Assembly: GCF_014836675.1 (NCBI RefSeq)
Contig: NZ_JACSQK010000002.1
Location: 434,001 to 498,000 of the forward strand
DNA length: 64,000 nucleotides
Direction: 5' to 3'
Origin: Comamonas avium
GTDB taxonomy: Bacteria > Pseudomonadota > Gammaproteobacteria > Burkholderiales > Burkholderiaceae_C
Positions 1-64,000 of this stretch are shown one piece after another. The notes under the pieces are model-generated. The model did not search any database, was not told where the DNA came from, and saw only the letters and a program-made list of their open reading frames with translations. Every line of letters begins with the position of its first letter. Within the stretch, counting starts at the first letter, position 1. A program made the translations under genes and the position numbers.

Positions 1-44
1 CTACGCCGGTTGAGTTGGAATTCTCTCAAGTCGAAAAAACTTGA
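1..44 (+). CDS. nusG: NusG C-terminal end (partial)
   Basis: Reading from base 3, the first codons give TPVELEFSQVEKT followed by TGA at 42-44. This is the usual last stretch of the NusG KOW domain. NusG is the transcription elongation and termination factor that bridges RNA polymerase to Rho or to the ribosome. Its position directly before rplK is the standard secE-nusG-rplKAJL-rpoBC order. Only about 14 codons are inside the window, so the call rests on this short match and on gene order. Confidence 0.8.
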   Translation, partial: TPVELEFSQVEKT

Positions 45-139
45 GATACGTTTTTAGTCCCGCGTATTGAAACAAAGGGGCTGTAATCACGGGGAGCTGC
101 ACTTTGCTGTGTAGCGTTACTACCCGTTAGGAGCTAAAA

Positions 140-571
140 ATGGCGAAAAAAATCGTCGGCTTCATCAAGCTGCAAGTGCCAGCTGGTAAGGCCAACCCAT
201 CCCCTCCAATCGGTCCTGCGCTGGGTCAGCGCGGCCTGAATATCATGGAGTTCTGCAAGGCATTCAATGCGCAGACTCAAGGTGTTGAGCCAGGTCTGCC
301 TTTGCCAGTGGTGATCACTGCTTTTGCTGACAAGAGCTTTACATTCGTTATCAAGACGCCTCCAGCAACTGTGCTGATCAAGAAGGCAATCAAGTTGGAT
401 AAGGGTTCTTCGAATCCTTTGAAGGCTAAGGTTGGCAAGATCACCCGCGCTCAGCTGGAAGAGATCGCTAACACCAAGATGAAGGACATGAACGCTGCTA
501 ACGTTGACGCTGCTGTGCGTACGCTGGCTGGTTCTGCTCGTTCGATGGGTGTGATCGTGGAGGGTTTGTAA
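140..571 (+). CDS. rplK: 50S ribosomal protein L11
   Basis: 143 residues, the normal size for bacterial L11. It begins [20 protein letters not shown], with the proline-rich N-terminal stretch [20 protein letters not shown] that contacts the L7/L12 stalk region and release factors. The C-terminal half binds the GTPase-associated 23S rRNA. An AGGAG-type ribosome binding site lies just before the ATG. It follows nusG by 95 bases and is separated from rplA by a single base, so the pair is translationally coupled. Expected to be co-transcribed from an upstream promoter outside the window. Confidence 0.98.
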
Positions 572-572
572 A

Positions 573-1268
573 ATGGCCAAGTTGACCAAGAAGCAAAAAG
601 CCCTGCAGGGCAAGGTGGACTCCACCAAGCTGTACGCATTCCCTGAAGCTGTGGCTTTGGTGAAGGAAGCCGCTACTGCCAAGTTCGATGAATCCATCGA
701 CGTGGCTGTTCAGTTGGGCGTTGATGCCAAGAAGTCGGACCAAGTGGTGCGCGGCGCTGTTGTGCTGCCTCACGGTACTGGTAAGACGACTCGCGTTGCT
801 GTGTTCGCTCAAGGTGCTAAGGCTGAAGAGGCCAAGGCCGCTGGCGCAGACATCGTTGGTATGGATGATTTGGCTGCGATGGTTAAGGCTGGCGACATGC
901 CTTTCGACATCGTGATCGCTGCTCCAGATGCTATGCGCATCGTGGGTCAGTTGGGTCAAATCTTGGGCCCACGCGGTCTGATGCCTAACCCTAAGGTTGG
1001 CACTGTGACTCCTGACGTTGCTACGGCTGTGAAGAACGCCAAGGCAGGTCAAGTGCAGTATCGCGTTGACAAGGCCGGTATCATTCATTCGACCATTGGC
1101 CGTCGTTCGTTTGACAACGATAAGCTGCAAGCCAACTTGGCTGCGCTGATTGATGCTCTGAACAAGTCGAAGCCAGCAACTAGCAAGGGTCTGTACCTGC
1201 GCAAGGTGGCTGTATCCTCCACCATGGGTGTGGGTGTTCGCGTTGAGACACAATCCATCGCAGCTTAA
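573..1268 (+). CDS. rplA: 50S ribosomal protein L1
   Basis: 231 residues, typical L1 length. Family signatures are visible: [19 protein letters not shown] near residue 65, and the glycine-rich [17 protein letters not shown] near residue 130. L1 binds 23S rRNA at the mobile L1 stalk next to the E site and in many bacteria represses its own rplK-rplA mRNA. The start codon is one base after the rplK stop, pointing to translational coupling. A G-U-containing hairpin at 1281-1306 follows the stop and may mark the 3' end of part of the transcripts. Confidence 0.98.
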
Positions 1269-1499
1269 TTGCTAAAATCTTTAGCTCGCCAGAAATGGCG
1301 GGCTAATGTGGTGGGCTGAATGCGTTGCTTGGCAGCGTCTTCAGGTCATCCAAGACCGCTGGTGTGGCTTGCCACTTAATACTTCCAGCGCAGATGGCGA
1401 TCCCGCTGCAGATGGATAAATGTCCTTCTAACAGTTGGTCGCTGCAATAAGAGCGCACACAAAGGGAATTCTCTGCGTGTGCATTTTAAGGAGTAGACC
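1269..1499 (+). promoter_or_regulatory. rplA-rplJ intergenic leader (L10-type leader region)
   Basis: This 231-base gap has no reading frame of note. It contains a hairpin right after rplA (TTAGCTCGCC / GGCGGGCTAA, 1281-1306) with no following T run. A second short hairpin (GCACAC 1455-1460 with GTGTGC 1477-1482) lies directly before the rplJ ribosome binding site AAGGAG. In Escherichia coli and many other bacteria the L10-L12 complex binds a structured leader here and represses rplJL translation. The location and structure fit that role, but I have not shown the L10-binding fold itself. Confidence 0.5.
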
Positions 1500-2024
1500 T
1501 TGAGTCTGAATCGCAGTGAGAAAGAAGCGGTCATCGTTGAAGTGACCAGCCTCGCCGCTAAAGCTCAAACGCTTGTGATCGCGGAATACCGTGGCATCAC
1601 GGTCGCCGACATGACCAAACTGCGTGCTGATGCTCGCAGCAAGGGTGTGAGCCTGAGCGTGTTGAAGAACACGCTGGCCCGCCGTGCTGTCGCTGGTAGC
1701 GCGTTTGAAATTGTGGCTGACCAGATGACTGGTCCTCTGATCTATGGCTTCTCTGAAGACGCAGTGGCTGCCGCTAAGGTGGTGGCCGACTTCGCGAAGA
1801 CCAACGACAAGTTGGTAATTCGCGGTGGCGCTTTCGGTGGCAAAGCCCTGGACGTGGACGGTGTGAAGCAGTTGGCAAACATTCCTTCCAAGGAAGTTCT
1901 GCTGGCGCAAGTGTGCGGCTTGCTGATGTCCCCCATGTCGCGTACAGCCGTTGTGCTGGGCGCTCTGGCGGCTCAGAAGAGCGAAGGCTCTGCCGAAGTG
2001 GCAGCCGAAACAGCCGAAGCCTAA
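1500..2024 (+). CDS. rplJ: 50S ribosomal protein L10
   Basis: 174 residues, beginning [20 protein letters not shown] from a TTG codon. TTG is preferred because AAGGAG lies 8 bases upstream and the N-terminus matches the family from the first residue, whereas no in-frame ATG gives a full-length protein. L10 anchors the L7/L12 dimers to the ribosome at the base of the stalk and, with L12, autoregulates its mRNA. The long C-terminal helix that binds L7/L12 dimers is the alanine- and valine-rich tail. It is followed after 36 bases by rplL. Confidence 0.97.
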
Positions 2025-2060
2025 GCGCTCGGCAAACCAACAAATTTGTTAGGAAATCAA

Positions 2061-2435
2061 ATGGCATTCGATAAAGACGCATTCTTGACCGCCCTGGACA
2101 GCATGACTGTTCTGGAACTGAACGACCTGGTTAAGGCAATTGAAGAGAAGTTTGGCGTGAGCGCAGCTGCTATGGCCGCTCCTGCTGCTGCTGGCGGCGG
2201 TGCTGCTGCTGCTGCTGAAGAAAAGACCGACTTCAACGTCGTTCTGACTGAAGCTGGCGCAAACAAGGTTTCCGTGATTAAGGCTGTGCGTGAAATCACT
2301 GGCCTGGGTCTGAAGGAAGCTAAGGATCTGGTTGACGGCGCTCCTAAGGTTGTTAAGGAAGCCGCTCCTAAGGCTGACGCTGAAGCTGCTGTGAAGAAGC
2401 TGATCGAAGCTGGTGCAAAGGCTGAACTGAAGTAA
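2061..2435 (+). CDS. rplL: 50S ribosomal protein L7/L12
   Basis: 124 residues. Structure is classic: N-terminal dimerisation helices ([20 protein letters not shown]), an alanine/glycine-rich hinge around residues 35-52, and a C-terminal domain with [20 protein letters not shown] and [20 protein letters not shown] that recruits translation GTPases. The ATG at 2061 is chosen over an in-frame TTG at 2046 because AGGAA precedes it and the family starts here. Present in multiple copies per ribosome, so it is normally made in excess over L10 and over RpoB. The hairpin after it (2451-2482) may help create the excess over RpoB. Confidence 0.97.
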
Positions 2436-2450
2436 TTCAGTCCAATCCTG

Positions 2451-2482
2451 AGGCTGGAGTGTCTGAAAAGGCACTCCAGCCT
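2451..2482 (+). terminator. rplL-rpoB intergenic hairpin (likely attenuator)
   Basis: A perfect 11-base-pair stem: AGGCTGGAGTG at 2451-2461 pairs with CACTCCAGCCT at 2472-2482 around a 10-base loop. Only two T residues follow, so termination should be partial. A partial attenuator between rplL and rpoB is well known in Escherichia coli, where it lowers rpoBC expression relative to the ribosomal genes. The same role is inferred here from position and structure. Confidence 0.7.
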
Positions 2483-2717
2483 TTGGCGCTTGTGGATATG
2501 ACTTTTAGAGCACACCAGAAAGCCGTGTTATTTAACGGTTTTCTAGTGTCTTCTGACAACCCGACAGCAGAAGACGCCTTGGTTCGGGCGATGTGCAATG
2601 CACCGCCGTCAGCCATGGTTGGTAGTGGCCAACCGCCAAGCCGGCAAAAAAGCGCTCGCCCATTTGCTGGACCGTGTCGTCGCAGACCCAGGACTCATGT
2701 CTTTGCCCGGAGATCTC

Positions 2718-6830
<4,113 letters not shown>

Positions 6831-6953
6831 GGCCTTATAAAAAAGTAAGCAGCCATCGCTGATAAGCAAAGGATTTACGCATGATTGAATACGGAAATCA
6901 GCGCAAATACAGCGATGGCAGCTATTAATTTGGATGAAAAGGGAAAGAGTTAC

Positions 6954-9900
6954 ATGAAATCGCTACTCGACCTGTTCAAGCAATTCACGCCGGATGAGCA
7001 TTTCGATGCCATCAAGATCGGCATGGCTTCGCCCGAGAAAATTCGTTCGTGGTCTTTCGGTGAAGTTAAGAAGCCAGAGACCATCAACTACCGCACGTTC
7101 AAGCCCGAACGCGACGGCCTGTTTTGCGCCAAGATCTTTGGTCCTATCAAGGACTACGAGTGCCTGTGCGGTAAGTACAAGCGCTTGAAGCACCGCGGCG
7201 TGATCTGCGAGAAGTGCGGCGTTGAAGTCACACAGACCAAGGTTCGCCGCGAACGCATGGGTCACATCGATCTGGCCGCACCTTGCGCCCACATCTGGTT
7301 CCTGAAGTCGCTGCCATCGCGCCTGGGCCTGGTGCTGGATATGACACTGCGCGACATCGAGCGCGTGCTGTACTTTGAAGCATATGTGGTGACCGATCCC
7401 GGCATGACCCCGCTGAAGAAGTTCGGCATCATGACCGAGGACGACTACGACGCTAAGCAGCAAGAATTTGGCTACGACGAATTCACTGCCAAGATGGGCG
7501 CTGAAGGTATCAAGGACCTGCTCGATGGCATTGATATCGACAGCGAAATCGAGCGCCTGCGCGGTGACTTGACCGGTTCTGAAGTCAAGGTCAAGAAAAA
7601 CGCCAAGCGCCTGAAGCTGCTGGAAGCGTTCAAGAAGTCTGGTATCAAGCCCGGCTGGATGGTGCTGGAAGTGCTGCCTGTGCTGCCTCCAGACCTGCGT
7701 CCGCTGGTGCCACTGGACGGTGGCCGTTTTGCTACGTCCGACCTGAATGACCTGTACCGCCGCGTTATTAACCGTAACTCGCGCCTGCGCCGCCTGCTGG
7801 AGCTGAAGGCTCCAGAGATCATTGCTCGCAATGAAAAGCGCATGCTGCAAGAAGCGGTGGATTCGCTGCTGGATAACGGTCGTCGCGGCAAGGCCATGAC
7901 GGGCGCTAACAAGCGTGCCCTGAAGTCTCTGGCCGACATGATCAAGGGTAAGAGCGGTCGCTTCCGCCAGAACTTGCTGGGTAAGCGCGTCGACTACTCC
8001 GGTCGTTCCGTGATTACCGTGGGTCCTTACCTCAAGCTGCACCAGTGCGGTTTGCCCAAGTTGATGGCGCTGGAGCTGTTCAAGCCCTTCATCTTTGCCC
8101 AGCTGGAACAGCGCGGCATTGCGACCACCATCAAGGCTGCCAAGAAAGAAGTCGAATCCGGTACACCCGTGGTTTGGGACATCTTGGAAGAGGTCATCAA
8201 AGAACACCCGATCATGCTCAACCGTGCGCCTACGCTGCACCGTTTGGGTATCCAGGCGTTCGAACCTATCTTGATCGAAGGCAAGGCCATCCAGCTGCAC
8301 CCACTCGTCTGCGCGGCGTTCAACGCTGACTTTGACGGTGACCAGATGGCTGTTCACGTGCCTTTGTCGGTTGAAGCACAGATGGAAGCCCGCACTTTGA
8401 TGCTGGCCTCCAACAACGTGCTGTTCCCCGCTTCGGGCGAGCCTTCCATCGTTCCTTCTCAGGACGTGGTGCTGGGTCTGTATCACGCCACGCGTGACAA
8501 GATCAACGGCAAGGGTGAAGGCATGGTGTTCATGGACACCAACGAAGTGCAACGCGCTTTGGATTCTGGCGAAGCAGAACTGCACGCCAAGATCAGCGTG
8601 CGCCTGCCTGAGTGGACCAAGGACAAGGAAACAGGCGAATTCGTCAAGACCGTGAGCCTGGTGGAAACCACCGTGGGCCGTGCGCTGTTGTCGGAAATTT
8701 TGCCTAAGGGCCTGCCTTTCAGCCACATGAACAAGGCGTTGAAGAAGAAAGAGATCTCCAAGCTGATCAATTCTTCTTTCCGCAAGTGTGGTCTGAAGGC
8801 GACCGTGGTGTTTGCTGACAAGCTGCTGCAAAACGGCTTCCGTCTGTCGACCCACGCGGGCTTCTCGGTGTCGATCGACGACATGCTGGTGCCTCCACAA
8901 AAGGCCGGCATTTTGGCCAATGCCGAATCCGAAGTGAAGGAAATCGAGCAGCAATACGTCTCCGGTCTGGTGACGTCGGGCGAGCGTTACAACAAGGTGG
9001 TGGACATCTGGGGTAAGGCTGGCGACGACGTGTCCAAGGTGATGATGGACCAGTTGAAGGTTGAAAAAACCATCGACCGCCACGGCAACGAAGTGGACCA
9101 AGAGTCGTTCAACGCGATCTACATGATGGCGGACTCGGGTGCTCGAGGCTCGGCCGCTCAGATTCGCCAGTTGGCAGGTATGCGTGGTCTGATGGCCAAG
9201 CCAGACGGCTCGATTATCGAGACGCCTATTACCGCGAACTTCCGCGAAGGCCTGAACGTGTTGCAGTACTTCATCTCGACCCACGGCGCCCGTAAGGGTC
9301 TGGCCGACACGGCGTTGAAGACAGCGAACTCGGGTTACTTGACACGTCGTCTGGTCGATGTGACGCAAGACTTGGTCGTGACCGAGCTCGATTGCGGCAC
9401 CTCCAATGGCGCGCTGATGCGTGCCATCGTTGAAGGCGGTGAAGTGATTGAGTCCTTGCGCGATCGCGTGCTGGGTCGTACCACGGTGGAAGAGGTGCTG
9501 CACCCTGAAAACCGTTCGGTGCTGCTGGCTGCGGGCGTCTTGCTGAACGAAGACATCATTGAAGCGCTGGAAGCTCAGGGCGTAGACGAAATCAAGGTTC
9601 GCACTGCGCTGAACTGCGAAACACGCTACGGCTTGTGCGCCAAGTGCTATGGCCGTGACCTGGGTCGCGGCGGTATGGTGAACCTGGGTGAAGCAGTGGG
9701 TGTGATTGCTGCGCAGTCCATCGGTGAACCCGGTACACAGCTGACCATGCGTACGTTCCACATTGGTGGTGCGGCTTCGCGTGCAGCGGTGGCCTCGAGC
9801 GTTGAAGCCAAGTCCAACGGTGCTGTCAGCTTTAACGCCACCATGCGTTACGTCAGCAACTCCAAGGGTGACCTGGTGGTGATTTCCCGTTCCGGCGAAA

Positions 9901-11159
9901 TCGTGATCAGCGAAAACGGCCGTGAGCGTGAGCGTCACAAGGTCCCTTATGGCGCCATCTTGACCATCAAGCCTGACGAAACCGTCAAGGCCGGCAAGAT
10001 CCTGGCGAACTGGGATCCATTGACCCGCCCGATCATTACCGAATACGCCGGTCAGGTGAAGTTCGAGAATGTGGAAGAAGGCCTGACTGTGGCCAAGCAG
10101 GTGGACGATGTGACCGGTCTGTCGACCCTGGTTGTGATCGACCCCAAGCGCCGCGGTTCTGCCAAGGTGGTACGTCCTCAGGTCAAGCTGATCGACGCCA
10201 ACAACCAAGAAGTCAAGATTCCAGGCACCGATCACTCGGTGACGATTGGCTTCCAGGTGGGCGCGCTGATTCAAGTGCGCGACGGCCAAGAAGTGGGTCC
10301 TGGCGAAGTGCTGGCACGTATCCCTGTTGAAGGTCAGAAGACCCGAGACATTACCGGTGGTCTGCCTCGTGTGGCCGAGCTGTTCGAAGCTCGTACACCC
10401 AAGGACAAGGGCACACTGGCTGAGATGACTGGTACCGTGTCGTTCGGTAAGGAAACCAAGGGCAAGATCCGCCTGCAGATCACCGATCTGGAAGGCAAGG
10501 TCTGGGAAGAGCTGGTTCCTAAGGAGCGCAACATTCTGGTCCACGAAGGCCAGGTGGTGAACAAGGGCGAATCGATTGTGGACGGCCCAGCTGATCCGCA
10601 AGACATTCTGCGTTTGCTGGGTATCGAAGAGCTGGCCCGTTACATCGTGGACGAAGTTCAGGATGTGTACCGTCTGCAAGGCGTGAAGATCAACGACAAG
10701 CACATTGAAGTGATTGTTCGTCAGATGCTGCGTCGCGTGGTGGTCGAGAACACGGGCGAATCCACTTACATCGCTGGCGAGCAAGTGGAGCGTTCGGAAA
10801 TCCTGAACACCAACGAAGCGCTGCAAGCCCAAGGCAAGATCCCTGCCACGTACTCCAACGTGCTGCTGGGTATTACCAAGGCTTCGCTGTCGACCGATTC
10901 GTTCATCTCTGCGGCTTCCTTCCAGGAAACTACCCGCGTGTTGACCGAAGCTGCGATCATGGGCAAGCGCGACGAGTTGCGCGGCCTGAAGGAAAACGTG
11001 ATCGTGGGTCGTCTGATCCCTGCCGGTACAGGCTTGGCTTACCACCAGGCGCGCAAGGCCAAAGATGCCATGGACGACGCAGAGCGCCGTGCCATTGCCG
11101 ACGCTGAAGCCGCTGAAATGGCTGGCGAGGTGAATGCTTCTGAAGACAACGCCGCCTAA
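6954..11159 (+). CDS. rpoC: DNA-directed RNA polymerase subunit beta-prime
   Basis: 1401 residues. The start at 6954 ([20 protein letters not shown]) matches the family, and a purine-rich GGGAAAGAG precedes it; an in-frame ATG at 6885 would add a 23-residue extension foreign to RpoC. Key elements are the N-terminal zinc site [19 protein letters not shown], the catalytic [14 protein letters not shown] that holds the active-site magnesium near residue 460, the trigger-loop region near 930, and a second zinc cluster ([14 protein letters not shown]) near 890. It lies in the same operon as rpoB and ends at the strong terminator at 11194-11233. Confidence 0.98.
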
Positions 11160-11193
11160 TCGCCGCGTTGCCTGATTAGGCACCATCGCCCTG

Positions 11194-11233
11194 CGCTCCC
11201 TACTTGCCTTATGGTGGGTAGGGAGCGTTTTTA
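11194..11233 (+). terminator. Rho-independent terminator of the rpoBC operon
   Basis: A perfect 10-base-pair stem, CGCTCCCTAC at 11194-11203 with GTAGGGAGCG at 11218-11227, is followed immediately by TTTTTATT. It lies 35 bases after the rpoC stop and is the clear end of the ribosomal/RNA polymerase operon. Confidence 0.93.
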
Positions 11234-11259
11234 TTGGTATTTATCCTGTGTTTTCGACC

Positions 11260-11847
11260 ATGTGGATCTTGTCGCTCGAATGGCTATTGCTCGCGCTGCT
11301 AGTGTTTTGGATCACTGGCGCATGGAAGCGCATGAAACGCATGCGTGCTGCCTGCAAAACGGCCTTTGTCGCTGTGGAGGTGCAATTTGTGCAACTGCTC
11401 GACCTGCTGCGCAGCTGTGCCAACGCACAGTTGCCTGAACAAGAGGTGCAGCAGTCTTCTTTGCAGCACGTCAGGCAGGCACTGCTACCCAGTGCGAACC
11501 TGCTGGAAGCGGCGTTGCACCAGGCGAAGCTACAACCACTGCGACCGGAGACAATTGCAGCGCTGGATAGTGCATGGCAAGGTGTCCAGGTGGCATGGCA
11601 GGCGTATGTGCAACTGCATGGCGCGCAGGCACAAGTGCAGTCGGATGAGCAGCAAGAATGGGAGCTGCGGTGGACGCAATTGATTACCTTGCAAAGCCAC
11701 AGCACAGAGCAGTTCAATACAGCGATTCATGCATACAACGAGGCAATCGCTCAGTTTCCTGCATGTGTCATCGCACGACTTAGTGGCCTGAAACCTGGCC
11801 GAACTTTTCAGAAAGATGCTGCATTGCTGATGCAGCCACCCGCATGA
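11260..11847 (+). CDS. LemA-like membrane-anchored protein
   Basis: About 195 residues. One N-terminal transmembrane helix (WILSLEWLLLALLVFWITGA) is followed by basic residues and a long, mostly helical, glutamine-rich region. The C-terminus FNTAIHAYNEAIAQFPACVI matches the most conserved part of the LemA family (YNxAIxxFPxxxIA). LemA proteins are membrane-anchored helical bundles of unclear function. Neither the ATG at 11260 nor an upstream GTG at 11248 has a good ribosome binding site, so the start is uncertain. The stop overlaps the rsmB start by four bases (ATGA), suggesting an operon. Family assignment is moderate because the N-terminal half is divergent. Confidence 0.75.
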   Translation: MWILSLEWLLLALLVFWITGAWKRMKRMRAACKTAFVAVEVQFVQLLDLLRSCANAQLPEQEVQQSSLQHVRQALLPSANLLEAALHQAKLQPLRPETIAALDSAWQGVQVAWQAYVQLHGAQAQVQSDEQQEWELRWTQLITLQSHSTEQFNTAIHAYNEAIAQFPACVIARLSGLKPGRTFQKDAALLMQPPA

Positions 11848-13226
11848 CGCGAAAGATTTTTCAAAACGATGCTGCTGCAGCGCAGGCTGCAGCACCGATT
11901 CCTTTGTGGCAGCAACTGGCGGCGGTTGCTCAAGCCCTGCAAATGATTTTGTCGGGCCAATCCGGCACAGCAGCTTTGGCCGAAGTACCCGTGCGTTTGC
12001 GCCCCGGTGTGCAGGCATTGCTGTTTCAGGTGCTGCGTCAATTGGGGCGTGCGCAAGCGCTGCGCAGGCAGCTTGCTCCAAAAGCGCCGCCAGCCAAAGT
12101 GGATGCATTGCTGTGCACCGCGCTGGCTTTGGCGTGGGATGCAGATCAGGCACCCTATGAACCCTTTACCCTGGTCAATCAAACCGTAGAAGCAGCCAAG
12201 CGCGGTAGCTTGCTGCGCCAGGCGGGCTTTTTGAATGCATGCTTGCGTCGTTTTTTACGAGAACGTGATGCCTTGGTGGCCGCTACGGACAACGACAGCC
12301 TGGCGCGCTGGAGCCACCCGCAATGGTGGCTGGATCGGCTGAAAAAAGACTACCCCCAAGACTGGCAACGCATTCTGAAAGCCAACAATGCACAGGCTCC
12401 GATGAGCCTGCGAGTGAACCAGCAAAAAACCACGCCACAGCAGTATCAGAAAGCGCTGGCAGCCATAGATATTGAATCCACGCTGTTTGGTCAAAATGGT
12501 GTGCAGCTGGTACGGGCGCAGCATGTGCAAGCGCTGCCAGGCTTTTCAGAAGGTGTGGTTTCGGTGCAGGATGGCGCTGCACAAATGGCAGCACCACTGC
12601 TGCTGCAGGGTCTGGACCTGAGCTTGCCGCTGCAGGTACTGGATGCCTGTGCAGCACCTGGAGGCAAGACCGCGCATTTGCTGGAGTTTGCCGGTGCAAC
12701 TTCACCCCTACAGGTGACCGCTTTGGAAGTGGATGCCCAGCGCAGCGAACGCATCCACGACACCTTGCTGCGCATAGGCCTGCAAGACCATGCCAAGGTC
12801 ATCGTGGCGGATGCCGGGAAACCCTCGCAATGGTGGCAGCAAGCCAACGGCAGCCAGCAATTTGACGCCATCTTGCTGGATGCACCCTGTACCGCGTCTG
12901 GCATTGTGCGCCGCCACCCGGATGTGCGCTGGTTGCGTCGTGAAAGCGATGTGGACCAGCTGGCCGCAATTCAGGCGCAGATCCTGGACGCCTTGTGGCC
13001 GTTGCTCAAAGCAGGTGGACGCTTGTTGTATTGCACTTGCTCTGTCTTTAAAGCCGAAGGGGATGAACAGGTGCAAGCGTTTCTTGCACGCAACACACAG
13101 GCGCAGTTATTGCCGTCACCTGGACATTTAATTCCGGGAATTACGGCGCAAACTGACCTGCTCCCGGACAATGACGCAGGTGACCACGACGGCTTCTTCT
13201 ACGCACTGCTGCAAAAAAACGTCTGA
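11844..13226 (+). CDS. rsmB: 16S rRNA (cytosine(967)-C(5))-methyltransferase RsmB
   Basis: 460 residues. The N-terminal NusB-like helical domain (about residues 1-170) is followed by a Rossmann methyltransferase domain. The SAM-binding motif DACAAPGGKTAHLLE lies near residue 267. The motif IV catalytic region LLDAPCTASGIVRRHPDVRW lies near 345, and the nucleophile motif YCTCSVFKAEGDEQ near 397. The two cysteines in PCTASG and CTCS are the pair used by RNA m5C methyltransferases. The enzyme methylates C967 of 16S rRNA before 30S assembly. It is coupled by ATGA overlap to the LemA-like gene and overlaps the next gene, consistent with one transcript through 16937. Confidence 0.95.
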   Translation: MTRKIFQNDAAAAQAAAPIPLWQQLAAVAQALQMILSGQSGTAALAEVPVRLRPGVQALLFQVLRQLGRAQALRRQLAPKAPPAKVDALLCTALALAWDADQAPYEPFTLVNQTVEAAKRGSLLRQAGFLNACLRRFLRERDALVAATDNDSLARWSHPQWWLDRLKKDYPQDWQRILKANNAQAPMSLRVNQQKTTPQQYQKALAAIDIESTLFGQNGVQLVRAQHVQALPGFSEGVVSVQDGAAQMAAPLLLQGLDLSLPLQVLDACAAPGGKTAHLLEFAGATSPLQVTALEVDAQRSERIHDTLLRIGLQDHAKVIVADAGKPSQWWQQANGSQQFDAILLDAPCTASGIVRRHPDVRWLRRESDVDQLAAIQAQILDALWPLLKAGGRLLYCTCSVFKAEGDEQVQAFLARNTQAQLLPSPGHLIPGITAQTDLLPDNDAGDHDGFFYALLQKNV

Positions 13227-13881
13227 CTCTTTGTCTGCACAAGGAGAGCAGCGCCGTGCTTTGGCGCTAGCGATGGTGGCTGCGGTGGGCGCAGCCACCA
13301 TCACGCCGTGCATTGCGCGTGCGCAAGACGCGGACGCACATGGTTCAGAGCTGATGGACAAGGATGGCAGGTATGGGGTTCAACTGCTGCGCGATGGCGA
13401 TGCGTTGCTGCTGACGACCACCTTGAACTGGTCATTGCCTGATCTGGTGCAGGATGCTTTGCTCAAAGGTATTCCTGTGCACTTCATTGCTGAAGCCGTC
13501 ATGCTGCGCGAGCGCTGGTACTGGAGCGATCAGGAGCTATTGCGGGCTGAACGCTTTATGCGGCTGAGCTACCAGCCATTGACCCGTCGCTGGCGGCTGT
13601 ACACGGGCAGTCAGCCCTTTGAGGGGCAAGGGTTGGGTGTCGCGTTATCCAGCTCTTTTGAAACCTTGCAGGATGCGGTGCAAGCCATGCAGCGCATTGT
13701 GCGTTGGCGGATCGGCCGGACGGCAGATTTGCTCTCCAGCGGCAGTGCCATCTTGCAGCTGCGCTTTCGGATTGATCTCTCGCACTTTCCCAGACCTCTA
13801 CAAATTGGTGTCTTGGGTCGGGCGGATTGGAACTTGCTGGTGACGCACCGCGAGCGTGTGGATTTGAGTCAGTTTCAATGA
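13171..13881 (+). CDS. DUF4390 domain-containing secreted protein
   Basis: Up to 236 residues. A signal peptide is visible (RRALALAMVAAVGAATITPCIARAQ), followed by a domain with NWSLPDLVQDALLKGIPVHF and YQPLTRRWRLYTG, the pattern of DUF4390. The function of this family is unknown; it is regularly found between rsmB and a two-component system in betaproteobacteria. The start is uncertain: ATG 13171 overlaps rsmB by 56 bases and gives a long n-region, while in-frame TTG 13231 or ATG 13273 would shorten it. Its stop overlaps the kinase start by ATGA, so expression of the two is coupled. Confidence 0.85.
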   Translation: MTQVTTTASSTHCCKKTSDSLSAQGEQRRALALAMVAAVGAATITPCIARAQDADAHGSELMDKDGRYGVQLLRDGDALLLTTTLNWSLPDLVQDALLKGIPVHFIAEAVMLRERWYWSDQELLRAERFMRLSYQPLTRRWRLYTGSQPFEGQGLGVALSSSFETLQDAVQAMQRIVRWRIGRTADLLSSGSAILQLRFRIDLSHFPRPLQIGVLGRADWNLLVTHRERVDLSQFQ

Positions 13882-16181
13882 GCGCTTCTTCAATAACGAC
13901 ATCTTCTGCATCGCGCAGGTCAACCCGCTGGGCTTTGGGCGTGGCGGGTGCGGTGATGTGTGCGATCGGACTGGTGCTGCTGTTTTTGCTGATGCAGGCC
14001 ACGAACAATCGTGAGCTGTATGAGCGCCACTATGCCTGGCTGTTTGGCTTGAATGTGCTGGTGGCAGTGGCGCTGTCTTTGGTGTTGCTGTGGATGGCAG
14101 TACGTCTGGCAGTGCGCTGGAAGCAGCGCAAATTTGGCAGCCGATTGTTGTTCAAGCTTGCAGCCATCTTCGGGTTGGTGGGTGTGATACCCGGTCTGTT
14201 GATTTATGTGGTGTCCTACCAGTTTGTATCGCGATCGATTGAAAGCTGGTTTGATGTCAAGGTCGAAGGGGCGTTGAGTGCCGGCGTCAATCTGGCCAGC
14301 GTCACGTTGGAAACCATCGCCAATGACATGGCCAACAGCACGCGCACGGCGAGTCAGCAATTGACTCAGGTACCAGATGCTGGGGCAGGTCTGGTTCTTG
14401 AGCGTATTCGCGAACAATTAGGTGCCACCGACGTGGTGCTGTGGAACGACGCTGGTGTGGCCGTGGCCAGCGCGGGAACTTCTTTGCTGGAGCTTTCGCC
14501 AGCCAGGCCCAGCAGCCAGCAGTTGCGCAGCTTGCGCTCGGGCTTGAAAGCCATGGCCAACATCGAAGGCTTGGACGAGGTTGCAGCCAGCAATACGCGT
14601 GAAAACATGGACAGCGTGCATGTCAAAGTTCTTGCTTTAGTGAGCAACTCCCGATTGGAGTTGCTGGCAGAGCGACGCTTTTTGCAGGCCTCTATCCCTT
14701 TGCCCAGAGCGCTGGTGACCAACGCCCTTGCGGTGCAAGACGCCAATCGAGAGTACCAGGAGCGCGCCTTGGCACGCCAAGGCCTGCAGCGAATGTACAT
14801 TGGTACGCTGACGCTGAGCCTGTTTCTGGCCGTGTTTGGTGCCGTATTGCTGGCAGTGCTGCTGGGCAATCAGCTGGCTCGCCCTTTGCTCGTGCTTGCA
14901 CAAGGCGTACGGGATGTGGCACGGGGTGACTTGACCCCAAAAATTGCGCTGCAGACCAAAGATGAACTGGGGGGGCTGACCCGGTCGTTTGCCTTGATGA
15001 CGCAGCAGTTGCTGGACGCGCGCACCGCAGTCGACAAAAGCATGATCGAAGTGAATGCTGCACGGACCAATTTGCAGACCATCTTGGACAACCTGACATC
15101 AGGCGTTCTTGTCTTGGACGATCGATGGCATGTACTGACCATTAACCCTGGCGCTACGCGCATTTTGCGCATGCCCATGGCGGTTTACATAGGTCGGAAA
15201 TTAGAGGATGTACCGGGCTTGAGCACATTGGCAGACATGGTGCGCGAGCAGTTCGATATCTTTTTAGGGGAGCGTGGGGCTGCCAGCGGGCGTGACCGCT
15301 GGCAGCAAGTGCTGGAGCTGTCGCTAGACCACGTGACCAGTGGGCAAGAGGGTGAGGCAGCGCAAGGAAAAACCACCTTGGTGGTACGCGGCGCGGAGCT
15401 GCCACAGTCACGGCGGCTGATTGTGTTTGACGATATTTCAGAAATTGTTTCTGCACAACGCTCAAAAGCGTGGGCAGAAGTTGCGCGCCGTGTGGCCCAC
15501 GAAATTAAAAATCCGCTGACCCCCATTCAGTTGTCTGCCGAGCGGCTGGCAATGAAACTGACGGACAAACTGGAGCCGCCCGAGCAGGCGCTGCTCAACC
15601 GTTCCGTCAAAACCATTGTGGATCAGGTCGCCGCCATGCTGCGTCTGGTCAACGAGTTTCGTGACTATGCACGGCTGCCAGCCGCCGAGTTGCAGCCCGT
15701 GGATTTGAATGCACTCGTATCTGACTTGATGCAGCTGTACGGCGAAGAAAACGCGCAGGTGCCGGTGCATGCTCAGCTGGATGGGCTGGCCCCATTGGTG
15801 GCGGGAGATGCACAGCAATTGCGCCAAGTCATTCATAACTTGGTGCAAAACGCGCAAGATGCGACACTTCAGCAGGCAGAAGCTTTGGGCATTGCGCCCG
15901 CGCCGGTAGAAATATCTACCCAATGGATTGAAAGCAGCAAACGTGTTCGACTGAGCATCTGCGACAGTGGAGCGGGTTTCCCTCCGCATATCTTGCAGCG
16001 TGCGTTTGAACCGTATGTGACAACCAAGGTGCGGGGCACGGGCTTAGGCCTGGCGGTAGTCAAAAAAATTGCGGATGAGCATGGCGCACGCATTGATTTG
16101 GCCAACCGTATGGATAACGGCATAGTGCAAGGTGCACAAGTGTCGCTATCATTTGTCCCTGTAAACACCGAGGCACCGTGA
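13878..16181 (+). CDS. ntrY: NtrY-like sensor histidine kinase
   Basis: 767 residues from the ATG that overlaps the previous stop. Two N-terminal membrane helices (ALGVAGAVMCAIGLVLLFLL and the LNVLVAVALSLVLLWMAV stretch), then a third around LAAIFGLVGVIPGLLIYVV and an extracytoplasmic region to about residue 310. A further helix and HAMP domain follow (ARPLLVLAQGVRDVARGDLT). A PAS region near 395-470 precedes the HisKA box with phosphoacceptor histidine in RVAHEIKNPLTPIQLSAERL near 541. The HATPase has N box NLVQNAQDA and G boxes DSGAGFPPH and GTGLGLAVVKKIADEHG. The NtrY family responds to nitrogen or redox state; the signal here is not evident. Its partner is the next gene. Confidence 0.9.
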   Translation: MSASSITTSSASRRSTRWALGVAGAVMCAIGLVLLFLLMQATNNRELYERHYAWLFGLNVLVAVALSLVLLWMAVRLAVRWKQRKFGSRLLFKLAAIFGLVGVIPGLLIYVVSYQFVSRSIESWFDVKVEGALSAGVNLASVTLETIANDMANSTRTASQQLTQVPDAGAGLVLERIREQLGATDVVLWNDAGVAVASAGTSLLELSPARPSSQQLRSLRSGLKAMANIEGLDEVAASNTRENMDSVHVKVLALVSNSRLELLAERRFLQASIPLPRALVTNALAVQDANREYQERALARQGLQRMYIGTLTLSLFLAVFGAVLLAVLLGNQLARPLLVLAQGVRDVARGDLTPKIALQTKDELGGLTRSFALMTQQLLDARTAVDKSMIEVNAARTNLQTILDNLTSGVLVLDDRWHVLTINPGATRILRMPMAVYIGRKLEDVPGLSTLADMVREQFDIFLGERGAASGRDRWQQVLELSLDHVTSGQEGEAAQGKTTLVVRGAELPQSRRLIVFDDISEIVSAQRSKAWAEVARRVAHEIKNPLTPIQLSAERLAMKLTDKLEPPEQALLNRSVKTIVDQVAAMLRLVNEFRDYARLPAAELQPVDLNALVSDLMQLYGEENAQVPVHAQLDGLAPLVAGDAQQLRQVIHNLVQNAQDATLQQAEALGIAPAPVEISTQWIESSKRVRLSICDSGAGFPPHILQRAFEPYVTTKVRGTGLGLAVVKKIADEHGARIDLANRMDNGIVQGAQVSLSFVPVNTEAP

Positions 16182-16226
16182 GGGGCGGTGAACCTAAAAC
16201 CTGTAGACATAGGCTTTTCGAAACTC

Positions 16227-16937
16227 ATGGCAAACATACTGGTGGTGGATGACGAACTGGGCATCCGAGATCTCTTATCTGAGATTTTGAATGATGAAGG
16301 GCACAGCGTGGAGCTGGCAGCCAATGCCACGCAAGCGCGCGTGGCCCGCAATGGCGGCATATTTGATTTGGTGTTGCTGGACATCTGGATGCCCGATACC
16401 GATGGCGTATCACTCCTGAAAGAGTGGGCGGCTTCGGGCCAATTGACGATGCCAGTGATCATGATGAGTGGCCACGCCACCATTGATACGGCTGTTGAAG
16501 CAACGCGGATTGGCGCGTTGTCATTTTTGGAAAAGCCCGTCACCATGCAAAAACTGCTCAAAGCGGTGGAGCATGGTTTGGCAAAAAATGCCAGCACCCC
16601 TGCGGCCAAACCTGCGGTCGCATCCATTGGCATGCCTTCCGCGGGAGCTGCGCATGTGAACGATACGGTGGGCAGCATCAATGATGTGGGTGTTCGTCCG
16701 CTGGCAAGCTTGCGCAATCAGGCAGACAGCATGCCGGACGCGCACCAGGACTTTGATCTTGATCGCCCCCTGCGTGAAGCACGTGACGGGTTTGAAAAGG
16801 CTTACTTTGAGTTCCATCTGGCCCGCGAGGGTGGCTCCATGACCCGCGTGGCTGAAAAAACTGGATTAGAGCGTACCCACCTGTATCGCAAGCTGCGCCA
16901 ATTGGGCGTGGACTTGGGGCGCAGCCGCCGTGGATAA
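16227..16937 (+). CDS. Response regulator, receiver plus Fis-type DNA-binding domain
   Basis: 237 residues. The receiver domain shows acidic pocket VVDDE (D8, D9), phosphoacceptor D52 in LVLLDIWMPDTDG, the conserved S/G in MMSGH and K103 in FLEKP. A linker of about 70 residues rich in alanine leads to a C-terminal Fis-type helix-turn-helix (GSMTRVAEKTGLERTHLYRK). Unlike canonical NtrX/NtrC, there is no AAA+ sigma-54-activating domain between them. It follows the NtrY-like kinase by 45 bases and is its probable partner. The ATG at 16227 fits the family start MANILVVDDE; an upstream in-frame GTG at 16188 is less likely. Confidence 0.9.
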   Translation: MANILVVDDELGIRDLLSEILNDEGHSVELAANATQARVARNGGIFDLVLLDIWMPDTDGVSLLKEWAASGQLTMPVIMMSGHATIDTAVEATRIGALSFLEKPVTMQKLLKAVEHGLAKNASTPAAKPAVASIGMPSAGAAHVNDTVGSINDVGVRPLASLRNQADSMPDAHQDFDLDRPLREARDGFEKAYFEFHLAREGGSMTRVAEKTGLERTHLYRKLRQLGVDLGRSRRG

Positions 16938-16966
16938 GAAATTTTGAAAAATTTTCGGAATTTTCT

Positions 16967-16993
16967 TTGAAGGCTTAAAAGTGTGCCTATAAT
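16967..16993 (+). promoter_or_regulatory. Promoter for tRNA-Phe
   Basis: A perfect -10 hexamer TATAAT at 16988-16993 is preceded by TTGAAG at 16967-16972 (15-base spacer), within AT-rich DNA. The tRNA begins 41 bases after the -10. Confidence 0.65.
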
Positions 16994-17034
16994 CATGGCT
17001 TCGGCACAACGACAGACTACTCTGAAGTTGCAAA

Positions 17035-17110
17035 GGCCCGGTAGCTCAGTTGGTAGAGCAGCGGATTGAAAATCCGCGTGTCGGCGGTTCGATCCCGTCC
17101 CAGGCCACCA
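17035..17110 (+). tRNA. tRNA-Phe (GAA)
   Basis: 76 bases including encoded CCA. It folds as acceptor GGCCCGG (17035-17041), D arm GCTCAGTTGGTAGAGC, anticodon stem-loop GCGGATTGAAAATCCGC with anticodon GAA at 17068-17070, and T arm GGCGG-TTCGATC-CCGTC. The 3' acceptor strand reads CCAGGCC, so C5 faces A68: one mismatch in the acceptor stem. All other stems pair (one G-U in the T stem). A good promoter lies upstream and a terminator downstream. Confidence 0.96.
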
Positions 17111-17115
17111 AATAC

Positions 17116-17177
17116 GATTCCACTGGAGTCCGGTGGAATCAAAAAGCCCTAAGTTTTCATAAGCTTAGGGCTTTTTT
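17116..17177 (+). terminator. tRNA-Phe terminator (two consecutive hairpins)
   Basis: A first stem, GATTCCAC (17116-17123) with GTGGAATC (17133-17140), is followed at once by AAAAAGCCCTAAG paired with CTTAGGGCTTTTT (17141-17177), ending in a T run. The second hairpin is a strong intrinsic terminator that would also work in the opposite direction. Confidence 0.88.
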
Positions 17178-17973
17178 GTTTCTATCGTAGGTCGCAAAAG
17201 TTCATAGGCTTCCACGCAATCGTGCAGTAACTTTTGCAGTAGCTCGTGCGAAACGGCTTCTAGGCCAAAAAAGTTACTGCATTTCCCTCTGTAGGCAAGG
17301 CAGGCGGTTACTGCACACCACCGTCTCAGGCCTGGCGAGTGGAGGGTGGGCGCCAAGGGCAATCTCTGCGCTCACTTCTGGTCAGCACGCCCAAGTTGGC
17401 CCCCAGCTCCTTCTTAACCCCCTGAGTGTTGGTCGGCACAGCCTGCACACCTGGCCAAAGCCACTTCTGGGCACACCAATCTTTATTTAAGCCTCTTAGG
17501 CGACGCACGCAGCAGGCAGAGAGTGCGGCTCGAATTACCCGCTCCAGGGTTCTTTGGGCAAGGGCCCGTGGCCTTGAGTCACCCAAGCCCTTCAGGTTCA
17601 TCGCCAAACACTGGGCAAGCGCGTCTCGAATGGTCTGCATCCACAAATTCATGCGTTTGCCACGCCGCTCTCTGCGACACGGCTAGCCCTTGGCATAACG
17701 TCAAGCCCACCAACAAGAAAGCATGGTCAGCCCCGTCGTTTGCAATGCGCTCGGCTAACGTTCTTCGGTCTTATGCTCTTTTTTCGGGAGATTCTGCGAG
17801 AAAACTCAAGAAAACAATAATAAGCTGTTGATGTATAAGTATTAATTTGATCCCGTTCAACCGTGGGAACAAGCGGCTTGGGAGAGGGATGGAAGCAAAA
17901 TATTCCTCAAACGACAGCTCATCGGCTTTAAGACTCAATCGCCGATGAATATGTGTCGCTTGAGGGGGTCTCA
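17178..17973. other. Non-coding, decayed stretch of an accessory island
   Basis: About 800 bases with no gene I can support. Several short open frames exist, none with family features or a ribosome binding site. The frame on the minus strand ending at 17165 (VSHELLQKLLHDCVEAYELL...) looks protein-like at its C-terminus but has no recognisable domain and runs into the tRNA terminator; it may be a remnant. The part from about 17690 to 17970 is clearly more AT-rich than the flanking core genes. Inverted copies of a short repeat occur at 17223-17281. Confidence 0.6.
17223..17281. repeat. Inverted repeat with tandem GCAGTA units
   Basis: TGCAGTAACTTTT (17223-17235) and AAAAGTTACTGCA (17269-17281) form a perfect 13-base inverted repeat. 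The left copy continues as GCAGTAACTTTTGCAGTA, two GCAGTA units 12 bases apart. The same compound site recurs with one mismatch at 19012-19033, and a shorter GGTTACTGCA lies near 17307. Such spaced units resemble binding sites for a recombinase or regulator; no protein is assigned. Confidence 0.75.
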
Positions 17974-18375
17974 CTAGCCAGTGACAGCCTGTGCCTCAAT
18001 CTCTATGAGCCAGTCTGAAACTGCAAGTCCAGACACTAGTACCCAAGAAGATGCGGGTAGTGCTTCTCCGAACGCATCAAGCAGTGCTCTTGAAATGTCA
18101 TTTTGAGACTGCTGATTGCTCGCGTCTGCTCTGATATATAGCCTGAGCATCGTCACATCGCTGAGACTGGCAGGCACTTGTGCCAACAACTTTTCAATGC
18201 TTTTTAAACATTGGGTAGCTTGCTCATACATGCCCGTACTATGCAAAGACTGGTCTGAGTTGGCTGCAACTTGCCCTGATAAGAAGATGTGATTTTTCCC
18301 TGTTGATACAACTGCTTGACTGAATCCGTACTGGGTGCTGTTGAATAAAAAATCTGGATTGATTCTTTTGTGCAT
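17974..18375 (-). CDS. RidA family protein
   Basis: 133 residues, the usual RidA/YjgF size. Features are NSTQYGFSQAVVSTGKNHIF, then FLSGQVAANSDQSLHSTG, QATQCLKSIEKLLAQV, the SLSDVTMLRLYIR strand, and a C-terminal VSGLAVSDWLIEIEAQAV. Canonical RidA trims reactive enamine/imine intermediates; the arginine needed for that (in R-x-x-V/A-E near the end) is not present, since the corresponding site reads SGLAVSDWLIEIEA. It may therefore belong to an Rid subgroup with another substrate. It is the only intact gene of the 17.2-19.1 kb island, has a weak ribosome binding site, and lies in AT-richer DNA, which suggests acquisition. Confidence 0.85.
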   Translation of the reverse strand: MHKRINPDFLFNSTQYGFSQAVVSTGKNHIFLSGQVAANSDQSLHSTGMYEQATQCLKSIEKLLAQVPASLSDVTMLRLYIRADASNQQSQNDISRALLDAFGEALPASSWVLVSGLAVSDWLIEIEAQAVTG

Positions 18376-18597
18376 GAATGTTTACACCAATGTGTAATGC
18401 CTTAGTTGAGACTGTTTTCCGTTCAGCTGCTCCATGAGTTAAGTCATGGTTGCCGGGGTTAACGCCTGTTGAATGGCCGTTGTCGCCTGTTTGCAGCTCG
18501 TTAATGGTATGCCACCCTGCAAATATGCGGGTATGCAGCAGCAGAAAATGGCCTCCTGAAGAAGCCCCTTTATCTCATCCACGAGAGCTGCAGGTGC
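18376..18597. other. Island spacer without recognisable gene
   Basis: Between the RidA gene and the recombinase fragment I see no supported gene. It should contain the RidA promoter on the minus strand, but no clear -35/-10 pair stands out. Confidence 0.5.
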
Positions 18598-18996
18598 TCA
18601 AGCATTCACCTGTGAGGGAGCAGTTACTTGGCGTTGGCTCTCTCCGCCTGGGTGATGGCCGCAATTTGTTGGTTCATGTGAGCTGCGTGGCAGTGATCGC
18701 ACCAAACTGGGCCGTGGCCTGCTTTTTGCGGGGTGATGAACCCACAGACTCAGCGCTGGGTGCTTGCAGTGGCGCGCTGCCCACGTACACCGTGCGTGAC
18801 ACGGAATCACCAAAAGAGAGGTTGGTTTCTGGGGCGTACCCAGCGAGAGGGTTTTGTGCCCACCATGGATGGCGCAGTAGAGTCGCCAGTCGTGGGCGCC
18901 GCCTTTGACGGAAAGCAGCAACCAAAGATTCTGGCTGCCTGTTGAGCGCTTGCGCGGGTCGCCGGGCTTGACTCCGCCAATGGCGTTGTCAGGCAG
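18598..18996 (-). pseudogene. Degenerate tyrosine recombinase (integrase) N-terminal fragment
   Basis: Read on the minus strand from 18996, the frame gives LPDNAIGGVKPGDPRKRS, then QNLWLLLSVKGGAHDWRLYC and GGHKTLSLGT. This is the pattern of the N-terminal arm-binding domain (DUF4102) of phage and island integrases: a TDxAIRxxKPGDKPxK-like opening, then GLxLxVKxxGxKxWRxxYxxxGKxxTLxLG. After TLSLGT the similarity shifts frame (the neighbouring frame reads YAPETNLSFGD) and fades, and no catalytic R-H-R-Y domain follows. The gene is therefore broken. No good start codon is seen. It marks the region as a former integrative element next to tRNA-Phe. Confidence 0.65.
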
Positions 18997-19011
18997 GGGG
19001 TAAATTGGAAA

Positions 19012-19033
19012 TGCAGTAACTTTCGCAGTAGCT
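19012..19033 (+). repeat. Second copy of the GCAGTA compound repeat
   Basis: The 22 bases here match the compound site at 17223-17244 with one mismatch (a T to C change in the centre). Extended to GGAAATGCAGTAACTTT (19007-19023), it also matches the inverted copy at 17270-17286 exactly. It sits just before the coding frame of the integrase fragment, where arm-type or regulatory sites are expected. Confidence 0.75.
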
Positions 19034-19085
19034 ACTCCAGCTCAGAGTCCCTTGTTCAGTATTCATGCGGTCTGGCAGGAATGAT

Positions 19086-19106
19086 CCGATCTCGCCCGAG
19101 CCACCA
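19086..19106 (+). other. tRNA-like 3' end (possible attachment-site or tRNA remnant)
   Basis: CCGATCTCGCCCGAGCCACCA is written here as GATCTCGCCCGAGCCACCA ending at 19106, closely resembling the 3' end of a tRNA (T loop, acceptor strand CCGAGCC, discriminator A, CCA). The upstream part does not fold into a tRNA. It aligns loosely with the tRNA-Phe 3' end GATCCCGTCCCAGGCCACCA. An intrinsic terminator follows at the same kind of distance as after tRNA-Phe. The most likely reading is a decayed tRNA or an old att duplication. Confidence 0.5.
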
Positions 19107-19112
19107 GAATCT

Positions 19113-19145
19113 AAGCCCCAGATCAACAATGATCAGGGGCTTTTC
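19113..19145 (+). terminator. Intrinsic terminator after the tRNA-like remnant
   Basis: AAGCCCC (19113-19119) pairs with GGGGCTT (19136-19142). An inner GATCA/TGATC stem continues the helix after one mismatch, and TTTT follows at 19141-19144. No intact gene ends here, so it probably belonged to the tRNA-like sequence just upstream. Confidence 0.75.
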
Positions 19146-19205
19146 AGCTTGTGATTTTGATATCTGCTGCCCGTAAAGCTTGCGTAAAGCATCGTGAGGA
19201 CTTTG

Positions 19206-19262
19206 TTGGATGGCTAGGCAAGCGGGATGTATAACTTTAGAATAAGAATAATTATCATTTAT
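19206..19262 (+). promoter_or_regulatory. Promoter with Fur box for the iron-uptake module
   Basis: A TTGGAT (19206-19211) to TATAAC (19230-19235) pair with an 18-base spacer is followed by AATAAGAATAATTATCATTT at 19241-19260. That stretch resembles the 19-base Fur consensus built from GATAAT units. Repression by iron-loaded Fur over the transcription start is inferred. The first gene begins about 100 bases downstream. Confidence 0.65.
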
Positions 19263-19364
19263 AACATTCTGGGAGCTCGCAGGTATGCGAAACAATCGGA
19301 ACTCCAGCACGCCTTGCGCAGGTGATCGCTGGTTTTTTTGTGTCTGCGCATCGTTGGAGGCGCG

Positions 19365-19691
19365 ATGAGCAAGCAGGCTGCAATGTCGCACAACGCTTCG
19401 CTCGTGCGCTATCGCTTGGCGGTGGCTTCTCGCGTGCTGGCGGCTTTTGGTGGGGGCTACGGTTTGAGTGCAGTATTTGCTGCCGCCTGTGGACTAGTGT
19501 GCGTGCGCTGGCTGGGTGTGACAAGGGCCGATGCGGTGACGCTGTCGACCATGCTGTCATTCGTGGTCTTTACCGTGGCGGTGCTGTGGGCTTTTGCCTG
19601 TAGCAGTAGTCGAAAGGCATGGCTGGGCATTGTGGTGCCCGCAGCAGTTCTGGGTGTGTGCACCTGGGCTTTGTACGGAGGCCAAGCATGA
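19365..19691 (+). CDS. DUF3649 membrane protein (iron-uptake module)
   Basis: 108 residues from the ATG at 19365, preceded by GGAGG five bases upstream. It has three hydrophobic segments: VLAAFGGGYGLSAVFAAACG, TLSTMLSFVVFTVAVLWAF and LGIVVPAAVLGVCTWALYGG. The pattern RxxVASRVLAAxxGGYGLS is typical of DUF3649. These small membrane proteins regularly sit beside PepSY reductase-like proteins and TonB-dependent siderophore receptors. The biochemical role is unknown. The stop overlaps the next start by ATGA. Control by Fur is inferred from the box upstream. Confidence 0.85.
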   Translation: MSKQAAMSHNASLVRYRLAVASRVLAAFGGGYGLSAVFAAACGLVCVRWLGVTRADAVTLSTMLSFVVFTVAVLWAFACSSSRKAWLGIVVPAAVLGVCTWALYGGQA

Positions 19692-21376
19692 GAGTGGATG
19701 GAAAACCTGAAGGCTTGCGCCAGTCCATGTCTTGGCTGCATACATGGAGCGGTCTGCTGCTGGGGTGGCTGCTTTACGCCGTGTTCTTTACGGGGACGTT
19801 GAGCTATTTTGTCGATGAGATCAATGACTGGATGCGGCCAGAGCTGCATGTGTCTGTGGCACAGGCCGACACCGCCGAGAAAGCCATGGCTGGCATGCAA
19901 AAGCTTGCCCCAGACGCCAGCAGCTGGAGCATCAACCTGCCTGATGAACGCCATACGGCCGTTGAGGTGTCGTGGCGTCCCAAAGGGGCTGCACAGGGGC
20001 GCGAAGGAACGAAGCGTGCGCAACTGGATGCATCAACGGGGGATGTAATTGCGGTGCGTGAGACACGTGGGGGCAGCTTTCTGTATCGCTTCCACTTTGA
20101 GCTGTATGCCATGCCGCGCGTCTGGGGGCGGTGGATAGTGGGCATTGCCACGTTTGTGATGCTGGTGGCCATCATCAGCGGTGTGATCACACACAAGAAG
20201 ATTTTTACGGATTTCTTCACTTTCCGTCCGCGCAAGGGACAGCGGTCGTGGCTGGATGCGCACAACGCCACAGCAGTGCTGGCCTTGCCGTTTCACATTG
20301 TCATTACCTTTAGTGGCTTGTTGCTGCTCATGACCATGCTGATGCCCTGGGGGGCCTACGCGGTTTATGACGGTGAGCCACAGCGCTTTAATGCAGAGCG
20401 CAGAGGCATGCAGGCGGCCCCGGCACAACAAGGCGGGCCGCAGCAAGCTGCGCGTGAAGGCCGGGGTGAGGGCCGTGAGCGCAAAGCGGCTGAGCCTCAG
20501 GCCATGGCTCCGATTGGCCCCATGCTGCAGTTGGCGCAGGCGCATTGGCAAGGTGGGGCGGTGGGCAGTATCTCCGTACAAAACCCCAACACACAGCGTG
20601 CGAGCGTTGAATTGCGCGCAGAAAGGGCCGATAGCCTGCTGCTGGGCCGTGCAGGCAGCCAGAAGGTGGTGCTGGACGGGGTGACGGGTACGCTGAAAGA
20701 GACACCAGAGGCGCGGCAGCCCTCCGCTGCGATGGCGGTGATGAACAGCATGGTCAGCCTGCACCTGGGGCGTTTTGCGGGGCCTGCGGTGCGCTGGCTG
20801 CTGTTTCTGTCGGGGCTGGTGGGCACTTGCATGGCGGCCACAGGGCTGGTGCTGTGGGTGGTGAAGCGCCAGCCTGATCGACGCAAGCTGGGCTACACGC
20901 CCAAGGGGCACAGGCTGGTGGAGGTGCTGAACGTGGCGGCCATTGCGGGGCTGTCTGTCGCGGTGGCAGGGTACTTCTGGCTGAATCGCTTGCTTCCTGT
21001 GGGGCTTGAGGCGCGCAGCAACGCAGAGATCAATGGCTTTTTTGCGATCTGGCTGGCTTGCCTGGTGCACGCCGCGTTGCGTCCACATGCCAAGGCATGG
21101 CTGGAGCAAATGGCGGTGGCGGCGCTGGCGTTTGCCTTGCTGCCGTTGCTCAATGTATGGACAGGTGGCGCAGGGCTGTGGCTGACCTTGGCACACAGTC
21201 AGTGGAGCGTGGCTGGATTTGATTTGATGATGCTGGCACTCGGGCTGGTGCATGCCGCTGTGGTGATCAAGCTGTGGCAGCGCAGAAAAAAATCGGATGC
21301 CGTAGCGGTGTCCGCTGTGCGCCAGGGTGTGGCATCGCAAAAAACCGTGCTGCAGGCACCGGAGAGTCAAGCATGA
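19688..21376 (+). CDS. PepSY domain-containing membrane protein (PiuB-like)
   Basis: 562 residues. N-terminal helix (SWLHTWSGLLLGWLLYAVFF) with the histidine of a W-L-H-x-W-x-G-L motif is followed by a periplasmic PepSY region to about residue 140. A second helix pair follows around GRWIVGIATFVMLVAIISGV, with HxK after it, then FHIVITFSGLLLLMTML. A long Ala/Gln/Arg-rich insert lies near 240-280. The C-terminal helices carry MVSLHLGRFAG. Conserved membrane histidines suggest haem binding, as in related ferric-siderophore reductases. Family members release iron from imported siderophores at the inner membrane. It is flanked by DUF3649 and DUF3325 with ATGA overlaps at both ends. Confidence 0.88.
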   Translation: MRVDGKPEGLRQSMSWLHTWSGLLLGWLLYAVFFTGTLSYFVDEINDWMRPELHVSVAQADTAEKAMAGMQKLAPDASSWSINLPDERHTAVEVSWRPKGAAQGREGTKRAQLDASTGDVIAVRETRGGSFLYRFHFELYAMPRVWGRWIVGIATFVMLVAIISGVITHKKIFTDFFTFRPRKGQRSWLDAHNATAVLALPFHIVITFSGLLLLMTMLMPWGAYAVYDGEPQRFNAERRGMQAAPAQQGGPQQAAREGRGEGRERKAAEPQAMAPIGPMLQLAQAHWQGGAVGSISVQNPNTQRASVELRAERADSLLLGRAGSQKVVLDGVTGTLKETPEARQPSAAMAVMNSMVSLHLGRFAGPAVRWLLFLSGLVGTCMAATGLVLWVVKRQPDRRKLGYTPKGHRLVEVLNVAAIAGLSVAVAGYFWLNRLLPVGLEARSNAEINGFFAIWLACLVHAALRPHAKAWLEQMAVAALAFALLPLLNVWTGGAGLWLTLAHSQWSVAGFDLMMLALGLVHAAVVIKLWQRRKKSDAVAVSAVRQGVASQKTVLQAPESQA

Positions 21377-21714
21377 GCGCGTGGATTGCATTGTTGCTGG
21401 CAGTGCCCGCGTTTGCGGCACTGAGCCAGGCCATGGAGCGCCATGGCGCGCAAGCGCGCAGTGGCCTGCCTTGCGCCCGCGTTTTATGGGGCTGGCGTGC
21501 AGCGGGCGTACTGCTGCTGCTCATGTCGCTGGCCGCGTGCCTGCACGCGTGGGGCACGTCTGTGGCAGTGGCCGCGTGGCTGGGTGTGCTGACGTTTGCT
21601 GCGCTGGCTGTGGCACTGGTGCTGACTTATGCAGAGAACCGTCTGCGTGCCATAGCGTGGTGCAGCTTGGTTCTAGCCATCTTGGCAATGGTGGCAAGTG
21701 GGTGGCTGCATTGA
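21373..21714 (+). CDS. DUF3325 membrane protein
   Basis: 113 residues with four hydrophobic helices and a short AMERHGAQ motif near residue 20 (the QMxRH-like signature of DUF3325). It starts at the ATG overlapping the PepSY stop. It is the third member of a conserved trio with DUF3649 and PepSY in proteobacterial siderophore loci. Function unknown; by context it assists inner-membrane handling of siderophore iron. Confidence 0.85.
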   Translation: MSAWIALLLAVPAFAALSQAMERHGAQARSGLPCARVLWGWRAAGVLLLLMSLAACLHAWGTSVAVAAWLGVLTFAALAVALVLTYAENRLRAIAWCSLVLAILAMVASGWLH

Positions 21715-21718
21715 TGTA

Positions 21719-21759
21719 AAAATGAGCGCCTATCGCTTGTGTATAGGATGTTTCAGATA
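21719..21759 (+). repeat. Dispersed intergenic repeat, copy 1
   Basis: The 41 bases starting AAAATGAGCG and containing ATCGCTTG, TATAGG and CAGATA match 37095-37135 at about 32 of 41 positions. Both copies lie directly after a gene stop. The element is related to the CGCTTG-centred palindromes near 41240, 49880 and 56590. Confidence 0.65.
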
Positions 21760-21907
21760 CTTTTAATGCTGAAATTGGCTTTGCGTATACGTTGGCAGCT
21801 CATTTATTTAAATCTCTCCTGACTGTATTACGCTTGCTTGCTCATCATGAGCCACCGCAGTCTTGCGGACTTGATACCAGCAACGACATCCACAGGGAGA
21901 GGCTTCT

Positions 21908-24900
21908 TTGGCAAGCTCAATCGCACCGGGCCTTGTGGCCTTGCACGGCAACTGCACCGAAACACTGGCTGACACGCTGATGGCGTGGATGCAAGCCCAT
22001 CCCCTGGAGCCGCTGGAGCAAGAAACCGTGCTGGTGCAAAGCAATGGCACGGCTGAGTGGTTCAAGATGCGCATGGCAGAACAACTGGGAGTGTGCGCTG
22101 CCGCCAAGGTGGAGCTGCCTGCGCGCTTTATCTGGCGCACCTACCGACAGGTGCTGGGCAAGCACGAGGTGCCACCGTCTTCTCCGCTCGAAAAAATACC
22201 GCTGACCTGGCGCCTGATGCGCTTGCTGCCCGCATGTCTGCATGCGCCAGCTTTTGCCCCGATTGCCAATTTTTTGCGCCCAGGCGAGCCTGAGCGTCTG
22301 CTGCAGCTGGCAGAGCGCCTGGCGGACTTGTTTGACCAGTACCAGATTTACCGCAGCGACTGGCTGGATGCCTGGCAAGCCGGGCGCGACGTGCTGCCCC
22401 AGACCGGCAAGCCAGATCAGACCATCCCCGCTGGCCAGATGTGGCAGCCCCAGCTGTGGCGTGCGGTGCTGGCTGACCTGACGGAGTCTGAAAAAGCCGC
22501 TACACGCACGGCACTGCAAGCTTTGGTGTTGCAGCGCCTGCGCGAAACTGCACCGGGTGCGCTGGTCACCCCCCGGCGGGTGGTGCTGTTCGGGCTGAGC
22601 CATGTGCCCTTGGCCATGCTGGGGTTTATGGATGCGCTGTCGCGCCACTCACAGGTGGTGCTGGCAGTACCCAACCCCTGCCGGTACCACTGGGCGGATG
22701 CGATTGATGGGCGCGATCTGCTGCGCATGCAGCGTCGGCGCCAGCCTCTTAAAAATGGCCAGGATCTGGCGGCGGTACCGCTGGAATCCATGCACACCCA
22801 TGCACACCCGCTGCTGGCGGCCTGGGGCCGGCAAAGCCGTGACTATGTGCGCTTGCTCGACGCGTTTGACACCACGCTGGAAACTGCCAACGCTTCGATC
22901 TGGCCGCGTGTAGATTTGTTCGACGATACCCCTGCCGATCAAGGCACGCTGCTGCAGCAGGTGCAGCGCAGCATGCGCGATTTGTTGCCGCTCAGTGAGC
23001 ATCCGCGTACCACCCAGCCTGGTCACCACATTCCTGCCAGTGATGGATCCATCGTTTTTCACAGCACCCACAGTCTGGTGCGTGAGCTGGAGGTGCTGCA
23101 CGACCAGTTGCTGCACATGCTGGCACAACCGGCCGCTGCGGGGCAGGTGCCGCTGCAGCCGCGCGATGTGATCGTCATGCTGCCCGATATCGAGAAAGCG
23201 GCACCGTCAATTCGTGCGGTGTTTGGCCAGTATGGTCGCACCGATGCCCGCTACATTCCCTTTGATATTGCCGACCTGAGCGCCCGCGCCGCCAGCCCCA
23301 TGGTGGTGGCGCTGCAATGGCTGCTGTGTCTGCCCCAGCAGCGCTGCCGCCTGAGTGAACTGTGTGACCTGATGGATGTACCTGCCATTGCCGCACGTTT
23401 TGGGCTGGCGGCGCAAGATGTGCCGCAGCTGACGCAGTGGATGGCGGGCGCAGGCATTCGCTGGGGCTTGAACAGTCAGCAGCGCGAAAGTCTGGGGTTG
23501 GGCAGTTGTGGCGAGCACAACAGCGCCTGGTTTGGCTTGCGACGTATGTTGCTGGGCTATGCCAGCGGCAGCCGCAGCGTGCAGACAGAGGCAGGCCTGC
23601 AGCAGGCCGCAGCATGGGGAGAGATTGAGCCTTATGACGAGGTCGGCGGGCTGGATGCGCAACTGGCAGGTGTGCTGGCTGCTGTACTGGAGCGCTTGAT
23701 GCACTGGTGGAATGAGGCGTTGCAGGAGGCGGTGCCCGATGTCTGGGCGCAGCGATTGCGTCAGTTGGCACAGGACATGTTTGACCCGCAAGATGAGGTC
23801 GAGCAAGCCTTGCTCGATGGGTTGGAGCAATCCTTGTCACGCTGGCAGAGCGCTTGTGAGGAGGCCGCCTACGCCCAGCCCATTCCTTTGGCGGTGGCGC
23901 AAGAAGCGTGGCTGCAAGCGCTGGAGCAGCCTTCGCTGGAGCAGCGTTTTCGCGCCGGTGGCGTGACTTTTGCCACCCCCATGCCCATGCGCGCCATTCC
24001 GTTTGAGGTGGTGTGTCTGCTGGGTATGAACGATGGGGACTATCCCCGCCGTGCAGCACGCAATGACTTTGATTTGATGCAGCAAAGCGGCCAGTACCGC
24101 CCCGGCGACCGTGCCCGCCGTGACCACGATCGCCAACTGATGCTGGATGCCGTGCTCTCTGCGCGGCGCACGCTCTACATCAGCTGGGCGGGCCACCATG
24201 TGCGCGACAACAGCGAGCAGCCTGCGTCGGTGCTGGTCTCGCAACTGCGCGAGTATCTGGCTGCTGGCTGGCGCGGCGAGCAGGACTTGCTGCAAGAGCG
24301 CACGTGGAGCTATCCACTGCAGCCTTTCAGCCGCCGTTATTTTGAGGTGGGTGCACCGCTCACCACTTACGCCAGCGAATGGCGTGCTGCCCATGCACAG
24401 GCCTTGCAAAATGCGCCCGTGCCCGAGATGCCCGCCTTTGTTCCTGATCCGCAAGTGCCTTTGACCGTGGCGCAGCTGACCGCCTTTGTGCGCAACCCTG
24501 CCAAGGCGTTTTTCCGTGAACGCCTGAGCGTGCACTTTGAGCAAGATGACAGCGTCGTGGACGATGACGAAGTGTTTCAGCTCGATGGCCTGCAAGCCTA
24601 TGGGCTGGTGCAAGAGCTGCAGCAGCAATTTGTCGCGGACTGGGAGGGCTATGGTGCACCCAGACACCCGAACACGCAGTACATCGATGGCGATGCCACG
24701 GCGCAGTTGCTGCAGGCCCGCATCCAAAGTCTGCAGCGTGCAGGACGCCTGCCATTGGCGGGACTGGGCGAGCGTGAGGCACAGCAGTTGCAAGCTACCC
24801 TGCTGCCGGGTTTGCGCACATGGCAGCAGCTGCGCACGGACTACCCCCTGCCTGCCGAGCGCCAGCGCCTGCACTTCACACACCAGAACGTTGTGCTGCA

Positions 24901-25456
24901 AGACTGGCTCGATCAGCTGTGGTTGCCGTCTGCGCAGTCGGCGGGCGTGCTGCCCATCTGGTTGTTGATAGACCCGCGCGATGTGCTCGACGCCAAGCGC
25001 CAGCCCCGGCGCGATCGGTTGCTGCCCGTGTATATCCGCAGCCTAGTGGCCGCGGCATGCGGCGCTGAGGTGCAAGGCATGGTGGTGGGGCGTGATGCCT
25101 GTCTGCACGTACAGCCGATGGATGAGGCCGAGGCGCGCAGTACCTTGCAGACCTTGCTGCAGCTGTGGGTCCAGGGCCATGACCAGCCTTTGCCACTGCC
25201 TGCCAAAACCGGGCTGGCACTGGCAATGTCTGATCTGAATGCTGCCGTCAGTGCCTACGAGGGCGGCTTTAAACACCGTGGAGAGTGTGAAGACATGAGC
25301 TGGCAGCGCCTGTTCCCTGATTACGCCGCCTTGGCTGAAGACGGTCAGCTTGAACCGTTGGCACAGTCCGTGTATGCCCCGATGCATGCCTGGTGTGCCA
25401 GCAGCCTCGCGGTGGTGGACTGGACGCAAGATCTGGCGCAAGGAGCTCCGGCATGA
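21908..25456 (+). CDS. recC: Exodeoxyribonuclease V subunit gamma (RecC)
   Basis: 1182 residues starting at a TTG (MASSIAPGLVALHGNCTETL) with GGGAG about eight bases upstream. RecC hallmarks are QETVLVQSNGTAEWFKMRMA at the N-terminus, KIPLTWRLMRLLP near 95, and FGLSHVPLAMLGFMDALSRH near 230. The helicase-like motif VVCLLGMNDGDYPRRAARNDFDLM lies near 705, and the dead nuclease-like C-terminal domain includes VAQLTAFVRNPAKAFFRERL near 860. RecC has no catalytic ATPase site; it splits the duplex and reads Chi. It is translated with RecB through an ATGA overlap. Confidence 0.96.
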   Translation: MASSIAPGLVALHGNCTETLADTLMAWMQAHPLEPLEQETVLVQSNGTAEWFKMRMAEQLGVCAAAKVELPARFIWRTYRQVLGKHEVPPSSPLEKIPLTWRLMRLLPACLHAPAFAPIANFLRPGEPERLLQLAERLADLFDQYQIYRSDWLDAWQAGRDVLPQTGKPDQTIPAGQMWQPQLWRAVLADLTESEKAATRTALQALVLQRLRETAPGALVTPRRVVLFGLSHVPLAMLGFMDALSRHSQVVLAVPNPCRYHWADAIDGRDLLRMQRRRQPLKNGQDLAAVPLESMHTHAHPLLAAWGRQSRDYVRLLDAFDTTLETANASIWPRVDLFDDTPADQGTLLQQVQRSMRDLLPLSEHPRTTQPGHHIPASDGSIVFHSTHSLVRELEVLHDQLLHMLAQPAAAGQVPLQPRDVIVMLPDIEKAAPSIRAVFGQYGRTDARYIPFDIADLSARAASPMVVALQWLLCLPQQRCRLSELCDLMDVPAIAARFGLAAQDVPQLTQWMAGAGIRWGLNSQQRESLGLGSCGEHNSAWFGLRRMLLGYASGSRSVQTEAGLQQAAAWGEIEPYDEVGGLDAQLAGVLAAVLERLMHWWNEALQEAVPDVWAQRLRQLAQDMFDPQDEVEQALLDGLEQSLSRWQSACEEAAYAQPIPLAVAQEAWLQALEQPSLEQRFRAGGVTFATPMPMRAIPFEVVCLLGMNDGDYPRRAARNDFDLMQQSGQYRPGDRARRDHDRQLMLDAVLSARRTLYISWAGHHVRDNSEQPASVLVSQLREYLAAGWRGEQDLLQERTWSYPLQPFSRRYFEVGAPLTTYASEWRAAHAQALQNAPVPEMPAFVPDPQVPLTVAQLTAFVRNPAKAFFRERLSVHFEQDDSVVDDDEVFQLDGLQAYGLVQELQQQFVADWEGYGAPRHPNTQYIDGDATAQLLQARIQSLQRAGRLPLAGLGEREAQQLQATLLPGLRTWQQLRTDYPLPAERQRLHFTHQNVVLQDWLDQLWLPSAQSAGVLPIWLLIDPRDVLDAKRQPRRDRLLPVYIRSLVAAACGAEVQGMVVGRDACLHVQPMDEAEARSTLQTLLQLWVQGHDQPLPLPAKTGLALAMSDLNAAVSAYEGGFKHRGECEDMSWQRLFPDYAALAEDGQLEPLAQSVYAPMHAWCASSLAVVDWTQDLAQGAPA

Positions 25457-28400
25457 GTGAGCGCCAGATTCTGGATGCGGCCAGCTTTCCGCTGCATGGC
25501 AGCCGCCTGATTGAAGCCAGTGCGGGCACCGGCAAGACCTGGACGATTGCCGCGCTGTACCTGCGCCTGGTGCTGGGCCATGGGGACGCCAACGGTTTTG
25601 GCAGGGCCTTGATGCCCTCTGATATTTTGGTGATGACCTTCACACGTGCAGCCACGCGGGAGCTGTCAGACCGCATTCGGGCGCGGCTGGTGGAGGCCGT
25701 GGCCTGCTTTCGGGGCCAGCAGGCCGTGGCCACGCACGACAGTTTCTTGCAAGCACTGATCCACGCCTACCCTGAAGGTGTGCAGCGCGAGCAGGCCGCA
25801 TGGCGCTTGGCGATGGCGGCGGAGTGCATGGACGATGCTGCCATTTTCACCATCGACGCATGGTGCCAGCGCATGTTGCGTGAGCATGCATTTGACAGCG
25901 GTAATTTGTTTGATGAAGTGCTCGAGAGCGACGAAAGTCAGCGTTTGCTGGATGCCTGCCATGACTACTGGCGCCAGCAGTGCTACCCCTTGAATGGTGC
26001 GCAGCTGGAGGTGGTGCTGGATGTCTGGAACGGTGTGTCGGCGTTGCTGCAAGACATGCAGGCCCTGGGCCGTGACAGCGTGGATGTACAGCACGGCGCA
26101 GGCAGCTTGGCGCAGTGCGTACAGCAAGCGCAGCAAACCCACGAGGGTACGCTGCAGACCTTGTCACAAGGCTGGGCGGACAAGGCGCAACGCCTGCAGC
26201 ATTGGCTGGATGCACAACTGGATGGGCAGGCCTACCTGTGGGACAAGCGCAAGCTGCAGCCCGCGCGCTATACCGGATGGCTGCAGGCGCTGGGCGCATG
26301 GGCGCAAGACCCGCTGAACACGCCCCTGGCGCTGACAGAAGCTGCACGCCATCGCCTGAGCCCGCAAGGCATGGCCGAAGCCTGCAAAGGCTCCACCATG
26401 GACGTGCTGTTGCCTACCGAATTTTCCGAGCTGCAGCAGTTGCTGCAAGAGCTGGACCGTCTGCCGCCATCTTCTGTTGCCATTCGTCTGCACGCGGCGG
26501 CACAAGTGCAGGCCCGTATGCAGTGGCTCAAACGTCAGGCCGGCACCTTCGGTTTTGCCGATATGTTGCAACGTCTGGATGTGGCACTGTCATCAGAGAA
26601 TGCGGCCAATTTGCGCAGCAGCATCCTGGCGCAATACCCGGTGGCGCTGATTGATGAATTCCAGGACACCTCGCCGCTGCAATACCGCTTGTTTGACCGT
26701 ATTTACAGCACCGCTGACAACCACCCGGAAAGTGCGTTGCTGCTGATTGGCGACCCCAAGCAATCTATTTATGGCTTTCGAGGGGCTGATATTTACAGCT
26801 ACCTGCGCGCCCGTCAGGCCACGCAGGGCAGGCACTATGTGCTGGATGTGAATTACCGTTCCACGCATGCAATGGTGCAGTCGGTGAACCAGTGGTTTGC
26901 GCAGGCAGAAGTCCGGCCGGGGCAGGGCGCTTTCATGTTCCGCAAGCAGCAAGAGGGAGCAAGCACCAACCCCTTGCCGTTCGACCCTGTGCGTGCTCAT
27001 GGCCGCAAAGAGCAACTGGTGCACCAGGGGCAAGTGGTGCCCGCGATGCACGTACTGTGGCATGACGCAGAGGGCGAGCCGGTGAGCAGTGAGTTGCTGC
27101 GCCAGCACATGGCGCAGGCATGTGCCCAGCAGGTGGTGCAGTGGCTCAATGATCCCGATGTGGGATTTGCACAAGACGGTCAGGCTTTGCAGCGTTTGCG
27201 CCCACGCGATATGGCGGTACTGGTGCGCACAGGGCGTGAGGCTGCAGCTGTGCGCCATCAGTTGCAGCGCCGTGGCGTGGCTTCTGTCTATTTGTCTGAC
27301 CAGGAATCAGTATTTGGTAGCGACGAAGCACAGGACTTGTTGCTGTGGCTGCGTGCGGTTGCATCCCCCCTGGATGTGCCGGTTGTGCGCGCCGCACTTG
27401 CAACACGCATGATGGGCTTGAGCCTGCCCGAGTTGGCCTGGCTGGCCGCCAATGACGAAGCCTTTGACAGCTACAGCGAGCAATTGCGACACTTGCACGG
27501 GGTATGGCAGCGACAGGGAGTGCTGGCCATGCTGCGCCAGAGCTTGCACCGTATGCAGCTACCCGCCCGCTGGCTGGCGGACATGGGCGGCGAGCGCCGT
27601 CTGACCAACGTCCTGCACTTGGCGGAGTTGCTGCAAAACGCCAGTGCCACACTGGAAGGCGAGCAAGCGCTGATTCGCTGGCTGGCCACGCAGATTGAAG
27701 ACCCGGGTGCCGGTGTCGAAGAGCAGATCGTGCGGCTGGAAAGTGATGCCGATCTGGTGAAAGTGGTGACCGTACACAAGAGCAAGGGTTTGGAATACCC
27801 CGTGGTGTTCTTGCCGTTTGCGGCGGACTTTCGGGCCTATAGCGATGAGCTGGTGCGCTTGCCACAGGCGGATGGCAGCAAGCTTTTGAAGCTCAACGCC
27901 AGCGAGCAAGACAAGCAACTGGCAGATGCCGAGCGCCTGCGCGAAGATTTGCGGCTGTTCTATGTGGCACTGACGCGCCCGCGTCACACCTTGTGGCTGG
28001 GATTGGGCGCACTGCGCAAAGGCAGTTCCAGCCGCTGTGTGAACCACCAGGGGGCCAGCGGCTATTTGCTCAATGGTGGTGAACAAGCGCCAGCCAGCAC
28101 GTGGTGGAGTGCGCTGCAGGCACTGGCGGGGCAATGCCCGCAGATGTCGCTGCAGCGCTTGGAGCTGCCGGTAGACAGCACCAGGCTGCTTGCCCGAGAC
28201 CAGGCGACACCGTTGCATATGCCGGCCGCTTATGACGGCGAATTTGATCGCAGCTGGGGCATTGGCAGCTTTACGGCCTTGGTGCGCGGAGCCAGCAGCA
28301 AAGCCAGCGCAGTGCTGCCTGTGGCAGCCTTGCGCCCGGCCGATGATGAGCGCATGGCGCTGGAGCTGCTGCCTGCCAAACCCAGCTTGCTGAAAGCACA

Positions 28401-29136
28401 GGCCGATGCACCCGTGTGGCACCGCTTTAAACGAGGAGAGCTGGTGGGCAACTTCATCCACGACCAGCTGGAGTGGCTGGAAGGTGAAGACTTTGCCCTG
28501 TCTGCGGACGGCCAGGGCCCGTTGGCGCAGCGTTTGCTGCGCCGCTGTGAGCATGCGGGCCGTGGCGATGAAGCGCAAGACGTGGTGACATGGCTGTCTG
28601 CGGTGGTTCACCACCCATTGCCTGTCATCGACTGCAGCCTGGCGCAGATCACCACACGCTTGGCGGAGATGGAGTTTTGGCTGCCACTGGCGCAACTACC
28701 CGCTGCGCGGGTGGATGCCTTGTGCCATGCCTTTATCCTGCCCGGCCAAACCCGGCCTGCCCTGCCGCAGCGCAGCCTGCACGGCATGCTCATGGGGTTT
28801 GCAGACCTGGTGTTTGAGCACCAAGGCCGGTACTGGGTGATGGATTACAAAACCAATCATCTGGGTGTGGATGCCGCAGCCTATACCGACGCAGCCCTGG
28901 CGCAAGCCATGCTGCAGCACCGGTATGACGTACAGGCTGCCTTGTACATGCTGGCACTGCACCGATTGCTGCAAAGCCGCATGGGCGCAGCCTATGCCCC
29001 CGATGAGCACCTGGGGGGAGCGCTCTACTTCTTTTTGCGAGGCATGGATGGTGCCGCGCATGCCATACACACCGTACCGCCTGTACTGCCTTTGCTGCAG
29101 GCCCTGGAAGATTTGTTGCAAGAGGTGAGTGCATGA
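25453..29136 (+). CDS. recB: Exodeoxyribonuclease V subunit beta (RecB)
   Basis: 1227 residues; the ATG at 25453 overlaps the recC stop and follows AAGGAG. Walker A lies in LIEASAGTGKTWTIAALYLR near residue 20. The Q/Ia region is FTRAATRELSDRIRARL near 65, Walker B is VALIDEFQDTSPLQYRLFDR near 400, and helicase motifs VHKSKGLEYPVVFLP near 775 follow. The C-terminal nuclease motif is YWVMDYKTNHLG near 1130, with the D-x-K catalytic residues present. RecB is the 3'-5' helicase and the only nuclease of RecBCD, acting on double-strand ends. ATGA overlap couples it to recD. Confidence 0.97.
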   Translation: MSERQILDAASFPLHGSRLIEASAGTGKTWTIAALYLRLVLGHGDANGFGRALMPSDILVMTFTRAATRELSDRIRARLVEAVACFRGQQAVATHDSFLQALIHAYPEGVQREQAAWRLAMAAECMDDAAIFTIDAWCQRMLREHAFDSGNLFDEVLESDESQRLLDACHDYWRQQCYPLNGAQLEVVLDVWNGVSALLQDMQALGRDSVDVQHGAGSLAQCVQQAQQTHEGTLQTLSQGWADKAQRLQHWLDAQLDGQAYLWDKRKLQPARYTGWLQALGAWAQDPLNTPLALTEAARHRLSPQGMAEACKGSTMDVLLPTEFSELQQLLQELDRLPPSSVAIRLHAAAQVQARMQWLKRQAGTFGFADMLQRLDVALSSENAANLRSSILAQYPVALIDEFQDTSPLQYRLFDRIYSTADNHPESALLLIGDPKQSIYGFRGADIYSYLRARQATQGRHYVLDVNYRSTHAMVQSVNQWFAQAEVRPGQGAFMFRKQQEGASTNPLPFDPVRAHGRKEQLVHQGQVVPAMHVLWHDAEGEPVSSELLRQHMAQACAQQVVQWLNDPDVGFAQDGQALQRLRPRDMAVLVRTGREAAAVRHQLQRRGVASVYLSDQESVFGSDEAQDLLLWLRAVASPLDVPVVRAALATRMMGLSLPELAWLAANDEAFDSYSEQLRHLHGVWQRQGVLAMLRQSLHRMQLPARWLADMGGERRLTNVLHLAELLQNASATLEGEQALIRWLATQIEDPGAGVEEQIVRLESDADLVKVVTVHKSKGLEYPVVFLPFAADFRAYSDELVRLPQADGSKLLKLNASEQDKQLADAERLREDLRLFYVALTRPRHTLWLGLGALRKGSSSRCVNHQGASGYLLNGGEQAPASTWWSALQALAGQCPQMSLQRLELPVDSTRLLARDQATPLHMPAAYDGEFDRSWGIGSFTALVRGASSKASAVLPVAALRPADDERMALELLPAKPSLLKAQADAPVWHRFKRGELVGNFIHDQLEWLEGEDFALSADGQGPLAQRLLRRCEHAGRGDEAQDVVTWLSAVVHHPLPVIDCSLAQITTRLAEMEFWLPLAQLPAARVDALCHAFILPGQTRPALPQRSLHGMLMGFADLVFEHQGRYWVMDYKTNHLGVDAAAYTDAALAQAMLQHRYDVQAALYMLALHRLLQSRMGAAYAPDEHLGGALYFFLRGMDGAAHAIHTVPPVLPLLQALEDLLQEVSA

Positions 29137-31214
29137 TCCGCAAGCGCGCGCGAGATACCGATACGCTGGATTTGTTTGCCGCTGCAGTGGAGCAGGCACA
29201 AACCCTTTGCACAGCCGATACGCTGGATTTACTGCGCCACTGGGCAGATGCCGGTGTGCTGCGTCGGCTGGATGTGGCGCTGGCAGCATGGGTGCACGAG
29301 CAAGATCCACATATCGCACCCTGTGCTGTGGTGGCGGTCACGCTGCTGGCACACATGGAAGGGCGTGGTTACAGCTGCCTGCCTCTGGCCGATCTGGTGC
29401 ATACCCCGAATGCAGTGCTGGGCTGGGAGGCGCAAGAGCTGCCGGCATTGCAGGCACTGTGGACGCAATTGCCATTACGTTTGGACGATTGGTTGCAGGC
29501 CTTGCAAGCCAGTGCCCTGGTGCGTGACGTGGGGTTGCAGGCTGACCATGCACAGCCTTTGGTGCTGGCCGCATCGGGTACGCCACAGCCGCTGCTGTAC
29601 CTGCGCCGCTACTGGGACTATGAGCGCATGGTGGCAGCGCACATTCTGCAGCGCAGTCAGGCACCCACCGTGGCACTGGATGAACCTTCGGCACGGCAGT
29701 GGCTGGACAAGTTTTTTCCAGCCACACCAGATGCTTGTAACTGGCAGAAGGTGGCATGTGCCTTGGCGCTGCGCGGGCATTTTTCGGTCATTACGGGTGG
29801 CCCTGGTACCGGTAAAACCTACACTGCGGCCCGGTTGCTGGCCTTGCTGTTTGCCACTACGCCGAATGCCGATCAGCTGCGCGTGGCACTGGCGGCGCCC
29901 ACGGGCAAAGCGGCGGCAAGGCTGAAGCAGTCGATTGAATCTGCTTTGCAGCACTTGCAGGTCAGCGTGGGCTCCGCGCTGAATCTGCCTGCGCTGGTGC
30001 AACGCGTGGGGGCAGCACGTACCTTGCATTCACTGCTGGGCGCACGCCCTGGCACGCGGCACTGGGGCTACCACGCAGGGCGACCGCTGGATGTGGATGT
30101 GCTGATCGTGGATGAGGCCTCCATGGTGCATCTGGAGATGATGTCCGCACTGCTGGAGGCGTTGCCTCCCAATGCGCGGCTGATTTTGCTGGGCGACAAA
30201 GACCAGCTGGCATCGGTGGAGGCGGGGGCAGTTTTGGGTGACCTGTGCCGCGACGCAGCGGCTGGGCGCTATGGCACGGCCACGCTGGGTTTTGTGGAGC
30301 GCGTGGCTGGTGAAACGATTCCGCAGAGTTTTCATGCACTGGGCGCCGCCCCTGCGTTGGCGCAACACACGGTAATGCTGCGTGCCAGCCGCCGTTTTGA
30401 TGGGCCGATTGCAGCCCTGGCCATGGCGGTGAACGCAGGCGATGCGGCAGACAGCCTGCAAGTGCTGCAAGACGATGTGACGCAACACGGAGAACGCGCG
30501 CGCATTGCGCTGCGCCAGGACGGATACCTGCCCGCAGTGCATGCACTGGCTTTGCTAGGGCGCGGTGATGCTCCGGGCTATGGGGCCTATGTGGAGGCAT
30601 TGCAACGCTGGGCGGATGTGAAAAACGGTGCAGAGATAGAGGCGGTCCACCACCGCTGGGTGTGCGATGTGTTGCAGGCGTTTGACCGCTTTCGCTTGCT
30701 GTGTGCGGTGCGTGAAGGTGCGTGGGGCGTGGCAGGCCTGAACCAGTCCATTGTCAGTGCCTTGCGTGCGCAAGGCGTGATTGCGCCAGAAGGGGAGTGG
30801 TACGCGGGGCGTCCTGTGATGGTCATGCGCAACGATGCCGCACTGGGTGTGTTCAACGGTGACATCGGCATGGCCTTGCCCAGTGCGGCGGCTGGCAATC
30901 CTTTGCGGGTGTATTTCCTGCAGGGCGATGACTTGCGCTCTGTGAGCGTGGCGCGTCTGGCGCATGTTGAGACGGCCTTTGCCATGACGGTGCACAAAAG
31001 CCAAGGCTCCGAGTTTGAACATACGGCGCTGGTGCTGTCTGCACATGCGGGCGGCGTGCTTGGGCGTGAACTGGTCTATACCGGTATCACCCGGGCACGG
31101 GAGCATTTCACGCTGATGGCGGAGCGCCCCGGATTGCTGAGCACCGCCATTGCCAGCCCGACGCGCCGTGCCAGCGGGCTGCTGCGATTCCTGCAAGGGG
31201 AGTTGCACTCCTGA
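29133..31214 (+). CDS. recD: Exodeoxyribonuclease V subunit alpha (RecD)
   Basis: 693 residues. Walker A is in VITGGPGTGKTYTAARLLAL near residue 222, Walker B in VDVLIVDEASMVHLEMMSAL near 325, and motif VI-like AMTVHKSQGSEFEHTALVLS near 618, then YTGITRAREHF. RecD is the fast 5'-3' helicase of the RecBCD complex. The gene begins at the ATG overlapping the recB stop. The order recC-recB-recD with no thyA/ptr insertion and overlaps at both junctions shows a tight stoichiometric operon. Confidence 0.96.
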   Translation: MIRKRARDTDTLDLFAAAVEQAQTLCTADTLDLLRHWADAGVLRRLDVALAAWVHEQDPHIAPCAVVAVTLLAHMEGRGYSCLPLADLVHTPNAVLGWEAQELPALQALWTQLPLRLDDWLQALQASALVRDVGLQADHAQPLVLAASGTPQPLLYLRRYWDYERMVAAHILQRSQAPTVALDEPSARQWLDKFFPATPDACNWQKVACALALRGHFSVITGGPGTGKTYTAARLLALLFATTPNADQLRVALAAPTGKAAARLKQSIESALQHLQVSVGSALNLPALVQRVGAARTLHSLLGARPGTRHWGYHAGRPLDVDVLIVDEASMVHLEMMSALLEALPPNARLILLGDKDQLASVEAGAVLGDLCRDAAAGRYGTATLGFVERVAGETIPQSFHALGAAPALAQHTVMLRASRRFDGPIAALAMAVNAGDAADSLQVLQDDVTQHGERARIALRQDGYLPAVHALALLGRGDAPGYGAYVEALQRWADVKNGAEIEAVHHRWVCDVLQAFDRFRLLCAVREGAWGVAGLNQSIVSALRAQGVIAPEGEWYAGRPVMVMRNDAALGVFNGDIGMALPSAAAGNPLRVYFLQGDDLRSVSVARLAHVETAFAMTVHKSQGSEFEHTALVLSAHAGGVLGRELVYTGITRAREHFTLMAERPGLLSTAIASPTRRASGLLRFLQGELHS

Positions 31215-31311
31215 AATGAGCGCTTCCAGTTTGGAGGGAGGCGGAGCTGAAGACGGATTGCATGGAAAGCATGGGGTGATGTTTTCATGCGCTTTGCCCG
31301 CTGTATCTAAA

Positions 31312-31701
31312 ATGCCCTCCATGCTTTTTTTGCCCGCTTCGCACCTGTCGCGCCGCACCATCACTGGTGTGCTGGCGCTGTGGCTGTGCGTGGTTGCGGC
31401 AGGGGTATGGGCACCGCTGGCACGTGCGCACATGGCTGCCCAAGGGGTCGAGCGCCTGTGCTCTGGCGAGGTTGTTCCGCAATGGGCGCCCAATCCAGTG
31501 GCGCACGCAGAGCATGGCGACGCTGGTGCACTGCACCATTTGATCGATTGCCCTTTGTGCTTGCCGGTGCTGGCACCACCGCCCGGGGTGCACAGCAGCC
31601 CGCAGCATGCAGCGCCGCAGCTGGTGCCGCCAGAGCCAGTGGCAACTGCGCACATGGCCATGCCTGGACAGTGGCCACCGGCTCGCGGACCACCTGTCTA
31701 G
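31312..31701 (+). CDS. DUF2946-like exported protein
   Basis: About 129 residues from ATG 31312 (or 126 from ATG 31321); neither has a clear ribosome binding site. The N-terminus has a signal sequence (RRTITGVLALWLCVVAAGVW). The middle contains LHHLIDCPLCLPV, a His/Cys cluster (H-H-x4-C-x2-C) typical of DUF2946 and probably metal binding. The C-terminus is proline- and histidine-rich. DUF2946 genes commonly accompany copper genes, and the next gene encodes a PCu(A)C copper chaperone. Role inferred from context only. Confidence 0.7.
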   Translation: MPSMLFLPASHLSRRTITGVLALWLCVVAAGVWAPLARAHMAAQGVERLCSGEVVPQWAPNPVAHAEHGDAGALHHLIDCPLCLPVLAPPPGVHSSPQHAAPQLVPPEPVATAHMAMPGQWPPARGPPV

Positions 31702-31775
31702 ACACACTTTCTTTGCATGAATGTGCGGTGCAAGATGTGCACTGCGGGTGTTGGATTTTTTGAAAGAATTTTGTG

Positions 31776-32294
31776 ATGTCTAAGACAACAACATGGCTGT
31801 CCTGCGCGCTGCTCAGCGCTTGCTTTGTCGCCCCTGCGTGGGCCCACCCAGATGCTGCCCATGTGCAGGCAGACAACGCATGGGCGCGTGCCAGCGTCAC
31901 GGGGCAGCATGCCTCAGGGGCCTTTATGCAATTGACGGCACGAGAGCCATTGCGGCTGGTAGGGGTAGAGACACCCGTTGCCGCTTCGGGTGAAATCCAT
32001 GAAATGAAGATGGACGGCGATGTGATGCGCATGCGCCAGATCGACGCGCTGGAGCTGCCCGAGGGGCAGATGGTGGAGCTCAAGCCCGGTGGATACCACT
32101 TGATGTTCCAGCAGCTCAAAGCGCCTTTGAAAGATGGCTCTGACGTGCCTGTGACCTTGGTTTTTCAGGACGCCAAGGGCGCTACGTCGCGGCTGCACCT
32201 GCAAGTGCCCGTCAAGCGCACAGCCCCAGCTACCGGGCAGCCAGGCAAGTCCACGGCTCCAGCGCATGGACATGGGAACGGGCACGGGCATTAA
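31776..32294 (+). CDS. PCu(A)C family periplasmic copper chaperone
   Basis: 172 residues. Signal peptide ends near APAWA/HP. The copper site follows the family rule H-x-M near EIHEMKMDGDVMRMRQI (residue 76 on), then LPEGQMVELKPGGYHLMFQQ with the second H-x-M. The C-terminal tail HGHGNGHGH is an additional histidine-rich stretch. PCu(A)C proteins hand Cu(I) to the CuA or CuB site of cytochrome c oxidase. The start at 31776 is preferred to an adjacent GTG at 31773. It is followed by a strong terminator and forms a pair with the DUF2946-like gene. Confidence 0.92.
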   Translation: MSKTTTWLSCALLSACFVAPAWAHPDAAHVQADNAWARASVTGQHASGAFMQLTAREPLRLVGVETPVAASGEIHEMKMDGDVMRMRQIDALELPEGQMVELKPGGYHLMFQQLKAPLKDGSDVPVTLVFQDAKGATSRLHLQVPVKRTAPATGQPGKSTAPAHGHGNGHGH

Positions 32295-32362
32295 GCACAA
32301 AAGTCACAAGATGTACGTGCGCTGCAAGGCGTGAGCACTTGTGCATTAAGCTTGTCATAAGC

Positions 32363-32393
32363 AGCCCGGGTATCTTGGTGCCCGGGCTTTTTT
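32363..32393 (+). terminator. Terminator after the copper chaperone
   Basis: AGCCCGGG (32363-32370) pairs with CCCGGGCT (32381-32388) and is followed by TTTTTT. It separates the copper genes from phaM. Confidence 0.9.
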
Positions 32394-32416
32394 CTGGCTT
32401 AGTGCAGGAGGTAGGT

Positions 32417-33316
32417 ATGAGCGATTCATCGGCTTTTGGCTTTGGCAAATTCATCCCGGGTTTTGATTTTCTGCAAAACCTCGGCACAGCCGGGCAGCCT
32501 CCTGCAGCCATGCCTTCTTTTTCGCACTGGGTGGCACCCACCATGAGCGTAGAAGAAATCGACAAGCGCATTGAAGAGCTCAAGGCTGTGCAGTTCTGGT
32601 TGGAGCAAAACAACCGCGCACTGAGCGCCACGGTGCAGGCGCTGCAGGTGCAGAAGATGACGCTGTCTACGCTCAAAGGCATGAACGTCAATCTGACTGA
32701 TCTGGCCAAAGCATTTCCTTTCGCGGCCGGCGCAGCGGCGGCAGTAGCTCCAGCGGACGCGGCCAGCCATCTGTCGGGCTGGCCCCTGTCGGGTGCAGCA
32801 CAGCCTGCAGCAGAACCCCCAGCCCAGCCATCAGCAGCGCCTGAGCCAGAGGCCCCCAAGCCAGAAACGCCAAAGACCGAAGCAGCAGGTGCAGCGCCAG
32901 ATTCGGCAGCGCAGGCAGCCAACATGGCCACGGCCATGCAATGGTGGGGCGCGCTGACGCAGCAGTTTCAGCATATTGCGCAGCAGGCAATGCAAGACCC
33001 CGCGCAGCAGCAAGCCATGGCCAAGGCAACGCAGATGGGTTCAGAGTTTGCCAAGACTGCGGTGAAAACGGCTGGCGACATGGTACGCAAAGCGGTAGCG
33101 CAGGTGCAACCTGCCAAGGCAGCATCGGGGGCAGCGAAGGCAGCGCCCAGCAAGGCGGCACCCAGCAAGGCGGTGCCGGCCAAGAAAGCGGCTGTCAAGC
33201 GCAGCGCGCCAGCGAAGAAAGCGGTGCCTTCTGACAAGAAACCGGTCTCTGCGGCCGCCAAAAACAAGGGTGCTGCGGCTAAAAAATCAACTGCCAGCAA
33301 GACACGAGCGCGCTGA
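32417..33316 (+). CDS. phaM: PhaM-type polyhydroxyalkanoate granule regulatory protein
   Basis: 299 residues from ATG 32417, which follows a strong AGGAGGT. The conserved N-terminus GKFIPGFDFLQNL leads to TMSVEEIDKRIEELKAVQFW, a helical region that binds PHA synthase, then an alanine/proline linker. The C-terminal third is a lysine/alanine-rich histone-H1-like tail (KAAPSKAAPSKAVPAKKAAV...). In Cupriavidus, PhaM activates PhaC1 and ties PHA granules to the nucleoid through this basic tail. Same architecture here suggests the host stores PHA. An upstream in-frame start at 32339 would run through the terminator and is rejected. Confidence 0.9.
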   Translation: MSDSSAFGFGKFIPGFDFLQNLGTAGQPPAAMPSFSHWVAPTMSVEEIDKRIEELKAVQFWLEQNNRALSATVQALQVQKMTLSTLKGMNVNLTDLAKAFPFAAGAAAAVAPADAASHLSGWPLSGAAQPAAEPPAQPSAAPEPEAPKPETPKTEAAGAAPDSAAQAANMATAMQWWGALTQQFQHIAQQAMQDPAQQQAMAKATQMGSEFAKTAVKTAGDMVRKAVAQVQPAKAASGAAKAAPSKAAPSKAVPAKKAAVKRSAPAKKAVPSDKKPVSAAAKNKGAAAKKSTASKTRAR

Positions 33317-33382
33317 TCGTTTCCAGCCTCCTGCCGGAGAAGCGTCGCGCACGCCATGCATGCGCAAAGGAGTCGTCGCTTG

Positions 33383-34660
33383 ATGCCGTTTTTCCCCTGT
33401 GCCCATGCTGGACACCCGCTGTGGCCACACGCTGTCAGGCAAGTGGTGGTGCAGCTGGGTGCGCAAATCAGCATGCAAAATCTGCAAACTCCAGCAAGTC
33501 TGGGGCTGGTGTATGTCTCAGCCTCGTATGCCGAGCATGCGGGCGAGATTGTGGCTACGCTCTCCAAAGCCTTTCCTGAAGTGCAGCACTGGGTGGGGTG
33601 TGCGGCCCATTCGGTGCTGGCAGGCGACATGGACTATGGGCACACCGGAGCCATTGCGGTCATGCTGCCGTACCTCAATACGCAGGATTACCAGGTTTTT
33701 TCTGGCATTGCGCCCTGGCACCAGGGTGCATTTACTCCGCACTCGGCATTGATTCATGGGGATGCTTCTTGGCCTAGCATCGGGCAGCAGGTGCACGCCT
33801 TGGGGCAGCACATGGGTTGCGATGCACTGGTTGGCGGTCTGTGCCATTTGAGCCATGAGCACAAGCAGTGGTCCTGGGGCGCACGCGTTGCAGGGGGCAC
33901 GCCCTCCAGCATGGGAGGCGGCCATGGAGGCATTCAGATGGGTGGTTTGTCCGGTGTGGCCTTTTCTGCCAATGTGGACTGTCTGACCGTGGGCATGCAG
34001 GGGTGCAAGCCTGTCGGTGCCACCCACACCATGACCCGGGTAGAGGGCGATACCGTGCTGGAGCTGGATGGGCAGCCTGCATTGGAGGTGTTTTTTGGCG
34101 ATATGAACTGGGGTGAAGTGCTGGCACAGCAGCACCCGAACATTGAGGCGCTCTGGCGCAAGGTACAGAACACCTTGCTGGCCACAACGCCCTCTGGTCG
34201 CTATGTGCAGGGGGGGTGTCTGGCCTCTGATGCCCGGGTTGTGCGTGTGGCGGGTGTGAATCCATGGCGCCAGACCATTGTTCTGGAAGGCACACCGGTT
34301 CAGGGGCAGTCTTTGACCATTTGCCAGCCTGATGCGCTGGCCGCACGAGCGGATATGCGGCGTGCTTGTGCTGAGCTGTGGGAGTCTCTGACAGCACCTG
34401 TGGCCCAGACCTGGCTGGATAGCGAGCCTGTGGCAGCGAGTGGACGCAGCATTTGTGGGGCGGTCTATATTCGCAACCAGCAGCGCCAGTTATTACCGCG
34501 CAGTCCTCGGGTGGATGCAGAGCTGCAATGGATTCGCCATGCCTTGGGACCGGTACCTTTGCTGGGTTTTTCGTCAACCCATGAAATTGATGCCGGTCAG
34601 GTGCAGCATTTGAGTGCACAGTTGCTTGTTTTTACCCAGCCACTTCAGGCTTTGTCATGA
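33383..34660 (+). CDS. FIST domain sensor protein
   Basis: 425 residues from ATG 33383, with AAGGAG ten bases upstream. The N-terminal FIST region shows VGCAAHSVLAGDMDYGHTGA and CDALVGGLCH, a central HGGIQMGGLSGVAFSANVDC with VGMQGCKPVGATHTMTRVEG, and the C-terminal FIST_C domain ends with GPVPLLGFSSTHEI. FIST domains are predicted sensors of small ligands such as amino acids and are usually fused to or placed near signalling proteins. No output domain is attached here. The stop overlaps the MFS transporter start by ATGA, so the sensor and transporter are coupled. Confidence 0.88.
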   Translation: MPFFPCAHAGHPLWPHAVRQVVVQLGAQISMQNLQTPASLGLVYVSASYAEHAGEIVATLSKAFPEVQHWVGCAAHSVLAGDMDYGHTGAIAVMLPYLNTQDYQVFSGIAPWHQGAFTPHSALIHGDASWPSIGQQVHALGQHMGCDALVGGLCHLSHEHKQWSWGARVAGGTPSSMGGGHGGIQMGGLSGVAFSANVDCLTVGMQGCKPVGATHTMTRVEGDTVLELDGQPALEVFFGDMNWGEVLAQQHPNIEALWRKVQNTLLATTPSGRYVQGGCLASDARVVRVAGVNPWRQTIVLEGTPVQGQSLTICQPDALAARADMRRACAELWESLTAPVAQTWLDSEPVAASGRSICGAVYIRNQQRQLLPRSPRVDAELQWIRHALGPVPLLGFSSTHEIDAGQVQHLSAQLLVFTQPLQALS

Positions 34661-36003
34661 GTGATCACACCCCGCAGTTTGGGCTGCTGCGTCAGCGGCG
34701 ATTTGGCCCTTTTTTTGCCACCCAGTTTCTGGGGGCCGCAAACGACAACATGTTCAAGTTTGCGTTGACGGTTTTAGTGACCTACCAGTTGCAGGTGGGC
34801 TGGCTGCCTGCCTCGGTTGCGGGGCTGGTGATTGGCGCTTTATTCATCCTGCCTTTCGTGCTGCTGTCGGCCACAGCCGGCCAGCTGGCAGACCGGATGG
34901 ACAAAGCCGTGCTCATGCGACGGGTGAAAGACTGTGAGGTAGCCATCATGGCCACCGCCTTGCTGGGCTTTGTCATGCAATGGCCTGCATTGTTGCTGGT
35001 GTGTCTGGTGGGCATGGGTGTGCACTCCACGTTCTTTGGCCCGGCCAAGTTCGCCTATTTGCCGCAGGTGCTCAAGCCCTCAGAGCTGACAGGCGGCAAT
35101 GGCATGGTGGAGATGGGCACTTTTGTGGCCATCTTGCTGGGCAACATGGTGGGTGGTGTTTTGATTGCGACCCCTGAAGTGGGGCGCGTGCACGTGGCGA
35201 TTGCCTGCCTGTGTCTGGCGCTGGTCGGGTGCTGGACGTCCCGCTCGATTCCCAACCAGGCCAAGCCCGAAGTGGTGCAGCGCATGAACTGGAATCCATG
35301 GTCAGAAACCATGGCCAATCTGCGTTTGGCCCGTACCGATGGTCTGGTGTTTCGCGCGGTACTGGGCATCAGCTGGATGTGGTTTTTCGGCGCAGTGTTT
35401 CTGGCGGAGTTCCCGGTGCTGGCCAAAGAGGTGCTGCATGGCAATGAGCAGGTGGCAGCATTGCTGCTGGTGGTTTTCTCACTGGGGGTAGGTACGGGGG
35501 CATTGCTGTGTGAATCGCTCTCACGAGGGCGTGTGGAGCCGGGGCTGGTGCCTATCGGTGCGCTGGGGATGACGGTGTTTGCCATTGATCTGTGGTGGAC
35601 ATTGGAAGGCCTGTCTGCGGTCACGCACGTTTTGACGCTGAGCGCATTTATCCATGCTCCGGGGCGCTGGCATGTGCTGCTGGATTTATTCGGCTTGTCT
35701 CTGGCAGCCGGTGTTTACAGCGTGCCTTTGTATGCACTGATTCAGCAACGCAGCCCAGTGACACACCGTGCGCGCATCATTGCTGCCAACAATATTTTGA
35801 ACGCCCTGTTCATGGTCTCTTCTGCCGTGCTGGCAGGTGGCTTGCTGGCAGCGGGGTTGAATGTGCCGCAGCTGTTCTTGAGCATGGGTGTGGCCAATGC
35901 GGTGTTTGTGGCCCTGATGTGCTGGCGCGATCCGCAATACCTGCGGCGCAGTAAAAACTGGGTGCTGCGCAGTTTGGGGCGCATTCATACCCCATCCGCA
36001 TAA
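34657..36003 (+). CDS. MFS transporter, LplT-like
   Basis: 448 residues with about 12 hydrophobic helices. The N-terminus RRFGPFFATQFLGAANDNMF carries the FxxQFLGAxNDNxFK signature of lysophospholipid transporters (LplT) and their relatives. RMDKAVLMRRVKDCEVAIMA follows the first helix pairs. LplT flips lysophospholipids inward; it is often fused to or beside an Aas acyltransferase, which is not seen here. The four-base overlap with the FIST gene suggests a shared role, possibly export or import of the sensed ligand. Substrate not established. Confidence 0.85.
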   Translation: MSDHTPQFGLLRQRRFGPFFATQFLGAANDNMFKFALTVLVTYQLQVGWLPASVAGLVIGALFILPFVLLSATAGQLADRMDKAVLMRRVKDCEVAIMATALLGFVMQWPALLLVCLVGMGVHSTFFGPAKFAYLPQVLKPSELTGGNGMVEMGTFVAILLGNMVGGVLIATPEVGRVHVAIACLCLALVGCWTSRSIPNQAKPEVVQRMNWNPWSETMANLRLARTDGLVFRAVLGISWMWFFGAVFLAEFPVLAKEVLHGNEQVAALLLVVFSLGVGTGALLCESLSRGRVEPGLVPIGALGMTVFAIDLWWTLEGLSAVTHVLTLSAFIHAPGRWHVLLDLFGLSLAAGVYSVPLYALIQQRSPVTHRARIIAANNILNALFMVSSAVLAGGLLAAGLNVPQLFLSMGVANAVFVALMCWRDPQYLRRSKNWVLRSLGRIHTPSA

Positions 36004-36032
36004 TGCACACCAAGATGTGGAGGAAATAAGAA

Positions 36033-37094
36033 ATGGCGAAGTCTTTGCGATTGTCGGAAAAGTGGTTCCAGCGTGGACTGTGGGTGGTAGCACTGGTTTT
36101 TGCCAGCTTTCTGATTGGCTTGGGTTCTGCCGTGGTGGACGATCTGCCGCAGGTAGAGCAGCGGCTGGAGCTGGATGATTTTCTGGATCTATCCACAGTG
36201 CAGCCTCTGCGCCTTGAGCAAGAAGCTTTGCATAGCGTGCAGCGTAAAACCATAGAGGCGCGCGATCAGGCGCAGTTGCAGTGGCAAAAGGCGCGCAGTG
36301 ACACGCAGGCCGCACGCGATAACTTCAACAGCTGGATTGCCACACGCTCTGCCACACAGCGTAGCGAGCAAGACCCCGACGTCATTCGCCGCACGCAAGA
36401 GCTTGAGCAGTTGCGCGCGTTAGAGCGCAAAGCCCAGCAGCAGCTGCAAGATCAGGAGCAGATTTTGCTCAACACCCGCCAGCAGGCGCAGCGTGTCAGC
36501 AACACGCTCGGCGAGATCGAACGTGATGCACACGAGCGGCTTAACAAGGCAGAGCGTGCCCAAGAGCTGCGCGTGTTTCTGTACCGTCTGGCCATCACCT
36601 TGCCTTTGCTGGCTCTGGCTGGCTGGTTGTTTGTGAAAAAGCGCAAAAGCACATGGTGGCCCTTTGTATGGGGTTTTATCTTTTTTGCGCTGTTTGCCTT
36701 CTTTGTCGAGCTGGTGCCTTATCTGCCCAGCTATGGCGGCTACGTGCGCTATGCCGTGGGCATTGTGCTGACCGTGCTGATAGGGCGCTGGGCCATTGTG
36801 GCGTTGCAGCGCTACCTGGAGCGCCAGCGGCAGGCAGAAGCCTTGCCTGCCAGCGAGCGGCGCACGCAGATGACTTATGACAAAGCCTGGACGCACCTGA
36901 GCAAAGGGGTGTGCCCCGGCTGTGAGCGTCCTGTGGATCTGAAAGATGGGGTGACCGATTTCTGCCCCCACTGCGGCATTGGCCTGTTTGAGCCATGTAC
37001 CGCCTGCAATGCGCGCAAGAGCACGTTTGCCAAGTTCTGTTTCAGCTGTGGCACCCACGCGCCAGCCACATCGCTAGAAGAACGTAAAACTTGA
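36033..37094 (+). CDS. Membrane protein with coiled coil and double zinc ribbon
   Basis: 353 residues; GGAGGAAATAAGAA precedes the ATG. One N-terminal helix (LWVVALVFASFLIGLGSAVV) is followed by a long coiled coil (residues about 50-175) rich in Q, E and R. Three more helices lie at 185-255. The cytoplasmic tail has four CxxC knuckles: CPGC, CPHC, CTAC and CFSC, two zinc ribbons in series. I do not recognise a named family beyond zinc-ribbon domain. It follows the MFS gene by 29 bases and probably belongs to the same transcript. Confidence 0.85.
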   Translation: MAKSLRLSEKWFQRGLWVVALVFASFLIGLGSAVVDDLPQVEQRLELDDFLDLSTVQPLRLEQEALHSVQRKTIEARDQAQLQWQKARSDTQAARDNFNSWIATRSATQRSEQDPDVIRRTQELEQLRALERKAQQQLQDQEQILLNTRQQAQRVSNTLGEIERDAHERLNKAERAQELRVFLYRLAITLPLLALAGWLFVKKRKSTWWPFVWGFIFFALFAFFVELVPYLPSYGGYVRYAVGIVLTVLIGRWAIVALQRYLERQRQAEALPASERRTQMTYDKAWTHLSKGVCPGCERPVDLKDGVTDFCPHCGIGLFEPCTACNARKSTFAKFCFSCGTHAPATSLEERKT

Positions 37095-37135
37095 AAAATG
37101 AGCGAGCATCGCTTGCCTATAGGTGATTTTAGATA
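37095..37135 (+). repeat. Dispersed intergenic repeat, copy 2
   Basis: Matches 21719-21759 (AAAATGAGCG, ATCGCTTG, CTATAGG, TTTTAGATA). It begins at the stop of the zinc-ribbon gene, between two convergent genes. Confidence 0.65.
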
Positions 37136-37182
37136 TAAATCACATTGAATTCCTTTGATTTAAAGCGATGCAAGCTATCTTT

Positions 37183-38625
37183 TTAGATGGCTGATGGTGC
37201 CAGTGCCGGACCATATTGGCGAACCTGATCGCGCCCGCTGTTCTTGGCCACATACAGCGCCTCGTCGGCCTTGGACAGCAAATGCTCCATGCTGTCTTGC
37301 GGGCCAATGCAAGAGACCGAATGCATGCCAACGCTGAGCGTGATGCGCATCTGGTCCTGATTGGGCAGCGGAAAGACGTGCTCACGCAAGCGCTCGCACA
37401 GGCGCTGACCTACCAGCAAGGCCTGGTCGTGGGTGGTGCGCGGGAGCATGATGGCAAATTCTTCTCCGCCCATGCGCCCGATCAAATCTTCGGGGCGCAG
37501 CGCATCGCGAGCGAGAACGGCGAACTCCTGCAGCACCACGTCGCCCTGAGAGTGACTATAGCGGTCGTTGACGGCCTTGAAGTGGTCAATATCCACCATC
37601 AGCATGGCAACTTGCTGGCCTTCCTCTTCCAGACGTGTCAGCAGTTTTTGTCCACGCTCCATCAAGGCACGCCGTGCCAGCACGCCCGTCAGAAAATCGT
37701 GATTGACCGCATGGTTGAGCTTGCGCAGCGCCTGTGTGCGCAGCGAGTAGGCACAGGCGACAGCCAAAGGGGCCAAAGAAAGCAGCGCCAGCCCTGTGCG
37801 GTAAGAGGTCGATTCCATCAAATTACTGGGGGCAAAGCCGAAGGCGTCGCTGGCTAGGAACAGCGATGCCGCCTTCCATGAGCAGACCAGCAGGCTGAGC
37901 ACTGTGGTTGGAAATACGCCGTACGCAATGGCGCACCAGACCATGGCAGGCATGATGAAAGCAATCGCCCCGGGGCCGCCAATGAGCAGGCTCATAGCCT
38001 CGCTCACGAGCAGCGCCAGCAAGGGAAGCACGTTGGCTAAAGACCGTTGTGTGATGCTGCACTTCCATTGCCAGAGCCAGCCTTTTGGGGATGCCAGAAA
38101 GACGGGGATCAGCAAGATGTAGTTGTAGAACTCTGAGGAAAACCACAGGAAGAAGGAGCGCCACAACGGCAGGTTGAAAGCAATGCTGCCTGGCCAGGCA
38201 CCCACAGCCATGCAGCTCAGTGAGGCCAGCAGGCACCCCGTGAACACCACCAGTACCGAGCGCTGGCGCTGAAAATGCAAAACCTCTGACGATTGCCGGT
38301 GCAAAAAGAGCCAGCCCACCCAGACGCCTGCGACATTGGCGATGTTCAAAATGACTGCGACAAAAACGCTGGCACCCGTCAGCAGGTCTGCGCTGATGTA
38401 GGTCAGCAGGGCAAGGGCCCAGGTACTAGCACTGCGTGCCCATGCCGGGTGACGCAAAAGCAGACCCAGCATGATGGCGTTGGCGGGCCAGAAAGATGCC
38501 AGAAAACCGACGGGGCGACTGAAGATGCCTGCCAGACAGGCGGCAAAAATGCAGGCTGCCAACGCCAGTTGCCCGTGCCACAAGGGGGGCTCGTTGCTGC
38601 TGATAGAAAAATTGGTGGTCTGCAC
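37183..38625 (-). CDS. Membrane-bound diguanylate cyclase (GGDEF)
   Basis: About 480 residues from a GTG at 38625. The open frame extends to an ATG at 38754, but that start lies within 20 bases of the tgt terminator and its extra 43 residues look uncoded. Eight to ten hydrophobic helices form an N-terminal sensor resembling MASE1 (SRPVGFLASFWPANAIMLGL, LTYISADLLTGA). The cytoplasmic GGDEF domain has NHDFLTGVLARRAL, VDIDHFKAVNDRYSHSQGD and the active-site RMGGEEFAIMLP (GGEEF form, catalytically competent). It makes cyclic di-GMP from two GTP. The ligand of the membrane part is unknown. Confidence 0.88.
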   Translation of the reverse strand: MQTTNFSISSNEPPLWHGQLALAACIFAACLAGIFSRPVGFLASFWPANAIMLGLLLRHPAWARSASTWALALLTYISADLLTGASVFVAVILNIANVAGVWVGWLFLHRQSSEVLHFQRQRSVLVVFTGCLLASLSCMAVGAWPGSIAFNLPLWRSFFLWFSSEFYNYILLIPVFLASPKGWLWQWKCSITQRSLANVLPLLALLVSEAMSLLIGGPGAIAFIMPAMVWCAIAYGVFPTTVLSLLVCSWKAASLFLASDAFGFAPSNLMESTSYRTGLALLSLAPLAVACAYSLRTQALRKLNHAVNHDFLTGVLARRALMERGQKLLTRLEEEGQQVAMLMVDIDHFKAVNDRYSHSQGDVVLQEFAVLARDALRPEDLIGRMGGEEFAIMLPRTTHDQALLVGQRLCERLREHVFPLPNQDQMRITLSVGMHSVSCIGPQDSMEHLLSKADEALYVAKNSGRDQVRQYGPALAPSAI

Positions 38626-38771
38626 AGACTGAGAATCTTTCGGGAGGCGAGGATAGGCAGGTTTTCCACATGCACGCAAGATGCACCTCCCATTGGATGG
38701 GCGCTTGTGCTGAGCATCAAGCGCTCTGGAGACACTGGGGCTCAGGTGCTGCAATGGTTCAAGTTTGGCGC

Positions 38772-38800
38772 AAAAAAAAAGCCTCCCAAAGGAGGCTTTT
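38772..38800 (-). terminator. Terminator of tgt
   Basis: On the minus strand AAAAGCCTCC pairs with GGAGGCTTTT around a four-base loop, followed by nine T in all. It lies 26 bases past the tgt stop. Confidence 0.92.
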
Positions 38801-38825
38801 GTTGTGCATGTGTGCCAGCAAAAGC

Positions 38826-40016
<1,191 letters not shown>

Positions 40017-40041
40017 TCAAGCGCACTTGGCTGCGCTGAGC

Positions 40042-40069
40042 TTGCCCGTGAGTCGGGGTGGTCTATAGT
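40042..40069 (+). promoter_or_regulatory. Putative promoter of the universal stress gene
   Basis: TTGCCC (40042-40047) and TATAGT (40064-40069) are separated by 16 bases, 36 bases before the ATG. Confidence 0.5.
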
Positions 40070-40105
40070 GGAATCAAACGTGAACTTCATACAAGGAAAA
40101 CGCCC

Positions 40106-40588
40106 ATGTACACCCAAATCATGATTGCCGTGGATGGCTCCCCAGAGTCGCTGGAAGCAGTGCGCCAGGCCTTGGCTCTGGTCGCGCGCGGTTTGCGCGC
40201 TGAGATTGCGCTGGTGAATGTGCAAGAAGCCGCCTCTTTGCTGGAACTGGCAACGCATGACTCCGATGCCATCGCCGCAGCGGCAGTCGCTGCGGGTGAG
40301 CATTTGATGGCCGAAGGCGCTGCGCTGCTGGATGCGGCAGGCGTTGGTTACTCCATGGAAGTGGTGCTCGGTGAGCCCGGTACCGCACTGGTGGACCTGG
40401 CAGAGCAGATCAATGCAGACATGGTCATGCTCGGCGCGCGCGGTATGGGTGCCGTAGAGAGTGTGCTGGTGGGCTCTGTCTCTAAGGCGGTGCTGCACCG
40501 CTGCAGCAAACCGGTCTTGATTGTGCGTGTACCTGAGGAGCTGGAGGTTCCGACAGACGAGGCAGACGCCGAGCCAGAGGCGGCGTAA
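40106..40588 (+). CDS. Universal stress protein, UspA family
   Basis: 160 residues from ATG 40106 with AAGGAAAA upstream. A single Usp domain: IMIAVDGSPESLEAVRQALA at the N-terminus, and the ATP-binding signature G-x2-G-x9-G-S in LGARGMGAVESVLVGSVSKA, followed by VLHRCSKPVLIVR. An acidic tail (VPTDEADAEPEAA) extends past the domain. Usp proteins help survival under stress and in stationary phase. Monocistronic by spacing. Confidence 0.93.
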   Translation: MYTQIMIAVDGSPESLEAVRQALALVARGLRAEIALVNVQEAASLLELATHDSDAIAAAAVAAGEHLMAEGAALLDAAGVGYSMEVVLGEPGTALVDLAEQINADMVMLGARGMGAVESVLVGSVSKAVLHRCSKPVLIVRVPEELEVPTDEADAEPEAA

Positions 40589-40599
40589 GCAAGGCGGCT

Positions 40600-41031
40600 T
40601 TATGCCGCTTTGCGCTGCCAGTTTTTGGCACCGCTGTGTGTCTTGCTGTAGCTGCTGTGCTGTGGCGCGGGGCGTTGCTGGAGCTTGCCGTGGGGCAGCT
40701 GAGACAGTCGCTGCAACAAGCGTCGGCAGTAGCCTTTGATCCACAGGCACTTGTTGATTTCTTCGACGGGAAAGGGGCCGCTGATGACCACAATGTCTTC
40801 GGCCTCTTGCCACAGCCCTGCGGCACGCAGTCGACGCCGCGTGTTGCTGGCCCACGACTGAATGCGTGAGGGGGTGCCGTGCTGGTGCACTTCCCCGGTG
40901 TAGCTGTCAAAGGCGATGGCCAGAAGATCTGTTTTGAGCTTAAAGCGGCGCTCGCCTGTGACTGCGCTGGGGGTGTCGCGCATGTCGTACAGGTAATAGC
41001 TGCCGGCCTTGAGCTGGTATTGCAGGTTCAT
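40600..41031 (-). CDS. Hypothetical protein
   Basis: 143 residues from ATG 41031, preceded by AAGGA at good spacing. The frame is open further upstream to 41112 but without a ribosome binding site. It begins MNLQYQLKAGSYYLYDMRDT, with later IAFDSYTGEVHQHGTPSRIQ and EEINKCLWIKGYCRRLLQRL; the C-terminus is basic and low in complexity. No signal peptide or membrane helix is seen. I do not recognise a family. It ends 11 bases from the stop of the convergent universal stress gene. Confidence 0.65.
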   Translation of the reverse strand: MNLQYQLKAGSYYLYDMRDTPSAVTGERRFKLKTDLLAIAFDSYTGEVHQHGTPSRIQSWASNTRRRLRAAGLWQEAEDIVVISGPFPVEEINKCLWIKGYCRRLLQRLSQLPHGKLQQRPAPQHSSYSKTHSGAKNWQRKAA

Positions 41032-41217
41032 GGTCATCCTTGGTGTCGCATTGTCTGCGACGGGCCAGGTATCCAAACACATGAAATGGCGGTACAGCGA
41101 CGGCCAGTTCACGGGAGTGCTTTGGGCTTGCCAAAACGTGATGCAGATTCTGCGCCAAGAGCGCGGGTGCTACAAGCACCGCCAGTGCGCTGATGCGGTG
41201 CGGTGACGATTGTCTAC

Positions 41218-41267
41218 AAAAAAGCTTCAAACGCTTGTGAATCAAGCGCTTGAAGCTATATTTTTTT
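41218..41267. terminator. Bidirectional palindrome (pldA terminator, dispersed repeat)
   Basis: AGCTTCAAACGCTTG (41223-41237) pairs with CAAGCGCTTGAAGCT (41243-41257), one mismatch, five-base loop. A-rich flank at 41218-41223 gives a T run on the minus strand after pldA, and seven T follow on the plus strand. It belongs to the CGCTTG-centred palindrome family also seen near 49880 and 56590. Confidence 0.85.
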
Positions 41268-41280
41268 ACAGGCTGGGGAT

Positions 41281-42474
41281 TTAAAAATCGAGCAGGCTCA
41301 AGCCCACTGAAAGCGAAGTTCGCTTGCGGTTGTAGTCGATCAGGCTTTCTCCATAGCCGCTGAACAGCTGAACATGCAGACGCAGATTGCTTTTTCCGCC
41401 ATTCCAGCCCTGGCCGATGGTGCGCAGCCACTCCAGCCGTCCTGAGCCATAGCCTTTGCCCACGCTGCCGCGTGCTGTCAGCCCCAGCGTGTTGTTTTCG
41501 TTGGGCTGCCAAAGCAGCTTGAGTTCGCCACGACCCCAGTAGTTCTGAATGCCGGGGTTGTCATCGTCAGGGGTGCTTTCTGCCATGCGCTTCCACAGCT
41601 TGGCATGCACTTGCCAGCGGTTGCTCAGCTCGGCTCCGGTCATCAGGTACCAGCGGTTCCAGCTGCGCGAGAGTGGTTCGCTTTGCCCGTTGGAATGGTG
41701 CACCATGCCAATGCCGCTGTAGCGCAGCTGCCAGCCAAAGGGCAGTTTGGCCTGCGTGGGGTAGACGTAAAACACCTCCGGCTCGTGGTCGGTGGTGCGA
41801 AATGGGCGCGAGAGGGCGGGGCTGAACACCTGCCAGTACGACTGCTGGGTGTAGCCCACCCAGACAGAATCCTGCAAGCCCGATGTGGGGTTGGTCAGCA
41901 GGCCTGATGCGACTTTGGTGCGTGCAGACAGCTGGATGCGCAACTCTTCCGGACGGTAGTTCTGTGCCGTTGCGGGGGGCTTGCCGGGGCTGCTCGGCTG
42001 TGTGTTGACGGTGTCGGCGGTGATCACGGCAACCGAAAGTGGCTTGTAGCCACGGAAGGAGAAAGTGCCGCAGTCTGTGCCTGTTTCCAGTTCAAAAAAG
42101 CGGGACATTTCGCTGTAACGCGGGTCACGGCACCCGCCGTTGGTGGGCACCAGTCCTGGGTCAGCGACCACGTCAGCTTGCACCATGGGCGCATTGGCAG
42201 CCTGTGTGAGTGCCGCAGGTGTCTGTTGCTGGGCTGATGCAGCTGGCGCCTGCCAGCTGGTGGCTGGCGGCGGGGTCAGCGGTTGCTGCTGGCGCGCCCA
42301 GGTATCAAAGCAGGCCAGGCGTGTGGCATTGTCGGTGGTGGCAGCACATTGCTGCCATGCCTCGGTCAGGACAGTGGCAGCAGGCGCCGTTTGCGCCTGT
42401 GCGGCTGGCACAAGTGCTGCGCAGGCGAGTGCCAGCCATGTGTGTGAAGTCATTCGGATGTGGATGGTGTGCAT
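41281..42474 (-). CDS. pldA: Outer membrane phospholipase A
   Basis: 397 residues. ATG 42474 has GGAGAGGG upstream; a signal peptide follows (TWLALACAALVPAAQA). Residues 30-165 form an N-terminal extension with Ala/Gln-rich linker and a CAATTDNATRLACFDTWA segment seen in other betaproteobacterial PldA. The beta-barrel domain holds the active site YSGIGMVHHSNGQSEPLSRS: H259, S261 and N273 correspond to the catalytic His, Ser and Asn of E. coli OMPLA. The protein ends in phenylalanine (LSLLDF), the usual outer-membrane barrel C-terminus. It hydrolyses phospholipids in the outer leaflet when lipid asymmetry is lost. Confidence 0.93.
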   Translation of the reverse strand: MHTIHIRMTSHTWLALACAALVPAAQAQTAPAATVLTEAWQQCAATTDNATRLACFDTWARQQQPLTPPPATSWQAPAASAQQQTPAALTQAANAPMVQADVVADPGLVPTNGGCRDPRYSEMSRFFELETGTDCGTFSFRGYKPLSVAVITADTVNTQPSSPGKPPATAQNYRPEELRIQLSARTKVASGLLTNPTSGLQDSVWVGYTQQSYWQVFSPALSRPFRTTDHEPEVFYVYPTQAKLPFGWQLRYSGIGMVHHSNGQSEPLSRSWNRWYLMTGAELSNRWQVHAKLWKRMAESTPDDDNPGIQNYWGRGELKLLWQPNENNTLGLTARGSVGKGYGSGRLEWLRTIGQGWNGGKSNLRLHVQLFSGYGESLIDYNRKRTSLSVGLSLLDF

Positions 42475-42631
42475 GCAAGGCCCTCTCCGGCGTAGATTCG
42501 CGTTGCGCAGCTTACTGGGTCTGCAGGTTGCGCTGCGTCAGTCAACAACGCGCGACAGGGGTTACGGGATTGACGTCGGCTGCAAACTCGGGCTGGGTAT
42601 GCGCTGGCAGAGGTGCAATGCATCAATGGCT

Positions 42632-44698
42632 TCAAATCTGTTTCGGTGCCGCGTCGACTTTGCGCGCCAGTTGCTCGCGCAGCTGGCGCAGTTTTTCGCG
42701 CGGGTCTTCGCGGGCGGTGCTGGCATCGAGATTCATTTCTTTGATGAAACGGCTGGGCTGGCACTGCACCATTTCACGGCCTTTTTTGCGGCGCTTGGTC
42801 CAGCTGACGGCCAGCGTACGCTGCGCACGGGTAATGCCCACGTACATCAGGCGGCGCTCTTCTTGCAAGCGGGCGGCAATGTCGTCGCTCACCTTTTGCT
42901 GTTTGCCATCGTCATCGTCGAGCTTGAAAGGCAGCATGCCTTCGGTCACGCCCACGAGCATGACGTGCGGCCATTCCAACCCCTTGGAGGCGTGCAGCGT
43001 TGACAGGATCACCATGTCTTGCTCTTTTTCACGCTCGCTGATGGTGGACAGCAGGGCAATGTTTTTCGCAATTTCCAGCAGGCTTTTGGTTTCTGTCTGT
43101 GTGGTGGTGCCTGCCGCATCTTCAATCTGGCCCCCGGCGCGCTGGCTCATCCAGTCACAGAATTCCAGCACATTGGTCCAGCGGGCTGCGGCCACGGTTT
43201 CGCTGTCTTCACTGTCGTACAGGTACTGCTCGTAGCCAATTTCCTTGAGCCAGTCGAGCATGAAGCTGCGTGAGGCCTCGGCCCCCAGCGTGTGGCGGGC
43301 CCGGTATTCCAGGTCATTGATGTAACGACCAAACTCCAGCAGGCCTTCGTGTGCTTTCTTGGGCAGAACGGCTTCAAGCATGTGGCTGAACAGCGCACCA
43401 AACATGGACAGCTTGTGCTGGCCAGAAAATTCACCCAGCTTGCCCAAGGTGGTGTGGCCGATACCGCGTTTGGGCGTACCAATGGCTCGCAGGAAAGCGG
43501 GGTCATCGTCGTTGTTGATCCACAGGCGAAACCACGCGCACAGGTCTTTGATTTCAGCCCGGTCAAAGAACGATGTGCCGCCTGAGACCTTGTAGGGAAT
43601 GTTCAGTTTGCGCAGCGCTTTCTCAAACGGTTTGGCCTGATGGTTGGCGCGGTACAGGATGGCAAAGTCCTTCCACGCGGGCTGTGGATTGGTTTGCGCG
43701 CGCAGGCTTTGAATGCGCAGGGCCGCACGCTCGGCCTCGTGCTCTTCGGTGTCGCAATCCACAATGCGCACGGGCTCACCCTCACCCAGTTCCGAGAACA
43801 GGGTTTTAGGGAAAAGCTTGGGGTTGGGGCCAATTACGTTGTTGGCCGCACGCAAGATGGCGCTGGTGGAGCGGTAGTTCTGCTCAAGCTTGATCAGCTT
43901 GAGCGCGGGGTAGTCCAGGGGTAACTTCTTCAGGTTATCCAGCGTGGCACCGCGCCAGCCGTAAATGGACTGGTCATCGTCCCCCACGGCGGTGAATTGC
44001 GCGCGCTCACCGACCAGGAGTTTGAGCAACTCGTACTGGGTGGCGTTGGTGTCCTGGTATTCGTCAACCAGCACATGGCCCAGCAGGCGCTGCCATTTTT
44101 CACGTACTTCAGCGTGGTTCTTCAGCAGGCGCATGGGCATGCCGATCAGGTCGTCAAAGTCCACGCTCTGGTAAGCCGTCAGGCGCTCTTCATAGCGCTG
44201 CATGATCAGGGCAATGCTGCGCTCGTGGTCGTCCTGCGCCATGGCCAGGGCGGTGCGGCTGTCCCAGCCGGCGTTTTTCCAGTTGCTGATGGTCCACTGC
44301 CACTGGCGTGCCGTGGCTGCATCGGTGCCGCCGCCGGCACAGTCCTTGAGGATGCTGGTGACATCGTCCGTGTCCATGATGCTGAAGCTGGGCTTGAGGC
44401 CCAGCGCATGCCCATCTTCACGCACCATGCGTACACCCAGTGAGTGAAAGGTGCAGATCAGCACATCTTTGGCCGGCTTGCCAATCAGCCCCTTGGCACG
44501 CTCGCGCATTTCAGCGGCGGCCTTGTTGGTAAAGGTGATGGCCGCAATACGCTTGGGGGCCATGCCGCCTTCGATCAGGCGGCCAATCTTGTGGGTAATC
44601 ACGCGGGTCTTGCCCGAGCCAGCGCCCGCCAGCACCAGGCAGGGGCCTTCGGTGTAATGGACAGCTTGAAGTTGGGCGAGGTTAAGACCAGCGGACAT
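42632..44698 (-). CDS. rep: ATP-dependent DNA helicase Rep
   Basis: 688 residues from ATG 44698 (MSAGLNLAQLQAVHYTEGPC); the open frame extends upstream, but the family starts here. UvrD-type helicase motifs: Walker A LAGAGSGKTRVITHKIGRLI, Ia AITFTNKAAAEMRERAKGLI, II HVLVDEYQDTNATQYELLKL, III GDDDQSIYGWRGA, IV LEQNYRSTSAIL, V TLHASKGLEWPHVMLVGVTE and VI YVGITRAQRTLAVSW. Length and the ILKDC region fit Rep rather than UvrD. Rep removes obstacles ahead of replication forks and works with PriA-dependent restart; priA lies 7 kb away. Confidence 0.93.
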   Translation of the reverse strand: MSAGLNLAQLQAVHYTEGPCLVLAGAGSGKTRVITHKIGRLIEGGMAPKRIAAITFTNKAAAEMRERAKGLIGKPAKDVLICTFHSLGVRMVREDGHALGLKPSFSIMDTDDVTSILKDCAGGGTDAATARQWQWTISNWKNAGWDSRTALAMAQDDHERSIALIMQRYEERLTAYQSVDFDDLIGMPMRLLKNHAEVREKWQRLLGHVLVDEYQDTNATQYELLKLLVGERAQFTAVGDDDQSIYGWRGATLDNLKKLPLDYPALKLIKLEQNYRSTSAILRAANNVIGPNPKLFPKTLFSELGEGEPVRIVDCDTEEHEAERAALRIQSLRAQTNPQPAWKDFAILYRANHQAKPFEKALRKLNIPYKVSGGTSFFDRAEIKDLCAWFRLWINNDDDPAFLRAIGTPKRGIGHTTLGKLGEFSGQHKLSMFGALFSHMLEAVLPKKAHEGLLEFGRYINDLEYRARHTLGAEASRSFMLDWLKEIGYEQYLYDSEDSETVAAARWTNVLEFCDWMSQRAGGQIEDAAGTTTQTETKSLLEIAKNIALLSTISEREKEQDMVILSTLHASKGLEWPHVMLVGVTEGMLPFKLDDDDGKQQKVSDDIAARLQEERRLMYVGITRAQRTLAVSWTKRRKKGREMVQCQPSRFIKEMNLDASTAREDPREKLRQLREQLARKVDAAPKQI

Positions 44699-44889
44699 GG
44701 CAATCGTTCTAGGCAGAGAAAACAAACGCCTGAAAAGCAGGCGCGAAGCCATCATACGCAAGCCCATGCGGGCAGACCCCTGGCGTGTTCCATGCCCGTG
44801 CCACTCAGAAGTTTGCACATCGCAACACTTGTCGCCTCGGCGTAAGCGATGTAGCGCAAAGCACCCGTGCAACTGCGAAAATCTGCAAC

Positions 44890-45837
44890 GTGCTGCCTAT
44901 TCTTGCGATCACCTTTCCTTTCTTTGCCCTCGTGCTATGCGGCTTTGTCGCCACGCGCCGGGGTGTTCTGCCGCTGGCGGCCATCCCCGGCCTGAACACC
45001 TTTGTGCTGTACTTTGCGCTGCCATGCATGCTGTATCGCTTTGGCGCGCAAACACCGCTTGCGCAGTTGCTTGACCCCGTGGCCGCCAGTGTCTATCTGC
45101 TGTGCGGGCTGCTGATGGTGGCCGGCACCATGGTTGTGACGCACAAAAAATGGGGCTGGAACGATGCAGCCTTCGGGGCTTTGGTCGCTGCGTTCCCCAA
45201 CTCGGGCTTTATGGGAGTGCCGCTGCTGGTGGCCCTGCTGGGTGCTGCCAGTGCGGGTCCCGTGATTTTGACCATGGCGATTGACATGGTCATCATCAGT
45301 TCGCTGTGTATTGCGCTCTCGCGTCTGGGGCAAGGCGAAAAGGGCGTGGCACAGGCACTGCGCAATGCGCTCAAGGGCATCGTGACCAATCCCATGCCGT
45401 GGTCGATTGCTTTGGGTGCTGTGGCATCGGCCTGTGCCTTTGAATTGCCTGGCCCCATCGATCAAACGGTGGCCATGCTGGCAGGGGCAGCGTCTCCTGT
45501 GGCTTTGTTCACCATTGGCGCGGTGCTGGCGCGTTCGCAGTGCAATCAGCACGAGCATGTAGCACCGCGTCACTATGTGCCGATTGCTTTGGCCAAACTG
45601 CTGCTGCACCCGGCATTGATGTGGCTGGCTTGCCAGGTCGTGATGGCTGCTGGCTGGCACATGTCTGCGTTGACCGTCACCGCTTTGGTTCTGGTGGCCG
45701 CGCTGCCCAGTGCCAGCAATGTGTCGCTGCTGACCGAGCGTTTTGGTGCCCACGGAGGCCGCGTTGCCCGCATTATTTTGGTGAGTACGGCGCTGGCGTT
45801 TCTGACATTTTCTGCCAGTGTGGCTTTGCTGGTGTAG
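44890..45837 (+). CDS. AEC family transporter
   Basis: 315 residues from GTG 44890 (LPILAITFPFFALVLCGFVA). The frame is open upstream to 44785, but that extension is not hydrophobic and would be foreign to the family. Ten membrane helices are visible with the AEC pattern: FVLYFALPCMLYRF, FGALVAAFPNSGFMGVPLLV in the first half, and ALPSASNVSLLTERFGAHGG in the second. AEC (auxin efflux carrier) permeases move organic acids such as malate or malonate. Substrate here unknown. It is divergent from rep across 191 bases. Confidence 0.87.
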   Translation: MLPILAITFPFFALVLCGFVATRRGVLPLAAIPGLNTFVLYFALPCMLYRFGAQTPLAQLLDPVAASVYLLCGLLMVAGTMVVTHKKWGWNDAAFGALVAAFPNSGFMGVPLLVALLGAASAGPVILTMAIDMVIISSLCIALSRLGQGEKGVAQALRNALKGIVTNPMPWSIALGAVASACAFELPGPIDQTVAMLAGAASPVALFTIGAVLARSQCNQHEHVAPRHYVPIALAKLLLHPALMWLACQVVMAAGWHMSALTVTALVLVAALPSASNVSLLTERFGAHGGRVARIILVSTALAFLTFSASVALLV

Positions 45838-46021
45838 CCCCCGTATGGTGTGAACCTGAGTCACATCGTGTCCTGCCCTTGTGAATTGGGGCAAACTACG
45901 CGCAGTTTTGCTTGCCAAAACCCACAGCGACAGCCAGTGCATGGGGCGTTTTGTGGAGTTTTTGCGCGCTGCGTGTGATCCGCTCATGGGCTGGGCACAG
46001 CGCATATCTTTGTTTGTCACT

Positions 46022-47551
46022 ATGTCTTCATCTTCCACTCCGACCCCGCAACCCCTGCTGACGCGCTGTCTGTTGATTGCTGCGGCACTGTATGTGCTGG
46101 TGTGGTCACTGCTGCCGCCTTTGCTGTCACAAAGCTTGCCACTGGATGTGGTGGAGAGCTTGTCCTGGGGGCGGGAGTGGCAGTGGGGCACGTACAAGCA
46201 CCCCACGCTGGGTCCCAGTGTCTTGCACGTGTTTTACATGGCGTTTGGCAAGGTTGGCCCTTTCTTGCTGAGCCAGCTGTGCATCGTGGCGACGCTGTGG
46301 ATGGTGTGGCTTACCGGCTGTCGCCTGATGAGCCGTGAGCGCGCTTTTCTAGGGACGGTGCTGACCATGGGCGTGGCCTATTACGGCTGGCCCGCCATTG
46401 AGTTCAACCACAACATTGCGCAGATGCCTACGTGGGCTGCGCTGGGCTATCTGTATGTAGCGGCCCTGCAGGATGGCCGTTTGCACCAATGGCTGCTGCT
46501 TGGTTTGATGGCTGGTTTGGGCATGCTGACCAAGTATTCCATCGGCATCATCTTGGCCTGTATGGGGCTGTACATCTTGCTGTCTGCGTACCGCAAGGTG
46601 CTGCTAGGCCCGGGCCCATGGCTGGCCCTTGTGGTGTTGTGTGTGGTGATGGCACCGCACCTGTACTGGCTCAAAACCTCTGAGTGGCTGCCCTTTGCCT
46701 ATGCGGGCGAGCGTGCTGCCACCGCCAGCGACAGCCCGCGTTTAGCGGCGCTGGGTTTCTTGCTCACCCAGTTCCTGAATCATTTGCCTTTGCTGTGTAT
46801 TGCGGGCTTTGCCGCACTAAAGGCCCGCAAGCAGTGCCAAAAGGAAGGGCTAGTTGCCTCGCCTTGGCACCTGCATACCCAGCATCCTGCCTTGTTGCTG
46901 GTGCTGGCGTTGGGCCCCGGCTTGCTGGTAACGGTGCTGGGTGTGACCTTGGGTATGCGTTTGCGTGACATGTGGGGCACCACCATGTGGGCCTTCAGTG
47001 GCCTGGTGGTTGCCGCCTGTGTGCCGACGGCCTGGCTGGGTGTCATGCGGCCCAGGGTTGTGCGTGGCGTGGGTGTGTGGCTGGTGCTGCTGACGATTTT
47101 TGCAGGCATCTACCTGACGTACGGGGCGCAATTGCGCAAGCGCCCTGCGCGCATGGACTGGCCTGCGGTAGCTTTGGCGCAGCAAGCCCAGCAAACCTGG
47201 AGCCAGGTGAGCAGCTGTCGTCTGGATGTGGTGGCGGGGGACTATTGGCTGTCCGGTCTGGTGGCTACGGCGATCGGCTCCCATGGCCCTTCGGTGCTCA
47301 TCACGGGGGATGCGCGCTATTCACCATGGGTAACGCCACAGCGATTGCAGCAGCATGGTGCCCTGTGGCTGCGCCAGGAAAAGGACATGGATGTCTACAC
47401 CAGCCCCCCTCAGCCGCTGGAGGCTGTGGCGCAATCGACGGACTTTACGGTCATTGACGGGACATGGAACATTGCCTGGGCTTATGACTCCAAAGCCCAG
47501 CCCTTGACGGTGCGCTGGCGCGCATATGTGCCCGCATCCTGTGTGAAATAA
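46022..47551 (+). CDS. GT39-family glycosyltransferase (ArnT/LgmB-like)
   Basis: 509 residues from ATG 46022. About 11 membrane helices. The first periplasmic loop has LPLDVVESLSWGREWQWGTY then KHPTLGPSVLHVFYMAFGK, the D-x-x-E plus YKHPP-type signature of polyprenyl-phosphate-dependent GT39 enzymes such as ArnT and LgmB. LTKYSIGIILACMGL lies in the middle. The C-terminal periplasmic domain follows the last helix. It should transfer a sugar from undecaprenyl phosphate to an envelope acceptor, probably lipid A. First gene of a four-gene operon; 16 bases separate it from the GT2 gene. Confidence 0.88.
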   Translation: MSSSSTPTPQPLLTRCLLIAAALYVLVWSLLPPLLSQSLPLDVVESLSWGREWQWGTYKHPTLGPSVLHVFYMAFGKVGPFLLSQLCIVATLWMVWLTGCRLMSRERAFLGTVLTMGVAYYGWPAIEFNHNIAQMPTWAALGYLYVAALQDGRLHQWLLLGLMAGLGMLTKYSIGIILACMGLYILLSAYRKVLLGPGPWLALVVLCVVMAPHLYWLKTSEWLPFAYAGERAATASDSPRLAALGFLLTQFLNHLPLLCIAGFAALKARKQCQKEGLVASPWHLHTQHPALLLVLALGPGLLVTVLGVTLGMRLRDMWGTTMWAFSGLVVAACVPTAWLGVMRPRVVRGVGVWLVLLTIFAGIYLTYGAQLRKRPARMDWPAVALAQQAQQTWSQVSSCRLDVVAGDYWLSGLVATAIGSHGPSVLITGDARYSPWVTPQRLQQHGALWLRQEKDMDVYTSPPQPLEAVAQSTDFTVIDGTWNIAWAYDSKAQPLTVRWRAYVPASCVK

Positions 47552-47567
47552 GAAGTCAGGCAAAGCG

Positions 47568-48608
47568 ATGCAAAAAAATGAAATGAGCCAGCCTCAGCCC
47601 TCTGTCGATGTCTGCCACGCAGCCTATATGCCGGCAGCCCCGCATGGCGTCGTGCCCCGTGCACCTTTGCTGCTCAGCTGTGTGGTGCCCGCCTACAACG
47701 AGCAAGAAAACCTGGAGGGTTTCTTGCGTGCCTTGATTCCGGCTGTGCAAGCCCTGACGCCGCACTTTGAGGTCATTGTGGTCAACGACGGCAGCAGCGA
47801 CGCCACGCACGATGTGGCGATGCGGCTGGTCAATGAAATGCCTGTGCGCTATCTGGCGCTTTCGCGCAACTACGGAAAAGAGGCCGCACTGTCTGCAGGT
47901 ATTGACCATGCGCGCGGCAATGCGGTGCTGCTGATTGATGCCGACTTCCAGCACCCGCTGGAGCTGTTGCCAGAGATGCATGATTTGTGGCTGCATGGCT
48001 ACGAGATGGTGTATGGCGTGATTGCCGATCGAGGTGCCGAAAGTGGTGCCAAGCGGCTGGGTACCGAGCTGTTTTACAAGCTCATGAATTCGGGAAGCAG
48101 CGTCAAGGTGCCGCCCAATGCGGGCGATTTCCGCTGGATGGACCGCAAAGTGGTCGATGCACTCAAGGCCTTGCCTGAACGCAATCGCTTTATGAAGGGT
48201 CTTTATGCTTGGGTGGGCTTCAAAACGGCGGCTTTGCCGTTTGTTCCCAAAGACCGTGCGGCTGGGGCATCCAGTTTCAACCTGCGCCGTCTGGGTGCGC
48301 TGGCCTTGCTGGGGCTGACCTCATTTACCACGCTGCCACTGCGCGTGTGGAGCGTGATTGGCGGGCTGGTTGCCTCGATTGCACTGGCTTATGGCGCATG
48401 GATCACGATTGACACGTTTTTGTTCGGTGCGGACCTGGATGGCTGGCCTACGCTGGCGGCGGGCATCATGCTGTTTTCTGGCGTGCAGCTGATGTCCATT
48501 GGTATTTTGGGTGAATACATTGGCCGTATCTATGACGAAGTCAAGTGCCGGCCCACGTATTTGGTGGCGCGTGACGAGGATCACAGCCCTTTGCGCGATC
48601 AGGCATGA
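47568..48608 (+). CDS. GT2 glycosyltransferase (undecaprenyl-phosphate sugar synthase type)
   Basis: 346 residues. The cytoplasmic GT-A domain has SCVVPAYNEQENLEGFLRAL, VIVVNDGSSDATHD and the metal-binding LLIDADFQHPLELLPEM. PKDRAAGASSFNLRRLGALA precedes two C-terminal membrane helices, as in ArnC, GtrB and LgmA/FlmF. Such enzymes load a sugar from a UDP-sugar onto undecaprenyl phosphate on the cytoplasmic face. With a deacetylase in the operon, an N-acetylhexosamine donor is likely. ATG 47568 or 47583 are both possible starts. The stop overlaps the GtrA start. Confidence 0.92.
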   Translation: MQKNEMSQPQPSVDVCHAAYMPAAPHGVVPRAPLLLSCVVPAYNEQENLEGFLRALIPAVQALTPHFEVIVVNDGSSDATHDVAMRLVNEMPVRYLALSRNYGKEAALSAGIDHARGNAVLLIDADFQHPLELLPEMHDLWLHGYEMVYGVIADRGAESGAKRLGTELFYKLMNSGSSVKVPPNAGDFRWMDRKVVDALKALPERNRFMKGLYAWVGFKTAALPFVPKDRAAGASSFNLRRLGALALLGLTSFTTLPLRVWSVIGGLVASIALAYGAWITIDTFLFGADLDGWPTLAAGIMLFSGVQLMSIGILGEYIGRIYDEVKCRPTYLVARDEDHSPLRDQA

Positions 48609-49024
48609 CAGGCTGGCGTTTGGTATTGCAACGCCTGCAGGCGCTGCCCCAGTTGCTGCAGTTCATTGTGGTGGGCGGCAGCGCTGCGGCCACCCATCTG
48701 GCGACGGTTGGCGTTGTGGTAAGTCTGACGGGCATGCCCCCTTTGTGGGCCAATGTGCTTGGCTTTCTGGTGGCATTTATCGTCAGCTACAACGGCCATG
48801 CATGGTTGACTTTCTCCGCTGCGCAAGCGCGTGGCTGGGCCACGGTGGCACGGTTTTTTGCCGTGGCGTGCCTGGGTTTTGTGGCCAATGAATCGTTGTA
48901 CGCCATCGCCTTGCATGGTTTGCACTGGCACTATTTCTGGAGCCTGGCAGGCGTCTTGGTGCTGGTGGCAGCAGGGACTTTCGTTTTGAGTAAGTTCTGG
49001 GCTTTTAAAGCGCGAACAGCATGA
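48605..49024 (+). CDS. GtrA family membrane protein (lipid-linked sugar flippase)
   Basis: 139 residues with four membrane helices. LPQLLQFIVVGGSAAATHLA opens the family, followed by NVLGFLVAFIVSYNGHAWLT (the F-x-V-S-Y-x-x-x-x-x-F/W-T motif) and the terminal FVLSKFWAFKA. GtrA proteins are thought to flip undecaprenyl-phosphate sugars to the periplasm. ATGA overlaps at both ends join it to the GT2 and deacetylase genes. In the lgm comparison it fills the role proposed for LgmD. Confidence 0.9.
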   Translation: MTGWRLVLQRLQALPQLLQFIVVGGSAAATHLATVGVVVSLTGMPPLWANVLGFLVAFIVSYNGHAWLTFSAAQARGWATVARFFAVACLGFVANESLYAIALHGLHWHYFWSLAGVLVLVAAGTFVLSKFWAFKARTA

Positions 49025-49857
49025 CCCGTCCGAATGCGCTGCGTGCGCTGATTTTGTGTGCAGATGATTACGCCTTGCACCCCCTGGTGGATGCTGCGGT
49101 GGAGCAACTGACGCTGGCCGGCCGCCTGTCGGCCACGAGCTGCATGACCACGTCGCCGCGCTGGGTGCAAGCGGCCCCACGTCTGAAAGCACTGCGCCCC
49201 CGCTTGTCTGTGGGGCTGCATTTCAATCTGACCGAAAGCCACGGCGGTGCCGTGCCTGCGTATGCGCTGGGCGATGTCATCAAAAAATCCTATACCCGCC
49301 AGTTCTCAGCGGCCGCGCTGCGCCTGCAGTGGCAGCAGCAGCTGGATGCGTTTGAGCAGGCTCTGGGCACAGCTCCTGATTTTATTGATGGCCACCAGCA
49401 TGTGCACCAGTTGCCGGGCATGCGCGATGCCATGCAGGAGGCGCTGCACCAGCGTTATGCAGGCTCAGAAATGCCGTGGGTGCGATCGACCGCACCAGCC
49501 GGTGGTTTGTGGCGCAGCCCCAAGGCGGCCATCATTGCGTTGCTGGGGGGCTGGACCACCACGCGCCAGTTGCAGCAATCTCATGTGCCTGTCAACACAG
49601 GTTTTGGCGGTGTGTATGGGTTTGATGCCCCTGATGCCGCCAGCTATGGCGCACAGATGGCGCAGTGGCTGCCACAGCTGTGTGATGGCAGCCTGGTGAT
49701 GTGTCACCCGGCCACCGATGTGGTGCAGGGCGATGCGATTGGCAGGCAACGCCCGGTGGAGTTTGCCTATCTGATGTCTGAGGCCTTCGCTGCGCTGTTG
49801 CAGCAGCACCATGTACAGGTGGCACAAGGTCCCTTGCGCCACCTGATGAAAATGTAA
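49021..49857 (+). CDS. ChbG/HpnK (YdjC) family carbohydrate deacetylase, NaxD/LgmC-like
   Basis: 278 residues. Metal and catalytic motifs of the YdjC fold: LILCADDYALHPLVDAAVEQ (D-D at the metal site), VGLHFNLTE with histidine, and FIDGHQHVHQLPGMRDAM (H-x-H). CHPATD near the end is the last metal-side motif. No signal peptide, so it works in the cytoplasm. In Francisella NaxD and Bordetella LgmC, this family removes the N-acetyl group from undecaprenyl-phosphate GalNAc or GlcNAc before transfer to lipid A. The operon context supports the same reaction here. HpnK (hopanoid) is the alternative, but no hopanoid genes are nearby. Confidence 0.87.
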   Translation: MTRPNALRALILCADDYALHPLVDAAVEQLTLAGRLSATSCMTTSPRWVQAAPRLKALRPRLSVGLHFNLTESHGGAVPAYALGDVIKKSYTRQFSAAALRLQWQQQLDAFEQALGTAPDFIDGHQHVHQLPGMRDAMQEALHQRYAGSEMPWVRSTAPAGGLWRSPKAAIIALLGGWTTTRQLQQSHVPVNTGFGGVYGFDAPDAASYGAQMAQWLPQLCDGSLVMCHPATDVVQGDAIGRQRPVEFAYLMSEAFAALLQQHHVQVAQGPLRHLMKM

Positions 49858-49906
49858 AAACAATAGCTGCCAGCGATTGTTTATCAAGCACTGGCAGCCA
49901 GTTTTA
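49856..49906. terminator. Palindrome between convergent genes (dispersed repeat)
   Basis: GCTGCCAGCGATTG (49866-49879) pairs with CAAGCACTGGCAGC (49885-49898), 12 of 14 positions, five-base loop. A short run of A precedes and TTTTATC follows, so it can stop transcription from both the deacetylase and the asparaginase genes. Same family as 41223-41257. Confidence 0.75.
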
Positions 49907-51142
<1,236 letters not shown>

Positions 51143-51229
51143 CTATTTTTCAATACCCACACCGGGGCTGTCAGTGCCTGCTGTGGTGAGGGCGCAGGCC
51201 TGAAAGACGGCAGCCATGAAAAATGCTTT

Positions 51230-53419
51230 TCAAAGCGACAGCGGATCTACATCGACCAGCCAGCGCACCACGCCTTTGTGCTGTGGCTGCCCGCGCACCC
51301 AGTGCAGCCACGGCTGCCACGCATGCAAAAATCTTTGCAGGGCGCGGCGGTCGGCGGCCTCAATCAGCATCTGGGCGCGCTCCACATTGGCTACGCGCTG
51401 CATGGCCATGGGAATGGGGGGGTAGACAAATACATCGTCCAGACAGGGCAACTGCCCCTGGCGTGCGGCATCGGTGGCGGCACGCAAAAAAGCCTGGGCG
51501 GTTTCCTGCGTCCTGGCATCGGCACGGACCAGCGCCTGGAATGCATAAGGAGGCATGCCCGCGTCCTGGCGTTCCCGCAACTGCTGGGCCGCGAAGGCCG
51601 GGTAGTCATGCTGGCGCAGGGCGGCGAATACGCTGTGCTGCGGCTCAAAGCTTTGCACCCACATTTCTGGCTGACTGCCTTGGTCGCTGACATAGGCGGC
51701 ATCCCGGCCAGCGCGGCCAGCGGCCTGCATCAGCAGGCAAAACAGGCGCTCGGGTGCCCGGAAATCGCTGGAAAACAGAGCGCCATCGGGCTGTACCGCT
51801 GCCACCAAGGTGATGCGACGAAAGTCATGGCCCTTGGCAACCATTTGGGTGCCCACCAGCACATCCACCTCGCCGCTGTGCACCAGCGCCAATTGCTCTT
51901 GTAATGCCCCTTTGAGCTTGGTGGTGTCGGCATCAATGCGTGACACACGGGCCGGCTGGCCGTCTGGGCGTTGCACGTTGCGCAGCAGACGCTCCAGCTC
52001 TTCTTGCAACTGTTCCGTACCTTTGCCCAGGGGAAGGATGTCAGGGTTGCCGCAGCTGGGGCAGGCGTGTGGCACACGCTGGGTGTAGCCACAGTGGTGA
52101 CAGCGCAAGGTGCGGTCACCCTTGTGAAAAACCTGGTGGGCGCTGCAGTGCGGGCAATCGCTTTTCCAGTTGCAGTCTGCGCAGTACAGCACCGGGGCAA
52201 AACCGCGCCGGTTCAGCAAGATCAGGCTTTGCTCGCCCCGTTGCACACGCTCGGTGATGGCTTCCAGCAGGGGCTGTGAAAACACGGTTTTCTTGGGCTG
52301 CTGGGACATGTCCACCAGGCGCACCCGCGGCAGTGCGCCTGCACCAATGCGGCTGGGCATGTGCAGCCGCAGGTAGCGAGCCGGCCCGCCACTGCTGGCT
52401 GGCTCGCTGGCGTGCCAGCTCTCCAGCGAGGGTGTGGCGCTGCCCAAAATGACCTGTGCTTGGCAGGCATGACCGCGCCACAGTGCCAGGTCACGTGCGG
52501 AGTACCGCGCACCCTCTTGCTGCTTGTAGCTGGGGTCGTGCTCTTCGTCGACCACAATGACTTTCAGCCCGGGCAGGCTTGCAAAAATCGACATGCGCGT
52601 CCCCAGCACAATGCGTGCGGCCCCAGTGTGGGCGGCCAGCCAGCTTTTCAGGCGCTGCACATCGGTCATGCCGCTGTGCATGCTGACGACGGCTTGAGCG
52701 CCAAACATGGGCATGAAGCGCGATTCAAAGCGCTCTTGCAATTGGGGCGTCAGGTTAATTTCAGGCACCATGACCAGCGCCTGTGCCTGCGGGCTGGCCT
52801 CCAGCGCCTGTTGCACCACGCGCATGTAGACCTCGGTCTTGCCACTGCCGGTGCTGCCGTACAGCAAGAAGGGGCCTGGATTTTGGATGATCTGGCTAAA
52901 AACGCTTTGCTGTTCAGCACTCAGTGCTATGGATTCTGAATGGTCTTGAGATGGCTCAAGACAGTTATCCACAGCCTGCTGTGCTGCTGCTGCCGTTGCT
53001 GCTGCGCCTTTTTTGGATGGTTTTTTGGGTTTGGGCGGCTGCAGTCGTTTGGCCAGTTGCTCGGCTGTCATGTCGCGCAAGGCTGGTGGCAGGCCCGCCA
53101 TGGCGATTTCGCCCACGCTGCGCTGGTAGTAGCGGGCTGCAAAGCTCACCAGACGCTGCCACGTGGTGTCCAGCGCAGGCAGCCCCTGCATGACGGCTTC
53201 AATGGCACGCAGTTTGGCGTGCTCAGGCGGCGGGGCTGCGTCCTGCGGTGCTGGCCACACGACGCCCAGCAGCTGGCGCGTACCCAGCGGCACGCGCACC
53301 AGCGTGCCAGGGGGCAACGGGTGGCTGTGGGTGTAGCTCAAGGGGACTCCCACGCCGCTGTGCACAGGGGTGTGGACTGCCACATGGACCACATGCAATG
53401 TAGGAATCGGGTCAGACAT
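51230..53419 (-). CDS. priA: Primosomal protein N' (PriA helicase)
   Basis: 729 residues. N-terminal 3'-end-binding domain, then a winged-helix region with a Lys/Ala-rich insert (PKPKKPSKKGAAATAAAAQQ) near 135-150. Helicase motifs are LLYGSTGSGKTEVYMRVVQQ, VIVVDEEHDPSYKQQEGARY, VILGSATPSLESWHA and AAGRAGRDA. Zinc-binding CADC, CPHCSAHQ, CHHCGYTQ and CPSCGNPDI knuckles sit between the two helicase lobes, as in all PriA. It reloads the replisome at stalled or repaired forks, the step after RecBCD repair. DnaA-box-like sites lie upstream. Confidence 0.97.
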   Translation of the reverse strand: MSDPIPTLHVVHVAVHTPVHSGVGVPLSYTHSHPLPPGTLVRVPLGTRQLLGVVWPAPQDAAPPPEHAKLRAIEAVMQGLPALDTTWQRLVSFAARYYQRSVGEIAMAGLPPALRDMTAEQLAKRLQPPKPKKPSKKGAAATAAAAQQAVDNCLEPSQDHSESIALSAEQQSVFSQIIQNPGPFLLYGSTGSGKTEVYMRVVQQALEASPQAQALVMVPEINLTPQLQERFESRFMPMFGAQAVVSMHSGMTDVQRLKSWLAAHTGAARIVLGTRMSIFASLPGLKVIVVDEEHDPSYKQQEGARYSARDLALWRGHACQAQVILGSATPSLESWHASEPASSGGPARYLRLHMPSRIGAGALPRVRLVDMSQQPKKTVFSQPLLEAITERVQRGEQSLILLNRRGFAPVLYCADCNWKSDCPHCSAHQVFHKGDRTLRCHHCGYTQRVPHACPSCGNPDILPLGKGTEQLQEELERLLRNVQRPDGQPARVSRIDADTTKLKGALQEQLALVHSGEVDVLVGTQMVAKGHDFRRITLVAAVQPDGALFSSDFRAPERLFCLLMQAAGRAGRDAAYVSDQGSQPEMWVQSFEPQHSVFAALRQHDYPAFAAQQLRERQDAGMPPYAFQALVRADARTQETAQAFLRAATDAARQGQLPCLDDVFVYPPIPMAMQRVANVERAQMLIEAADRRALQRFLHAWQPWLHWVRGQPQHKGVVRWLVDVDPLSL

Positions 53420-53764
53420 CAGCGCCAGAGGGGAAAGAAGTCGAGGCTATCCAAGTTTCTGTGGATAACTTTGTGGGGATTGTTTACCACAGCCGCTGTG
53501 GCTCAAAGTGAACATGACGGCTTTTATTTTTGTGTGACAAGATTGTCATGAAATTTATTGATTGAAAACAACGACTTATTATGCTGGCTCGTGTTTTTTT
53601 GCTATCGCCTTGTGAACACTGAAGTCAAGCCACCGCACGCACCAAGTTGTGCATAAGTTGAAATCTGTGCCCCTGTCAAGTGCGTGAAAGTAATAAGCAG
53701 ATGCGGTAAAAAAGCGCGAATTTGTTGTTTTTTGCGCGGATGAACGAGAATTCTGAAGGCGGCG
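53420..53764. promoter_or_regulatory. AT-rich intergenic region with DnaA-box-like sites
   Basis: No gene is seen in this stretch between priA and the hemE terminator. TGTGGATAA at 53460-53468 is a perfect DnaA box (TTATCCACA on the minus strand), 41 bases before the priA start. TGTGCATAA at 53646-53654 fits the looser TTATNCACA. A third perfect TTATCCACA lies inside priA at 52965-52973. Between them are an inverted repeat TGACAAGATTGTCA (53535-53548), CCACAGC-C-GCTGTGG (53487-53501) and an AT-rich segment. DnaA or another regulator could control priA from here. Confidence 0.55.
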
Positions 53765-53800
53765 AAAAAAAACGACCCGTAGTCCAGTGCCTACGGGTCG
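53765..53800 (-). terminator. Terminator of hemE
   Basis: CGACCCGTAG / CTACGGGTCG form a perfect 10-base-pair stem (53773-53782 with 53791-53800), and on the minus strand eight T follow (53772-53765). It lies 33 bases past the hemE stop. Confidence 0.93.
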
Positions 53801-53832
53801 AAGTTGGTAAGTACTTATTTATCGGTGAAGCA

Positions 53833-54948
53833 TTAGACCGCTTGGCGCTGCTGGCGAGAGTGGCTGTGCACTGCCTCTACCAGCGCAGCCACATGCTCGG
53901 GCGGGGTGAACTGGCTGATGCCGTGGCCCAGATTGAAAATATGGGTGGGGCCGTTCGTCGTTTTGTCGGTGTGGGGCTTGCCAAAGCTGTCCAGCACGGC
54001 GCGGGCCTGCTCGGCGATCTGCTCGGGAGATGCAAACAGCACATTGGGGTCAATATTGCCCTGCAATGCCTTGCCGGGGCCCCCGGCTTGACCGCCCACA
54101 ATGGCGCGGGCCTTGCCCAGATTGGCTGTCCAGTCCAGACCCAGCACTTCGCAGTCCATGTCCTTCATGTCCTGCAACCAGATGCCGCCGCCCTTGGTGA
54201 ACACCAGGCGGGGCGCATCGGTGCCGTCCACGCCGGTGCGCTTGAGCTGGGCCAGCACACGCTTGGTGTAGGCCAGACTGAATTGCTGGAAAGCGCCGTC
54301 GGCCAGCACACCGCCCCAGCTGTCAAAAATCATGACCGCTTGTGCGCCGGCGTCAATTTGTGCGTTCAGGTACGCAGCGACGCTGTCGGCATTGACCTGC
54401 AAGATCTTGTGCATCAGGTCGGGGCGGCTGTACATCATGGTCTTGACCATGCGGTAGTCGCTGCTGCCTTTGCCTTCCACCATGTAGCAGGCCAGCGTCC
54501 AGGGGCTGCCCGAGAAACCAATCAAGGGCACACGGCCATTGAGCGCCTTGCGGATGCTGGTGACGGCATCAAACACGTAGCGCAGCTTGTCCATGTCCGG
54601 CACGGCCAGCTCGGCCACGGCGGCTTCATCACGCACCACCTTGGCAAAGCGCGGGCCTTCGCCTTCGGCAAAGGACAGGCCCAGGCCCATGGCGTCAGGC
54701 ACGGTCAGGATGTCGCTGAACAGGATGGAAGCATCCAGCGCAAAGCGGTCCAGCGGCTGCAGCGTCACTTCGGTGGCGTAGTCCACGTTCGTTGCCAGGC
54801 CCATGAAGCTGCCGGCTTGCGCGCGGGTGGCTTTGTACTCAGGCAGGTAGCGACCGGCCTGACGCATCAGCCACAGCGGGGTGTAGTCGGTGGCTTGACG
54901 GCGGCAGGCGCGCAGGAAGGTGTCGTTCAAAAGGGGGGCAAAAGACAT
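53833..54948 (-). CDS. hemE: Uroporphyrinogen decarboxylase
   Basis: 371 residues, slightly longer than the 354 of E. coli. Signature [20 protein letters not shown] is near residue 25 (substrate carboxylate-binding arginine), [20 protein letters not shown] near 78 has the catalytic aspartate, and [16 protein letters not shown] near 144 is the second signature. [20 protein letters not shown] closes the protein. It converts uroporphyrinogen III to coproporphyrinogen III in haem synthesis. Monocistronic, with its own terminator; divergent from gltS across about 220 bases. Confidence 0.97.
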
Positions 54949-55172
54949 GGGCGCTCACACTGAGAAAGGGCCAGCACCACAGCGAAAGGCTGCGGCGCAA
55001 GGGCGGTTCTTGGGAACCGGGCAGTTTAACGGAAGGCCTTGGACTACCTTGTGCTCAGGGGCTAGTGCAGCGCGCTGTCTGCACGTGTCCTGATGCAAAG
55101 CAAGGCAAAACGCTCTGCATGGCGTGTCATGCACAATCGCAGGCTTTGTTTTGTGACCTACTTTGCCACGCC

Positions 55173-56399
55173 GTGACACTACCTGAAACCCTGCACATTC
55201 CCGCTTTCCAAAGTTTTACCTTGGCCATCTTGCTGTTTTTTGCAGGGCAAAAAATCGCCGAGCACTGGAGCGTGGTGCGCCGCTACAGCATTCCAGAGCC
55301 TGTCGTGGGCGGTTTTCTGTGTGCATGCGTGGTGGGGCTGATGTATCTGACGCTGGGCACCAAGGTGGAGTTTGATCTGAATGTGCGGGACACCTTGCTG
55401 CTTTACTTTTTTGCAGCCATTGGGTTGCGCTCTGACCTGGCGACGCTCAGGGAAGGCGGCAAGCCTTTGCTGATCTTGCTGGTGCTGGCTACGGTCTTCA
55501 TTGCGCTGCAGAACATGCTGGGCATGGGTGTGGCGCAGTGGTTTGGGCTGGATGCGCGAGCGGGGTTGATGACGGGTTCCATCTCGTTGACCGGTGGTGT
55601 TGGCACCACGCTGGCCTGGGGGCCGGTCTTTGTGGAGAAACTGGGCATCAGCAACGCAGTGGAGCTGGGTATGGCCAGCAACATGGTGGGCATGATTGCG
55701 GCCTGCACCATTGGTGGCCCTATCGCCAGTTACCTGCTGCGCCGCCACGGCATTGCGGGCAGCAATTCACGCGCGCTGGATGTGGGGGTGGCCGTGCAGC
55801 GCACCGCAGTCACGCTGGACTATTACGGTGTGTTGCGTGCCTGGCTGTGGCTGAACATGGCACTGATGATTGGCGGTGTGATCACCCCGCTGTTTCATGA
55901 GGCGGGCCTGCAGTTGCCCATGTTTGTGGGGTGCTTGCTCGGCGGCATTATTTTGCGCAATACGCTGGGGCAATGGATGCTTTCGCGCAAGCGCCGCAAG
56001 CTGGGGCAGTTCCACTGGAACAGCATGCGCCAGGGGTTGCTCATGATTTCGGATATTTGCCTGGGCATGTTCCTGACCATGGCGCTCATGGGCCTGCAGC
56101 TGTGGGCCTTGCAGGGCGTGATGGGCTTTGTGATGACGGTGCTGGTGCTGCAGATTTTGATGACCATCGGGTTTGCACTGTTCGTGGTCTTTCGCTGCAT
56201 GGGCAAAGACTATGAGGCCGCAGTCATTACCGCCGGCTTTGGCGGTATTGCCCTGGGTTCTACGGCAACAGCGGTGGCCAATATGACGGCCGTGGCGCGC
56301 AGCCACGGGGCAGCGCACCGCGCCTTCATTGTGGTGCCGCTGGTGTGTGGCTTTTTTGTAGACATCGTCAACGCAGTGATTATTCAAGCGCTGATCTGA
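55173..56399 (+). CDS. gltS: Sodium/glutamate symporter
   Basis: 408 residues from GTG 55173; the frame is open to 55065, but the extra residues are hydrophilic and cysteine-rich, foreign to GltS. About 10-12 helices. LFFAGQKIAEHW near the start, GGFLCACVVGLMYL, then the pore region GSISLTGGVGTTLAWGPVF and in the second half AVITAGFGGIALGSTATAVA are the two G-rich reentrant motifs of the ESS family. It imports L-glutamate with sodium. It ends at a terminator at 56519-56556. Confidence 0.92.
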   Translation: MTLPETLHIPAFQSFTLAILLFFAGQKIAEHWSVVRRYSIPEPVVGGFLCACVVGLMYLTLGTKVEFDLNVRDTLLLYFFAAIGLRSDLATLREGGKPLLILLVLATVFIALQNMLGMGVAQWFGLDARAGLMTGSISLTGGVGTTLAWGPVFVEKLGISNAVELGMASNMVGMIAACTIGGPIASYLLRRHGIAGSNSRALDVGVAVQRTAVTLDYYGVLRAWLWLNMALMIGGVITPLFHEAGLQLPMFVGCLLGGIILRNTLGQWMLSRKRRKLGQFHWNSMRQGLLMISDICLGMFLTMALMGLQLWALQGVMGFVMTVLVLQILMTIGFALFVVFRCMGKDYEAAVITAGFGGIALGSTATAVANMTAVARSHGAAHRAFIVVPLVCGFFVDIVNAVIIQALI

Positions 56400-56518
56400 G
56401 CGTCACATGCCTGTCATGCAGGCCGTCAATAATTGCCAGCGTGGGCCGATGAAGAAATTTGGGTGAAGGCAGGGAGATCCCCTTCACAGACACCGAACCT
56501 TGGTCCACGCCAATACCG
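56400..56518. other. gltS 3' untranslated stretch
   Basis: 119 bases between the gltS stop and its terminator, with no gene. Nothing else recognised. Confidence 0.5.
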
Positions 56519-56556
56519 AGCCGCTGTTTGCATGCATTGCAGACAGCGGCTTTTTT
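56519..56556 (+). terminator. Terminator of gltS
   Basis: AGCCGCTGT (56519-56527) pairs with ACAGCGGCT (56543-56551), followed by TTTTTT. Confidence 0.9.
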
Positions 56557-56558
56557 AT

Positions 56559-56638
56559 TAAAGATAGCTGTCAGCGCTTGTGCTGCAACGGTTTTAGATA
56601 GTTTTATATCTGAAACCGTTGTATTTAATGCCTTGGTA
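56559..56638. repeat. Composite palindrome (dispersed repeat)
   Basis: CAACGGTTTTAGAT (56586-56599) pairs with ATCTGAAACCGTTG (56608-56621) at 13 of 14 positions. Outer arms ATAGCTGTCAGCGCTTGT and TAGCTATT extend it. The left arm resembles the palindrome at 49866 and the GGTTTTAGATA part resembles 21719-21759 and 37095-37135, linking the two repeat types. It lies just after the dsbD stop. Confidence 0.65.
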
Positions 56639-56650
56639 GCTATTATTTTG

Positions 56651-58951
56651 TTAAAGCATCTGAAGTGCGTTGTGCACTTCTTGCTTGCTGGGCAGCTCAC
56701 TGAGCACCACGGGCGCTTGCCCCGGTGCCAGCAGCACATACACGGGCACACCGCTGCGGCCCAGCTGGGCCAGCGCCTGGGTAATGGCCGGGTCACGGCG
56801 TGTCCAGTCGGCACGCAGCAGCGCAACGTTGTGCTGTGCAAAGTTGGCCAGCACGTCACTGTCAGACAGCGTGGTGCGCTTGTTGTACTGGCAGGTCACG
56901 CACCAGGCGGCGGTGTAATCCACAAAAACGGGGCGGCCCTGGGCCAGCAGTTCGGCTTGTTTGGGGGCTGACCAGGCTTGCCAAACATCTTGCTGCTCGG
57001 CAGCAGCAGCGACAGGCGCAGGCTCGACCAGGGTGCGGCCCGTGCCAACCATCAGCAAGCCGCCGCATACCAGTACAACAGCGGCCAGCAGCACGCGGGT
57101 TGTGCCGCGCAGCGTCAGGGCCCATGCCAAGGCGGCCAGGCACAGCAGCAGGGCCAGCAAGGCGGCAGCGCCGTCAATGCCGGTTTGCTGGCCAATCACC
57201 CACACCAGCCAGACCACCGTGGCGAACATGGGAAAGGCCATGGCACGGCGGAAGGTGTCCATCCAGGCACCGGGACGGGGCAGCCAGCGCATCAGTGCAG
57301 GCACCCAGCTCACCAGCACATAAGGCAGGGCCATGCCCACGCCCAGCGCTACAAAAATACCCAGTGCCTGCGCTGCAGGCATGCCCACAGCAAATCCCAG
57401 CGATGCGCCCATGAACGGTGCGGTGCAGGGCGAGGCAATGGCCACCGCCACCACGCCGGAGATGAATGCATCGCCCAGCGGATGGCGTGCGTGCAGGTTG
57501 GCAATGCGGTCGGGCACCACGTGGCCCAGCTCAAACACCCCGGCGAGGTTCAAGCCAATCAAGGTAAACAAGGCCGCCAGCCCGGCCACCACCAGCGGCG
57601 ACTGCAGCTGAAAGCCCCAGCCCAGTTGCTCGCCAGCCGCACGCAGTGCCAGCAGCACAGCGCCCAGCGCCACAAAACTGATGATGACCCCGGCTGCGTA
57701 GGCCAGGCCATTGCTGCGCTGTGCGCGCACGTCGCTGCCATGGCGCGCAAAGCCCATGAGTTTGATGGCCAGCACGGGGAACACGCAGGGCATCAGGTTG
57801 AGCAGCAGGCCGCCAATCAGTCCTCCCAGCAAAGCGGCCAGCCAACCGCTGGTGCTGACACTGGTGCTGGGTGCGGGCAAGGGGTTGGTGCTTTGCGATT
57901 GCTGATTGGCCGCCAATGCCGCTGCCAGCGCGGGCGACACTTGTGCCAGATCGGCGGATTTCCACTGGCCTTGCACGGGGCCGCTCAAGCGCCAGGCCTG
58001 TACGGGCGGCGCATGGGCCACATCACCGCCTTGTGCAGGCAGGCCGAGAACAAAATCGAGCTGAGCAGGGGTGTCGCCCCGCATGTCTGACAGCGGCAGC
58101 TGCGCCGTCCAGGTGGTGCCTTCCCAGGCCTGTGTCCAGTCTTGCCCCAGCACCGCTGCGTGGTGGAAGGTGTCGGCCGCTTCAGGGTAAAACGCCAGCG
58201 TCTGTGCGTGGGCTGCAGCAGGCAGCCCATCCACACGCAGCTCAACCCGGTCGCCGCTGGGCAGGGCCGTGAAGCTGGCCTGGGCCTGCGCCAGTGCAAC
58301 GGGGGCCTGAGCGTGAGCGGCGGCAAACTCAGTGGCCCACTGCGTGTCAGCGACATCTGCAGGGACCCGCAGCTGGAACTGCCCGTCTTCTGGAATGCAT
58401 TCCACACGGCATACCAGCCACGAGGCCGTCAGGCGAATGTCGATGTTGCCATCTGGGTCAGGCCGAAAGTCATCGGTAACTTTGACCGTAACGGGCAGCA
58501 GCACCGTGCCTTCGTAGCCATAGTTGAGCATGTCTCCAACGCGGATCTGCTGGGGAACAGGCCATGCTATGTCTGTGGCCTGCATGCCCGCTGGCAGTTG
58601 CCAGTCCAGCTGCGTAGGCAGGCCGGAGTCACCCGCGTTCTTCCAGTAGGTGTGCCAGTCAGGCTGGTGCTGAATGCGCAACCCCAGCTCCAAAGGCTTG
58701 CCCGGGGCAATACCTTGCGGTGCCAATGCCACCAGCTGGGCCTGCACGCGCGGGGTGACCACGGTGTCAGACAGGGCGGTGCTGGCGCTGCCCAGTTTGA
58801 GCTGAATTTGCGCGCTGGCAGTTGCAGGCAGTAGCACGGCGCACAAGGCCAGCAGGCTGAACAGCCAGACAGCAGCGAAGTGGTGGGCGCAACGATGGGG
58901 GCGAAGGAGGGGAGAAATTGGCATGACGAAGCTTGGAGCCATAAACCGCAT
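56651..58951 (-). CDS. dsbD: Thiol:disulfide interchange protein, DsbD/ScsB family
   Basis: 766 residues from ATG 58951, with AGGAACC upstream (ATG 58924 is an alternative). A signal sequence (VWLFSLLALCAVLLPATASA) leads to a ScsB-type periplasmic alpha domain with WHTYWKNAGDSGLPTQLDW and CRVECIPEDGQFQL. The eight-helix membrane domain carries the cysteine motifs LLNLMPCVFPVLAIKLMGFA and IASPCTAPFMGASLGFAVGM. The C-terminal thioredoxin-like domain has AAWCVTCQYNKRTTL (CVTC). It moves electrons from cytoplasmic thioredoxin to periplasmic partners. The first domain is closer to ScsB than to E. coli DsbD. The MATE gene lies 32 bases upstream on the same strand. Confidence 0.92.
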   Translation of the reverse strand: MRFMAPSFVMPISPLLRPHRCAHHFAAVWLFSLLALCAVLLPATASAQIQLKLGSASTALSDTVVTPRVQAQLVALAPQGIAPGKPLELGLRIQHQPDWHTYWKNAGDSGLPTQLDWQLPAGMQATDIAWPVPQQIRVGDMLNYGYEGTVLLPVTVKVTDDFRPDPDGNIDIRLTASWLVCRVECIPEDGQFQLRVPADVADTQWATEFAAAHAQAPVALAQAQASFTALPSGDRVELRVDGLPAAAHAQTLAFYPEAADTFHHAAVLGQDWTQAWEGTTWTAQLPLSDMRGDTPAQLDFVLGLPAQGGDVAHAPPVQAWRLSGPVQGQWKSADLAQVSPALAAALAANQQSQSTNPLPAPSTSVSTSGWLAALLGGLIGGLLLNLMPCVFPVLAIKLMGFARHGSDVRAQRSNGLAYAAGVIISFVALGAVLLALRAAGEQLGWGFQLQSPLVVAGLAALFTLIGLNLAGVFELGHVVPDRIANLHARHPLGDAFISGVVAVAIASPCTAPFMGASLGFAVGMPAAQALGIFVALGVGMALPYVLVSWVPALMRWLPRPGAWMDTFRRAMAFPMFATVVWLVWVIGQQTGIDGAAALLALLLCLAALAWALTLRGTTRVLLAAVVLVCGGLLMVGTGRTLVEPAPVAAAAEQQDVWQAWSAPKQAELLAQGRPVFVDYTAAWCVTCQYNKRTTLSDSDVLANFAQHNVALLRADWTRRDPAITQALAQLGRSGVPVYVLLAPGQAPVVLSELPSKQEVHNALQML

Positions 58952-58983
58952 TGTGGTTCCTGTCATCGTTGCGTGCGGCTATT

Positions 58984-60480
58984 TCAGCGGGTGTCCGAAG
59001 TGGTGGTGGGTGTTTGCGCAGACAAAAGTTGACGTGGCGCACAGACCGGGTTGGGCGGCTGGGCGGCCACCTCCGACGGGGTTGCCACGGTTTCGGCATC
59101 GTCTGCAGCCGGGTTGAGCATGCGCGCCTCGCGCCAGCGCCCCCATTTGTAGTAGGCCATGCTCATCAGCATGGCGCAGATGGAGCTGGCTGGAAAGCTC
59201 CACCAAATGGCATCAACACCCAGCCAGGGCTGCAGCAGCTTGGCCAGCGGCACGCGCACGCCCCATAGTGCAATGCCCAGAATGATCAGCGGGGGAATCA
59301 CCGCGCCCGTAGAGCGCACCACGCCCGAGAGCACAAAGGTGACCCCAAAAAACACGAACGAGCCCACCGCAATGTGGTTGAGGTGGCGCGCAGATTCCAG
59401 TGCAGCGCTGCCATCGGGCAAGAACAGCGCCAGCACATGGCGGTCCAGCAAGAGCATGGGCACGATGAGTGCGCCCGTCATCAGCACATTGCACAGAACT
59501 CCTGCTTTGGCGGTGCCATCGACACGTGCCCATTGCCCGGCCCCCACGTTTTGCGCCGCCATGCTGGAGCAGGCCGCCCCAATCGCCATGGCGGGCATTT
59601 GCACATAGGTCCACAGCTGCAGCGATGCGCCGTAGGCAGAAGAGGTTTCAACGCCATAACCGTTGACCATGGTCATCACCATCAGCATGGCCATGGAGAT
59701 CATCACCATTTGCACCCCCATGGGCAGGCCTTTGATGACTAGGGCTTTGACAATGACTGGCTGGGGCACGAAAAAATGCAGCTCATGGCTGCCAATCCAC
59801 AGCGGGTGCTTGCGCCAGTACAGCCACAGCAGCATGGCCGCAAAGCTGATGGCGTTGGACACCAGCGTGGCCATGGATGCGCCGGTGATGCCCATCTGGG
59901 GGAATGGGCCTAAGCCAAAAATCAGCACCGGGTTCAGGACAACATCCAGCACCACGACCAGCAGCAAAAAAATAAACGGGGTGCGGGTATCGCCTGCGCC
60001 GCGCAAGATGGCCGAGACAAAGGCAAACAGGTACAGCAGCGGCATGGCCAGAAAGATGACGCGCAAATAGCTTTCGGCCAGCGGTAAAGCCACATCGGGT
60101 GTCCCCATCCACTGCAAGATATGTCGCGAGAGTGGATAGCCCAGCAAGGCAATGAGCAGCGAGATAGCTCCAAAAAACGTAGCGCTAGAGCCAATCACTG
60201 TGCGCGCTTGCGTGAGATTTTTGGCCCCCATGCTTTGCGCCACCAAGATGGTGGCTGCCATGCCCACGCCAAACACCAGGCCAATCAGCAAGAACATGAT
60301 GTTGTTGGCATTGGTGGTGGCGGTGAGGGCCGCCTCTCCCAGGTATTTGCCCACCCACATGGCATTGACCGAACCATTGAGGGACTGCAGCACATTGCCC
60401 GCCAGGATGGGCAGAGAAAACACCAGCAAGGTGCGAGCGATGGGGCCCTGGGTCAGGTCGCGGGTTGGGGAGGAAGACAT
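58984..60480 (-). CDS. MATE family efflux transporter
   Basis: 498 residues, 12 membrane helices. ARTLLVFSLPILAGNVLQSL opens the first MatE repeat, with NAMWVGKYLGEAALTA and NNIMFLLIGLVFGVGMAATI. RGAGDTRTPFIFLLLVVVLD has the conserved RGxGDxRTP loop, and the second repeat begins VKALVIKGLPMGVQMVMISM. MATE pumps export drugs or metabolites in exchange for sodium or protons. A 40-residue hydrophilic tail follows the last helix. It probably shares a transcript with dsbD downstream. Confidence 0.92.
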   Translation of the reverse strand: MSSSPTRDLTQGPIARTLLVFSLPILAGNVLQSLNGSVNAMWVGKYLGEAALTATTNANNIMFLLIGLVFGVGMAATILVAQSMGAKNLTQARTVIGSSATFFGAISLLIALLGYPLSRHILQWMGTPDVALPLAESYLRVIFLAMPLLYLFAFVSAILRGAGDTRTPFIFLLLVVVLDVVLNPVLIFGLGPFPQMGITGASMATLVSNAISFAAMLLWLYWRKHPLWIGSHELHFFVPQPVIVKALVIKGLPMGVQMVMISMAMLMVMTMVNGYGVETSSAYGASLQLWTYVQMPAMAIGAACSSMAAQNVGAGQWARVDGTAKAGVLCNVLMTGALIVPMLLLDRHVLALFLPDGSAALESARHLNHIAVGSFVFFGVTFVLSGVVRSTGAVIPPLIILGIALWGVRVPLAKLLQPWLGVDAIWWSFPASSICAMLMSMAYYKWGRWREARMLNPAADDAETVATPSEVAAQPPNPVCAPRQLLSAQTPTTTSDTR

Positions 60481-60538
60481 GCAGGGATTGTGGAGCGGCT
60501 TGCTATCCAGTCTGCCGGACAGCGCCTAAGATTGCAGC

Positions 60539-61435
60539 ATGTGCCAAAAAACCCATGCCCATTTTTCAGCGGACATTTCTGATCAGCCTGATTTGCAGCG
60601 CTGGCCTTCGCGCCGTTGGGCAGAAGTGTCTGCACGTGATTTTGCGCTGGCGCAGCGCAATGGCCTGGCCGCACAGACCGTGGCGGTCTTGCCGGTAGGG
60701 GCGGTGGAGCAACACGGCCCGCATTTGCCTTTGAGCGTAGACACGGCGCTGGCCGATGGCATCCTGGCAGCAGCTTTGCCGCAGGTGGCTGCCGATGTCC
60801 CGCTGCTGGTCTTGCCCACCCAGTCGATTGGATTGAGCCTGGAACACCAGGACTATGCCGGTACGCTGGGCCTGTCGCCCGCTACGCTGCTGGCTCTGTG
60901 GACCGAGCTGGGCGTCTGTGTGGCCCGCGCGGGGATTCGCAAACTGCTGATTTTTAATGCGCACGGCGGCAACGTCAGCAGCATGGACATCGTGGCGCGA
61001 CAGCTGCGCATGCAGTGCGGTCTGCTGGTGTACCACTGCAGCTGGTTCAACCTGCCGCAGCCGGCAGGGGTCAATGAATCCTTTAGCGCGCACGAGCACC
61101 GTTTTGGGGTGCATGGCGGAGAGACTGAAACCTCCATGATGCTGCACTTGGCGCCAGAGCTGGTGCGCATGCCGTATGCACAAAACTTTGCCAGCACCTC
61201 GCAGGAGCGTGCCCAGCGTTTCCCTATTTTGGGCAATGGCAAAAGTGCCAAGCTGGGCTGGGCCATGCAGGACTACAACCCTCTGGGCGCAGCTGGCAAT
61301 GCCGCTGCAGCCGATGCGCAGCGGGGTCAGGCCTTGGTGGAGGGCGCAGCGACGAGTCTGGCGCAGTTGCTAGAAGAAATGCACGCTTTGCCTGCTGCAA
61401 CGGTCGGTACGCAGCCTCAGCCTTTGGGTGATTGA
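60539..61435 (+). CDS. Creatininase family protein
   Basis: 298 residues. Metal-binding motifs of creatinine amidohydrolase-type enzymes: VAVLPVGAVEQHGPHLPLSV (E and H), VDTALADGI with Asp, IFNAHGGNVSSMD and VHGGETETSMMLHL with the glutamates. In other bacteria the family includes creatininase, mycofactocin maturase MftE and enzymes of pyrimidine or riboflavin paths (ArfB), so the substrate cannot be named. It is divergent from the MATE gene and its 3' end overlaps the convergent gene at 61417 by 19 bases. Confidence 0.88.
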   Translation: MCQKTHAHFSADISDQPDLQRWPSRRWAEVSARDFALAQRNGLAAQTVAVLPVGAVEQHGPHLPLSVDTALADGILAAALPQVAADVPLLVLPTQSIGLSLEHQDYAGTLGLSPATLLALWTELGVCVARAGIRKLLIFNAHGGNVSSMDIVARQLRMQCGLLVYHCSWFNLPQPAGVNESFSAHEHRFGVHGGETETSMMLHLAPELVRMPYAQNFASTSQERAQRFPILGNGKSAKLGWAMQDYNPLGAAGNAAAADAQRGQALVEGAATSLAQLLEEMHALPAATVGTQPQPLGD

Positions 61436-62049
61436 AACGGGACTGGCAAGTGAGGCAGCAGACGAACCGCACCCAGCTGCCAGTGGTGCAGTACCTCGCG
61501 CAAGATCAATAGCGCGGCGGCCCAGCGTGGTGACTGGGGCAAGTCACCCAGTGGCGCATGCGGATGGCTCGCCTGGCGTGCGAGCAGATCAAATTGCGCT
61601 TCAATCGCCTCGCGGCTCAAGACCGGCAGCCGCCCGGAACTCTGCCATGCATCCTGCAAGTCTCGAATACCCAGTGCATGCTGGGCCACCTCCAGCAGGC
61701 AGGGGTCGTGTGTCACGAACACGTTGCTGCTAGGAATCAGGCGCGCCACGGGCATGACCGCATCTTCTACCAGCATGATCCCTTGCTCCAGCTGCGCTTC
61801 ACTGGGCATGTGCTGCTTGAACGTGCGGGTGGCCAGCAAATCCATGCCCAGTTGCAGGTGGTGGAACACCGGCTGAGGATGACCGTTCTCTCCCTCGCTG
61901 ATCATCAGGCGGCAGCGCTTGTCACCAACGTCCAGCATGGCAATGGCCTGGTGGCTCTGGATGGCATCGCCCAGCATGGTGCGCAAAGAGGCCATGTCTG
62001 CCGCAGAAAGCTGGGGCTCCAGCGCATCATCGTCGCAAGGGGTCAACAT
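61417..62049 (-). CDS. Hypothetical protein
   Basis: 210 residues from ATG 62049, chosen for GGAG five bases upstream (an ATG at 62067 lacks one). It is soluble, with no signal peptide. Notable stretches are AIAMLDVGDKRCRLMISEGE, HHLQLGMDLLATRTFKQHM and IPSSNVFVTHDPCLLEVAQH. I cannot assign a family. Same strand as the histidine phosphatase gene 117 bases upstream. Confidence 0.7.
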   Translation of the reverse strand: MLTPCDDDALEPQLSAADMASLRTMLGDAIQSHQAIAMLDVGDKRCRLMISEGENGHPQPVFHHLQLGMDLLATRTFKQHMPSEAQLEQGIMLVEDAVMPVARLIPSSNVFVTHDPCLLEVAQHALGIRDLQDAWQSSGRLPVLSREAIEAQFDLLARQASHPHAPLGDLPQSPRWAAALLILREVLHHWQLGAVRLLPHLPVPFQSPKG

Positions 62050-62166
62050 GAAAGCTCCATAAGGCATACGTGTTTTCTAGCAAGGAATCATCGTAAACCT
62101 TGCGAAAAAAATGCGCTGCTGTGTGCCGCAAAGCATGCGCATGCATGCCTGAGCAACCGTGCTTTT

Positions 62167-62838
62167 TTATGCGAATGTCACCCAGCTGTGGGTCTCGGTG
62201 GTGTCGAGGTGGTTGAGCGTATTAAAGGTCTGCAGCATCAAGCGTTTGGGGCTCATGCTCAGCTCTGTCACCGCCGTATTGCGTATGCGCATATTGAGTG
62301 CGATCGACACCTCGGGCGGGCTGCCCAGCACTAAGCTGGTGGCGGTAGAGATGGGCCCGCCACTGCTGACGAGCAGCACATTACCTGCGTGGTGCTGGTG
62401 GCGTATTTGCTCCAAGGTGTGGCGAATGCCATCTGAGAAATCTTCCCAGCTGGGCATGCCTTCAGGGCTGATGACGCCCGACATCCACTGTGCAATCGCA
62501 TCACACAGCAAGCGAAAGTGCGCGCGGTAGGTCTCAGGTGTATCTGCCGGACCCAAAGGCTCCGGGTGTATGCAGCGAATCAATGCGTGGCTGTCGTATT
62601 CATTGAGGGCAGGTAAGGCCTGCGCCTCAGGCAGGCCTGGCAATGCCTCACGTATGCCTGCCAATGTTTGTACGTGGCGTTTAAGTGTGCCGGTATAGAC
62701 CGCATCGAAGTGCATCGAGCGTTCTTGCCAGTAACGGCCCAGCTGCTGTGACTGCTGTGCCCCCAAAAGGCTGAGCTGGTCATAGTCTTTGGCCCCAAAC
62801 GATGCCTGGCCGTGGCGTACAAGGTAGATGGTTCCCAT
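62167..62838 (-). CDS. Histidine phosphatase family protein
   Basis: 223 residues from ATG 62838 (MGTIYLVRHGQASFGAKDYD). R8-H9-G10 carries the phosphohistidine, and the second histidine region typical of the family is replaced here by VLLVSSGGPISTATSLVLGS; the usual V-S-H-G motif reads V-S-S-G. Loss of that second histidine is notable and may weaken or change activity. Members dephosphorylate sugars, proteins or cofactors (SixA, CobC, phosphoglycerate mutase types). Substrate unknown. Confidence 0.85.
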   Translation of the reverse strand: MGTIYLVRHGQASFGAKDYDQLSLLGAQQSQQLGRYWQERSMHFDAVYTGTLKRHVQTLAGIREALPGLPEAQALPALNEYDSHALIRCIHPEPLGPADTPETYRAHFRLLCDAIAQWMSGVISPEGMPSWEDFSDGIRHTLEQIRHQHHAGNVLLVSSGGPISTATSLVLGSPPEVSIALNMRIRNTAVTELSMSPKRLMLQTFNTLNHLDTTETHSWVTFA

Positions 62839-62904
62839 GGGTGCCAATTGTGAGGAATCTCATCTGGTCGGACTGTCTTGCGGGAGACCTGTTTTAGACC
62901 CGTG

Positions 62905-63029
62905 TGGCGTTGTTGCGTAACTCGTCGCCAGGGTCGCAGGTTTTGGTGATGAGGTAACGCAGCAACTCTAAGACCCGTTACCGGACGACCAGCTGGAAGC
63001 AATGCAACGCCCAAGAGATTGATGCCTTG
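62905..63029 (+). mobile_element. IS5-type insertion sequence remnant (left end)
   Basis: TGGCGTTGTTGCGTAA at 62905-62920 resembles the terminal inverted repeat of IS5-group elements. About 50 bases later the plus strand reads KTRYRTTSWKQCNAQEIDAL from 62970, close to the start of IS5-type transposases (KxRYRTTNWxxYNxAL). The frame then ends with no transposase core. The rest of the interval 62839-63145 holds no gene. Confidence 0.6.
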
Positions 63030-63145
63030 GTGGAGTGGCTTCGAGTGTTGTAGCTATCTATTAGCGTTGAAAGCGATGAATGAGCCACCGTGGAACCAGT
63101 GCTTGTTGCGAGAACTGGCCCCACGGCTTTTGAGCGCTGTAGCGT

Positions 63146-64000
63146 TTAAATCTGCACCCAGTGGTTATCGAGTGTCAGATGGGCGGTGCTGGCGACGGCG
63201 TTGCGCTGGGGCCATTGCAGCACCTGCTGGGCACCACCAGACCACAGGGTGCTGGTGCTGGGTTGCAAGGGGTGGATGACGCTGTCATTGCTGACGCAGT
63301 ACACGCCTTGCTGGCTGTCCTGGCGCAGGCACTGGCCTGTGGCTTGCGCAGTGGCGGGCACTTGCCACCATGTGAGCTGATCTGCACGGGGACAGCTCAC
63401 AGCAAAATGCTGACCGTGGCAACTGATGTCACCGCCGTAGCCTTGCCATTGAGCCCCGGTGGGCAAGTCTGCGGCATGCAGTTGCTGTCCATCAAACAGC
63501 GCCAAAACGGGGGCTTGCTGTTTTTGCTCGGCACTGTCGTGTTCGGCCTGCAGCGCAATGCCCAGCCAGCGGCGCTCTGTGGCCCAGGCCACCTCAGGCC
63601 CCCAGGCCAGGTGGCGCAAACTCAGCCGGGTATCGGTCAAGCGCCATTGGCCAGCAATCTGACCATCTTGCGCAGGCAGCAGGCGCGCAATGGAAGAGTC
63701 CATGTGCGTGAGCTTGAGTTTGCGACGGCCCGTTTCAGGCTGGGTGGGAATGCCGCCGTTGGCCACCATCAGGCTGCCGTCACGGTCCAGCAGCAACTGG
63801 TGGGGGTCCATGCCGCCGGTGCGCCATTCGGCGATTTTTTCCAGCGTACGCACATCGCGCACACCGATCAGCCCCTGGCTGTCGGCCAGATCCGTCTCGG
63901 TGGTGTACAGGTGCATGCCATCATGGCTGGCAATGACATGGCCGTTGAAGGCGCGGTCAGCTTCAATCCAGTGCCACTGTTCTTGACCGTTCGGGTCTAC
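63146..64000 (-). CDS. DUF1513 domain-containing protein (partial, N-terminus outside window)
   Basis: 285 codons are visible on the minus strand, reading in from the window edge (VDPNGQEQWHWIEADRAFNG...) and ending at 63146. Motifs FNGHVIASHDGMHLYTTETD, GLIGVRDVRTLEKIAEWRTG and GMDPHQLLLDRDGSLMVANG give the beta-propeller repeats of DUF1513. In many proteobacteria this protein follows an imelysin/EfeO-like pair in iron loci; those neighbours would be outside the window. The gene is 5' truncated only by the window edge. Confidence 0.85.
   Translation of the reverse strand, partial: VDPNGQEQWHWIEADRAFNGHVIASHDGMHLYTTETDLADSQGLIGVRDVRTLEKIAEWRTGGMDPHQLLLDRDGSLMVANGGIPTQPETGRRKLKLTHMDSSIARLLPAQDGQIAGQWRLTDTRLSLRHLAWGPEVAWATERRWLGIALQAEHDSAEQKQQAPVLALFDGQQLHAADLPTGAQWQGYGGDISCHGQHFAVSCPRADQLTWWQVPATAQATGQCLRQDSQQGVYCVSNDSVIHPLQPSTSTLWSGGAQQVLQWPQRNAVASTAHLTLDNHWVQI

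Follow-up and report, generated by a model that had tools for sequence, protein, structure and literature searches.

A gtr-like operon with a deacetylase and an exchanged membrane transferase in Comamonas avium and its relatives

In Comamonadaceae, the membrane transferase of a four-gene glycosylation operon has been exchanged as a single gene among at least three deep lineages, with the GT2, GtrA and YdjC genes and the flanks retained. The operon was analyzed in a window of 64,000 nucleotides of Comamonas avium (contig NZ_JACSQK010000002.1), to which all coordinates refer; the host assembly has 3.93 Mb in 19 contigs. A YdjC gene beside GT2 and GtrA genes readily suggests lipid A amino-sugar modification and, from there, polymyxin resistance, and a sequence-only reading of this operon had taken it that way. 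Since the donor genes are shared and the exchanged transferase belongs to another family, the acceptor cannot be read from the donor genes by themselves. On balance, we lean towards a multi-component glycosylation operon of gtrABC logic with an added deacetylase, acting on a surface glycan, likely the core or the O-antigen. The parts are of known kinds; what is new here is the single-gene exchange of the transferase with a fixed donor module. The literature searched, in which subscription journals are mostly uncovered, yielded no gtr-type operon that combines a deacetylase with a traded transferase outside the ArnT type, and, in agreement with the earlier reading, no description of the system in Comamonadaceae.

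The four genes lie on the forward strand. The first (46022..47551) encodes a PMT_2 GT-C membrane transferase for the predicted last step (Pfam PMT_2, 5.2e-24), labelled ‘KHPP type’ and placed in class A of type II. Next come a GT2 polyprenyl-phosphate sugar synthase (47568..48608; Glycos_transf_2, 5.9e-30) with a DxD motif at D124/D126, a GtrA-type flippase (48605..49024; GtrA_DPMS_TM, 1.1e-20) and a YdjC/ChbG-type deacetylase (49021..49857; YdjC, 2.1e-49). Coordinates and protein kinds agree with the sequence-only reading, as do the ATGA overlaps at two of the three junctions, where the GtrA gene starts in the GT2 stop (48605) and the deacetylase gene in the GtrA stop (49021). The transferase/GT2 junction is a 16-base gap. 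An in-frame GTG lies upstream of the transferase at 45881; the start at 46022 fits homologue lengths. An inverted repeat after the deacetylase gene (49866..49898; fold of 49858–49925, –17.6 kcal/mol) is a possible terminator, absent from the list of the terminator scan, and beyond this hairpin lies a convergent gene that reads as an asparaginase from its translation. A promoter scan of 45700–50100 gave two sites, both on the reverse strand and hardly above shuffle level. As constant neighbors outside the system we used the upstream permease (44785..45837, forward strand) and the downstream PriA (51230..53419, reverse strand), both named from their translations only. With flank names likewise read from translations, the flanking proteins have their nearest matches in Comamonas: C. 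jiangduensis (L003) at 84% in the permease and 95% in the helicase, and C. kerstersii (L006) at 78% and 94%. Composition gives no sign of foreign origin: the transferase has 60.9% GC and 73.9% GC3, and its seven neighbors have 58–63% and 67–74%.

The donor half of the earlier reading stands, because GT2 and YdjC keep their conserved columns and the GT2, GtrA and YdjC trio recurs across Comamonadaceae, as a survey of gene order in relatives found. By its gene content, the operon would make and flip a polyprenyl-phosphate amino sugar. Against the PDB, the GT2 matched sll0501 (3.3e-88), which we take to be a GtrB-like glycosyltransferase, and ArnC-type structures (3.2e-40); it is 45% identical to E. 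coli YfdH. D124 and D126 are invariant in 118 aligned rows. In the deacetylase, D15, D16, H67, D123, H125, H127 and H229 are invariant in 127 rows; the residues that serve metal binding and catalysis in ChbG-type enzymes are presumably among them. The grouping of the genes is not chance: among 37 named loci found with the YdjC query, GT2 occurs in 36, GtrA in 32 (it is missing from five) and a PMT_2-type transferase in 32. This gene order also disfavors a hopanoid or chitin-type deacetylase that happens to stand beside unrelated glycosyltransferase genes. The deacetylase does match the NCBIfam models of HpnK (52.7 bits) and ChbG (51 bits), weakly and far below their cut-offs (232.6 and 227), so we rejected either function and consider this explanation very improbable. 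The GtrA-type gene of the lgm locus is, we assume, lgmD. A passage of PMC4993483 gives lgmD as non-essential in B. pertussis.

The acceptor half of the earlier reading depended on a transferase of the LgmB kind, and here the evidence points elsewhere. We call ArnT-type transferases type I and window-type transferases type II; the ‘GT39’ of the earlier reading we take to mean Pfam PMT_2, and ArnT-type enzymes to be CAZy GT83. The ArnT-type profile matches the ArnT structure 5ezm in the PDB (8.8e-82), whereas the window-type family profile has no ArnT match there at E ≤ 1. The NCBIfam ArnT model is matched by 2 of 29 window-family members versus 27 of 27 ArnT-type proteins. Bit scores of 98 transferase ORFs, many of which had also built the profiles, do not overlap between the types: type II scores at least 390 on its own profile and at most 22.8 on the other, type I at least 119.6 and at most 37.6. 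A tree of 65 chosen transferase rows splits the two types (SH-aLRT 100). On profiles, NCBIfam model, tree and bit scores we rejected ArnT-type identity for the window transferase. Direct comparison of this protein with E. coli ArnT gave nothing meaningful, and the host genome holds no ArnT-type gene.

The residues differ as well. In the first periplasmic loop (residues 42–61; 46145..46204, forward strand; alignment A1), D42, E45, W49, G56, K59, H60 and P61 are invariant in 29 type II proteins, and the loop differs from the ArnT-type DExRY...KP. According to a passage of PMC8306577, ArnT uses two ion pairs, D55/R58 and D158/K203 in C. metallidurans numbering, to orient the phosphate of lipid A. 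Type I proteins keep these pairs (D39/R42 and D142/K187). In the window transferase, D158 aligns with N131, and K203 with K171, which is kept; at R58 type II has no conserved arginine and instead D42 and E45, in a loop whose alignment is unsure. On these grounds, the assignment of the transferase to the LgmB kind is not supported.

Fold gives a different affinity. The window transferase has a GT-C fold with a C-terminal domain, as ArnT has, and ArnT is its nearest fold among the families of the VIA list (ArnT, PMT, oligosaccharyltransferase, ALG and mycobacterial arabinosyltransferase). A single-sequence model of a class B enzyme was poor (pLDDT 42.9) and was set aside. PMT_2 relatives are protein mannosyltransferases in eukaryotes, and the amino sugar might go onto proteins such as pilin or onto another surface polymer such as capsule. 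We hold this unlikely: none of the 29 type II proteins matches PMT (PF02366), and no glycoprotein or capsule genes were noticed on reading the surroundings of the operon.

The two transferase types differ in where they accompany YdjC. In the 37 named YdjC loci, type II is present in 31 and type I in one; five have neither in reach, some of them near a contig end. We compared 60 other Burkholderiaceae loci of about 12 kb each, a non-random set hand-picked from the 158 of 399 genomes with a YdjC match, which omits 18 genomes with close YdjC matches (at least 56% identity, the window's own included) and 30 short YdjC loci; 39 of them carry type I only, 9 both types, 5 type II only and 7 neither. 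In the loci sampled elsewhere, YdjC is thus mostly accompanied by type I; in Comamonas, Acidovorax, Delftia and their kin, type II takes this place. The nine loci with an ArnT-type and a KHPP-type gene at one donor module (L087, L104, L108, L109, L112, L113, L117, L123 and L127) perhaps serve two acceptor sites.

Within Comamonas, YdjC and type II occur together. Of 53 genomes, 44 have YdjC and 42 type II, and type II is found in 41 of the 44 YdjC-positive genomes versus 1 of the 9 YdjC-negative ones (counted by eye at E ≤ 0.001; G819, G827 and G832 enter on distant matches only). Fisher's test gives p = 1.6e-6, which is no fair probability because the species counted are related. Together with the invariant columns, this co-occurrence bears out the earlier donor logic of GT2 and YdjC, now with window-type transferases. 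Type II lies within about 4 kb of YdjC on the same contig in 30 of the 44 YdjC-positive genomes (by eye); in G789 the YdjC match is split between contigs. Among 150 family genomes, 34 of the 36 with a strong type II match (E < 1e-60; by eye) have YdjC, the exceptions being G019 and G091; the overall YdjC rate is 158 of 399 genomes. The deacetylase gene of three Comamonas genomes (G793, G827 and G832) was matched as fragments only, so the operon may be decaying there.

Type I genes are present in 19 of the 53 Comamonas genomes, all 19 with YdjC. In 18 of them the gene is unlinked to YdjC, and all 18 genomes also carry type II; G825 (L219) has YdjC, type I and GT2 together in an lgm-like cluster. 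At L210–L215 the ArnT-type transferase stands alone, among neighbors matched by size and order only. The neighbors at L219 are HPPK, PcnB and HAD, and its YdjC–transferase–GT2 cluster seemingly occupies the site of the lone gene. The lone ArnT-type genes may be remnants of such a cluster. A two-component regulator beside the unlinked ArnT-type genes had also been a candidate, and was dropped in view of the L219 neighbors.

Exchange of the transferase is seen when the genes of the type II loci are compared one by one. The type II genes of the named loci divide into classes A (12, plus the window's), B (12) and C (6), with one more, L033, outside these. Over 465 locus pairs, GT2 has a median identity of 78.7% and the transferase one of 25.8%; for the other genes, each taken over the pairs that it offers, the medians are 74.0% (GtrA), 65.6% (YdjC), 73.6% (permease) and 73.8% (PriA). 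L014, with no GT2 match, is outside the GT2 pair and tree counts. Transferase identities are two-humped: 317 of the 465 pairs fall below 35%, 147 at 45% or above, and one between. The GT2 median is nearly the same in the two groups (78.2% and 79.8%, respectively). C. kerstersii, for example, shares only 24.8% with the window in the transferase but 87.5% in GT2, 78.4% in the permease and 83.9% in PriA. Identity to the window is 66.9–83.5% for the permease of 18 named class A or B loci, and 71.1–83.9% for PriA of 12 such loci.

The boundaries are visible in the DNA. Alignment of the window with C. kerstersii runs to 45816 and with Delftia to 45805, the end of the permease gene; both resume at 47668 inside GT2, and the gap is empty. 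With C. jiangduensis, 46130–47251 also aligns (65.7%). In all 18 loci with a compared permease, the class A or B gene lies between permease and GT2 on the same strand. In L038 the class A gene lies beyond YdjC on the opposite strand; the six class C genes are divergent from GT2.

Trees agree with this pattern. In the transferase tree, classes A, B and C are three deep branches: A groups with genomes of another order and of other classes, B with L171, a locus of another order, and C with type II genes that other Burkholderiaceae carry in clusters. A single clade of the three classes is rejected by the AU test (p = 2.1e-5), for which L220 and L177 were dropped beforehand as long branches and the group was chosen after the tree was seen. 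In a GT2 tree of 51 chosen rows, the 19 sampled GT2s of the three classes form one clade with A and B mixed. Mapped on a GT2+YdjC tree with 30 labelled rows, the transferase class changes at least five times. L171, from another order of the same class, has the window's four-gene order; its transferase belongs to the class B branch, and its GT2 is far from those of Comamonas.

A nearer relative of the window transferase than its own counterpart in Delftia sits in a gtr-type operon. G695, of the same class and another order, is the top-scoring genome outside the order among 398 sampled; its locus L161 encodes a transferase 41% identical to the window's (489 columns, 288 bits), while the window enzyme scores only 62 bits with its class B counterpart from the same slot in Delftia. 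The gene order at L161 is transferase–GtrA–GT2, its GT2 is 66% identical to YfdH, and no YdjC was found within 12 kb. Because it adjoins GtrA and a YfdH-like GT2, this relative takes the part of GtrC. According to a passage of PMC2909390, gtrC is the variable gene of Salmonella gtr operons and decides on attachment residue and linkage; passages of PMC11127046 and PMC8035078 treat such three-component systems. The window operon shares with gtrABC, which glucosylates O-antigen in Salmonella and Shigella (YfdGHI in E. coli), the GT2, the GtrA flippase and a GT-C transferase, and the pattern in which GT-C is the variable gene and the other two are retained. It differs by its YdjC deacetylase, which suggests an N-acetyl sugar instead of the glucose donor of gtrABC. 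The window transferase has no match at E ≤ 1e-5 in 50,697 phage or 72,556 plasmid records, and a phage or plasmid source was rejected on that ground.

In the mechanism that we propose, the GT2 would load undecaprenyl phosphate with an N-acetyl sugar, presumably GlcNAc or GalNAc. YdjC would deacetylate this sugar, probably at the cytoplasmic side, GtrA would flip the lipid-linked amino sugar, and the PMT_2 enzyme would transfer it in the periplasm onto a surface glycan. Since the transferase is non-ArnT and swapped as one gene, the most likely acceptor is a variable one, either core or O-antigen of the LPS, rather than the phosphate of lipid A. The lipid A phosphate of the earlier reading is a constant acceptor and leaves the swapping in Comamonadaceae unexplained.

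Type II could instead be another subfamily of lipid A modification that puts GlcN or GalN on a lipid A phosphate, perhaps the one not used by the ArnT-type enzyme. Its donor genes are the same as in the clusters with an ArnT-type transferase (among the 60 loci), its fold is nearest to ArnT, and each of the 19 Comamonas genomes that carry an ArnT-type gene has YdjC, 18 of them with type II as well. Yet the ArnT profile is unmatched, the ArnT ion-pair residues are not kept, the gene is exchanged although the lipid A phosphate is constant, and the nearer relative belongs to a gtr-type operon. Weakly on the same side, a passage of a review of C. testosteroni lipid A (PMC7956469) gives acyl chains and no phosphate amino sugar. 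We regard lipid A modification by type II as rather unlikely, and core or O-antigen is favored over the lipid A phosphate. Two observations weigh against core or O-antigen: the fold resembles that of ArnT, and nine clusters hold a transferase of each type, a pair that could serve the two phosphates of lipid A.

In the host genome, EptA_B_N is matched twice (128.6 and 24.3 bits) and Wzy_C twice; the four matches lie at G000:C11:68036-68479 and 221347-221745 and at G000:C12:341856-342317 and 77265-77702. O-antigen-type assembly and another cation-adding route may therefore exist in the host; the Wzy_C matches show only the presence of ligase/polymerase-type proteins. Polymyxin resistance from the operon is a guess. 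With a constant donor module and an exchanged transferase, the acceptor site probably differs between species, and species that naturally differ in transferase class should differ in amino sugar position. We tentatively put forward, as a possibility, an amino-sugar seroconversion in which the fixed donor module supplies a sugar with positive charge to a surface glycan that varies, and only the transferase is traded, moving the site of charge. If true, it is perhaps driven by phages or grazing protists.

Bordetella LgmA-D, the system for lipid A glucosamine, comprises the same four protein kinds (GT2, ArnT/PMT-type transferase, deacetylase and GtrA-type protein); the assignment of Lgm letters to proteins, ArnT excepted, is our assumption. 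The title of Marr 2008 calls the Bordetella transferase gene an ArnT ortholog, and a passage of PMC5454989 describes the lgm locus as ‘comprising ArnT’, which in B. holmesii lies at 1967952-1969541 inside lgm at 1966909-1970398. The ArnT ortholog is thus mid-locus there, whereas a non-ArnT transferase comes first in the window; tested through ArnT in place of LgmB, the window gene is not an ortholog. Of the lgm/flm logic proposed earlier, GT2 loading, YdjC deacetylation, GtrA and a GT-C enzyme in one operon hold, and an LgmB-kind transferase is not supported. NaxD is the deacetylation step in the Francisella lipid A galactosamine route. FlmF2/NaxD/FlmK (flmF2 and flmK are named in a passage of PMC4688374) share with the window operon the logic of loading, deacetylation and transfer. 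ArnT of arnBCADTEF shares the GT-C fold and a polyprenyl-phosphate amino sugar donor, but the window transferase has no sequence match to it, other donor genes and none of the ArnT residue pairs intact.

At L222 in another Comamonas, Pfam places a distant type II relative together with a GT2, an LPG_synthase_TM protein, an epimerase and a UDP-glucose dehydrogenase. This is probably a galacturonic acid decoration cluster. Rgt enzymes are galacturonosyl transferases of rhizobia, to which we liken it by description; galacturonic acid is not an amino sugar, and a deacetylase is unneeded. L225 and L226 perhaps carry a similar cluster, the Pfam run being on L222 alone.
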